Shown here in pieces: positions 1-64,000 of a DNA stretch of 64,000 bases. The position numbers were made by a program, and so were the translations under genes. The stretch's first letter is position 1. Each line of letters begins with the position of its first letter. The notes below the pieces were generated by a model that saw nothing but the letters and a program-made list of their open reading frames with translations, was not told the DNA's origin and searched no databases. The stretch is from NCBI GenBank assembly GCA_034687125.1, contig JAQGBZ010000077.1, positions 62,001 to 126,000 of the forward strand, in the 5' to 3' direction. The DNA comes from Neelides folsomi (taxonomy: Eukaryota > Arthropoda > Collembola > Neelipleona > Neelidae).

Positions 1-322
1 CATTTTGTCATATCGAATCAACACAAAAGTCGTATTTCTTATATTAAGTTTAAAGGAACAAAGCAAATAGCATGAGGACAATGATCTTTACGTCTCGACT
101 CTCGACCAAATGAATGTTGTGATTTTGTGAATCTTGAAGAACGCATGTTGGTTATTTCAGTCTAATTATAGAGTTCATCCGAGGATCTGAAATCTGAAGT
201 CAGGGAACCGGGTTAAAAAAGTTCCTCCATTTTCTCATTTCCTCGTGGAAGCTGGTGAAGCTTTATATATGGTAGCTTTATACATTTGAAGTTCAATATT
301 CCTAAAAAATAGTTAACTTAAA
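1..322. other. Upstream region of the SET/MYND gene
   Basis: No coding stretch is seen. It is AT-rich and sits directly before the ATG at 323, so it probably holds the promoter and 5' UTR of the SET/MYND gene. A TATA-like stretch (ctttatatatgg) lies near 262-273. Confidence 0.3.
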
Positions 323-2492
323 ATGGTGGTAGTGGAGGAAATTGAAGAGGAGACTGTGGAAAATTCGTCCAAATGTCCAATCTGTAAAGTTGAGGCTGGG
401 TCTAGATGCTCTGCCTGTAATAAAGTAAGTTATTGTTCGAGAGAACATCAAAAAGCACATTGGAAGATTCATAAGAGTGAATGTGTCTCTTGGAAAATTT
501 GCGAGTCTCCTCAACTAGGGAGATATTTAACTGCAGTGAGAGACATTAAGCCGGGTGAATTAATTCTGATCGAAAAGCCTCTGGTGATCGTCCCACCGCG
601 AATTACACTTCCCATTTGCTTGCATTGCTATTCTGAGTTTCATTTCGATAATAATGAAAAAGAAGACGGTGGATCGAATGGTAAGTATATTTATACTTTA
701 ATTAATACTCTTCATGTGTTTCAATATAAAGGATGAATAAATTGTAAATACAGATAGAGTTACCTACATTTCTATTTATATAACTTTTAGATCACTCCAT
801 TCGTCCAGTTTCGTGCGGAAAAAATTGCGGTTGGCCAATGTGTGATTCACCTGATTGTATAGAATCAAGAGAAACCAGTGAACATGGAGCAGAATGTAAA
901 TTTGGAAAGGACCGTGGTGGGATGTCAATAAAGAATTTTGGTTCGGAGCATCCAACTTACCAAGCTGTTGGGCTGTTGAGAGTTATTGCATTAAAAGAAA
1001 AGGACCCGGAGAGCTTTGCACATTTGATGAATCTGCAGAGTAATATTGAAGAAAGACGACAAAAAGCATTGGAAGCAAGAGCTTTTCAGGCTCCAACTTC
1101 TGAACCTCAAACTGGTCCAGAATCATCCGATCTTTGGGTTTCTGTCAATTTAATAAGAAACTTTTTTAAACTCACCGAGTTTTCCCAAGATTTGATTGAA
1201 ACGATGGTTGGGATACTTGAAACAAATGGTCATGAAATTCCTCTTCCTGATAATTCTGGTAGACTTATGAGGAGACTCGTAGGTAATGCAGAATTATAAT
1301 TTTTATTTTACAAATGAGCTACTATGCTCAATTGGATGAATAGACTTCATTAAAATATAATAGAATTTAATTACGTGTAATATTAAGTATTAACTAAATT
1401 TTAATTATGACTATTTCAGGCGTTTACAACAATGCCTCATTTATTGAACATGACTGCAAGCCAAATTGTTACAAGACATTTGGGAAAAACAATGAAATTT
1501 TAATCCGAACCGGGGTTGGAATTAAAAAAGGTGATCACTTGAGCATCTCTTATGTGGATCCTTTATGGGGAACAAATGATCGGCTTAATTTCCTCCAACT
1601 GACAAAATTCTTTTCGTGCAAATGCACAAGATGCGTCGACAAGGCGGAACTCGGGTCTCACATCAGCAGCCTTCGGTGTCCACATCCAAAATGTCACGCT
1701 TATGGGTTTGATGGAGAGTCGAAGAATTGGAAAGGGATGATTTCCCCCTCGGATCCATTTGATCCAGAAGCCGATTGGAAGTGCAACACTTGCGAGGAAG
1801 ATTATCCACCCTCATATGCTGCGGCAATTGTAGAAAAGATAGCCAAAGACCTCGAAGCCTTGCAGCCCCAGCGAGGGTTAATTGACCCTGAAGAGGGCTT
1901 TTTGAAGAAAATCTCAAAATCGCTCCCTCCTTATCATTTCTTCAATTTGGAATTGAAGGTGGAATTGGGACAACTGTACGGACGGACACCGGAAGAACCT
2001 CTTAACGTCCTCAGTCCAGCTAAATTGCTCAGGAAGAGGATCCTTTGTGAAGAAGTGCTCAAAGCTGTGAGCATTCTAATTCCGGGACTTTCAAGAGTCA
2101 GATCGTTGATGCTTTACGAGCTCCAAGCTGCCGTTTGTCAGCTCTCGAAATTGAGGCACAGTTTGAGAGACATTTCACCAATTGCCCATCGAGATGAACT
2201 CATTGTAAGGGACAATTGTTTTTTTAAACTTTAGTTGTAGCAAGTAACATCCACCAAAGGATTTTTATTATTTTTTATTATTTATAAACAGGAATGTATA
2301 AAGATGAGCCGTGAAGTTATCCTCGTTCTTGGGAATGAACCAGAGAATTCAATTGAATTCAAAAGAGCCGATGGAGCAAAGAAAGAATTGCCATATTTGA
2401 GATCCATCATTGAGTCTCTTGAAGAAGAAGAAAAACATGAAAAGCCACAACCTCCTCCAATGAAAATTGACGATGATTTAGAGTTGTTTTAA
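323..2492 (+). CDS. SET and MYND domain protein, SmydA-like
   Basis: Four exons, 323-680, 791-1282, 1420-2204 and 2292-2492, join in phase to 611 aa. An N-terminal MYND zinc finger (about residues 18-54) has the pattern CPIC..CSAC..YCS..H..H...C. It is followed by the start of a split SET domain (RYLTAVRDIKPGE). The SET core comes in exon 3: NNASFIEHDCKPN, then KKGDHLSISYVDP, then the post-SET cysteines CKCTRC. This is the layout of SMYD proteins, which methylate lysines on histones or other proteins. The length and the insert between the SET halves fit the arthropod SmydA group better than vertebrate SMYD1-3. The usual NHSCxPN motif reads EHDCKPN here, so activity is uncertain. The C-terminal exon is acidic and ends in a short Pro-rich tail. 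A polyadenylation-like aataaa lies at 2529. Confidence 0.86.
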
Positions 2493-2521
2493 TTATTTAC
2501 ATTTATTCAACTTTTCCTTCT

Positions 2522-3404
2522 TCATCTCAATAAAAATCTAACGAGGTAAAGAGCAATTGTGAGGAGATTTGTTAATAAGGAAGTTGGAGTTGATTTAGCA
2601 GCGTCATTGCATCCATAACCACAGCATCCGATTCCAGTGGGTCGATCCATGAGTTGGTTACATCTGTCAAAATAAAAATATTTATAATGATGAATTCATG
2701 TGATTGTAAGTAATTAGAATGATTACCCTTGTCCGTTGATGCAAGTTATTCCACCTCCGCCTGCATTACATTCGGATCCACCTCTCGCTTCACACCTTTT
2801 GAGTGCAGGGCTCCATTCAGAATTGAGTACGATTCCTCCCAATTCTGGTTCTATACGTCCAATTGGGCATTTGCACATATTAACTTCGCATCTAAATGTT
2901 AAATACAAAAGAATTTAAGCTCATTGAAGATCTCATATTCAAGTTCATTGACTTTTACTTACCGTATTAAGTACTCGTATATGTAACTTTAAGTATTATA
3001 AAAACCTCATGGATAAATTCAAATTGTTTAAATGAGCTTATTTATGTAATAATTAATTAAGTTTATTACCTCAAAAGCGTCGTTTTTCCATTATCACATT
3101 CATTATCAGCTAGGCACATCTGCATAAATGTTTTTACATATCGTCGAGGGACCACTTCGGAAGGAACTTGAGTAGGAAGTTGAGATGCAGGAGGAGCAGA
3201 CGGATTTGACATGTATGAAATAATGTCAGCAACACCGATTTTACTCGTAGAGTTAATTATCACAGATTCTTCCAAATTGAGCGGAAGTGGATCGGGTGGA
3301 TCGGTGGGACTCGTCACATTGAAAAACTTCCCTTCACCCCTCGAATACACATGAAGGGAAGAGGTCTGCTGGATGAGCAGAAAGAATGCAAGGAATATTT
3401 TCAT
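2522..3404 (-). CDS. Secreted Cys-rich protein A, EB-module-like, hydrophobic C-terminus
   Basis: Three exons read from the minus strand (3404-3070, 2891-2727, 2663-2522) join in phase to 213 aa. The N-terminus is a signal peptide (MKIFLAFFLLIQQTSS). A linker with Pro and Ser follows, then a Cys block beginning CLADNECD and continuing CEVNMCKCPIGRIEP, CEARGGSECNAGGGG, and GIGCCGYGC. The first part resembles the EB module spacing found in invertebrate extracellular proteins; I do not recognise the family. The last 18 residues are hydrophobic with basic ends, suggesting a GPI-attachment signal or a short membrane anchor. A tandem paralogue lies about 0.8 kb away in the same orientation. It converges on the SET/MYND gene, with only 29 bp between stop codons. 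Confidence 0.72.
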
Positions 3405-4242
3405 TTCGCATTCCTATTTCTAATTCACTGGGATTTTTTCACTGGAAATCGAACCTATGTTGTATCAACTACCAAATGAATATGAAATAAGGAATTAACG
3501 GAAATGGGCGAACTTGCAATCACGACGTCTTGTCACACTATGAGGGAAGATGAAGAAATGAAATGAAATAAAATTGATGATCATTGCCTGGATTGAGTGA
3601 CTCCTTGTGGTTTCCAATGGGGGACTTGACTTCTTGTGTGGTTAACCTGGTCAATTTATGTGGTAGACCAAACGTTGACTTTCGATATGACAATTGGACA
3701 GTACCATTGGATTGGGAGTAGGAGCCTTAAATAATAACTACTCTCCTTCATTCGGTCATTTAACTTATTTCTCAATGTTTCCCATAATCCCTCGGATGTT
3801 AATCTACACATTCGTACAAATGCAATAATTTCACGGATGAATTCATTGAATGCTATTTTATTCATTGCGTTTACATTTCCATTTAAACACAAAAGAGTGA
3901 TTATACTTAACTTATACACTTATAACTAAACTAATTGCTCAAAAGTTTAAATTGTTTTAAATCTCAATTATTACAAATATTGTAATCAATTACATAGTTG
4001 AAAGTAAATTGTTTTATTCAGTTTTTTAATTCAAACATCTAGTATTATTAGAGGCATTATTATAAATTGAATTCGAGCACCCAAATCATGTCAATTTTAT
4101 GAATTTTAGTTTAACTTTATCCTTATCTTTAATTTTTGTTTAAACAAAGAATCTATTCTAAACAAAAATTTTTCCAAAATGAATCCACATAATTTTTATT
4201 TGTCAACATAAATAGATGGACATTTATAGGAATGTCGGTGAA

Positions 4243-5287
4243 TTAAGTAAATTGAATTAATAAGAAGAAGGTTTGAATAGTGAGGAAGTTGAGCATGTTG
4301 AGACTTAGAGCCACAAGGAAGAGAATTACAGCAATGATTAGAAAAACTCTATAAAATCATCCAAAATATCAATTAGGATTAATTAATAACATTTAATAAT
4401 TAATGTTAATTTGTGTTCTATGAAATTTTCAACTTAAATAACCCGGATGATTCAATTATACAATGAAAAAAAATTACGAGAGACAAATGTCTAATGTGAG
4501 AGAGAATTGCTGTCCGTCGCATCCTTCACCACAACATCCAATCCCGGAGGGCCTGAACGAAACTTGCATACATTCCTGTCTTTTAAACCATGACATTTTT
4601 ACCACATTTTCTCTCCTTTGTCTAAATTTTAAAATTTGTGTAAAACCTGTTAACACAAGTGATTCCTCCACCGCCGGAATTGCATCTAATGAAGAAAAAC
4701 CAAATTAACAAATTATTGTCAAATACAAATAACCTAATGTCTATAAAATTTGAATATGAAGATTTGAACAATAAATCATTGTCAAAGTATAACATGTTAA
4801 TTTGCTCACTCAGATCCAAGTTTCGCTTCACAGCGTCTTAAAGTTGGACTCCATTCTGAATTGAGAACAATTCCTCCAAGATTTGGTTCGATTCTTCCTA
4901 TAGGACATCTACAAATATTTCCTTCGCATCTCAATCTAAAGCAATTTAAAAACAAATAGATACTTATTACTTCCTATCATAATTGTTAAATAATTTTTAA
5001 GTGAAGCATTTTCTCAATGTCAGTAATTGAAAAATGTTTAATTTACAGTTTCATATGAGTTATGTTTTATGTAAATTAATTTAACTTATAACTTACAACG
5101 ATGTTCTGTCAATGTCGCATTCCAAGTCACTCACACATCTTTCCATAAATCCTTTGAGCCTTTCAGGCTCATTGTCAGTTTGATTCACATCAGACGAATG
5201 AAGTTGATGTTGTTCATTTGCCTTTGGATTCAACCTCGCATTACTTAATAGATATCCAAATAAACAAAACAAAAGTAGAAAAGGCAT
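4243..5287 (-). CDS. Secreted Cys-rich protein B, paralogue of protein A
   Basis: Five exons on the minus strand (5287-5097, 4935-4810, 4685-4655, 4575-4478, 4348-4243) join in phase to 183 aa. It has a signal peptide (MPFLLLFCLFGYLLSNA), the Cys start CVSDLECD, then CEGNICRCPIGRIEP and LGGIVLNSEWSPTLRRCEA. These align closely with the neighbouring gene, as do CNSGGGGITC and GIGCCGEGCDG. The last exon encodes a long hydrophobic tail (FLIIAVILFLVALSLNMLNF and beyond), consistent with membrane or GPI anchoring. One extra intron splits the block that is a single exon in protein A. The donor after GGGGITC was chosen because it keeps the ECMQ frame; the alternative donor shifts the frame. The pair looks like a local duplication. 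Confidence 0.68.
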
Positions 5288-6837
5288 TCGGCTTCTGGAA
5301 CAATTAGGAAAATCACGCTTTGTTAATTGGCTTTAATTTAATAATTGTAATTATTAATATTATTTAAGGCAATTTCAACTCGTGTTCAAAATTCATACGG
5401 TTGGAGAGAAAGTAGTAATTGATGGATACATGAAGAGATTCAATCACACACTGAACTCTAAATATATGGTAAGCCTTTAAACGGACCCAAATTGACGTTC
5501 ACGTGTGTCGAGTCTGTAAATTGCAGTATTAGGATTATTCTCCCCATTCTTTCATACTTTGACCAATAGACCATTCTTTTGCAGCCACAAAACTTTAATC
5601 ATAGATAACAAATCCGCAATTACATACATATCATACGTACAGAGACTATTATACTACATAATAATACTGTGTATGTATATACAGATAATATAGGTAAAGA
5701 ATAAACATTGGTATTGTGAATTTGACGAACATTGTAAGGTAAGGGAATCTGCTTATTTCTTGTTTATCTTCTCCAATAAGTTTTTTGGAAAGTTTTTTGA
5801 CGTTTACAAAAGTTGTTATTTTGTATTGGTGATCAATTTCTTTCTGTCATTATTCAAACTTTAAACTTGCAAATATTTTGATTAATATTTTATAAACTAC
5901 TTATAAAATGTAGGAGCTATACTAAAGGAGTTCTATCGTTAGATAATGGTTGGCTAAATGGAGATTTTGCGATAATGTGCATATTTGACGTTTAAATAAG
6001 CGGTATATTTTATGCGAATCGTGAAACAAAGAAAGTGTTAGAATTTAATAATACGAATTAAAATAGAAGAGAATGGGCCGAAGAGTTGAAAAATGGTAAT
6101 GAGGGATAGACAATAAAATGAGAAGAATAGATTGTGAGAGTAATTATAAGTTTCATCATAGAAATCGTAATGTTCGTCTTCCTCGAATCTAAAATGAGGA
6201 TCATAATTACAAATTACAATTACCAACTTTCACAAAATATGTTAAAAATCCTTGTTTAAGTTCGACGGTTGAAATTTAAACTTTACGACTCTTCATGGCT
6301 CTCTCATAACTATTAAATCTCTCCCTGACTAATATTGTACATATTTGTATAACATTTATTCATAATGGGATTTCCCTTTCCTAAAAGTACTTACACTTTT
6401 GATAGTAAAATAAATAATACCAACAACATTAAATTGATATTATGCATTAATACTCACTCAATTTTTCAATATAGGATTTTAAACTTGTTTTCTATTTCTC
6501 TATGTACTCTATGATATGTATGAATGAATTTAATAAAAATGAACTTATTAAAACTGTTTTATTGATCATCGAAAACTCATTTTGCATTTAGGTAACGTTT
6601 TTTCGCATATAGGCAAATCTGGACGATCAGGAAAGGGAAGAGTTTTGAAAGATCTATTCTAATTTTTTTGTACATTTTTTAATGCTCACATCTAATAAAA
6701 TTATTTATACACTACAATTTACACAATTACACCAAAATAATTATCAGTAATAATAAAATATTTTTGAATATTCATAATAATATTATTAATACAACTCTAA
6801 TTTTTAATATAGATGCCTAAAATGAAAACAGGTCTTA
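5288..6837. other. Intergenic, no gene seen
   Basis: AT-rich DNA with no exon chain I can support on either strand. It holds the upstream region of Cys-rich protein B. Confidence 0.45.
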
Positions 6838-7398
6838 TTAAAAAGAGGGGTGAAGATCAAAATGTGGTGGTTTTATGAATCCACTTTTGTCATATTCTTT
6901 TCCAGCTTTGAATGCTTCACGATCAAAGTCGAAGGTAATGGCGTCTTTGGGAACATAATACGGATTGTTCTCATAAACCTTAATTTTCTTTCTCGCTCCT
7001 GGATTGTCAGATTTGAAAGCTTGTTTCAATGCAGCCGTCAAAGCTTTGATCTTCACCATGAGAGAAGGAAACCAGGCAGATTCGTCCTCATATCCCACTT
7101 CTCTTTTATCTCTCCCGTCTGGTAATTCGAGTTCAGGTGAGAAAAGATGATCAGATTCCTTGGGTTCCAGACGCTCAAAGTTGTCCAATGAAATGGTTTC
7201 ATCTACAAATGGATGGGAGAAATCTTCAAATTGAAACAATTTCTAATATTGTACTTCATATATCGCTTTATTACCTTTTAAGGGGTTGAAAGATTCAATA
7301 TCCTTTTTATTCACTCCAATTGAATTTCCTTGAATGCCAAGAATACATAAAGAGGAATTAAGTAACGCAAAACAAAAAAATACAACGATTTTTTTCAT
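6838..7398 (-). CDS. Small secreted protein with a dibasic site, precursor-like
   Basis: Exon 1 (7398-7275) starts with a clear signal peptide (MKKIVVFFCFALLNSSLCIL). Exon 2 ends at a TAA at 6838-6840. Joining GT at 7274 to the acceptor at 7224-7225 keeps phase and gives 169 aa. An acceptor a few bases upstream looks natural but would shift the frame, so the junction is uncertain. The middle has a dibasic stretch GRDKREVG, a possible convertase site. After it comes an amphipathic, Lys-rich segment (WFPSLMVKIKALTAALKQAF) and an acidic/aromatic tail with no cysteines. I do not recognise a family. It could be a peptide precursor, or a small structural or antimicrobial protein. Confidence 0.55.
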
Positions 7399-10300
7399 TA
7401 TTTCTCCCTATGCAAATTACAATATAATTTTACTGGACTTCTAAAATAAAAATTAATCTAAAAAGATTGGGCAATAATTACTATTACTCGTATAATGAGA
7501 AAATGTTTTAAGGTTCGGATTCAACCAACTTCGTAAGAGGATTTATCCTGGAAAGAAGAAATTCATTGGTTTTTATACTTAAAGTACCATTTAATAATAG
7601 AAATGTAATTAAAATCTTATTATTTTTAAGATTCCAATAAAGATTTCAATAAAGACAAAAAATAATTCTGATTAATTTTCAGAATTAATCAATTGTAAAA
7701 TTAATTTTTTATACTTAGCCGAACATGACTTTTACCGACTAATTTCAATGATAATAAAAATAATAATTAAACAAATTAGCCAAGTATTAAGTAATAAATT
7801 CATAGGATACCAATATTGTAATATAGTATATGAAGTAGAGATACTTATACTTATAAATACTTACAATTAGATATTTTATGTACCTTACTTTATTTATGTA
7901 TGCGTACTGCGTACCTACTTAAAATAGTTTTCTATACCTAGCGCACTATTATAGTAGATATAAGTTTATAAAAATGTAATATCTAGCATTATTTCTAAAT
8001 GAGGTATTATATTTCAATTTTCTTTTCCAATTGGCAGTAATTGATAAGGACATCCTTATTTATGACCATGGATCAAAATTCTCATAAATCAAAAAGAAAA
8101 TCATTTATTACTCTTTCCTTTAATTAGCAATAAACATTCCAAGAGTCCAGGCCGTACTTTGTTGGTTATATTTAATTAGAAATACAGCAGATGAGAAACG
8201 ATAATATTTTATTAAATCCTCCAAAGTATTGTGCAACAAAACAAGGGCCATATGTCATAAAACGGAAATTGAAAGTAACATGGGAGCAGAATGTCCTTTT
8301 CTCATAATGTATTTTCTGTACCGAGACGGGAAGAAATAGAATAAACTTATATCATTTGAATTTTCCAATGGGGGAGTTTAAAACCCACAGTTGTTTCGAT
8401 TGTCTTTGAATTTCAAGATGTTCGCAGTGGTTAAAAGAGTCTGGTCCTTTTCCGCTTGACATTCAGGAGATTCCCATCATATTCTCCCCGTTGTTGGGTC
8501 TTTTAATAATAAGAGAGGAATGCGGAGAAGAATCCTCCTCGGGGTGGCTCAAGGTGTGCATCGTTACGGAAGGGACTCATTGTTAAAAAGGGGAGATCTC
8601 CCTCCATATCCCATTAGGCATCTCCTCCTCTCCCCTTCCACATTGCAGCAGGTACTTGCATTTGCCTTCATAACTATCCCAACAGTCCACCTACAACCCT
8701 CCGACAAACTAAACGCTTTTTTACAACCCTCCCTCAACCGCTCGACATTTGTGCCTTTAACTCCAAATTTATTTAGAGATTCCCCATCAGCACTTAATTA
8801 ACTGTTGGATAAAAGCTTAAGGCTTGTCGTTAAAAATAACAGTAACCATTTTTGTGTCATTTTCAAATTCTTGGAAGATCCATCCAAACTCATCAGATTA
8901 GGTGAATTGAGAATTGTGAGGAATTTGAGAAGGCGGCGAAAAAAAAGAATTGTGTGAGAGAGTTCGTGCTTTTAATAAACTCATTCCTTCTTCTCTTGAG
9001 AAGAATGAGACGAAGGAGATCCTGTTATTCTCTTTCTGATAAATCAAATCAATTTATAGTTTTTATATGATCCACCAGGCCACCAAAACTATTCGAAGAA
9101 CTCGTCTAGCTGTAATTGAGGAACAATGAGATAATTCCACCACACATTGCTATACGATACAAATATCTGTCATTCCTATATTGTACCTTATAGTAGAGGT
9201 ATTGTATAATAATAATATTGTGTCTAGAATGTCTAGATGAAATTTACATGTGCTGTATGGACATGCCAAGGAATCTCAACTTTAAACTCAATTTATAATT
9301 GGTTGTTGGGATCGGAGTCGAATTACCCTGTGCTGTGGAATAAAGTTCATTTGACAGTTCATCAACTACGTTAAATATTTGAACACAACATTGCATTAAT
9401 TATTGACATAAAAACCCATGTTGGTTGGATTGTGAAGTTAAGTTGATGTTTGGAATGGAAAAGAGTCATTCCTGAGCATGGTGCCCTGTGGTTCACTTCA
9501 AATCCCTGCCAAAATCCGGAACCGGAAGATTTGATAATAAGCAAAAAAAAGAAAAGTTAGGGGCAAGAAAGTATGAAATGAAAGGAAACGGAGTCGGAAG
9601 GGCGAACGGAAACGTCCCGAGTAAGTTTCTCTTTTTTATCTTTACACACTTAAGAGTTAAGAGGTGTGGATTAAGCAACTAGGCTCTACCTTATTAACAA
9701 CTCCCACTCCTTTAATCACCATATAAGAAACAGAGTAAAATACAAACAGAGTGTACAATCTTGAGAACAAACAAGTTATACAGTGAGCAATAATGAGCTT
9801 CAGATCTTAATTTATGGAAGACTAAATTCCTCCTTCATAAAATTAATGTACAGTTGGTGCAGTAGCGTTTCCTCAACTAATAAATAAAGGAATTTATAAA
9901 AAAATATGAGCTAATGATAAGTGTATGTAATAAAGTTGTAATGGTATAGTAAATCCATTGCTTTCAAATAAACCTTTGGATTGAAGTCTTCATCGATATG
10001 TGTGCATACATTAATTAGGTGAACAACATCAAGTGCAGCAAAATATCGCGTTTATAGCTTCATTGGAATATTCAATATAAAAAAATCTCATTTGTTTACC
10101 AAATGAAACCCTTTTAAACCTGTTATTTTTCCATTCAATGAATGATGAGCTCTAACTAAATATGTATGGTACGTATCTGTATTATACTAATCTTTGTACT
10201 GTATACGTATTTATGTATAAAAACTTAATGAATTTTTTTATTCATGGGTTCGAATACAAATTGAACAACTGTTAAAATTGGATTATTAAAATGCAATAAT

Positions 10301-13060
10301 TTCCATTTTTGCATGAATGATAAGGAATCATTTCTTACCTCATAGTTAAGTAAGAGATAAAGTAATTATTGGGAAATGGTGCAAGGATCGAAAACTCAAT
10401 GACATTGCCATGAACTGTGTTAATAAAGAAAGAAGTAATTCGATGACGGGATTCATTACAACATTTTATTTAATGAAGAATATGATTACATTAACAGTAT
10501 ATAAATAAGTAGAAATGTGTATGAATTTATGAATGAACATTTCTTGTAAATAAGTGTTGGTTGAATACTCTTTGTATGGTAATTGCACTTATAAGGACAT
10601 TTTTCAATTGTTAAATACGTTTCACATGCCGAATGCACAAGGCCAGAATGAGAATTTTAAATCGTCAAAACTTTTCATTTTTCTGAACTTGAAGACTTCA
10701 GATTACTCGGATTGTTATTTAAGCCAGTGTAAAAGTTTTGTTATTTTATTCATTTTTCCTTTTGGAAAGAATTGAATTATTTTCTCACCCTCGAATTTTT
10801 ACAAATACTTTGCTTTCCTCAGTTTCTCATTAGTCATTGCTCCCTCAATGGAAGGAAACAAATGAGAATTTACATTAAGAGGAGTTAAAAATCGCAGGTA
10901 CTTTTATGGGCCTTCCTCTTTTATTGTTAGTTAGTAGTTAGTAAACGCTCTTAATTACCAGAAGTCATTTGTGTATGAATTTTTCTAGTAGGGTTTTAAA
11001 GGTGATTCAACCCTTTATGTCCAATTCTTCATCCTCCTTCCTTGGGCCTGAAAATTAAGAGATTAAGGAATTAGGAACAAGTAACGTGGCCGAAGAAGGC
11101 GCAAATCCTCTGGGTGTAAAATGTAAATTTGTAAGGTAATAAAAATATGGATATGTACATGAAATGAAAGAGGAATGAATGGTGAATTCCAATTTCTCAC
11201 GCACGATTTGATCCCCATCAATCCCTTCGAGAACTTTGTACAAATTTTCATATTGTTTACAATAAATTGAAGTTTCTAATGTGCCAGCAGGATTCTTCAA
11301 AAGGTCAATCATGAGAAACATGTCCTACTTTGCCACATCTCCTAAATATTCCCATTAATAACCACACGATTCTATTTCTTCGATGTACATAATAATAAAT
11401 AAATATTCACTCGCTTCTCTCTTCATTCGTTTGTTGTTTAGTACAAAATGATATTAGAGAGCATACTTTCCTTTACGCTGTTTTTCATGAATTATGAACT
11501 ATATTTTTCACATTCCAACTAAATATATTAAATACATAGTCTCATACATTAAAATATTTTGTTTAATTATTAATACTCACTATTTAACCAACTAACTCAT
11601 ATTGAATCCAATTAAAATGGAAATGAGAGAGGAATTGAAAATGACATGGGAGTCATGAACCTCACCAACAAAGGAGCTTAACTGATGAAGAAAGAGAGTT
11701 GAGATTGGAATCAATAGCCATAATTCGACCGATAATAGAAAGTCAATTTCAATTTATATTATTAAAATTGTAGGCTTAAAATATATTAAAAAATGACAAG
11801 GAAGGAAAAGGACCAAGAGGAGCACATGGGCACATGTTTAGTCAATTGAATTAAATCTTTTTATCTCATCTTCCCTTCACTCCACTCAGAGGGAAGATGA
11901 ATATGATTTTCTCATCTCTCGAGTTTCTCCATTCATTTCCATTCGCCACTCCTTCAAAACACCATTCTTATTTATGACTTTGACCTGATTCTTCTCATGT
12001 TCCTTCTTTAATTCTCGTAACAATCAAATTTTTAAAATTCAAGAAAGGGATAATACACAATTATCTTCATACTTATACCACAGGTTTAACAATATAAAGA
12101 AACACTGGGGAGAATAATTAACCGTGTACAGTATAAATACCAATGCAATTTCCTAACCCTTTTCAAATGAATAATTATCATTTTGTAATACTCTTCACAT
12201 TCAAAGGGAACGTTAATGTTGGTAATTGTTCGTATGAAATTCCATTGGAATAATAATTGTGAGAAAAAGGTGAGAATGAAGGAAATGGAAACATGGCTCG
12301 GCAAACAACAAAAAGATTCTTGACTTTAAAGGGGAGAAACTCATCAAGGTGATTATTTGACAGATTTATAGGTGCAGAATGGCCATTTAACTTTTTATGT
12401 AATAACTTTTATCATCAATTCTCAATTGTAAAAAATACGATGAGTTCTTAATTTTTCCAAATCATTTAAAATCCCATATCTAATATAGCTAAATGCGTAT
12501 TATAGGAATTTTAAAAATTCAATATTAAGGTGTCTACAACAATTACTTACCTGCAAAAATAAGCATTACAGTATGTATGCAATTAAAATAGCTTAATATT
12601 AGGCTACTTACATAGGTTGCAAAGAGGTATTGTAATTCAATCACCCACCTTGACAAATATTAAAATAGTACTTCATACAAGTATGTAGAGTACATTATGT
12701 GGTTTCTCGATGTATTTTTGAAATCTTATTTTTTATGCTGAGCAAGCGGAGATTCCCACCAACTGAGCCTCATTTGATAAATGAAAGTATTGACGTGAGG
12801 GTTGACGACGTGAGGATGTTTGGGAACTTCGTGGCCAATTAATAATTAATTACATCGATTGTACCTGTAGCCAAAGGTTTTCACTCCGAGTCTTGAAGTG
12901 GTTTCGGAGTTGAAAGGAAGTTGTTTCACTCTCTGGCGGTGTGTCGCCGGGAGGCCGCTGTCGCCTTTACTCCAAACCGAGGTGAACGAACGGGCGGAAA
13001 TGAGAGTATTCGAATGAGGGCCAATTTCCTCAAAATCTTATGAACTTGGAATCTTCACCC
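7399..13060. other. Long gene-poor stretch
   Basis: About 5.6 kb of AT-rich DNA. Open frames near 8520-8801 and 9488-9682 have low-complexity or unrecognisable translations and no convincing splice partners. Scattered short motifs (tacctac, tatgta) recur, but I see no full repeat unit. No tRNA-like T-arm with matching stems was found. Confidence 0.45.
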
Positions 13061-13100
13061 ATCCATATAAAGGCAACTCAGACGCCAAGGCGGCATCTCG
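12880..13100 (+). promoter_or_regulatory. GC-richer island with a TATA-like box
   Basis: The stretch around 12935-13010 is clearly more GC-rich than its surroundings. It is followed by catataaagg at about 13066-13075 and an initiator-like actcaga about 10 bp further on. It could be the promoter and first exon of the calpain-like gene downstream. The link is inferred only from position and base composition. Confidence 0.25.
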
Positions 13101-15286
13101 GAAACACCCGAAATTAATAAGTATCAATTCCGCCAAGACGTGCTCAACCTGATGCATTTTCTTCCATAATGTTATTGACTCTCGGCCCTCCTTCAAATGT
13201 TTTGACAAGTTTTGGCAAATTTAAACCCTCCTTTACTATCATTTGTCTAAATAACCATCGATGAAAAAACTGTGGCTCTCGTTTATGCTCGCAAAAAAGA
13301 AGGAGCGATGATTCTTCTTTTTCAATCTTCTCTATATCGCTCTTTTGTGTACCATAACCATATACCACTCACATATCACTTTTTCCTAGTTGGATCGTAA
13401 TCCTTTCGACATACTACACAATCATTTAATCCTTTAATGTTCCATGTACTATGGGTGCTTCTTCAATTCTTGATCCCAACCTTATGAAAAGAATTTGAAA
13501 GCTCTGAAGTGACAAAGTCTTAACTGATTAAGCATGTGCATATACGGTAATTCTCTCGACATTATCTCTCATCTCAACAGTAGCGATGATTCGAAAAGAG
13601 AAAATCAAATTGGATACTTTTACATAATTTAATTTAATTAAATATTTAAAAAATTGATAAGATCAACAAACAACTTCTTATTTAAGTTAATTTCGATTTC
13701 TACATTTTTTGTATTTTGGGTGATAAAGTTTAGTTGCTTTAAAGTTATCTAGAGAAAACACAATACTAGAAATCGTAAATTACTTATGTAGATCAATCAA
13801 TTTAATAAAAGTTTACTATTTGATGTTGGGTACGTTATTTATGTAAAACAAAAGGATTGAGCATTACATGGTTTTAAACTTGATTAAATTGTCAATTAAG
13901 ACGGAGTTGGTGGCAGCCGACAATGGACAAATGGACATGGGCCAGTTCACCACGAGAATGGAAATGCAACTCGGCATGAAGAAAGACTTTCGACTCTTTC
14001 CAGGTAACTTCACTATTTTTAAATTTTTATAAATCAAAATCTTCAGCAATCATTATCATTCTTATATTTTTAGGTATTTAGGCAATTAGTACATTTTTTA
14101 TATTTTAAGTGCTTTTTTAAATAGCTTTGATGTATTAATAAAGCATTAATAATACTATACCACATTAAAATTGCAAATTAGAAATGCGTTATTGCTTCTC
14201 ATGTCCTTTAGAAATTTACTCACCCAAAGCTTATTGTCAGGTCATTAATAAACCACATATGATATGACAAGTGTCCTTTGCAATATCCCTCCCGTATAGT
14301 TCCACTTTCAGTAATGAGAGTATAAAGGCAAAAATTCATCCGGTGCGACAGCCGACTCAAAAAATATTGTTCGTTGACAAAAAGTTCCGGAATCTTTGAG
14401 GATCTCCTCACTCCATTACGAGTTCGGTCTGTGACGTTCAATGAACTGTTTTGGGGAGCTCCTGGTGATCTTTACGAATGGATGCTCCCTCGTCTTCAAC
14501 CCACTCAGCCTCAATGTCGAGAAGAGCGATGAGAGTCTCGTAATGACAACGAGACTATCGACTCGTGATTCCTCTCTACTTATCTCTCACTTAACTCATT
14601 CCCCTACTCTCGCTTTTTAATCTCCCCACTTCGCCTTCCCCGAGGGGGATTATTCTTACATGGTTAGCAAAGTTGTAAAAGCTCCATTTTCACAAGAAAA
14701 ATGTATTTAAAATTGTAGAATCATTTTTTTAAATGTGAGCATTTGGCTTAACGCCAATCTCATAGTTCAAGAGCAGGAAACCTCACCACAACAGTCAACA
14801 ATCTGAACGATAAAAGAGCTAATAAGTTTTTAAACTCCTTTTTAAGAGTTTTAATTATGTTTACTATTCTCTTTACTTGAGACTTGAACTATAAATCGAA
14901 GAGATGTTGAGAGGATTGTTAGGGGTTGACTATGATTGAGTATAAGTTTTGAAGAACAACAGTTATTGGAGTTTGGTGAGAGAGCGGTGCCCTTTTTCTC
15001 TCCGCAGATCTACCAATACAATTACACACATCAGTTTTTTCCTCCTACGCGAACTTTCTCGACAATAACTCTTTTTCTCAAAAGGGAGAACTCGGCTCAG
15101 TTTCCAATCTACATTACACCTCATAGCTTCCTCACCCGTTCCCGATAATGTTATTATTATTTAAAGATCCAACAATGAGATTCTGATGGTTAACATCGCA
15201 TCGAGCTCCTTACATGGATCTCAAGACTATTGTTATTGCTGCTAATGTGAATATATTAGTGAATGTTTTTTTTAAAAAATCTACAG
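13100..15286. other. Region that may hold 5' exons of the calpain-like gene
   Basis: The first recognisable calpain exon starts mid-codon at 15287, so at least one coding exon lies upstream. A splice donor at 14003/14004 (ccag|gtaact) ends an open stretch that joins in the right phase to 15287 in one frame, but I find no convincing start Met in that frame. A second open stretch (about 14336-14530) has no clear splice signals. The true 5' end is unresolved. Confidence 0.3.
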
Positions 15287-18200
15287 GTACTGGACAGCTG
15301 AGAGGAATGGGACGAGTCGAGTTAGCCCATATGTGAAACTGAAGCGTCAATGTCTGGAGCGTGGGACTGTGTGGGAAGATCCGGATTTCTCTCCGTCTTA
15401 TAAACTCCTCCCAAAATCTAAGAAGTTCTCATATCCCATCGTATGGCTTCGACCCCATGTGAGACATTCCCCATTACTCAAACTCACACTCACAATAACA
15501 AGGTCGTAATTTAGTGGAGATGAAACGAGAACGCGTTTCACATGATCTCCCGACTCCCGTTCATATGCACATTAAATTACATGGTTCATCCTAATCGACA
15601 TCTCCACTCGTTGCCCATTAACCGAACGCAATTAATCATTTAACTGGTCAAATCCATCCAATTACAACTCTTGGTGAAACTTGATCCATACAGATTAGGC
15701 TGTTGAAATATTAAGTTACGTGTCATTCATAGTCAAATGGTGTGTGTCGGTATTTAAGGAGATGGTTTCAAGATTAAGTAAAATATCTGTAAAGATAGGA
15801 ATTGAGAGATTTGAGAGAAAAGCAAGTAGGAGATGAAAAAGGATAAAATATTGGATTTTAAAATAAAATTCTAAAGATTCTTTGATGTCGGATGTTAAAT
15901 CATTTATGTTAATAAGACTTGGGAACTGGTTTTCAATAGTATTCGGGAGTATCTGATTCAAATTTTCATCATTGGTACATTACATTATTCCCGGTTTCCG
16001 CTCCTTATTGTTAGCGTCACTTTTAATTTATTGCCAATTCCTGAATCAGAAAGGTGAAGGATTCAACCGCATTTTCTCAATGAAAATGAGATTCTTTGTG
16101 ATGGGAGTGGGAAAGGGAATTGATGATTTTATGGTATTCGTTTTTAGCAAAAATGTCTTTTTAATCGACTTTCTACTTGGTTGATCAAGGAGAGTTGCTC
16201 ATTCTTGTAGGAACTCATCTCATCAATCAGTTTCTAACCTTTAAGATTACGATGCTTAACATTTGTACTGTGGAATTTTAAAAGGTGTTACTTTTGCTTT
16301 TATCAATACATAACACCTCAGACAGATACATATTTTACAGTACGTGTTCAAAGCCATCGCCATTATAATATACACTTTATGTACATTAATTACATAGCAT
16401 ATATGTAGGGACTCATACTAGCTATATCCATATTACCTCTATGATCCCAATTTACTGTATGTATTAGGGTTTCATTTGCAAAATCACGGTCAATTACATT
16501 ATTAATTAATAGTTAAATTCTAATAGGAATTAGTCGCCCATCCAAGATTCAGTTCAGAATCTCCTGGGAAAATCCCATTAGAAGTAGGACTACAAGGAGA
16601 TGTTTGGCTTCTCCTCGCCATTACAACACTTGCAACGACGCCTCGGCTCCTCGAAAGAAACGTACCATTCGACCAGACCTTCGATCATGGATATTCGGGG
16701 ATTTTCAGGTAATTAAATTTTAAGGAGATTGGGCGTTCTAACAACTACGTGTCCATGCGAGTTTTTAACGGAAGTAAATTTTGACAGATTCCGGTTTTGG
16801 CAGTTTGGATCTTGGGTTGAAGTCTGTGTCGATGACAGACTTCCAACATGCCGAGGACGGCCTATTGGAATCATCCCTGCTGAACATTCACACTCAGAGT
16901 TTTGGCCGCCTCTCCTTGAAAAGGCGTATGCCAAGTAAGGGAACAATATATTGTTAATCTTCCTCATTCCTCATCCTATTAAGAGGTCAAAAGTTCTGAA
17001 CTGACAATGAGAGACTTGGGAAATTAACCGCTTCTCCATACATATCATACAATTTCATATAAGGAGTTTACGTTATAAATTAACCAATTTCACTTCAAGT
17101 TCAATCAGTAGTTTGAAACCTAAACAAAAGGATTAAACAAATAGAAAACATTGGATAATGGGAATAACCTTTAATAAAATAAAAGTTCATTTTTAAAATG
17201 TTTACTAATGTATGGTATAAATTCTCTCAGGTTGTATGGTGGGTATGATAAACTAGTCGATGGAAGTGGTGCCAGGGCTCTTCAGGATCTCACAGGCGGA
17301 ATCGTTCAGAGCTTTGCCTTAGCCTCACAAGACAGATTCCTTACTTACCAAGTACTCAATTCCGCCGTGCCTCGCTCAACCCTCATCGTCGCCTCTATCC
17401 TACCAGTAAGTGGAGGAAATATTTTTTTATTGTCTTACTCGGAAATTAAAGTTTATTAAGTTGGGCGAGAAGAGTTCAAAGGTTTAAGTAGGTAATACGG
17501 CATTCAAGGGACGAAAGAACATGATTGAGTTCAATATGAGCTTTCCCCCTTATTTATTATTGAATTTTACAGGATCGTGAACGACGCGCCTTGAAACTCC
17601 GCCACGGCCTCGTCACCCATTCGGCCTATGACGTCACGGGGTGAAGATCTTTATAACATTTGTTGTGTAGAAAAGATACGGAGCTCGTGGAAGCACGTTT
17701 GTGCTTTACGAGGGGAGATATGACTTATGAGACGCAATTAAAACCTGATTGTTTCTAATTAATGGGATAATTGCGGCAGGTTGGCGAGGGTTCGAGACAG
17801 CAACGGGAGCGGGACGATGGGAGAGACGCCTTTGGTGAGACTTCGTGGTCCGTGGGGGAGAGGGAATTGGGTCGGAGGTTGGGCCGAACGGTCGCCCGAG
17901 TGGGAATCCCTCCCGGAGCGAGACAAGGAAGTGTTGTCAATTAAAACAAGGACCGATGGAGAATTCTGGATTTCCTTTCAAGACTTTGCTAAATTCTTCA
18001 CTCAGCTTGAACTTGTGCATGTTGGGCCGGACGATTGGTTACAAGAGACGGCCCTTCAGCCCAGGAAACCCTGGAGGGCCGTGCTGGCCAAGAGGAGATG
18101 GAGGAAAGGATACAATGCCGGTGGTGGGCCTGACTATCCAGGTAGGAAACAATGTTTATTCAAACTATTCAACATATTAAAATATTTCTTATGAATACAG

Positions 18201-20776
18201 AGACGACGGCAATGAACCCACAATTTGTTGTTCAAATCCCTCGAGGATCCGTTTCGAAATGCCACGTCGTCGTGGCTGTGACACAACAATATGGAGATGC
18301 CGGGTCGGAGTCTTCAACTTCTCTAAATACGAAAGAAAAGCCTGGAAAGTTTTTCCCCATTGGATTTGCTGTGTATGAAGCTCGTCCGAACATCAACAGG
18401 ATAACTCCACATTTTGTAGCTGAAAATGTAATAAGATTTCATACTTATAAGAACTTATAACAATACATATAGAGTAAAAGTTTTATATAAAAATTTTTGA
18501 ATGGTCGAGAAAAAATTTATTTTTATTGGTTCTTGGATTGGTTCTTGGATCTTAGATTGGCCATTTAGTTTCACTGAAGCTTCTGGAATTATTTCAGCCA
18601 TAAGATTACTGTATGAATCCTTTGGTTTAATGTTTTATTTTAAGATGTTTAACGATGTAGAAATTGATTTGGACATTCATTTGATACGAATAGGGCTATA
18701 ATGAGTGAGCGAGGATGAAATAATTATTAGGTAAACAGGATTCCAGTTAAGCAAGTTTCATGTGAATGAGCCAACTCATAACTTCTTCCTCTCGGACCTA
18801 ACGGACTTGACTGAGTTCCGTAAACATAAGAGAAGAGATACTTACACACGTGTGTGTATATTATTGTTATGTTTAGTATATTCCGTTCATCCTCTGGTTC
18901 TCTTTAATTATTTGTTGGGAAATTAGACCCTCGATTCATTTCCCCTTCACCGCAAACTCCTTTAAGATCCCTATGTTCTCTCATCAACTCTTCTTCTTAA
19001 ATTAGAGTGAATTCAAAAGGAAGGACTGAACTTTTAATTTGCTCTTAGCTTCAATTATATTTCTCCAACTTTGTATCCTTCAACTGTAGTTTTCATTTAC
19101 AAACTGAGAAGTTGATTTACAATCTGGTTCGTCTAGAGAAGACAATTTAAAAAAATGGCCATTTGAATGAGCTCCATTCAGCATGATTTGAATGGCTATT
19201 CAGGATGTTAATTAATATGCAATGAGATGAGTTTAAATTCAAAATCACTGAAGCTCTCAATTTATTTAATTTTCCTTACAATGCCACTATGAGTCAAGTT
19301 AATAAAGGTAAAGTTAAATTACAAATAGATGAACTGTTATGAAATGTGTTCAATGGGAATATTTCAATATTTGTGCAGAGACCCTTGGACGTGACTCAAC
19401 ATTCGGTGTCGAGAGAAGTGGCTACATTTTTTGCTCTGCCTCCTGGGGAATACGTCATCATTCCGCAAACGAAAGTTCCTAACTGCGAAGCAAAATTTCT
19501 CCTTCGGATTCTAACGGATGAACAAAGCACTATATGGTGAATTTGCGAAATGGAAATTTATATTTATTAAACATAGTCTACATGTCTTTCTTTGCTTATC
19601 AAATTATGATTTATTAGGGAGGTGAATGAAGATAACATGTTGTATAGGAATTTCACAGTTGATAGCTTCGACAATAATTTAAGTTCGGTGAGTAAAGTTA
19701 CTTTTATCACGCCTTGTTGTAAAGTTGTTAAACAGTTACTGATATTTTATTTACCGATATCGAATTAGCAGGAATGCAGACATCTCTTAGTCCGATGGAG
19801 TCAAAGGCTTTCTCCAGAAATTGACGCTGGACAATTTAGAAGACTTATTAAAAATCACTGGAAACGTATGGAATTCATGTTATTCTAAACATTTCAACGA
19901 TACTTTTTAATACTTTTTAATACTAAAATCGATATCTTTACGTTTAAGAAACCTTTACAAAAATTTGTGGAATCTATCCATATTTAGTATTTTCATAATT
20001 TAATCTTTATTTTATAAAAATTAGCTTGGCTTTGGAGCAAACCTTCATTGGAGCTTTGTAAAAGTCTTATAATGTTGAGAGATTCAAATATAAGTGGGAG
20101 ATTGTCTATGAAAGATCTTCCTGCTCTTCTCAACATGCTCTTATTTTGGAAGGTATACTTTACTTTAAAATGCTAATCAAATTACATACATAATATACTA
20201 TAATACACAATTAACAAACATTTACTGATATACCTTTACCACCGAAATTTCCAATACGTGATTGTCGTTTATTATAATTTTATATTTTAGGCCGCATTTC
20301 AAAAATGGGATCGTGGACGAGGCGGAAAAACAAGCAGTTATAATTTGAGACACATGCTTTGGGAGTCAGGAGTTGGTGTGTCGAATAAAGTTCTTGAATG
20401 TCTCGTCCTCAGATTTGCTCGTGATGCAATTCTCAGTTCCGAGTCATTCACATTGGCAATGCTCAGAATTCATCTTGCTCATGGTATGTATAAACAAACT
20501 TTACACAATGTCTATTATATTAACAATTATTCCAAATACCACTAAAGGCTAAATTAAACAATGTAAACTACAAATATCTTTATATTTATTTTTCAGAGAG
20601 ACATCATGCGCTCGATACGAAAACAAAGTCGAATCCGTTATCATTAGAAGAGGTAACATAAAATACTGAAGATAACTATTCATAAATATCATAAATTAGT
20701 TTTTATAATTTCCACAATAAATATAAATTGAATGTTTTCTTTATTTCAGATGATTTTGATGACAATATATTCGTAA
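15287..20776 (+). CDS. Calpain-family protein with destroyed active site (5' partial)
   Basis: Exons seen: 15287-15458, 16527-16708, 16788-16934, 17231-17405, 17573-17640, 17780-18141, 18201-18427, about 18739-18819, 19379-19536, 19618-19687, 19772-19865, 20025-20152, 20291-20483, 20597-20652 and 20750-20776. The order is that of a classical calpain. First is the protease core ([57 protein letters not shown]). Then come the C2-like domain III ([39 protein letters not shown]) and a penta-EF-hand domain ending [10 protein letters not shown], as in classical calpains. The catalytic Cys of GDCWLL is Val (16596-16598). The catalytic Asn of RNPWG is Gly (RGPWG). The His region ([11 protein letters not shown]) keeps its His. 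It should therefore be a non-proteolytic regulator, like mammalian calpain-6 or Drosophila CalpC in principle. The 18.4-19.4 kb joins do not close in phase as drawn. Confidence 0.9.
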
Positions 20777-23700
20777 ATATTATAAAGTCCAAGAAATATA
20801 ATAAATTAAACAACAAAAAAATAAATGAACAACATATAACTTAATTACATTCGCTTATAGGTATTTAGTATAATATATTTGTTACGTATACTTTTATAGC
20901 CATTTTATATAATATATAGCAAAAATATTTTTTTTAAATGTAACGTCATATTTATATTTCAATTAAAAATATTTTTATATCAAATATATAATATGTGTAT
21001 ATTATTTATGTATTAAATAGGAAAACGTAAACGTGTATTTATCCTATCAATACTATGTTTTATTGTTACAATTTTATAAGTTTATTTTGCAATAATATTT
21101 ATGTATTATTATTTATTTAAGTTTTTGAGATTAGAAAACGGAATACAATGTTGCATTACATATCATACATACTTTTACAAATGTGTTAAATGTATCAATT
21201 ATGTATAAAATTAATATTACACGCCTACTTTATAATACTGCATATTTTGATAAACTTCAATACTGAAAATAAATCTGATATTTAAAATTGGCTTTTATTT
21301 AATTCGAAAATGCGAATATATTATATCAATAAAATCCTTTACATAAAAATAATGAAATGAAAATGTCCAATTCTTAACAGTGATAAGTGGGCTTATTAAT
21401 ATGTTGATACTAATCTCCAAATATCATTAAAATTAAGATTCATGATCGATTAACGACAAATTATAGTTATTCATATTTATGATAGTGGATTCGAATAGTC
21501 TTATAGAAAACAAATAATTTTTATTATTGAAATAAGATGAATGAACGAATAGTATGAAAGGTTATCGATGATATATATCTGTAAATTTATGATATTATTT
21601 AAAACGAAGAGTGAATAGAAAGTAGTAAATTGGATAGAACTTTTCTTTTTTTTTATTGAAATTCATTCCTTTTATTTCAACAAGTCAAAAATCAACTTAT
21701 CATATAAAGCTAATGTTCATTTATTTATTTTAATACTAATGCTTAGATTAATATCGTATTGTATTAACTTGCAATTATTTTGGATTTGAGATATCCATTA
21801 AAACTCCCAATCCTACCCCACTTGACCTGAGTATTAAGGTAGATTGAGGTGTTATTATTTTTCAATGCTTTATTCTGATGGTTTCCACAACCATGCCACA
21901 ACCCACAACCCATGGAGGAGCGAAGGGTTTTAAGGTATTTTGAGGGCGATAGGCTTATAAGATGAGATTTCGTGGAAGAATTCTTTGAGACGTTGCGAGT
22001 AAAGGAGTTGCATTTGAGTTGTAAGGTGAATAGAAGCGACCTTTGTTGGGTAGCCAGGTGTTAACCATTGACGCGATGAGGTAGTCAAAAAGCTAACATG
22101 CTTTGCTCCTCGGCAAATCCTCACTTCCCTTCCACCTTTCTGAAAGAAAAGACCTGTACACATCTACTCCCTGCCACTGCATTGTTATTCTTCCCTTACC
22201 CTGGCTAGTAATAACAATAACTTTTCTATTTTCAGACTACCTAAATACCCTGCTCGAATTCCTTAATATTATTCCACAACGAAGAGTCAAAAGTCGAAAT
22301 CCATTGCCTTACTCAACCATTTCACTCCGGGGGGATCGAAAAGTTCAGTGCTCAGTGAGTTTATGTAACGATTGGTTGGAGAAATCCGAGTCCAGTCCTG
22401 TGTGAAAGATTGAAGTGATTTAATTTAAATCATTTAAATATTGTTGATTTAATTGAAACGCGATAGGTAAACTATTTCTTGAGATTTTATTTTATTTCCA
22501 TCCCTCAGTTTCCCACCTGAGGTTCCTGATAAAAATATAAGTTGAGGAACACAAGGAACTCGAATTCCACTAAAAGCCAATTTCTCTTTGCCCTATATTC
22601 ACTATACGCTGTGCTTCTGTCGAGTCTTCATCTTATTACTGTTTGTTTAGTGTTGATCTTTTACATGAGCTGAATGCGAAGTTGAACATTTTATCCGAAA
22701 GTTACATCCGGTTATAAAGAAATTTAATTGAGAAACAATAAGTGAGGTTAAAAAATATAAAGCGGATCTTTATTTTCTGGTCAAGAATTTCTGAAGAAGA
22801 ATGCAATAAGATATATAGTGATTTCCACATAAATAATATAACCAAAACGTCTAAGCTCTCATCCTTTGTCCATCTACGTGATCGCAATTTTCAAAGTTGG
22901 TGTCTGAAGATCTGATACGGACTACTTTGTAAAAGTGAGTATTATAAATCTCAGCATGAGATCTCCATACTTCTCATACATTCATTAATTAAACATTCGT
23001 GTTTCCCATCTACCCTTTCCATCATTCCTGTGCATTTAAATAAGCCTTTTTGTTCAGCTTGGCTCAACTCCTGTTTTTGGATTTTTTTAGCTTCTTACTT
23101 TATTCCATTTTATTACAATATTTGCAAGTCTACAATACTATGCATATATCTGTACAGGTGAAATATAATTATTTGAATATGATGTTTTTATGATGAAATT
23201 GGGCTGTTTACCATACAGTCTTTGGCAAGGGCCTTCTTACATCCTCCACTTTTCTATTCTTATTCTTGGACCCAACCACTCATTATGGGATAATCACATT
23301 GCTCATACACGACTCATGACTCATGGACATGCAAGGATCTTTATATTTACTTTGGGGAAATACAAACTTACCTGTTCTATGCATAATGTCCTGTATTTAT
23401 GAAGCTCCTTCTGGATATTTATACATACCAATTTATACACTTCATGATTCAGCCTTTTAAGAGATTGTTTTCCAAAATGGCTATCTTTCTTGCTTTACTT
23501 TGCTTCTTGGAATGATTGAGTCAAGAAAAATAAAAAAATGAAAAGTGATTGAGAAGTTCAATTACATTATGAATCTGCGTTAAGAATCTACATAGGTATT
23601 CTAAGTGTACTCTACATAATGTCTATCCATTATTTTCTCTATGCTTAAATTGTAAATTGAGGAAGAGTTTGGGAATTATACTAACAGTGGCTAGTAAATG

Positions 23701-24383
23701 GGTACTAACTAAATCCATTGTAATAATTCCTTCATTCACAATCACTAATTTACTGTTTATGAACTTAATAAAAAAACCTAATTGTATTGTAAAATAATAT
23801 GACATGAACGCGCGTGAGTGATGAGGATACAAACCCAGGGTCATTTTTTCCCTTCAAGTAGCCATTACTTTACCAATAAATCAACATAATTTTTTGATAA
23901 AATTTTTAAATTCCAATTAATTATAATATTTGCATGAATGTGATCTTCAATCTGTAAAATTCTGTGAAGTAAGAGGTGGAGTTAAAAGAAAATAATATAG
24001 AACATTTTTCTTTAAAAGTTTCTTGAACAGGATTCATATTTCTGATTTGGTTCGTAATTAAATATTTTCTTAGTTGGCCGTTCCAGAAGCATAAAGGGCA
24101 TTAACTATCAAGGTCTTCGGTTGAATTCAAAAGGATGAGAATTTGATTGGAAGCAATTTTTTCCTTCTTTCTTTCCTTCTAATAAATTCGAGCAAAAGTT
24201 GAAAGTAGATTTAAGTTCTCGTATATTAATACGTAATATTTCATGTAATATTTCATGTTTGAATTGTATAGGAACCTATTGATGGAATTGCATTCCCGAC
24301 AACTTCCGAGCTTCCTTTCGTTCCTTCGCTCTAGACCTTGAAACTCTTTTAACTTCAATTCTTCTCAACGTGAGATATCCACC
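20777..24383. other. Intergenic, no gene seen
   Basis: Very AT-rich just after the calpain stop (20777-21700, probably 3' UTR and spacer). Open frames at 21930-22163, 22103-22405 and 23190-23402 have no recognisable domain or splice partners. The end of the stretch is the upstream region of the Spatzle-like gene. Confidence 0.4.
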
Positions 24384-27300
24384 ATGCATTTCGTAAGTTA
24401 CATTTTATACGAATCAATATTATACATTTACATACCTACATAATTATATACTTAGGCAAGTAGAGTACTTTACATAGGTTGTTTTATATGTAATGTAGGT
24501 AATTGCTTTTATGTGATTATCTAGTTTCTGTTTTTCTATTGTGATAAAACTAATAATTTGCGTTTTTCTTTAATGTATTAAAATTCGCGTTTAATTAGTG
24601 AAGTTTTCACTCCTAAACATCATTATAATATTTCTCACCCTTTTTATGTTCAAATTACATTGTACGCATAATACATTTTTTATATTTATTTGACCCTTAA
24701 GCATTTTAACTTAACTAAATCATAAAAAATAAGAGCGTCATTATGAGAAACCCCTACTTATCTTTTACACCCTGAAATGTAATCAAGTAATCAGGTTTAA
24801 AACAAAGAATTTTATTATGTATTGCATCAACGAATCATGCCTTATAGTATATTAGCTAAAATATTACATAAATGCACTTAAGTTGATGTTAATAAAAAAG
24901 TAAATAAGTTCGCCAGGCCCTTTTGCCTAAGCTTTTTTGAATTTTTAAGTACATTTAATGCTAAAGGGAAAATATTTTTTCTTATTATTTTATAGGTGCT
25001 CACGGCGCTTCCACTTCTTCAATTATCCCAATTAATGGGACTTGTTAGTTCCTTTCCACATGATTATGACAATGAACCATTTTATCCCATATTGATCCGA
25101 AGTGGCTCAAGCAGCTTGAAATCTTCTTCAGTAATTCCCACTCCTACTGAATCTCAAACTCCTCCAACAACAACGAAGAGATCCACCATACTTATAAATT
25201 ATTATAATCATAATGTACAGCGTGAGAGTGATCGGAGAAATTTTCCAGTAAACAACCCAAGCTCAAGCTCCATTTTACAATTTCGGCGTCAAGCGGGAGC
25301 TCACAGTAATTTGAATGACCCTTCAGCTTCCGCGAGTTCTCATTACACGACTTATTACCGGAATAGGAATCACTTCTCAAAGAACATTCCAACACGGAGA
25401 AATTTGTTAAGACCGTCTCAAAACGATCTCAGTACTCTTCGACCGTTGCCTTTCGGCTCAAGTGCTATCACTCCCACGCCGTTATTCCGAACTGCTCCTC
25501 ATCCCGACTCGCTCTGGAAGGAGAACGAAAGACCCAGCAGCACGCAACAGATGCAGAGAGACTCGAGCTCTTTAGACATCGTGCCATCTCAGATGAATGA
25601 CCAGGGAAAGTCAACAAGAGAGGAACGACGAGACCACTTAAATAAAAAGATCCTCGTGACGGAGCAATCTGAAGAACAAGAGAAAATATTATTCGAGCCT
25701 GAGCAAAGGAAACAAATGCGAGGTTATTACAGGCCTAAGGAGCCCTTGATAATGAGAGACAACGAGACTTGGCTCGCAGTGAAAGACGTCGTTGAGGCAA
25801 AACAGAGATTTGAGTCCGAGAGAAAGGAGCCGACTCACAACAGCCCATTTTTCCAACCTTTTATTGGCGGAAGAGTTGAGACGACTTGCGATAAAAAAGC
25901 CGTCTACTGTGAAGAATTCACCTCCTATCCAAAGTAAGCATTTCTTGTGATATTATATCTTTATTATGAATAATGTCGAATTGAGTAGCATGTTTGGAAA
26001 TGGCATGGCCCATTATCAATCAGCAGCCAGCCAAATTGACATATTTTTTGTCCAAAAGTTGTTTATTAGCAATAGATTAAGGTACTTTAATTGAAGGTAA
26101 ATGGGCAAAGCCAAGGTAAAAGGTCAAAAGTTAAAAGAGCCGAGTTTAATATGAACGATAGGAACTTCATGGGAGGATTTGTAAAGTTAATTTGACGAGA
26201 GCAAAAACAATTGAAGTTATTCGAATAGCAAGTTCTTTTATTCTTACGTCAACCCCAATTGTTTTTGAGATAGTAAATACATCAGTAAGGTTGTAAAGAA
26301 ATTAGTATAGAATAGTATACTTAAGTAGTATTATGTACAGGTAGCTATGTAATTACGGATTTATAAACTTGAAATGTAATATACCATATTTACATATGCC
26401 ATAGCCATAAGTGTGAAATCCATGAAGAACTGAAAGTATCTGTAGATATAAGTTTAGCTTGTTGACTACAAAATATCATATACAAGAGAAACTTTAAAAC
26501 GAGTTAGACTCAATAAAACGCGAAAAAAACAATTACGTGTACAATTGTCAATAAGAAATAAATGGACTTGAAAAGCAGTTGAACTTGTAAATTACAAGTT
26601 GGAATATACGGTCTTTACGAACACAGTATGACGTCATCATTTGGATTCATCTATACGGTTGAATGTATGGTGATGACGAGAATTGATATTAAAGTTTAGA
26701 CATCAAAAGGATGGAATTTTTAAGGGTGTGTTTAATTAACATTGGGGAAATTGGATGGGATTAGCCAACTTATTCTGATATAAACTTTTGCTTATAATGT
26801 AAAAACTTAATGTCTTCTTTACTTCAGGTACATTTTACATATCATACATGTATTTGTAGTGTACATCCTATTCTTGATGTCAGATTAGATAGAATCTTAT
26901 TCTTGGGACACAACGCACGACAATTTACTTACCCTTAGTTTGTTTTTCTGTATTTTTGACAGTGTTGTTTACTAGATTTTGCATTATATTGGTAGTAGAG
27001 CATCCATCAACAATGGAAAAATAGTCTGATATTATCTAAGAGTAGTACTCGTATTTTAAATATTTATAACATGTATGTATGTATGTAATTTGTATTTATT
27101 ATGTTATGTAAATAAATGCTTATTTTTATAATTGTACGAATCAAGAAAATAATCTTTAAAGGTGAACACAACGACTTACATGTGAGCATGTTAGCGATGT
27201 GTTTGTAATAGTGTAAATGAATTTGGAAAAATCAATCTTAACCGGACTGATTCATGTGAGTGAACTTACTATTGTTGATTGTCACATTGACAGTGCTAAA

Positions 27301-28696
27301 AAGTACACGTAGATACATACTACTCACCTGTACTGTTCTTAACCTTGGTATAGATAAGTCAGAGACTATACTTTAATATTATTTTTGTATGAGTATTTAT
27401 CTCCCATTATTATCCCACTCAACTTTCTCCTACATTAGTATTTATTCTATTTATTAAATACATTTCACTTCAAAAGTATCCCAATTACTGCATAATTAAT
27501 CAATGTAATTTTGATAGGGAGCTATTGGATCATGTCTTGAAAAATACAGTGACTACAGGAGTTTTTCAAAAAGTCTTTGGGGATAGTTTGGACAACTCAA
27601 CTGTTGTAAGTTTCATTTCAGAGACAAATACCTAAATGCATCGTGTTAAATACAACACGTAATTGTCGAAGAACTCAATCATATATTCATTAACTATTAA
27701 ACCTTGTTTTTTAGGTAAAGGATCCTCAAGTTGTGAGCCGATACAATGCCCCTGATCATGCTGACCAAGAAACTTCGCTTTGTGCGTCTATTGTAAGTCT
27801 TTTTTATACCTAAGTAATAAGTTCGCAGTTCATATGTCATTCGTTCCGTCGCTTTTTCTCCTTAATTTGTACGTCATTTGTTTTTCTCATAATTAATCGA
27901 ACAGCATCAAAGTTAACTCCTGAAACTTTTCAATATTATAGGAACACACTATTTATCCCAAAGCAGCACGAAATAAAGAAAACAAGTGGATGTTTGTTGT
28001 TAACCATGATGAATATATTCAAGGAGTGCGAGTAGAAAAATGCTTGTAAGGATTATTTTTTCGAATCTCTAATAAATATGACTCAATTTAACTAACCTTA
28101 AGTAATAAAACCTTAATATTTAATTCGATTTGTAGAGGAGAAGGAAACTCATGTTTATTTGGTGAGGGTGCTCCAACTGGCTATCAATCTTTCTGTCGTC
28201 AGAAGTACATTTACAAAAAACTCCTCGCTCTCACAGCAGAAGGAAGAACAATGACCGATACTTTTAGGTAAGAAACAACAAGTTTAATTATTCATTAATT
28301 TAATGTTTTGAATTTGATAGTAAAAACGAAATCCTTACCCATAATATAAAAAATCCCACGTGTAGAATATTATGTTAATTTAAATAAATAAATAATTTTA
28401 ATAATTCATTTTTGGAATGTTTTAGAATGCCAAGTTGCTGCACTTGCCATATAAGGTCATCATTTGTCCAAGACAGAATTTCACCTCCATTTACATCAGT
28501 ATCTTTTAAGGAGAAAAAGCCGGTAGAACACGCAAGTGAATCAGAGGATTTGAGAGATCCCAAACCCACGGCAGAAATCACAACAAAGAGAGAAATTGCG
28601 GATGAGGGGAGCAAAACTTCGACGTTGTCTTATCTTGGACAATTTTCTTCTTTGTCTGATGACCAAGAGAGTTCTGGGACAGACATTCCTGTTTGA
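24384..28696 (+). CDS. Spatzle-like cystine-knot Toll ligand
   Basis: Seven exons (24384-24392, 24996-25933, 27518-27605, 27715-27792, 27942-28045, 28136-28267, 28426-28696) join in phase to 539 aa. The first coding exon is only ATG CAT TTC, and the signal peptide continues across the intron (MHFVLTALPLLQLSQLMGLV). A Ser/Thr/Pro-rich prodomain of about 290 residues has several basic sites (FRRQAG, MRGYYRP). The C-terminal knot has the Spatzle signature: CDKKAVYCEEFTSYP, LCASIEHTIYPKAARN, NKWMFVVNHDEYIQGVRVEK, YQSFCRQKYIYKKLLAL and DTFRMPSCCTC. Family members are secreted precursors that are cut by proteases and activate Toll receptors in immunity and development. An acidic Ser-rich tail of about 80 residues follows the last Cys. 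Which Spatzle subtype it is cannot be told here. Confidence 0.9.
25934..27517 (+). other. Long intron of the Spatzle-like gene
   Basis: A 1.58 kb intron lies between the prodomain exon and the knot exons, the longest intron in the gene. It has AT-rich filler and a short tatg tandem near 27070-27090. No independent gene is seen. Confidence 0.6.
27070..27090. repeat. Short (tatg)n microsatellite
   Basis: About four tandem tatg/gtat units lie in the Spatzle intron. They were seen directly and are simple sequence with no inferred role. Confidence 0.6.
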
Positions 28697-28965
28697 TTTA
28701 GTCAAATCCATTTATTGCCAATTCCCAAATTAAACGAGATTTAATTCCCACCTAAATAAGATAAATTATCATACCTACTTATATTCAACATGACTCAATT
28801 TTAATTTCTTTTTCATAAACTTTATGTCAAAGCCTTATAACTAACTACAGTTCATAATGTTAACAAGGAAAGCCCTAGTTGTATTATTGACCACTTTCCA
28901 GCGAGTTTCAGCGAGTCCTTGAAATATTGACGAAATTTTTTATATTTGTACATTTATGTGTTTAA

Positions 28966-29124
28966 CCGGCTGGACTTGACTATCCGGAAAAACTCCATGC
29001 TGCTCCATGGAGCCCCTATGTTAATACATTATTCGCGTTATTTAGGTTAGGTTAGGTTTTGTATTAGAGGATAGGGGCTCCATGGAGTTTTGTGACGTTT
29101 TCCCGGATAGTAAAGTCCAGCCGT
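28966..29124. mobile_element. 159-bp hairpin-like MITE flanked by TTAA
   Basis: The arms start CCGGCTGGACTT at the left and, reading inward on the minus strand, ACGGCTGGACTT at the right. They stay complementary for about 28 bp with few mismatches, and again at CTCCATGGAGCCCCTAT. TTAA flanks both ends (28962-28965 and 29125-29128), the target duplication typical of piggyBac-type elements. There is no coding capacity. The loop holds three TTAGG units (29042-29056). Best read as a non-autonomous piggyBac-like MITE. Confidence 0.72.
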
Positions 29125-29128
29125 TTAA

Positions 29129-30991
29129 CCAATGCGATATGTTACATACAAGTTGTATGATACAACAGGACGAGACATTGTGAAACACACTTTGTTAACT
29201 AATTATAATAAGATTATTCGTTAGTCAATATTGTCAATATGTTATTGTAAATGCGTTAAATATTTATAAGTTATTAAAGTTATATGATAATTTATTTGTT
29301 AAAGTATATTTATCGTTAAAATGATGAAAAAATGTTGTAAGTACCTTCTTACATGCATTAAAAATACTAGTTATTTACTATAATTAATCTCAACAATACT
29401 GTATCTCAATGAATATTATGTTATCCCTATTAAAATATACATATAAAGTTAAAATTTTCATTACTAACTTTTATTAAACAATGTTACTTGATGTTATTGC
29501 TAAAACTAAAACTGTAAATTATGTATATGAACTTACATACACATAAGAACTAATTAAAATATTCAAGAGCAGATTAAAGTATAATTTACATAATGTAAAT
29601 CTAATAGGTTTTAGACTTTATCAAGTATCACACTGTAAATGCTTTCGGAAAGACTTGGCCTTAGGTATCTTTAATAACGATAAATTGAATTTTTGTTTCG
29701 TTTTTGGCTTTGTTACAAGCAGGATTTTAAAACATGACGTGAGATGTTGAAGGAAAAGAAAGTTTGTCAGAAATCTCATTCTAATTCGGAATTGTAATTT
29801 GTCATGTGATGAATCTCTATAAGGCTTTTGGCCCAGGTGAGAAAGTTGACATCCCATCCGCCCCCATAAAGTTTCTAACTTTTATTTAAAGGAACAAACT
29901 TAAAATGACACTACATAGGTAGTTAATTATGAAGCTCCAATCGTGAATTGATAAATAAATATAAAAAATTCATCTTATTCTCTTTATTTCATCAATTGAG
30001 ATTCCTAAAACATACCTGAGTAAATAAATGTATATTAATGACTACAAAATATGAGCGGAAGAGGTATACTTTTTTTTGATTAAACGACATCGCATGCTAC
30101 CTGATAAATTACTTTACGTGTATGCCTATTTTATACTTATTTTCATTAAATTAGGTAGACAAAAAATTCTCATAATATTTAATATTAGTATTTATATGCA
30201 ATTCTCCCGATCCTGAGATTTCCTCTACTTAAGTTTCATAAAAAATTAAATGCTTTGCAGCTTCATTGGTATATTTTATAGTTTGACATTGCATTTGATC
30301 ATTGATTCGGCGAATTGGATTTTCTTCACGTTGCTCCTTTCAATTCTTAATAAATAATTACAAACAAAGATAAAATATACATAACTAAATGGACATATAA
30401 TTTGATCGTTTGCACATTACATAAATAAATAACTATTAATATTAATTTCCTAATGCGTATTTTATACATAGCTCAATTAAATATATTTTGTATGCTATGC
30501 ATCTTATTGTTAATTTTTACTTTCTAAATAATTAAATAATAAATGCCATAATAATACTATAGAGTGATGCCTCTGGCTTCAGGGACAATTTCTATTTGCC
30601 TGATCCTAGTACCATACTATTCTACTATTATCTTATTTAATCTGAACTGGAAGAATGATCTCGGAGTAAACAGGGATAATCAGTTATTAAATTAATTAAA
30701 AGCATCTTTAAGCAAAGAAAAATATTTTTGTAAAAACCTTTCATTGAGCTATCAGCTAATAAATTATCAATTATTATACTATAAATGATTTAAAAATTGC
30801 ACGTAGTGATAGTCTAAATAATTCATTATAAGGGTTTGTAAGTGTTATACAATTAACTTTAAGTGCACGTGAGAAGATTTAAAAAATCACTCCTTATTAT
30901 TTATAATAACATAGAAGCTAATAAAGAACCTTATTTGAGAAAAATTGCTGATTTGCTTTGGTGTGAGTATTTTCATGATTTCCAAAAGGGT
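29129..30991. other. Intergenic, no gene seen
   Basis: AT-rich spacer between the Spatzle-like gene (+) and the LMTK gene (-), which converge here. No coding chain supported. Confidence 0.45.
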
Positions 30992-33900
30992 CTACTCGGA
31001 TTCTTTATCACAATTATTATTTAAGGTTTTGGGAGGATTGAAAGGTGAAACATTTGTAGAAGACCCAACGCCGGAGTCCAATTTCTTTTCGTTGCTCTCT
31101 TCAAGAAACGAAGCTTCTCCTCTCGAGAGATCGAGGCGCAGATTCTCCCTTGTATGTCTCAATTCACCGAGTCGACTGTTGTTTTTACCTCCAAATGCGC
31201 CAGCTTCTCCTTCAAATATTTCTGTGTCGAATTTTTCCGGTGGATTTTGACAGCCAGAATCTTCGTCTTCCAAAACTATAAATTCAGATAATCGAAATAG
31301 GTAAGCTTACCATATACCATAATTACATCGAAATCGAAAGCATAACAAATTGATAAAAACTTACATCCAGCAGAAAGTCTGTAAAGATCGATGGGATTTC
31401 CCATTAGATTCTTTTCGAATTTAAGAACCTCATCTTCTGAATCGTCTTCGTGAACAATTGCGGCTTCCAATTCCTCTGAACTCAGGTCCCAGTCTAAAAA
31501 AGGGAAATTATTATCAAAAGATCTTGAGAATATATTAAAAATAGTAATTGAAATTTTGAATTTATGATACAAAATTATTACATACCTAGTGTGGCTTGCA
31601 TTGGAGCATTTTGTATAGGAATTTCTTTAGGTTCAGGTTCGTACTGATAAACATATTCCTGTTTCTTCCTTTCAAATGAAACTGATTTCCTTAAACTTGA
31701 TTTGCTGTCTCCGCTGCTAGTTGTTATATCAGGAGATTTGATGGCTGATTTTGAAGGAACAAGTGAAACGTCCCATTTTGACGGAACAAATTCCAATGTT
31801 TCTGAGGCTGCTTGGTTGAGAGTTCTCACTTCGTCATCACTCTCAGCTTCAAAATCTGGATGATATTGATCTCCACTACCCTCAGATTCGTCTCTAATAA
31901 ATGGAACTTTGAGATCGTTCAAAGGAGAATCGGCGGTTCCCTTCTTTTCAGGAACGATTACAGGGACATTTTGTCCTTCTAAATCTGTGAGAACGAGACT
32001 TCCATATTCATTAGTTGCCGCTGTAATTGCATCCTCAAAACTCACGGCCGACACGAATTTTCCAGAGTCTATTTAAAAATTAAATTATTATTTGAATAAA
32101 TTCATCAATTTAATGAGAAATGATAATTATTTTTTATGTATTAGTCCATTTTTTAAATTACTTGTTTCACAACTGAGATCAGTGTTGGGAGTTTTGTAGA
32201 GAGATTCAGTTTCTGTTTCTTTCGTCTCATTAATGAGTTTAGTCAAGTCTTTTCTTGGTTCGTGAATTTCTTCTTTATCCGAAGGATTGTCTGTGACATT
32301 ATCCCATGATGGAGTCTCATCAATTACATCAGATTTGGTTAAAACATCCCAAGATAAACCTACACCTTTTGGATCGGTATTTCTCAATTCATTTGAGTCG
32401 GTCTCTTCGATGAACGTTTTGTTAAATCCAAATTCTGACAGTTCTTGAGATTCATTCGACTTCTGAGCATTTTCAATTGTTGATGTGACTTTCTGATAGG
32501 GCTTCAATTCAAACGAATCGTCGGCTCCCATTGAAATTGAAGTTCCTTCCCTCTGACTAATATAATAATATTATTTTAATGATGGCCCAAATATGTTATA
32601 AATAAAATATTTTATGATAAATACCCATTGAAGCTGTCTGGTGTTTTGTTCGATTCACTTGACGTAGATTCCTTTTCACTCGATGAGATCGGACTAATAG
32701 AGCAAGTTTGATTTGGGGGAGAAATTTCAAAAACCCCATCTTCCAACTCCAAATTTTCATATACATTTACACCAGGACTTTTGATCGGTGTGCTTGCTTT
32801 CCTTCCTTTGACTTGAACCTCGTCATCAAACAGGAACTTGAGTTTCTTTGGTTTGGTTTCCACTCTTGGTTCAATGACTTGAGTTGCATTTATCACAGCT
32901 TCTTCATTTATATTTACACCCGGGCTTGGGGTTGGCGCAATAAAATTAATTTTTACATTTGGAATAGGGGTTGGTTCAATTATTTTGATTTGAATATTTG
33001 GATTCGGAGTTACTTGGAAATTTTCTCCATCTTTAATTGGAGTAGGTTCAATTATATTGATTTTAACAACATCTAGATTTGGAGTGCTTTGAAAAGAATT
33101 GGCAATGAGTTTTTTGGTGGGATCAATGAATTTAATTTCGGGGATTGGTGAAGAATCCATTACATTAAATGTTACTCCAATATTTGGTGAATTCTTATTC
33201 AAGCCCATTGATTTGGATTTTTCATTTGTATCATCTGGGAGAGTTACCTCAAATGTTTCTTGACTAGTACTATTTTCGCTCAATGAAGCTGCAAGGGATG
33301 ACTTCACTTCTCCCAATTTCTCTTCGAAACTCATCCCACTATCGTTGTTGACCCCAAAACTGAGACTCTCCATTTCATTCAAATCACTTTCCTCAACATG
33401 TGTGAGAATCATCAGATCTTGTACGCTTTGTGACTTCTCAATGACTTTTTGGGTTACAGTTGACTTTTCCACATTTTGTCTCCAAAGTTCTTCTTCTTCA
33501 TCTTCCTTGCTGAGATTGTAAAGATCTTCAATTCCGGAGAAACTCACGCTTTTCTTTTGATTCATATCTTTTCCAAACTTCTCCCATTTCTTTTCAAACA
33601 AATCCTCACTTATGAGATCCTCAAGTTGCTCGACAATTTTACCCATTTGTGGTCGATCGGTAGGAGTAATAGAAAAGCAATTTTGCATTACACTATAAAG
33701 AGATTCTGTGTCCGATAATGGCAATAAAGGGCGATTTAATGTGTAATCCTTCTCGCAAATGACTCTGTTGATGACATCGTCATCGACCATGTCAGAATAT
33801 GGGAGTTTTCCGAAAGAGCAAAGTTCCCAAAGAACGACTCCATAACTCCACACGTTTGCCATACCAGTAACCTAAAAATAAAGTAAAAATAAAGTAAAAA

Positions 33901-35653
33901 AATAAGATAAGAAGTGAATTATCTTCAAGCTGATTAGAAGTATTTTTCCTATTGGAGTTTGGATTTACCTTGAGTGTTTGAATTGTAGTGGGAGTGCAAT
34001 GAAGCGTTTCAGGAGCAGCCCATCGTATAGGAATGGCTATATTGTAACTCCAGAAATAATCATCCCTATAGGTTTGGGTCGCGAGTCCATAATCTCCTAA
34101 AACGATCCGGCCTTCAGAACCTACTTGGCAATTTCTACAAGATAAATCGCCGTGGAAAAATCCGTTCGAGATTATCCATTCAAGCCCTCTTGCCACATCT
34201 AAATTATAAAACAATGAATTGTTTTTACGAACTTATAAATTTTTAAAAGTAATTTTATTTAACATTATAATTATGATCACATAAATTAAAGGAATATGAT
34301 TTCAAACAATTAAAATGTATTTTACCTAAAGCCATTCTTGGAATGATCCGTTGAGCGTTGAACATTTCCGCACGCGAAACGCTCGAAATAAGATATGTCT
34401 TTAAGTCACCTATTAAATAATAAAATTAGCATTATTTTAGCATATTCTAAACAGCTAATATAATTTAGTATTAATGTCTAACCCAAAGGAAAATGTTCCA
34501 AGATTAAAATAAAAGGCATCGTTTCAATGGAATGGCCAAGTAGTTTCATAACATTCCCGTGATTGGAGTCTCGAAAGACACGAGCTTCGTCGAGGAATCT
34601 CATTTGCTCAACGCTGTTTGCATCTTCTCTGAGAACTTTCACATTCACTTTCATCTTTCTTGTGAAGGGAACGATGTCGAAAGCTTCTGATTCAATTACC
34701 TATTTAATCATATGAACAATGTCAATATTATCCTGTTTATGTATTATCATTTATCATTCTAATAAGCAAATCACTAGTCAGATAATCAAAATACATATTA
34801 TTTATGTTAAATGTATATTCCAACTCACTTGACCAAACCATCCTTTTCCAATTTCTTTCGCGTATTCTATTTGTCCACGAGGAAAGTTCTTATGTGGCTC
34901 TTCTATAAACATTATAAATATTTAAACTAAGGTCCATTTTATGGTATTTATTATGTTTCGCGACAGAGTTAACTTACCGAACCAATCGTGAGCGAAAATT
35001 GTCGAATCATTGAGTGACAAAGGAATTGTCGGGCTGAGAAAACTATGAGGTGAAAGTTCAGAAATATTTGGAAGTGGTTCAAAAACGACTGGATCAAGTT
35101 CAAGAGCAGAAGCGTCAATTGGAGACATAATTGGACCCATCCCATGTTCAACTATCGGATTAGAGAAGCCCGGAACAGCATTTTGTCTCTTTCTCCAAAA
35201 CTGAAATTAAAATAATTAATTAGAATTGAAGTAAGATTCAAAACTCTCATATTTAATTAAAAACTCTGAATAAATGTAAGCAAACTTACAAGACAATCAA
35301 AACCACACAAGGTGAGTAATATAACGAAGGCACATAAGGTTGATAATGAAATTATGATGAATGCAAACGAGAATTCGGAATTTTCTTCATCTTTTATTTG
35401 ACTATGCGACTCATCTAAAAGAAACGGATTATTATATAAAAAAGAAGTCAATTAGATAATAATTAAATCGATCATACATGATACCATTAAGTAAAAATAG
35501 GCGCATTATTAATAATAGTAAAAATTGCATACCTCCGTTGAAAGGGACTGATGAAATCCCGAGATCAGAAAGGATACATAAAATTATGATTGTGTTGTAG
35601 AAAAATCCACGAAGATAACCCTTTGCCAAAATCCCCATTGATATTGAAGTCAT
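30992..35653 (-). CDS. LMTK: Lemur tyrosine kinase-like receptor kinase (LMTK/AATK family)
   Basis: Twelve minus-strand exons (35653-35533, 35414-35290, 35200-34978, 34902-34829, 34699-34483, 34409-34326, 34198-33969, 33871-32625, 32556-32162, 32068-31586, 31493-31365, 31275-30992) join to 1203 aa. A hydrophobic N-terminal segment and one strong TM helix (FAFIIISLSTLCAFVILLTL) come first. The kinase follows: Gly loop EIGKGWFGQ, lysine in VNVKVLRED, catalytic loop FFHGDLSCRNC, GDYGL in place of DFG, APETL, and VWSYGVVLWELCSFGKLPY. The HGDL and GDYGL variants are LMTK hallmarks. The long acidic tail has two KSVSF motifs (about 33540-33555 and 31670-31690) that fit the PP1-binding RVxF pattern, plus degenerate PTP repeats. 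LMTKs work in endosomal traffic and neuronal signalling, and LMTK2 binds PP1. Confidence 0.88.
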
Positions 35654-36700
35654 TGACTTATTCCTCGACAGAAATAGTTGATGTCATTGACTGTCTTTGT
35701 CGGACGGCTAGCAGTGCAGATCTGAAAATATAAAAGCGAGCGGAAATTAATAAATTGACCGTCGATGTGTCGATTCTCGATATACCAATTTCCTAGTTTT
35801 TGTTTTATTCAAATAAATGACAAATAACTCATGGGGTATGATTCAAGTACAAAATCATGAATCACGCAATTCATTTACATAAATTCTATCCGTAATAACT
35901 AGGTATTTAAATGTATCTGAAAATGATCGAAATGAGTAAGCAATGTTGATCGATCCAAATTGACACTTAAACTTGACGCAATACCTTAATTAATGAAACT
36001 CTTCTTGCAATTTCTTGGCTTATTTACTACAATTATTAGCAAGAATTGTAAAATGTTTATTTTATTTTAGGTAAATACACATCAATTTATAAGTTAATAA
36101 CTACTTTACCTTTTAAAACGAGGGACCGAGGTTGAGCATGATGATTGAAGACCAAATTGCAAACTAATTTGCAAACCAACCCGAAGACCTTTAATAATAA
36201 TTGTTGATAATACTAATAGTGCATTTATGCATAATATTTTGAAACTTATAATATTATGATTTTACTTTAATGTGACGTGACGTTATTTAAATTGTTTAAA
36301 GACCAAGTAATCCTTTTGAATCTCGCACGATTTAACAGATGGAATGGTACACCATATAACCACGTATATTCTTGGCAAGTCTCAATACATGTACTATCTC
36401 TACTTCTATATTATGTAGTGAAATATGGCTTTGCATAAAATGTTCATTCCGCATCTCTGGATTCTGGAAAGACGCGGGATGCTGGATGGGTATAATACAA
36501 AATATATTATTATGTCTGTATGGACATTATGTATTGTTCATGTTGGACTAGGGCATAATCTTCCATTATGGTTATACAAACATATTATATCTAACATATA
36601 TGTAATTCTAAAACATTTCCGTGGTATCTTTCAAGAATGTCTATTTAGCAAACTTGATGAATCTATTGTTAATATTGACTTTTCTTATTAAGAGTAAACA
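35654..36700. other. LMTK upstream region and spacer
   Basis: The start of this region is the probable 5' UTR and promoter of the LMTK gene. Around 36425-36690 an open stretch on the plus strand gives no family I recognise, although it precedes the LINE fragment and could be its decayed upstream part. Confidence 0.3.
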
Positions 36701-36747
36701 AACATGATCATATTTCTGATAAAATAAAAGAATAACTTTGTTGGTTG

Positions 36748-37745
36748 AATGTTAAAAATATGCATAGGAGTTCTATTGCAAATATAATGTTTAAATCAAT
36801 GAACCCCTTTACATGTCCCCCTCACTTTAGTAATTATTTTAAAGTCAACTCTGAACACCAAACTCGACAGCTTACAAATCTTCACACAATTACTCCCAGT
36901 AATAGTTTTGGTATAAGGTCTCTTTTGTATAATGGCTCTTTAACGTGGAATGAATTTTCAAACTTTGTAAATAAAAATTAAAATTTTAAAGACTTTTTTA
37001 ATGATGTTCGAAAGTACCTACTAGATAATCAATAAGTATTTTATATCTTAATCTGTATCTTATATCTTAATCTGTGTCTGTATAATTTAAAAAACTTTTA
37101 TCCAAATTATTTTATAATATTGTTTATGAAATGGGGATCACATAACTACAGGGTGAGGCGGGGGATTTTAACCGACCCATTTACTCAAATTCTTTTTTTG
37201 TGGATAAACATTCTATTTTCAATTGAATCCCCCATAAAACTGATCAATTAGCATTAATCTACATTCCCATGCAGAATATAAGGCTTTGATCCTCTCTATG
37301 TCGACATTACTGAGGTGTGAGGCGTGGCGTAATCGTCGGAATTTTGACAAAATGTGTCTTTCGTCTATATATTTTTGGAATGGTATTTTCCCATATAGGT
37401 TATAACACGTGTTCAATCTAAAAATCACAATTGACCTTAGCTTTTAATATATTGTGACATTTTTCCAACCTTTTATGTACTTTTCACAGAATAAACGGCA
37501 TCTCTCCAACCTATAAAGCGCATTTGGTAATTTTTATCAAAGAATTGAATTCCAAAGCGGTTTAATAAATTTAGGCCTGAATTCATCTCTTGGGCGGTCT
37601 GATATTTGGGTCAGTTAAAATCCCCCTCCTCACCCTCTGTAGCTATGCTTGCATATGGGTGTGATCTCTTGTTCACCTAGCATTGTAAAGTAATCTTGTA
37701 TGCTTGAACCTTGTGAACAATTCCCTACAATACAATACAAAATGT
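36748..37745 (+). mobile_element. 3' end of a non-LTR retrotransposon (CR1/Jockey-like LINE), interrupted
   Basis: The plus-strand frame from about 36748 reads like the C-terminus of a LINE reverse transcriptase: HFSNYFKVNSEHQTRQLTN, then SFGIRSLLYNGSLTWNEFSN. After an in-frame TAA at 36979-36981 it goes on as FKDFFNDVRKYLLDNQ with a stop at about 37034. The 3' UTR is split by a 491-bp inverted-repeat element (37149-37639) and resumes to a tacaatacaatacaa tail near 37728-37742, typical of LINE 3' ends. The copy is dead (internal stop, no 5' part). Family assignment is by pattern only. Confidence 0.62.
37149..37639. mobile_element. 491-bp TIR element inserted in the LINE 3' UTR
   Basis: The left end CAGGGTGAGGCGGGGGATTT and the right end are inverted copies (right, read inward: CAGAGGGTGAGGAGGGGGAT). 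The arms match for about 35 bp with a few differences. TA flanks both ends (37147-37148 and 37640-37641), suggesting a TA target duplication and a Tc1/mariner-like or related DNA transposon. An open 69-codon minus frame (37219-37428) is not recognisable. It is probably a MITE or an internally deleted copy. Confidence 0.68.
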
Positions 37746-37907
37746 AATTTATAAATATTCGTATTTATTATTGTAACATAATTGATTTCAGGCTTGTCGC
37801 ATGAAACGTATTAAAAATGTAAATTAAGCAATTTAATATAATTTAAAAGAACAAAAACTAAAATATTTTTATTTCAATCATGGAGAATTATTGTACTCAT
37901 ATTTAGT

Positions 37908-39658
37908 TTAAGTAATGCATTTCTCTTCAGTCAATCTTTTAACTAATTCAAGCATAAACTTCGTCGTTGGAGATTCCGGATAAGCTTTGATAAAATCTTC
38001 TCCTTCATCACAACTCTTTGCCAACTTGGGATCAATAGGAATTCGACCTAAAAATGGTAGCTCAAATTCAGCAGACAATGATTCTCCTCCACCACTCGTT
38101 CTTGGAAATATTTCGACTTCATGCTAAAAATTGTTAAGTATAAAAATTTAAAATATGCATGTAGAGAAAAAATATTGTATTTTTTTCAATGAAAAATACC
38201 TTGCAATTGGGGCAAACGAAGAGGCTCATATTTTCAACAACCCCAACAATGGGAATTTTGGTTTTTTTGCAGAAATCAATTTCTTTCCTAACATCAAGTA
38301 TAGAGACGTCTTGAGGAGTAGTCACGATAATTGCACCATCAATTTTACACTATTTGAATATATATATATATATATATTACATGTTATTTGTCAGGAAATT
38401 CACAACATAATACAAATGATGTTTATAAAATACGTTAATATTTACCTTAGAGAGATAAGTGGATATTGAAATATGCTCGTCCGATGTTCCTGGTGGCGTG
38501 TCAATGACAAGCACGTCTAAATTTGTTCCCCAGTCTACTTCAGTAAGAAATTGTTTGATGATTCCTTAAAAATTAAAAAGATATAATTTATTTTAATAAC
38601 AATTATATAACATCCTACCCATGAATAACAGGATGTAAGTATAAGATTATTATTGATCAAAAGCATTATAAATTACAATGTAAATCTCAATATAAAGAAA
38701 TTAAATTACAAATAATAATTAGTTAACAAAGAGTATTTTCAAATATACCATTTTTACGAGGACCTCTCCAGATAACAGCAGACTTATTACTATCAAGTAG
38801 AAATCCGACTGACATCACGCTCAAATTCTCATCAACAAACTATCAGCATAAAATATTATTTTATATTTATCCTTGTGTGTGTACTTTACACATTCATGAA
38901 TGTATGTTTTAATTAAAATGAATTATTGACAAATTACCACTGGGCTCCATCCGGAACCGCTTTGATGAACCTAAATTAATCAAACTGTAAATTGAAGGTG
39001 ACCACTATATTATGTTTAGCAATGCTAATTTAGCATTATTAAAAAATCATTATTATGATAAATTGAAATTATCGAATCTTACTATTTCACCTTCGCATCC
39101 CATTATTCTTGGAATGGATGGTCCACAAATGTCGATATCGAGCAACGATACCTATTTTACAGACAACAAACTTTATTAGATGAAGACAGTTAAATTAAGA
39201 ATATAATAAAACTGTGTAGGTACATTTAAATCTTGATTAAAAGCAAAAGCTCGGCTGATCAACGAGGAGACAGTTGATTTCCCTACACCGCCCTTTCCAG
39301 AAAGAACTAAATATTTCCTTTTAACACTTTCCAACTTTCCAGCAATAACAGCAATCGCTTGAGGATAAATAGGAAAAAAGTAAAAATTAAAATCATTAAA
39401 AATAAATTCTTTTAATAATCATACCTATAAATTAGCTAAAACAGTCACAGTCATACCTGGGTCAGGTTGATTGGCTTGCCCAGACGAGCAAATTTTTTGA
39501 TTTGGACATCCTTGACATGGGGTTGATTTTCCAGCCTTTTCGCTAGCCGTTCCAGGACAGTCTATAATAAATATTTGGATCAATTATAATTTACTATTTG
39601 TACCTGTACATGATTTTTTATATTTGCAAATATACGCACGTTCCGGCACGTCTTCCAT
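37908..39658 (-). CDS. NUBP1: Cytosolic Fe-S cluster assembly P-loop ATPase NUBP1 (Nbp35)
   Basis: Nine minus-strand exons (39658-39640, 39561-39457, 39357-39224, 39151-39083, 38970-38938, 38839-38749, 38564-38446, 38349-38200, 38123-37908) join to 311 aa, close to the usual 320. The N-terminal four-Cys Fe-S motif is there ([17 protein letters not shown], then [10 protein letters not shown]). So are the Walker [35 protein letters not shown], and the C-terminal CPNC pair. The protein assembles 4Fe-4S clusters in the cytosol with NUBP2. The short first exon was ended at GAAC|GTGCGT because this gives the standard spacing to the first Cys; reading on to a second donor would add 7 residues. Confidence 0.93.
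38356..38378. repeat. (TA)n microsatellite
   Basis: About ten TA units lie inside a NUBP1 intron. Seen directly. Confidence 0.75.
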
Positions 39659-40674
39659 TATGAATGAAAACGAGAAGGTAAGCTTTTACTGAAAGTTTAT
39701 GACTATGAAAAGAAAATTCAACAAGAGGTGGTGATTAATTATGCAAGGAAGAATAGAAATGGAAGGATATGGGATAAGGATGGTGGATTAAATTAATTTA
39801 TCAATAGAATACTTTACTTATTTAATTAATATTGCGAAATAAATTCAGAAATAAATTAGGCTCAAAAGGATCAGAAATTAGTACAGGGTAGATGCATGGA
39901 CATTGAGTTACAATGTGAATCACTGGTGAGCATGTTGAAAAGAAAAAAATATGTGGATTGGCTTTGGCTTTGACTTCTAATAGATGAAGACTTATTTGAT
40001 TTGCCCTGTTTGTTTTGTATTGTTTTGTTGTTCCTTGTTCGAGTTGTTGATTGTTTCGAACAAACAATTTGTCAGTATTTTGTATCAAGTCGATTACTGT
40101 CTATATCAAGATCAAGTTTTCGGTGGCAGATTTTAAAAATACATGCAACGTTATAGGGCTTGGGCTATATTGTAGAGTTCAGTTTTTAGTTTTACATGCA
40201 ATTGCATGCTAACCAACAACAAAATTTAAACAAAGAGATCGTTTGAATTCGAATTCCCTCTTCAATTCAATTTCAATTATTTTTCCGGTTTCCGCCATAT
40301 TACCGCTTTCCGGCCTTCTTTCCCACCTTCCTTTCGCCGTTTTCGATTTAAAGGTTTGTACTGTACTTTTAACGTACTACTATTAAGAAAGTCATTTAAA
40401 AACTTTAGCACAATTGGATAATTGGCAAATGTTTACATTTAATTTACGTAAATATTTATAGTAAGTCTAAAGTAAGCATTTTTACAGATCGGGACTTTCG
40501 TCGTTAATCTCCATCATTAACCTAAAAGGCCTCTAAATTAACATTCTCTCGGCATCGTAAAGTATGGTAATTATAATGAAACTGAAATATTAAGCAATTT
40601 TCAATTTGCTGTGTACTTAATATTATATTATATTTGGAATCTAATGCAATCACGATTGGACTTTTTAACAGAAA
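39659..40674. promoter_or_regulatory. Divergent promoter region NUBP1 / COX7B-like
   Basis: The two genes point away from each other across about 1 kb. It should hold both promoters and 5' UTRs. An acceptor (tttttaacag) lies just before the COX7B-like ATG, implying a spliced 5' leader. An open minus frame at 39822-40088 has no recognisable domain. Confidence 0.4.
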
Positions 40675-41001
40675 ATGAGGTTTTTGAAAGAATGTGGTAT
40701 TCTTGGAAGGAAGCTGCAAAATGGATTCTTTATGGGACGAATTTCTCAAAGGGCGATGTCTGGACCAGCCCATGTTCCACCACCACATTTCAAGCTGTTT
40801 CATATGGATGAGGTTCCCCTTCCACAAGGGGACTGGTTGAGAAAATACCAGGAAAATAATAGGACTTATAACATGCAACTCGCCGCAGCTATTGTGTTCT
40901 TATGTATGACTCTCTTTGTTGCGAGCAAGAACATCAATTTCAACTGGTCTTATCCAGAACTTGAAGACTCCGACTCCACGTCTACTCCGAAGAAATGTTG
41001 A
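40675..41001 (+). CDS. Small mitochondrial inner-membrane protein, COX7B / Deltamethrin_res-like
   Basis: Single coding exon, 108 aa, starting at an ATG three bases after a good acceptor. The N-terminus is basic and free of acidic runs (mitochondrial presequence-like). The segment VPLPQGDWLRKYQENNRTYN precedes one TM helix (MQLAAAIVFLCMTLFVAS). A PxxGDWxxxYxxxxxxYN motif followed by a single helix is the layout I recall for the insect Deltamethrin_res family, linked to cytochrome c oxidase. Here the C-terminus adds an acidic Ser/Thr tail. The family call rests on motif memory. Confidence 0.6.
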   Translation: MRFLKECGILGRKLQNGFFMGRISQRAMSGPAHVPPPHFKLFHMDEVPLPQGDWLRKYQENNRTYNMQLAAAIVFLCMTLFVASKNINFNWSYPELEDSDSTSTPKKC

Positions 41002-41501
41002 AACCTCTCAATGTAATCACTCACTAATAACCTTTTGAAATTACAGTTTGAGATAGAAATTAAATATTTCAAAAATACATAATTGATTGTGTTTTCTTCT
41101 GCCATGATATTTATTAATTGAGATACTCATAATGTATCAACTTGCAATCTATATTAATCTTACAATATAATGTTAAAAACGATAGTATTAAAAACACCTC
41201 TCTAAATAGTCTGGATTTGGATCCATCCCTTCTTTACAGGTTCACCATTACATGTGTCATCTACTACACTTTTATAGAGAAGGGAATTGCGCGACATTCA
41301 CTATTTACTAAATACTAAAGTCGGTTTCAGTCTGTTCATTATACATTTTGCATTGACTTCATTGTGTACGAATGGAAGGAATTGTTAATTTGTAAGCATT
41401 TATTTAGTTTTTTAAATCCCTTTATTACCTAAATATAGTGCACAATTGGTGCACAAGAACATTAAACTTATTGATAAACCCATTTCTGAATATAATTGAA
41501 A

Positions 41502-43137
41502 ATGACGAGTAAATTATTGTATAAGCTTGATCGCATAAATAGGATCAATCTCGTTCAATCATTTCGCCTCATCCAAAGAATGCCGATAAGGTAGCAATAC
41601 AAAATATTTATATTATTTATCAATTATTTATAAACTACATTAATACAAATCCCATGTTATTTACTTCATAATACTTACAACTAAAATTCTAAACTTTATA
41701 GGTTATTCTCGACTAAAGACGATGACGAAAACGATAAAAGAATTAGCGAAAAGGCGAGCAAGGAAGAAGTAGTGCCGAAAGGAAAAAGTGCAATCGCTAG
41801 GGATAATCTAAAAAATCTATTGCTGTCTATTCCAAAAGTAAGGACGTAGCTAATACCTTATATGATATTAATGATATATTTTATTTAGAAATTAGATAAT
41901 TTCAATAATTGAGAAAATACTAAACTAATAAACAAATTAGGTAAAGAAGGACAGCAGCGATGATCCGAAAGAACAAAAGGTGTTAAATTACAAACTCGCT
42001 GTACCAGAAAGAATTTCAAGAAAACAACGTGAGAAAGAAAGAGCAGAGCGTGAAGAAATGGAAAACAAGGGGCCGAAATTAAGTAATTAGAATATACACT
42101 CTTATAATTTTTAAAACATAAAATAAACATCCTACTAAATATTTATCTAAATAATGTGTTTAAAAATTATTTCCAGGCGAAGAGTTTCTCAAAGCTGTTA
42201 AAAATGTTGCGGCTTCAATAGAAGGAGATCCTAGTGTCACAGAGAGCGAGTTAATTCAAAAATTAAAGTCTCAGACTGTGGGACCGAAAATCAACATGAG
42301 GTAATATATTATGTTAAAAAATGTATAATAAATAAAACAATTAAATAATTCTTCAAAAAGAACACTAATTTATGGTAAACTAATTGGATACTTTTACTTA
42401 TTTGAATCAGTGATCTTTTTACCGGAATGATCGTCGACAAAAAAAAATCCCCCCCGAAAGGAGATGCCGAAGGAAGTAGAGCCGAAAGAGTTAGACATAT
42501 TCTTCAAGACTCCGGAAATAGAGATCAGAGACAGAGGAGATCAATGGACGGTTCTCATTCAAGAGATTCAAATTCAAGAAGACAAGAACAGACTTATAAA
42601 AAAATTGATTTGTTCAATGACAAACCACTTGGCATATTTACAAAAAGAGAAACTTCTCAAGAGTCACTTAGTCATTTACATGTTTGGGACAAACTCGACC
42701 AAAAAGAAATGGAGCTTTCTGCTACTCATCCACCAGCAAATGGTTTTGAAGAGATGATCCTTTGGACCAAGAAAGGAAAATTGTGGAAATTTCCGATTAA
42801 TAACGAAGACGGTATATAAATAATATACAACCCAGTATAAATAATAATATCAGCATTTATTGAATCTTTACTAAATTTTGGATTCACTGCTTGTACAGGT
42901 ATGGACGAAGAAAAGAATACTTCATTTCAAGAGCATGTCTTCCTTGAACCCAAAATTGATGTGTGGTGCCCAAAGAAAGGACCGATTCGACAATTTATGG
43001 AACTCGTCTGTGTTGGTCTTTCGAGGAATCCTTTCTGGACAGCTAAGGAAAAGGATAATATCCTTAATTGGTACAGAGAGTTTTTTAAAGGAAAACAAGC
43101 TATTTTGACTGATTTAGGAATTGGACAAATTAAATAA
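41502..43137 (+). CDS. MRPS31: Mitochondrial ribosomal protein S31
   Basis: Six exons (41502-41590, 41702-41837, 41941-42082, 42177-42300, 42411-42811, 42899-43137) join to 376 aa. A basic mitochondrial presequence comes first, then a charged coiled segment (RKQREKERAEREEMENKG). The conserved C-terminal MRPS31 block follows: HVFLEPKIDVWCPKKGPIRQ, FMELVCVGLSRNPFWTAKEK and WYREFF. It is a small-subunit component of the mitochondrial ribosome. It converges on ATAD1, with about 430 bp between stop codons. Confidence 0.92.
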
Positions 43138-43571
43138 GAAATACTGCTAATTATTATGATTTAATGATTAATAGCTTTTCTATTGTTAACCAAATAAAAA
43201 AGATAGGTAATAAAATTGAAATAAGTTGAGTAGAACAATTTTAAAAAGACTTTTTCTATTTGTAGTTAAATTATCATATAAAAATATGAATTTTAAATCT
43301 ACATTATGCAATAATGTAAAAAATTGTCTCACATTTTACATAAATCTACGCGAGAATTAATTATTATAAACTAAATATTAAAATCACTAAATTGCTTATC
43401 ATTCTTTAATCTTTAATTTCATTCAGAGACCTAAAAGATTTACATTCTTTTATATGTATTTAATAAGCACATTTCTATTTATTACATCAATAGCAAGGAT
43501 AAACGAATCGCACTTTGTATATCGTTGACTGGAATTAACAACAATGAATAGATTTATTAATTAATATTACT

Positions 43572-44996
43572 TCAATCCAAATCGAGCCTTTGTCTTGAAA
43601 TTGGATTCCCACAATGAGCTCTTGCTTCCTTTGCCTTCGACACTGCAGATTCAAAGTCTCGCATAGTGATAGGGCGGAGTGACATGTTACGTGAACCAGT
43701 TGATGTTGATGCCGATGAATCTCGAGTTTCACGGGATGCAAAAGGATTGAGTTTGGAGAACCAGCTGCGATTACATTCTGCCTCTCTAAAAAAGGTTATT
43801 GTTTTTTCATACTCAATTAATTATAATTTAATGGCTTTTGAATTCATATGATTAATTTATTTTAATTTACCTCATTGCATCGAGATCTTCGTCATCTACA
43901 CTTTGAGAAATTGTAGGATCTCTTGAAAGTTGAAGATCAGCAAGACATGCAACAGCAGCCGATCGAGCAACTTCTTTCAAATCAGATCCAGAGAATCCAT
44001 CAGTCAGTGAAGCCAACCTTCCAAGATCAAAGTCTGATGATAAGACTTCGTTCTTAAGCGTCAGGTCTAGAATATGCTTCCTTTGACCAATGTCTGGAAG
44101 AGGGATGTGAAATTTAGTGGCCATTCTTCGTAAAATTGCCCCATCCATATCCTTTGGCCTGTTCGTTGCTCCCATTACAATCACGGTTTTCTTAGGATCT
44201 GTTATTAATCCGTCCCATAAGGACATGAACTGGGCCTTCATCATTGCAGTAACTTCATGATCTTGTGTGGCTCGAAGTCGAAGAAGAGAATCAATTTCGT
44301 CGATAAAAATGATGCAAGGCTGCAATTTTTCAGCAAGTGTGAAAACAGCGGTGGTCAACTTTTGCGACTCCCCATACCATTTGTCAGTTAAAACTGAAAC
44401 ATCAAGATTGATGAACCAGCAACCAGCTTCCTTTGCCATTGCTTTTGCAATAAGAGTTTTTCCACATCCTGGTGGTCCATAGAGTAAAACTCCTATAAAA
44501 GTAAATTAAAGCAAATATTAAATTATAATTTTCATAAATGAGTTTTCAATAATGCCTACTTAAAAAAAGTAAATATTAGTTAATGAGGTTAACCTTTCGG
44601 GGGCTGAATGAGTCTTGATACTCTGCTCATTTTCTTTTGGGCTAAGACTGGATTGATCACTGTCTTCTTTAATTGCTCAATGACATCATCAAGACCAGCG
44701 ACATCGGCCCATGACACTTTGAGATGATTAGGATCAACAAGGTGAGATGCAATCATAATTTCATATTCATTAAGATTGACATTCTTCACTCCAAGACGAT
44801 CCATTAGCGCTCGAGCTTTTCCTTTCGCTTTCTGCTTTTGTTGATACGTTGGGTCAGCATATCTTAGAGCCCATCGTACTAAATAGAATGTTAATATCCC
44901 AAGACCTCCAGCTCTTATCAGGGATAGGACAACTTCTCTTCGATTGATAACCATTTCTTCAACGGGTTCGATCTTCGATAGCACTCCTCCGGTCAT
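43572..44996 (-). CDS. ATAD1: ATAD1 / Msp1 outer-membrane AAA ATPase
   Basis: Three minus-strand exons (44996-44594, 44492-43871, 43785-43572) join to 412 aa. An N-terminal TM helix (LIRAGGLGILTFYLVRWALR) precedes the AAA domain: WADVAGLDDVIEQLKKTV, Walker A LLYGPPGCGKT, pore loop KWYGES, Walker B IIFIDEIDSLL, sensor GATNRP, and GFSGSDLKEVARSAA. This is the Msp1/ATAD1 family, which pulls mislocalised tail-anchored proteins from the mitochondrial outer membrane and peroxisomes. The C-terminus is longer than in human ATAD1 (361 aa) and has a Ser/Thr-rich insert. Confidence 0.95.
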
Positions 44997-46434
44997 TATT
45001 TTTGCAATCTATAATAATAGAATTAATTATATGAATTAGTGTTATATTATTCTGTTACAAATTAATTTATAACTTAAACATTAAGTATAATTTTTATCTT
45101 GAATTGTGTACATCTATGTATAATGAGAGCAAGAGGGCTGATGGCTGAATATAAAACAATGTGTGTATTGATTTTATTTTACCTTTGAACTTTAACGTTG
45201 AACGAATTTTGTAGAGATATTCGTAGATTAGTAATACTTTTTAGTGTCTTTACTTTAGATTGACAAATAAAATCACAAAACCATCTAGGAATACAACTCA
45301 ATTCAATTACCCAACTTCAGTTTTCAAAATTTGGAATTTTTATTTTCAAGATTATGAGAAAATATAAATCATGATGGTTTTTAAATGTTAAAAAATATTA
45401 AAATCCTATTCTAAATTTCACTATAAGTTGACTGAATTAAAAGTTTAATCACTTTATTTAAGAAAATATTAAATTATCGATTTTAATTTCATTCCTGTTT
45501 CATTTTCTTGTTCAATCTTTTCTATTCCAATTCCAAGTGTGGTTTAACTTCCGCGAATAAGCTCGAATTCGAATGTGTTTTATTCTCCTATACTCCTATC
45601 TAAGTGTATTATATCCTTCTCTATGATATAATCATCATGGTAAAACCATGCCACTATCATACATTGATCCTATATTCCACATGCGATGATATACCTCTAT
45701 ATAGCGTATCGCATTTGAAAGTGGAGAATATCAAAAGTTGGCGCGAGAGAGGCGGAGTTTCTTTTGAAGCAATTGAAGGAGTCTCGTCTCACCTCGCACT
45801 CGCAGACAGCGGCTGTGTCCTACGAAGACGCCACTTTTACATCTCGCCCTCGACGACAACTTGATATTTCGTAAGTGACCCCTTTGACCCAAACAGAAGA
45901 CATCCTCTCTCACATACAATAATCTATTTCCTCTAATTAGAGTTAATTTCGGGTATAAAAATTAACAGGGATTTGTCCTCAAACTCAATCACGAGTTTCA
46001 TTTCATCATGGCTTCCATGTTCTCATAAGAAGCTACTCATTTTCTCCTTCTGTACAATGCATTCCCAAACCTTTCGTCCCTTTGCTTGATAACTCGACCC
46101 AACTGAGTGAAAAATTAAATCAGTTTAATTTAATTATTCTTCATTGATATTCTCTTCCGATCCTCAAATTAGTTTCAGCAGGCATTGAATATCATAGGTA
46201 CTTGAATTCATTAAGTGTTTTGGGAAATTGCACGATATGTCTTTGTTAGAAAATCACCGCTTTGGGAAAGCGCGAATGGCGCCCACAGGCAACCCACAAG
46301 GACTAGTAGTTCATAATTATAGGGCCCTTTTTTTAGACCTCTTATCACTAATTATAAAAAAAATAATTAATACAATGCATAATTAAATACATAATTATTA
46401 AATTGGTGACTATTTCTTTTTATAGCGTTGCAAG
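44997..46434. promoter_or_regulatory. Divergent region ATAD1 / HP1 with an HP1 5' leader exon
   Basis: A GC-richer stretch around 45730-45872 ends in a good donor (gatatttc|gtaagt at 45872/45873). The HP1 coding exon begins after an acceptor (tttttatag at about 46425). HP1 therefore probably has a non-coding first exon here. The exact start site cannot be seen. Confidence 0.45.
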
Positions 46435-47417
<983 letters not shown>

Positions 47418-48172
47418 TTCTCACTTCCTAATCTTATGATCGAATTTGAGTTTCCAAATATCAACTCTTACGCGTACATGTTAGTTATGATTATAATTTC
47501 ATTTAAATTTTTTCTAACTATATTAAGTTTAGAGACAGTAATTGAATGTACATGTAGCTCCTGCTACATTTGTCTGAATTCTTTATGCCGTTTTACTATC
47601 CTATACCTATAAGTTCTATTCTCATTTCTTTGAATAAATATCTTTTCTTTAAAATATTTATTAATTTACGTTTTTCAGCATTCCTTGTTTCAAAAAGTAT
47701 TTTATTTATATACTGTTTCAATTTAAGGATTTTGATGTTAACCTCTTGCATTAAAGAATAAATTCTCTACTTTTATGACTTTTTTTTCTTAATGTTTTGA
47801 AATACCTAATTGAAATAACATCAGATGTTACATATAATAACTTCCTAATGTTTTTATACCCAGAGTCGACATCTTAGCACTATAAAAATAGCGTGTTACT
47901 TTAAAACTTTAAACGTCTAAAGTAAACATCGTAATTAATTTTTAGTCTTCATCGTTAGTATGAATACATATCCTACATAGTTTACTTCAAGTGTATTCAT
48001 TTTAGAAGGATACTGGCTCTGTTATTAAAACAATTACTTATTCGATAAAAGATAAAAATGCCAACCTATTTTATCAATTGATATCATACAAATAGATTAT
48101 AGCTTGTCAAATTGTATTTTTTACAAACTTTCCTTCAGTTCATATTGAAAAACGAGTTTCTAAAAACCAGAT
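47418..48172. other. HP1 3' UTR and spacer
   Basis: AT-rich. The first part is HP1 3' UTR. No other gene seen before the DCXR-like start. Confidence 0.5.
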
Positions 48173-49174
48173 ATGACATCCATAGAAGTTTCTTTCGAAG
48201 GAAAGTCAGTTTTAATCACTGGAGGAGGAAATGGTAATTGTGAAGCTAATATTTTAGATCTTTTTTAATTAAGGATGTAGTCGAATCTGTATATTATTAA
48301 TTATTTTGCTTAGGAATTGGAAGAGAATTGTGCAAGCGATTGTATTCTCTCAAAGCAGAGGTTTTCGCATTAGACAAAATCGAAGATGATCTTAAATCTC
48401 TGGTCGGAGAGTGCCAGGGAATTAAGACTATTTGCGTTGATTTAGCTAATTGGAATTCAACCCGAGAGGCTATATCAAAGATTGTCGGGCCAATAAATTG
48501 TCTCGTTAACAATGCAGGAATTGGTGGCAGTCAGAATTTCATGAATATAACTCCTGAGCGCTTTGATTTGTAAATCCCTATTTAACTTTATGGTCAATAT
48601 TTTTGCCTATTTAATTTATTGAATTCAAAACAATGCAGGCAAATGGACGTTAATGTAAAGGCAATTATTAACGTTTCTCAAGTCATTGCTCAGAAGATGA
48701 TCACTGAAGGAAAAGGGGGTTCAATTGTCAATGTTTCTTCTTTGGTAAGCTAACTTTAAGATTAAATGACTTATTGTGGAGATATTTTCGGAAAATAGTA
48801 TTATGATAAATCATCAAAATTTTAATTAGGCATCAAAGTGTCCGTCGAGAAGTTCAGTAGCTTACAACATTACAAAAGCGTCCGTCGACATGTTGACAAA
48901 GTCGATGGCTGTAGAATTAGGTCCACACAACATTCGGGTCAACACAGTGAATCCAACAATTGTGATGACAAATATGGGACGTGATTTTGCGGCATCTTCT
49001 GCGTCCAACAATCCTATGGATAATATTCTAAAGAGCATTACTTCTAGAACTCCCCTGGGAAGAATTGCTGAAACCCATGAGATCGTCAATATTATAATTT
49101 TCCTTCTCTCGGACTTGGCCCCAATAATTAATGGGGAACACATTTTTGGAGATGGTGGATATTCTTCTTTTTAA
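48173..49174 (+). CDS. DCXR: Short-chain dehydrogenase, L-xylulose reductase (DCXR)-like
   Basis: Four exons (48173-48233, 48314-48569, 48639-48744, 48830-49174) join to 255 aa, classical SDR size. Motifs in order: cofactor loop ITGGGNGIG, VDLANW, NNAGIGG, VNVSSLASKCPSRSSVAYNI with the catalytic Ser and the Tyr-x3-Lys (YNITK), then NPMDN, RTPLGRIAE and EIVNIIIFLLSD. The overall pattern is closest to DCXR/carbonyl reductase 2, which reduce L-xylulose and dicarbonyls with NADPH. The C-terminus is Ser-Phe rather than the usual Cys of DCXR. Other SDRs of this cluster remain possible. Confidence 0.85.
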
Positions 49175-49307
49175 CTTTTAGTTTAACTGGCTGTAGTACC
49201 TTGTTAAAAGGTAAAATACTTTTGTTTAAATATTATTATATAAATTATAGCCATTGAAATGCTTGCATTCAATAAAGACATTCGTTTGCGATATAGTAAA
49301 TATGGTA

Positions 49308-49702
49308 TACCGTATTAACCCAAGAATTGTCCGGTACCCAAATTATGTCCGCGGGCGGAACCTGAGATTTTTAATTATATCCGGCCCCCTAAATATACCC
49401 GGGTCACTTTTTGAAATGCGCGATAAATTAAATATTTAAATAGCGTTCTTTTTCATTTAAAATTTTAAACCTTTTTTGCCAACTTGAAGCAAGCGAAGCT
49501 GTTATTTATGACAATACCAGCGACTCTTCATCAGAAGAATCTTGGTCTGACGCTTAAAATTTAATAATTTTTAATAAAAACGGAATTTTGAAATAGTCCA
49601 ATCCTAAATTATTTTAATTATATCCGGTACCCAATTTATATCCGGGGGTCAGAGGCTATAATTTTAATTATGCCCCGGGACAATTCTTGGGTTAATATGG
49701 TA
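49308..49702. mobile_element. 395-bp TA-flanked TIR element with a transposase-like remnant
   Basis: The ends are inverted copies: the left carries attaacccaagaattgtcc and the right its complement, with one mismatch in about 25 bp. TA flanks both sides (49306-49307 and 49703-49704). Inside, 49486-49557 reads as an acidic Ser-rich C-terminus (SDSSSEESWSDA, stop), as seen at the end of pogo/Tigger-type transposases. This suggests an internally deleted pogo/Tc1-type element that kept the last codons of its transposase. Sub-terminal GC-rich motifs with ccggtaccca recur near both ends. Confidence 0.75.
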
Positions 49703-49704
49703 TA

Positions 49705-50645
49705 TACAAATACAAAAGATTTTCATTTTGAAACCTAGTACATACACGTACATATGTACATACTTACCTATGCATGTAATAAATATGTATGCACATATAT
49801 AAGATATAAAAAGTGTTAAATGAATGAACTGACATTTATCTAAAACTAATATTTAATATTCATCTCATCAGCCAGTGTAATATGTAATGTATAGGTAGTA
49901 TATATTAAAATGTATCAAAATGACGTCAAAAATTTTTGCCCAACCCATATCCTTCCTTGTATTGTTGTTAAAAAATTAAAACAACGATCAGCAAGCATAA
50001 TATTGCTGATTCCAAAATTGATGAGATCTCTGATGCTGTTGGAGTGAACCCATAACGGTGACTCCAATGCAAGTACTTATTCTGTCTTTATAAATATTAT
50101 CATGTACACATGTAAATACTTAAGGCTATTTGATTAAATATAGATATACCTTTATATAAAATGACTCTACTAAAATGGTATGAACTTGGAGTTTGTCTGG
50201 TCCATATTCTTTCAATGTTTGAGCCAGGATATGAATATGAAAGGTATGAACCGTGATAGTACTTTGGTGAATGGGTATTCCCGTTATACCTCCCAAACTC
50301 CCAGAGTCCATCCAACTTTACAACCCCACAAATAACCACAGTCACTCCTCGACCGTCCCAAGTTCAATAAGGAAATTGTCAATCGCCATCTTATCTCCAG
50401 ATTTAATCCTCAATTTCTTCACAACTTCTTCTCAAATCTTGGAAATAGGTGAGTTTAAGCATTCCACTTTATGGGAGAATTGTAATTTGTCCATATTATT
50501 ATGAAAATATTGAAATATTGAACGTTGATTTAACTTGCTGTGTATAATATTCATGTGTTAGAAAATTAGAAAGGCATTATTGTGAGTTGTGAGGCTATTG
50601 TTAGCATAAGTAGGTTATAGTTTAATAACTTGTGTTTTGGAAAGG
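49705..50645. other. Intergenic, possible leader of the small membrane gene
   Basis: AT-rich with short tacgta/tatgta repeats at about 49738-49800. A GC-richer part at 50270-50450 ends near a candidate donor and could be a non-coding exon of the downstream 63-aa gene. No coding chain supported. Confidence 0.35.
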
Positions 50646-50837
50646 ATGGGAGACGTTTCTGATACTGTGATCGGATGGATGATCCTCTTCTCTTTGACTA
50701 TTGCTCTCGTCGGATGTTCTCTTTGGGTCTCCTCTTGTTACATCCTTTACTCCTGGCAGAGGTTGAGAGCTGAATACTCGAAACAGAACAAGCTCCTCCG
50801 AAACAAGAATTTGATCAAAAACGGAATTCATAACTAA
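50646..50837 (+). CDS. 63-aa single-pass membrane protein
   Basis: An ATG-initiated frame encodes an acidic start (MGDVSDTV), a hydrophobic helix (WMILFSLTIALVGCSLWVSS) and a basic tail (YSWQRLRAEYSKQNKLLRNK). This is the layout of a small integral membrane protein with a positively charged inside face. I do not recognise a family. In favour: it uses a real ATG and has a clean one-helix design rather than compositional noise. Against: there is no splice or homology evidence. Confidence 0.5.
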   Translation: MGDVSDTVIGWMILFSLTIALVGCSLWVSSCYILYSWQRLRAEYSKQNKLLRNKNLIKNGIHN

Positions 50838-51728
50838 TCATAATATAATTCTTTATGTTAATGTACCTGTAGTTATAATATACAAACCACATCTTACACT
50901 AGTAATATTACATATCCTAACAGTACATATTTACCATTATATTGTATTAGATGTTCAGTATGTACTACTGTATACATTGTTTATTATATAATTTATCAAG
51001 CTCTTCACCTTTTCTCTATACATTTTTATAATCTTTCATTGCAATTATACTAAAATAGAGTATACAGGTATGTATGTAGGTATTTTTGGAAATGCCAGCC
51101 ACCATTGCCAATCATGGCAAATACTTTATAATACTCTTTTATAAGCAAATATTGTAAAGAAAAAAAACATGTACCTATTATAATATGGACTTTATATCAA
51201 CAATTTAATAAATTTATTATCATCTATGATCTGACCTGAAGTTAATTTGGATGGAGCATTTACTATTTGCATATTAGGTACAGGTAGTCTACCTAGAGTA
51301 GAGTATGATAGTCTTTCAAGAATACTTCATTCATTTTATCATGATTCATAGTAACACTTGTAACATCATTATTTGATTTTCATTCCAATTTTCCCCCTAA
51401 ATATGCATGATTTTATTGAATTATAGCCTAACTGTAAGAGTAAGACAATTTTACTTAAACACTTTAACTATAATACCAATTGGTATACAATTAATTGTTA
51501 CTTGATAACTACTTGCTTATCATGAATTGCAATCCAGCAAAATTATTTATGACGAATTCTGGGTATTAAACAAAATTATTCTTGCATTCATGTACTAATG
51601 TTAGCATTGAGCTTTATACTTTTCCATAAAATGTTATTAATTTTACTCTTCATTTCACTCCCACGAAGATTTAATAAATGATGTTCAATGTATGAATTAG
51701 GAGGAATGGTTGTATAAACAATACAGGT
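50838..51728. other. Spacer before the SAXO-like gene
   Basis: AT-rich with no supported exon. The true start of the downstream gene may lie near 51678. Confidence 0.35.
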
Positions 51729-51729
51729 C

Positions 51730-53512
51730 AAGATTGTGATAAGGAGCTTCTTACCGATTACACTGCCAATTACAAGAAATGGGGAATGAAGAAATATGAC
51801 GAAGTAGAAGCGGCACTTCGAGCGTATGGAATTAACCAAAAAGCTTACAACCCCCAAGAGAACGTTTCCCAAAATCAAATTTGGACTCCTCGGGTTGGTT
51901 AAATTTTAATTGTATTTAGATTTTGTTATAATATTTTAATTTATTTACCAAGTTGTTGAATAGATATTTCTAACAGTATGCATTCAGCAGAGGAGATCGA
52001 AACAGCATTGCACCTTTCACTGACTGCACACCAACAACAGAAAGATTTCGGTTCGAAACCTCCTACATGCGTGATTTTTATAATATGAATTGTGACAAGA
52101 AAAAGATAAATAATGGTCGACCTTTGAATCCACTTTGCGTCCAACAAAATTTTAAATGTCCATTTACAAATGAAACAACTTACTCAAGAGCCTACGACAT
52201 TCCTCTTGGTACAATCCCCATGAAATGCTCCAAGGACGAGAAACCCAAAGAAGGATGTGCAGAACTTATTTCGATGGTTTATTGAATTAGATAAAAATAT
52301 TTATAATGCTACATTAATTGAATTGAATTCCAATTTACGTACTTTGTTCTCTATCTGAAAATCTAATTTAAGCCTAATCATCTTTTAAGGATAACCCATA
52401 CCCGGCAGGAATTACACTTAAAATTGGTCAATCCGCCTTCAGAGAGATTCGTGAACCGGTGAAGAAGATCAATGTCATTAAGCCAGGCACAGACACGTCA
52501 GATTGTCCAGCATGTCCACGGGATATTCCATGTTGTCCTTGTCCAGACATTTCTAAAATATGTGATGCATGTTGCGGATGTGAATATCCTTGCAAGTTAC
52601 ACATGGCAGCTGCTATTCCGCGAAGAAAGTATCCGACTGTAATGGGAACTCCGAGATATGTTATAGATCCTAGAGACCCTCCAAAGAAACCCGTTGTATA
52701 CTCAGGAGGTAAGTATACTTAAAGATATTATAGATCTTCCATGATTAAAAATTGTATGATTCAGGTCGCAGTCGAGTTGCCCAAGATGAGATAAAGAAAG
52801 AGAAGGAAAGAATCAGAAATGAAATTGAAGAAGAATGGTGCCGATTTCCTCCAGAAGCTCATGAATCAACTCACCGAGCTGACTTTAAACGACCCCCAGT
52901 CAAGCCTACTGATTACAAGGGAAGTTTTTCAAAATCAAACATTTCTATGATTAATGACAAAAATTGAAGGTTTGATTTTGTTTTTTTGGTAATTTGTAGG
53001 AAGCTACAATAATAGCGAGCAAAACCAAAGCAAGAATGACAGCACCGTATTCAATTTATGCTTTAGAAGGAGGGAAAAAACCTCTGTTTGATCATGTCTC
53101 GACATATCAGGTTTGTGATCAACAGATTAATTTATTATTGAAATTTTATGCCTTACATTATAATTTTCATTTATGCCTAACTATTATAATTACAAATGAT
53201 TAAAATATATAGGTCGATTACACAAATGGAGACGTTGTTCTTGTGAGGAATGAAAGAACGCTTCATCCAGAATTCGACCCTGAAGACGGAATACCTAGAG
53301 AGAGCATTGATCAATCGAAATGCACAAATGCACAACCTCAAGATGAAATGTCTCCTCCTTATGACTTCAATAAATACAAATGCGGTTCAGGGGATTGCAT
53401 GGAAGTCATCTATGAGTCGGCTGTTGTTCCGGAAAGAACGGAAGAAAAAGAACGATGGGGCCAAGATTGGGAATATTTACCCACTGGACAAACTGATTGT
53501 AGGAATTGCTAA
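51730..53512 (+). CDS. Cys-rich axonemal (SAXO/FAM154)-like protein, 5' end unresolved
   Basis: A chain of frames separated by short introns: about 51730-51895, 51980-52280, 52390-52709, 52765-52950, 53000-53111 and 53213-53512 (stop). Short repeated units such as FRFETSYMRDFYN, TNETTYSRAYDIPLG and HESTHRADFKRPPVKPTDY resemble the Mn repeats of SAXO proteins, which bind axonemal microtubules. A cluster CPACPRDIPCCPCP, then CDACCGCEYPC, has about twelve cysteines in 40 residues; SAXO proteins also have a Cys-rich part. The start Met and two joins could not be fixed. A sperm or cilium role is inference from the repeat likeness. Confidence 0.5.
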
Positions 53513-53944
53513 TCTTCTCATCTTTACAATATAAGAGTTGAGTAAAATATAATCACTATTTTCATATAAGACAATTTAATAAACAACAAAACTCTTTATT
53601 AAATGATTTAAAACATTTAAAGTCAATAAATTATTTTATCAAATATCTAGGCAGTTCCTCATTTAATTAGACATATTTAATGTTATTTTTCATTTATCAA
53701 GACGAACAATAAATAAATAGTAGGAATATTTAGAAAATATTTATAGATAGTAATAAAATAATAGTACGATACTACATAATACGAAGTGTATAAATGTCCC
53801 ATAAATGATAATTTGTAAATAATTAAGTACAACTTTGTTTCTAGTATATGGAAATTACAAAAAGTTTAATATTAATCATTGGTAATTGTTAATGGTATAA
53901 AACATATTTTTATGTAAGGTCGTTTTAATTAAAGATATTATCTA
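53513..53944. other. Convergent spacer
   Basis: AT-rich 3' flanks of the SAXO-like gene (+) and PIGU (-). Nothing else seen. Confidence 0.5.
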
Positions 53945-56130
53945 TCATATGAGTGAAAGTCCGGCAACTATCCCATTCACTTCTTTCTTCATTCCATTTG
54001 CTAAATAGAATTCTCGTTTGAGGTACGCAAGAAGAACGTCAGTTAATAAGAAAATCTGCATGAATACCAATATATTTCAAGTATTAATATATTACAATAA
54101 TATAAAAGCCCTATCAAAATGGGGACAATGCAAAAATTCGTGACGTACCTGAGCAGTGCCAAAAGCAATTGTGACTCCGAAGTAGAAATTGGCATTGGCC
54201 GATCCAGAATATATCCACAAGAACCATTGAATTGGCGCTAAGACAGACGTTGCAATGAAGAAGCAAGCTACTAAATATTTCTGCTGCATAACTAAACAAA
54301 AGTAAAAAAAATATTGTTTTGTTATAAATGTTAATTAACATCATTAGAATATTATTTTAATAATAATTAATAGTAACAATTCTTACATTGAAACAAGTGT
54401 TTCCACATAGGAATTAAAGAAAGATAAAGCCCAACATCTCCAATCGATGGATATGACTTGAAAATTGCCATAAGACTGCATAGGGAGTAAATCAAGAGCG
54501 GCGGTTGATCAAAGAATCGAATACTGAGAGGAACGACGTATATAAATGCATTGATTTGGAAGGTGCAGATGAACAAAGGATGGAAATGTTCAAACATCTC
54601 AGTGAAGAAATACCAAAAGAGACCAATGTTAGGTTTCAAGTCTCTCACGTTCAAACTGCAATACAAAAGAATTCATAATTTAATAATTTGATAAATATAA
54701 TGTTTTATAAACAATTACAACATATGTCATTTTTTAAATTCTTTATTTAGATGAAAGGTATACAATCAATTTCAAATAGTAGTTGACATACCCCTTAAAA
54801 ATAGTAACTATGAAAAAATTGTTTAAAAATAACAATAGAATCGATAGAATTTGAACTGATTTTGAATGAAAATAATTTATTTGTTTGGAACAGAACGGAG
54901 GTAATTTTGAAAATTCATTGAAATAAAAAGTTTTCAGTTGTTAAAATCGTCTTTTGTATAGCAACTTGTATTTTTTGTCATTTGTATGTGAATAAATATA
55001 ATTGTATAACTCACATGAAACCGTAAGTCCTGTCGATAAAGTCAAAATCATGAGTAATTACAACTTTAGAGAAATAGAGAAGAGCTAATTGAGGAATGAT
55101 GAATGCAAGGATTGATTTGGCTGTTGATGATATAAACGCCGATTTCCTGTTCTTATTCTTTTCTTCGTTTAGCATTTCTTCACGAAAAAAGATTGAAATA
55201 ACAAGTGGGAAGATGAGTGTTATTGGGTAAAGAGACTGATAAGTTGCAAGTGCTAAGAAGAATCCAGCAAATATCCGTTGTCCTATATAATAAAAAATCA
55301 ACTTTAAATCAAGAAAAGTTACAATAAAATCATTTCGGATCTATTCCTGAACAATTGCTTTAATATAATAGATTAATTAATTAATTAATTATAAACTTTT
55401 GTACCTTTAAGCATAGTCAAAATGCAAAGTGCGATGACTAGATTTGCGAAAACTGTTGTAGTTTGTCCCACACAATTGAAGATCGTAAATGGATTGAACA
55501 TGTATGATAGGATGACAAATTCCGCGTAGTTGTCGTTTTCTTTTATAGCGAGATCCGTAAGCTCCTTTACATATTTTGACTCCTTTTGAGATCTTGTTAG
55601 CTTTATAAAGATAAAAAATTGAATTACAAACAGCAACGTATGACAAATCAATTAGGTTTTTTAATGCTCTATAATTTTACAATCATCAGTATAAAGTTAA
55701 TTTACTTACGTAATATTTACGGGATTCTTCAACAGCAGCAGCAAGGATTATAGCCGTTAACAGATCAGCTACAGTAAATATCAGGAAAGTGACGATTTCA
55801 GGAAATTTTAGAAGTTGTTGAGCAAATATCAGCGTCAGAGGAGTTTCATGGAATGTATCACCAGAATATGGAGAAATGTTGTTTTCCAAAAGAAATATTC
55901 CTTCTTTTACTATTGAAAAAAACAAAGAACAATCCAAATCAGATATACTGTAATTTAATTAATATTAAGTTTTAATGAGTAAATTATATTCTTAATCTAA
56001 TACCTTTAACCCATGAATTCAATGGCGTTGATATTTCAACCCTCTTTTGAAAAACATAACCGAAGTTAGTGAGGAACAAAGCAAATCGGAACAAAAAGCC
56101 GACAAAAAGAGAATAAACTATTTCATACAT
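53945..56130 (-). CDS. PIGU: GPI transamidase subunit PIG-U
   Basis: Seven minus-strand exons (56130-56004, 55909-55710, 55600-55405, 55282-55015, 54655-54387, 54291-54149, 54055-53945) join to 437 aa, matching the usual 435. It is a multi-pass ER membrane protein. Signature parts are VKEGIFLLENNISPYSGDTF, FNPFTIFNCVGQTTTVFANL, FAGFFLALATYQSLYPITLI, NIGLFWYFFTEMFEHFHPLF and YPSIGDVGLYLSLIPMW. PIG-U helps the transamidase attach GPI to proteins in the ER. It starts head to head with SOWAH. Confidence 0.95.
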
Positions 56131-56471
56131 TGTTAGTATTTCAAAAGTTAATTAATGATGAAAAATAAGGTGAAAGTTGAAAAAAGGAAATTAAACGAGG
56201 ACGAGACCGACGAGACAATTCCGCATTGAAAATTATTTGGCGGAAGAAGAAAATGAATAAAGCAAGATGCAAAACGGAGCGCAATGTTTTCCGCGGATGT
56301 TCAAGTTTGAAGAAATAAAAATTCCTCCACTAGAGTAAGTAAAGGGTTAATAATACGAGATGAGCAACACCTGTAGATCTTCCCTACCCCTTTTAATTAA
56401 GACATCCGTTCCGCTGCATTCCGCTACTTTAATACTCTTTAGATAGTTTTAACCTTTCTATTTTAATTGTA
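56131..56471. promoter_or_regulatory. Compact divergent promoter PIGU / SOWAH
   Basis: Only 341 bp separate the two start codons. A GC-richer core lies at about 56200-56310. It probably serves both genes. No TATA box is obvious. Confidence 0.5.
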
Positions 56472-59400
56472 ATGGCCCCTCACATTCTAATGACAGAGGA
56501 GGAAGTTCGCCAATATTTTATAATCAACGGTGGTGTCGTAAGGTATTTATTATTGTTTTTTATAATTGACGTGAATTTAATCATTTTACTAGATTTTTTA
56601 ATTATATCCATTTGAGCATTCTTATAAATCTTTCTTTTCAGGAATTTTGACATTGTGGCCCACTTTAAGAATTATTTAGCTAATCCAAATCCACAAGTTC
56701 AAGAAGATGCTCGCCACATTTTTAAAGCCATCGTTAACAAACTTGCTACTGTTCGAGTAGACGCCGTAATCCCGAATTTAATTAAATCAAAATTATATGA
56801 ATTGAATTTTATAATTAAATTTTTATAAATTATACATTCATTAATTTAGGGAGAAAAGTATTTAGTTTTAAAACGTCAGTATTTGGACGACTACTTATTT
56901 CGTCAGAATCAACCCCTCGCTTACGGAGGCCTCAACGACAACTATTACCTTCAACAACCATCAGGAGCTGATAGTTATTTTCAACAAGGATATCCTGACA
57001 ATTATTTCCAACCGCAACTTCACCAAAATGATTTCTATTCTCAACCAGCCACTTACGAGAATCATCCACTCGGGCTTCCTCAGGCAACTTCCTACCCAGA
57101 TAATTATTTCCATCAAGAAGTCGGCCTTCCAACCATCGAAAGGAAACAAGATTATCCAGTGATGAATAATAATAATTTTGAATATGGTCTTCCTCCTCTT
57201 CCATCAGGTCCACCTGGGCCAGGACCGCCGTCACAAATTCGCCAACCACAATCGCCTCCTCCACGTCAACCTCCTCCTTATCGACCACCTCCAATGCCTT
57301 TAGGTGGCAACGGAACCAAAGGCTTTCCTCAAACTCCTCCGCCTCTATCACAACCTCCGCAGTTTCCGTCTCCGCAGCGATATGTTCCACAGCAGCAATA
57401 TTCGGGTTTGTCTCCTCCTCAAAACATTCCAATATTTTCGAACATTCCACATGGACTTCCAATTTCTCCGACTTCTCAAATCATTCCAACAAGTCCAACA
57501 GGGTCAATTGGAGCATTTCCTCAACAGCAGAATCAAATGATTGGACAGATTGAATCACCAATTTCATCACATGTTCAACAACAGCATTTTTCCCCTGTCA
57601 ATCCTCGTGAATTGAACTGTAAGTTTACAACATTTAACGAATGGAAATATTTCATAATACATATATTTCTTAATAGGTAATAAGTATAGCTTTATTTAAT
57701 ATTTATGTTATGCATTTAACCAGCTGTGCAAAATGCATTGTTCGTGAATTTATGAGTTGAAGTATAATTGATCATTTTAAAAGCAATAAATTATTATTAT
57801 ATTCTATAGTCGAACAAATGGCACTACAGAACGAACAAATTTTATCACAAAATAAAATACAGAAGATTTCTCATCACCGAAATAACAGCATGAACAATTT
57901 GAATACGAATCAAGGTAAAAAACCCAATTGAGTTTTATATTTAATATCAAAGTAATCATATACTTATGTATACTCTACTTTAGCATATTTGGGATTAGTA
58001 GCTTTTTTATTTTTGAATGAACTTTAAAATTCAATTTGTTCCAAATATTTAAATTAGCTAACTAAAACTTAATTACATTTTTAGGATTAGTTGAAGGCGC
58101 TCCACCTCCACCAGTTCCTCCAAGGTTTAAGAGATCTGAATCAATGTCTATTCCTGTCAGAGAAGATGAAAACAAAGAAAATTCAAAAGATGAAAAGATT
58201 TCTGTAAAGGAAAGAATGGCAAAATTTAACAGAATTGCTTCCCAGTCTGAAATTGTTGTTTCACCTTCCAAGAATAATAATGGGAATAGTAGTAAAAAGA
58301 ATAATGTCAACAAACATGATTCAGCCGATTACGACACTTCTTCTCTTTCATCAGTAAATACAATTGCACATTTACTTATAAATGTATTTAATGGATTTGT
58401 ATACTATTGGAACAGAAGTTAATTTATAATCATTAAATTAGTTTGGATACACTCAAGCACCTTACGAACCAAGAGTCAAAGAATGGATTCTTAATGCAGC
58501 TAAAGCAGATTATCATCATATTTTCAAAATGGCTCAGGAGAATCCAAACCTTATCAAAAGAAAAGATTTTAACGTATGCTACAATGCTACTTGAAGAACT
58601 TTACTAAAAATTATACTTGTCATTTTAAAATTATTTTAATTTTTATTGAGTTTTGTTTAATTTTGTTTAATTTTTATTTATATTTGTTCTTCTATCCGGA
58701 CATCATAGGGTGTAAGTAGTAATTTATCTTAATAAACCATAAAAATTCTATTTATTTAAAGTATAATTTTCATCGTGTACACTCAATTTTAATAACTTTA
58801 CCTAACTAATTGTTTTTTAATATATTTTTGGTTCTTTGGAATTCGGATTTGTAACAACAGTATGTAAGTGCCTTCTTATATTATTTTTTAAATATAATAC
58901 TTAATTTTGTTAACTTAATACATATTTATCGCAATATATTTTTACTTATTTATTTGTTAATATTTTCTTTTAATTTCAGACTGCGCTACATTGGGCAGCT
59001 AAGCATGGACATGTGGAGCTTATAAAGTTACTTGCTGGGACTTTTAAATCAGATGTCAACGCAAAATCAGTAAGTTCATTTTCTACGTCTGACGATAAAT
59101 TTAACATATATTTTCTCTTTAATAATTGAGTTGAGTAATATGAAAGTCACTATAAAAATAAATTCTTTTTTTTCAGAATGGGGTAAGAAACGTGAAGAAT
59201 TTCCTAATTGGTTTTATTTTATCCGATGAAAGTAACAAAATTAATAACACATTATGGTTTAGGGATATACGCCTCTTCACTTGGCAGCTCAATTCAGCAG
59301 ACATGATGTTTACGAGCTTTTGGTCCAAACATATGGTACATCGACATGTGTTTTTTTTTATTTTATTAATATAATTTTATTCAAACTATTGTAATACTTA

Positions 59401-61216
59401 AAATAGGTTGATGTCGTTTCAGTATCGACTTTATTTAAAAAAGGTGAAAATTAAAAATATTTAATTGTTTAAATAGGAGCTGATGTGAACGTGAGGGATT
59501 ACGGTGGAAAAAAGCCTATGCAGTACTTAATCCGTCACGACACTCACGTGTCGAATGATACATTTCAAAGTGAGTCGGTTCCTAAGATTGTTGTTGTAGA
59601 AAGTAGCCTTCAACGGAGACATTCTCTTTCTTTATCTTCATCTTCACTTACCCGCTCAAAATCTCTTGCATTTGATTATCAACATCTTCGATCAAGTTTC
59701 CGCTCTGGCATTAAAAAAATAATGAACAATACTAGCGATTAATTAAATGTAATACAATAATGATTTAATTCCTTAAATTATTGCTACCACTCAACTGTTA
59801 TTTCATTAAACAACATGAAATTAAGTATTTAAGCAATAACCTTTCCTCTTTTAATTAAATGCTTTGTTAACACATAAATAATATTTAATTATTTTATATT
59901 AGTTGAAATTTATTATTAATCAAAAATATTTTATATTTTGTTCTTAATATCGCAATTATTTTATACTCTTACTCTAAATCATTGACTTTGTAATATTGCC
60001 AATTGTATTTAATATCAACTCAATGATCTTTCATTGCATTTTATAATGAACTGTACTCATTGCTAAATATCTTTAACTGCTATATTAATATATTATGAAC
60101 TTTTTGCTAATAATAAAACAAAGCTACTCATATATTACAATAACTAATATATTCTAATTGCTTGAATAATAAATTTTTTTAATAAATACCGTCGATTGTT
60201 TATAATTTATAAAATTCGCTTTGCATTTTGCATGAGTAATTTGCATAAATACTGCAAAACTGTAAGTGATGTTTAATTTGAATTTCTCGAATTTCAATAA
60301 CACCAGTGCATTACTAACTTGCATTACTATTTTACTTTTTAGCAACTAAATGTTACACAATTATTTTTGATATACGCTAGCTTCACTAATTGCCACCTTC
60401 TTATACACTGAATTAATTAATTTAATTAATCATATAATCAGTTTTTATTCTTTATTTATTTTGTGACAATGACACAATATCAACACATTCAACCAGATTC
60501 CATTATTTTATTAACTTTAAACCAAAAATATTTGCTATATATTTTTAATTTTATAGTATTTTATAGTACTGTCAGTAATCTAATCTAATATAAAATAACC
60601 AAGTAAAATGTTAACGAGTTAATGATAAATTATTTTTAATTTTTAAAGAAATTAAAGACAAACGTCGGGAATCTCAACAAACTAAGGAAAGTTTCCTTCG
60701 GATTGGATCTTTGAATGTCCGTGTGAAAAAAACAACTGAGGCTCTCAACTCATTTTTAGGGAAATCGTCATCCTCTTCATCAATTGAGCGGATGTATAAC
60801 AAGGGTTGGGGCTCGTGCGATAACATTCAACATAACGAGGTATGCATTAACATAAATTATCTACCTATATTTTTTAGATAGTTACGTAATTTAAATTCAA
60901 TGAGTAGCGTCCGCTAAGTATTTAGGTCAGATTATTATGAGCTATTTAAAATTCTCTTTTTCATACCTAGTCATCTTTTGTTTTCAATAATGACTCATTA
61001 TTACTCATTATTAATGAGTATCTGTAATATAATAATATTAGGTAAAATTAAATTATCTTTTACTTTAAGGTAATTGATAAAGAAATGATGCCTCCGCCTA
61101 CGACAAATGGAGAATCCAGAGTGAGACATAAAAGAAATATAGAAAATTCAACCATTCAAGAATCAAAATCTGATTCGGATTCGGATGCTGGGTTTGGATC
61201 AAATTGGACCCATTAA
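56472..61216 (+). CDS. sowah: Sosondowah ankyrin-repeat protein (SOWAH)
   Basis: Exons 56472-56542, 56642-56756, 56850-57618, 57810-57914, 58085-58353, 58442-58573, 58980-59069, 59178-59183, 59263-59335, 59477-59569, 60658-60839 and 61070-61216 join to 683 aa. The N-terminal SOWAH winged-helix-like domain (ILMTEEEVRQYFIINGGVVR, then DIVAHFKNYL) is followed by a Pro/Gln-rich linker. Two ankyrin repeats follow: TALHWAAKHGHVELIKLL and GYTPLHLAAQFSRHDVYELL, then ADVNVRDYGGKKPMQYL. A conserved tail has RIGSLNVRVKKTTEA and MYNKGWGSCDNIQ. A 6-base microexon (AATGGG) supplies Asn-Gly in the second repeat. If the donor at 59570 is not used, the frame runs on to a stop at 59742, giving a 631-aa form. 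The molecular role of SOWAH proteins is poorly known. Confidence 0.88.
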
Positions 61217-62127
61217 ATGGTTTATGGCATTTTATATTAGACAATTGAGATTTTAATTTTTTAACTATTTTATTGGCGAGATAAATATTTGCTCAGCTTA
61301 ATGCAAATAATTCAGGTGGGGTATGAGGGAACAAAGGTATTTTTATAGTAATGTTTACCTGTAAAAAATATTGCATTTTATATATAATAAATACTGATAC
61401 TTATATTAATTATAATGGAATAGAATTTTAAATAATAACCGTTTAATGCTTTTAAAATCAAATATTTTTATACAAAATTATAATTAAAATGTTAACATTA
61501 ACATTCCTGTAACACATTCAAATACTCATAAAGTGAAACTTATATATTTAGTAAATTAATAAATATTGAGGACGCAGTACTTTAGAATTGATATGACTTA
61601 TGATAGTAAGTAATGAATAATGAATGATAGTAATAAATTAATACAAAAGAATAACACTCTTCCATTTATTTCACGAGTAATGTTAATATGTAGTGTTTGT
61701 AACTTGCAATCATTTTGCCTATTAGATAGATAAAATTCATATTAAATTTTTAAGTATGTAATATTTATGATCATGTCCTTTACTCTGCAGAAAATGATTG
61801 TGAACCTTATCTCAATCAGCTCAAATTCAATGAAGTAATTCGAAGGTAATTATGAATATTAGTAGGCTTTCTTCGTTTTTAACTAATAAACTTGTATTAT
61901 AATATACCATACATACCATATATAGCATATAATGTATAATGATAAGTTACACACCTAGATATCATAAATCGTAAAGATTAAGTATCTCTTTACTAAACTA
62001 GATCGTAAAATTATAAAAAATTATATATTTCATCCTTCATTGTAAATTAGATTTTTTAATTGTAAATGACAATTTTTCCCAGCATTTTCTGAAACATTTT
62101 GGCTGTTTTACTTGATAATCTGGCAAG
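61217..62127. other. SOWAH 3' region and spacer
   Basis: Very AT-rich, no coding chain supported. Its end is the upstream region of the CLCA-like gene. Confidence 0.45.
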
Positions 62128-63569
62128 ATGGAAGTTTGTAAATCAAGATTATTTATACCGTTCTATATTGCATTTCTTTTATCAATCGGAATAGTCTTAA
62201 AACATTTTGAACTTGTTGAAGCTCAAGTAAGTTGTGTACCTATCTATATATCTGTAATATGTATTCGATTATTGATAAACGTAACAGTATTAAATACGTT
62301 AAAATAATTATTGAGGGTCCAGGAGGAATTACGGATTTTGAAATTACTCCATTGGATTCAGAAAATGAGTTCAGTCTCTCTTTCACTTATACTAAACATG
62401 AAACTGATCCAGATGAAAAACGTAAGATTTCCAGCATGGACACATTATTTACATACCTAACATTATGGTTTCATATTAATTTATGATTTTCTATGTCATA
62501 TTTCCTATTTTAGCACTTCGCTATTACATTTACGGAGCAAACACATTAGATGATATGGAAAATGGGAACAGAGATTTGTTTTTGCAGGTTAATAGCCCAA
62601 AAGAACCTGGTATGAAGGAATCATTCAATTTAAACATTTTCGACGCTGATGATGAGCAGATGTATTTTCAGATCATTGCTATATCTTCTAATGGGGATGT
62701 ATGATAACAATATGCAATAAATGTATAAAACCTTTGTATTACATTCTGTATTTGACATTTAAACTTTCTTTTATAGATTGTTCCTTCCAACAAAGTTGAA
62801 GTTAATGAAATCAAACTTCCAAGTGTTGAAAGTCCACAAGTTTTAATTAGAGAAATCAACAGTGCAACTTTTGAAGCCAATATTACTGTACCCTTGATTA
62901 AGCATGCAAATTATGATGCAAAAGGTATGAAATACATGCAATTGATAATATATCATACTTAATATTTAAGTAAAATGATTGATGATTGATCTTTGGTTTT
63001 ATAATAAAAAATACATCTTGATTAATAGTGTCCAAATTTCTGATATTTGGTTCTGACAATAAGACTGTTGGAGTTGACTCCGAGTTTTTGGTTCAATTGA
63101 ACAATCGTAAAGCCCCAGGAGATAATAACATTGTGATTGTTAATGTCGATGTTCCAACAAATTCAAAACTATATTATATCAGTGTCGCTCCAGTTTATCA
63201 AAAATATAGATCAGAAGTAATATTTACCAATATAATTATGCATTTGATGTGACAATCATGGCATAAAATGCCGCTATCATAGCTTATTCCACATGAGTTT
63301 TAATTTTAAAGTGTCTAACCTAATTATTTATTAAATTTTCATTTTAGTGGGATACGCATTTAATTATCAACCGAACTGAAGATTTGACAACGATTCAGAC
63401 AACCGAAGAAACGACGGTTTACTATGAAGCAGATGAAAGTGATGACACACCTTGGATTAAAACTACAGTCGGAATTATTACCGTTTGTGCAGGAGTGGCA
63501 GTTGTTCTTGCTGCCGTTCTTGCACTCCATTTATTTATCAAAAACAGGAAGAAAAAGAGCTTTGTTTAA
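62128..63569 (+). CDS. Type I membrane protein resembling the C-terminal part of CLCA proteins
   Basis: Six exons (62128-62226, 62316-62421, 62514-62698, 62777-62924, 63029-63216, 63348-63569) join to 315 aa. There is an N-terminal signal segment (FYIAFLLSIGIVLKHF). The ectodomain has LRYYIYGANTLDDMENGNRD, LFLQVNSPKEPGMKESFNL and YFQIIAISSNGDIVPSNKV. These track the C-terminal FN3-like region of CLCA (calcium-activated chloride channel regulator) proteins, where a similar Y-I-R...LQVN...KE.F...AI...SNIA pattern is known. A second, diverged copy seems to follow (VSKFLIFGSDNKTVGVDS). A Thr/acidic stalk, one TM helix and a basic tail (KNRKKKSFV) end it. The metalloprotease and VWA parts of CLCA are absent. 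The acceptor of exon 2 was chosen by phase. Confidence 0.6.
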
Positions 63570-63923
63570 CCTTGTGAATTAAAACTAATAAAGACCTATA
63601 ATACTAACTACTTTATATTGAAACTTATAATAATACAGGCCATATCTTGGGTGTTAATATTAACTACACCACAATTACATAAATGATATATTATATTTTA
63701 TTAGTACATAATGTGTACTCGTACATATTTTATAATACAGTTACAAATGATACAATTTATTAGATTTACACAAGCTCTTTTTCAATTCTTCAAATTCGTA
63801 AATTACCTACTTAGGTAAGGTTAAATGCATTTAGGATTAAATGTTCTTATAATATTAATTATTACAAATTAGGGTTTCAATAAAACCAAAAATACCTATA
63901 TTGTAAATTTAATGTTAAAACAA
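63570..63923. other. Convergent spacer
   Basis: AT-rich. The first part is 3' UTR of the CLCA-like gene. Nothing else seen. Confidence 0.45.
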
Positions 63924-63999
63924 TTAAAAATGGTTCAATGACGGAAATTTTTCTCGAAGGATATCAACACTCTTCCTTATGTCGAAATCGTTTTGTTCG
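63924..63999 (-). CDS. Possible last exon of a gene running off the window
   Basis: The minus strand is open from the window edge to a TAA at 63924-63926 and reads NDFDIRKSVDILREKFPSLN plus two residues. The composition is protein-like in otherwise AT-rich DNA. It is too short to identify. Confidence 0.35.
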   Translation of the reverse strand, partial: EQNDFDIRKSVDILREKFPSLNHF

Positions 64000-64000
64000 A

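Follow-up and report, generated by a model that had tools for sequence, protein, structure and literature searches.

A classical calpain gene of Neelides folsomi that has lost its catalytic triad and is probably kept as a non-proteolytic binding protein

Inactive calpains are common, though little is known of what they do, and their role can be masked where an animal also has active penta-EF-hand (PEF) calpains. One survey counts 344 calpain-like proteins in which one or more catalytic residues are missing, Drosophila CALPC and CAPN6 among them, and gives typical calpains as absent from the nematodes examined (PMC3315469). Among classical calpains, family C takes its definition from the inactive Drosophila calpain C, in a clade with a bootstrap of 36; loss of catalytic residues is described for its members from Drosophila, Daphnia and Branchiostoma, and its lophotrochozoan members keep the triad (PMC5650170). 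Calpain-6, in which the Cys is replaced by Lys (PMC6823460; PMC13413365), is described as a calpain without proteolytic activity that binds VEGFA via domain III and stabilises microtubules (PMC6823460).

The gene described here lies in an AT-rich 64 kb window of the Neelides folsomi assembly (C77:62001-126000, the whole stretch of DNA that was analysed). Its product, the window calpain, resembles the described inactive members of family C in being a classical, PEF-type calpain that has lost catalytic residues (PMC5650170), and resembles calpain-6 as a calpain without proteolysis, a protein for which binding roles are reported (PMC6823460). Although CAPN1, CAPN2 and CAPN9 are among its best matches, the triad, the oxyanion Gln and several Ca2+ ligands are changed in the window calpain. 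The two inactive relatives also differ from it, i.e., the catalytic residues of Drosophila calpain C are Arg-Val-Ser but those of the window calpain are Val-Ser-Gly, and CAPN6 sits in the CAPN5/TRA-3 branch and has a C2 domain and no PEF domain, whereas the window calpain has one. A tree of eight core sequences, without a calpain C row, resolves only CAPN1 with CAPN2 and does not place the window calpain. The calpain literature consulted reports neither this gene nor the Val-Ser-Gly residue set, and for most inactive calpains it leaves the residues unstated. For an ecdysozoan to have a dead classical calpain is unsurprising, as is the residue set itself, and the window gene joins the known inactive classical calpains. 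One feature goes beyond routine: the genome yielded two classical-type calpains, both dead, and no live one. A genome with every found classical calpain dead would be a clean setting for learning what the scaffold alone does.

By translating and joining exons, we modelled the gene on the + strand at ca. 13931-20776, with 15 coding exons and 14 introns, all GT-AG, an ATG at the start and a sole, terminal stop. A shorter model of 14 exons, starting at 15288 and ending at 20776, has 13 GT-AG introns and encodes 686 residues with no internal stop. Joining an upstream exon that ends at 14003 to the acceptor AG at 15296-15297 leads to an in-frame ATG, and from the ATG at 13931 the protein comprises 707 residues. 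The first coding exon (candidate, 13931-14003, donor GTAACT) and the start codon are thus inferred from frame and splice sites, and ATGs at 13868, 13937, 13958, 13964 and 13976 likewise yield an open frame as alternative starts. Another first-exon reading, in a different frame (ca. 13900-14003, by eye), was dropped as it is without an ATG. The second exon (15298-15458) encodes the N-terminal anchor and the start of the protease core. Subdomain PC1 continues through the exons at 16527-16708, 16788-16934 (ending in LLEKAYA) and 17231-17405, the last of which holds the rest of PC1 and the start of PC2 (LYGGYDK...LIVASILP), and PC2 extends over 17573-17640 and 17780-18141. The interval that the earlier note had assigned to the calpain, 16527-17860, lies within the gene yet spans only part of the protease-core exons, and both domain III (18201-19536) and the PEF part (from 19769) fall outside it. 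Coding GC is 0.474 versus 0.303 in the introns, and the GC of the last exons drops toward intron values, from 19769 on ranging from 0.22 to 0.44.

The motifs GDVWLL and RLRGPWG are not chance occurrences, given that Peptidase_C2 (PF00648) matches residues 29-327 of the 686-residue model over profile positions 1-296 of 297 (Pfam, E 8e-78). A Calpain_III match (PF01067, E 4.3e-28, profile positions 2-136 of 137) indicates that the C2-like domain III is present, encoded in two parts by the exons at 18201-18427 and 19379-19536, after which a linker exon follows (19618-19687). The best PDB matches over residues 14-668 were mu-like calpain 1qxp (E 3e-104), CAPN1 7x79 (5e-100) and CAPN2 1kfu (3e-96), and the core matches CAPN9 1ziv (E 3e-71). 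The PDB search matched residues 552-685 to the CAPN3 chain 4okh (E 2.2e-11) and also to the small subunit, sorcin and grancalcin; Pfam returned no EF-hand match for the protein at E <= 1. This region comprises the exons for the EF1 region (19769-19865), EF2 (20025-20152), EF3/EF4 (20291-20483) and EF5 (20597-20652), followed by the last coding exon (20750-20776), whose C-terminal residues look like those that close chain 1qxp, QEWLQLTMYS. Judged by its predicted domain order, protease core - domain III - PEF, this is a classical (typical) calpain of the penta-EF-hand type.

The catalytic machinery is gone. Two replacements that had been claimed for this locus hold in frame: the catalytic Cys is Val (codon GTT, 16602-16604) within GDVWLL at 16596-16613, and the catalytic Asn is Gly (codon GGT, 17847-17849) within RLRGPWG at 17838-17858. 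The claim that the His-containing segment remains, with only two of three catalytic residues lost, did not survive alignment. In the exon at 17573-17640, which carries THSAYDVT, the position of the catalytic His is occupied by Ser (codon TCG, 17621-17623); the His seen in this segment is its immediate upstream neighbour. This segment aligns to LVKGHAYSVTG of solved calpains without an internal gap (HMMER, MAFFT), so that, in CAPN1 numbering, Ser corresponds to His272 and the upstream His to Gly271, and a catalytic His can be recovered only via a paired deletion and insertion in the alignment. The whole triad is therefore lost and reads Val-Ser-Gly. The oxyanion-hole Gln of active calpains is absent as well, its site being Val (codon GTA, 16584-16586). 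Since nucleophile, base, Asn and oxyanion Gln are all gone, the sequence, combined with established calpain chemistry, predicts no peptide cutting by the calpain mechanism, i.e., calpain-type cysteine-protease chemistry is expected to be impossible for a Val-Ser-Gly protein with Val at the Gln site.

Part of the predicted calcium machinery is lost as well. At CAPN1 positions D106, E185, E302, D309, D331 and E333, which we take to be the two core Ca2+ sites, D106 has become Pro, E302 Asn and D309 Glu, and E185, D331 and E333 are kept. Alignment to PDB chains indicates that most ligands of the EF3 loop are lost (compared with D-L-D-K-S-G-S-M-S-A-Y-E) and that those of the EF2 loop are partly kept (compared with D-R-D-G-N-G-K-L-G-L-V-E). 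The core, domain III and penta-EF-hand part, which the earlier note had regarded as retained, are all present, but the EF-hand loops are degenerate and escape Pfam; such loops may mean that the PEF domain is itself in decay.

We consider that the window gene is a functional protein-coding classical calpain turned pseudoprotease that would act as a binding scaffold, a reading to which we assign a probability of about 0.72. A non-proteolytic scaffold role appears likely because the losses affect the catalytic machinery and part of the calcium machinery, whereas fold, domain III and PEF end remain. We postulate a scaffold that would be calcium-insensitive or weakly calcium-responsive, in which the protease fold and the C2-like domain III would serve as docking sites for proteins or membranes, and in which the PEF domain could, through its EF5 end, pair the protein with itself or with the second dead classical-type calpain of the genome (on contig C5, see below). 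Regulation would then operate by occupancy and not by cutting, as reported for calpain-6.

The other calpains of the genome bear on the partners that such a protein could have. A PF00648 search of the 75.1 Mb assembly (840 contigs) gave at least 13 stretches, and none in 14 prokaryote controls. By position, the 13 Peptidase_C2 stretches fall into four genes: the window gene (three stretches), C342:53-55 kb (five), C5:442-444 kb (three) and C5:45-52 kb (two); no CAPN15/SOL-type calpain was recognised among them. The C342 calpain (53-57 kb) has intact GNCWF, GHAYGIT and RNPWG motifs and is closest to CAPN5 (6p3q, E 2e-118). The calpain at C5:442-445 kb has intact SDCSF, THAY and KNPW, and presumably its resemblance is to CAPN7. 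The two intact-triad calpains are thus CAPN5-like and CAPN7-like, and no EF-hand part was noticed in their translations by eye. An open stretch on the C5:442-445 kb calpain locus (L016:7141-7330) resembles what we take to be the N-terminal part of a mariner-type transposase.

The fourth gene is a second classical-type calpain, spread over long introns at ca. 37.3-65 kb of C5, with a domain III match and EF-like pieces downstream (by eye). It is dead as well: VPGKLG|GDRW has Pro at the oxyanion Gln and Arg at the Cys, and RASGL replaces RNPWG, so that Asn is Ala. Its His exon was not found among open stretches of at least 10 residues on the + strand of C5:51851-58660, where the best chance match, GTHGAYGIYTG, was rejected as it has no visible splice acceptor. 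The two dead proteins are 37% identical (122/329 aligned residues), and their identity to human CAPN1 is 39% (137/350) for the window calpain and 43% (137/321) for the C5 one. As each is no closer to the other than to CAPN1, they are old paralogues and not a recent pair. We tentatively suggest, at somewhat less than even odds, that two anciently diverged PEF calpains are kept with none active, so that the whole classical complement would consist of pseudoproteases, possibly pairing through EF5; if true, it is for binding and not for cutting that this lineage has conserved the PEF-calpain architecture.

A codon scan of the genome for G[DN]CW[LF] returned 36 sites, compared with 13 for a reversed control pattern. 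One of the 36 is the C342 gene, and the other 35 had no calpain-like context in their translations, as judged by eye. Together, the PF00648 and G[DN]CW[LF] scans of the assembly found no classical (PEF) calpain with a catalytic Cys, and one could have escaped if its motif is diverged or split between exons, or if it lies in an assembly gap. This result weighs on the alternative that the window calpain inhibits an active classical calpain or acts as its decoy, via PEF heterodimers or substrate competition. Such a role would agree with the kept PEF C-terminus and fold, and the earlier note had suggested inhibition by dimerising, but the obvious target of such inhibition is gone, since neither the four genes nor the 35 other sites include a PEF calpain with a catalytic Cys and the active calpains found are the CAPN5-like and CAPN7-like ones. 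We regard this alternative as unlikely.

Another reading that we consider improbable is that of a recently disabled gene heading to decay, whose frame is still open by chance. It would account for the degenerate EF hands and for the long end branch of the window calpain (1.35, i.e., 2.5 times the median of 0.53 in the tree of eight core sequences). Given this fast evolution, relaxed constraint on the window calpain is possible. We set against it neutral simulations (300 runs per distance) that start from the present coding sequence, use the intron base composition and treat the triad changes as neutral, selected triad changes not being modelled. The simulated probability of finding no stop in 686 codons was 0.48 at 0.005 substitutions/site, 0.25 at 0.01, 0.077 at 0.02 and 0.007 at 0.05, and no run out of 300 stayed open at 0.1, 0.2 or 0.5. 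Long neutral decay, beyond ca. 0.05 substitutions/site, does not fit the open calpain frame. Replacing just the triad codons takes at least 2+3+2 = 7 base changes in nine positions, which implies a long divergence, and under neutral drift to 0.5 substitutions/site the simulated frame acquires 36 stops on average, with none seen in the gene. As neutral divergence of that order brings many stops, selection probably kept the frame open after or during the loss of the triad, and GT and AG are present at 14/14 modelled introns, which likewise argues against recent decay.

The distribution of the changes points in the same direction as the intact frame, though with modest p values. As invariant sites we took 94 aligned positions shared by five active calpains (CAPN1, CAPN2, CAPN9, CAPN5 and the genome's own CAPN5-like protein), 30 of which are changed in the window calpain. 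Changes affect 7/11 functional sites versus 23/83 other invariant sites (Fisher p 0.034), or 4/6 versus 6/37 (p 0.02) when the CAPN7-like protein of the genome is included as a sixth, and in the second dead calpain the same comparisons give 7/10 versus 18/77 (p 0.005) and 5/5 versus 4/34 (p 0.0002); the functional-site list was our own and was compiled after several changes had been seen, so all these p values are only indicative. The triad changes may themselves have been selected. The view that a pseudo-calpain is kept here as a protein is upheld by an intact reading frame over 15 exons, the misfit of neutral drift and the enrichment of changes at catalytic and Ca2+ sites.

Residual or altered catalysis, through the shifted His and another nucleophile, is suggested by the His one residue upstream of its canonical place, but we deem it very improbable because the Val at the Cys site is no nucleophile and the oxyanion Gln and the Asn are absent. 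That the substitutions are assembly or gene-model errors is just as hard to believe: the data come from a single assembly, but the errors would have to be three separate multi-base codon replacements, in three exons, within otherwise conserved motifs, and no second copy is reported in the assembly.

Beyond this genome, the window protein (497 residues, core plus domain III) found no relatives in the viral contig and genome contig collections. A three-row alignment found no loci in the viral contig collection and five in the genome contig collection, all titled as bacterial MAGs, one of them cyanobacterial, with no animal orthologue among them. A contig of the Okeania sp. SIO2C9 MAG (NZ_JAAHGO010000010.1) carries an intronless calpain ORF (L088:4902-6344) that is 39% identical to the window protein and has Ser at the catalytic Cys (GDSWLL), with HGYSVTG and RNPWG kept. 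The ORFs beside it presumably resemble transposase, and horizontal transfer is a possible origin of this calpain ORF.

Elsewhere in the window, Pfam recognised part of a SET domain in an open stretch at 1398-2234 (+), the end of a tyrosine/serine-threonine kinase at 32612-33871 (-) and an AAA ATPase domain at 43867-44505 (-). The assembly also contains a mitochondrial contig of 15,157 bases (C742, genetic code 5) in which, with names assigned by eye, ND2-COX1-COX2-ATP6-COX3-ND3 and ND6-CYTB share a strand, with ND5, ND4, ND4L and ND1 between them on the opposite one, an order that we take to be the arthropod ground pattern.
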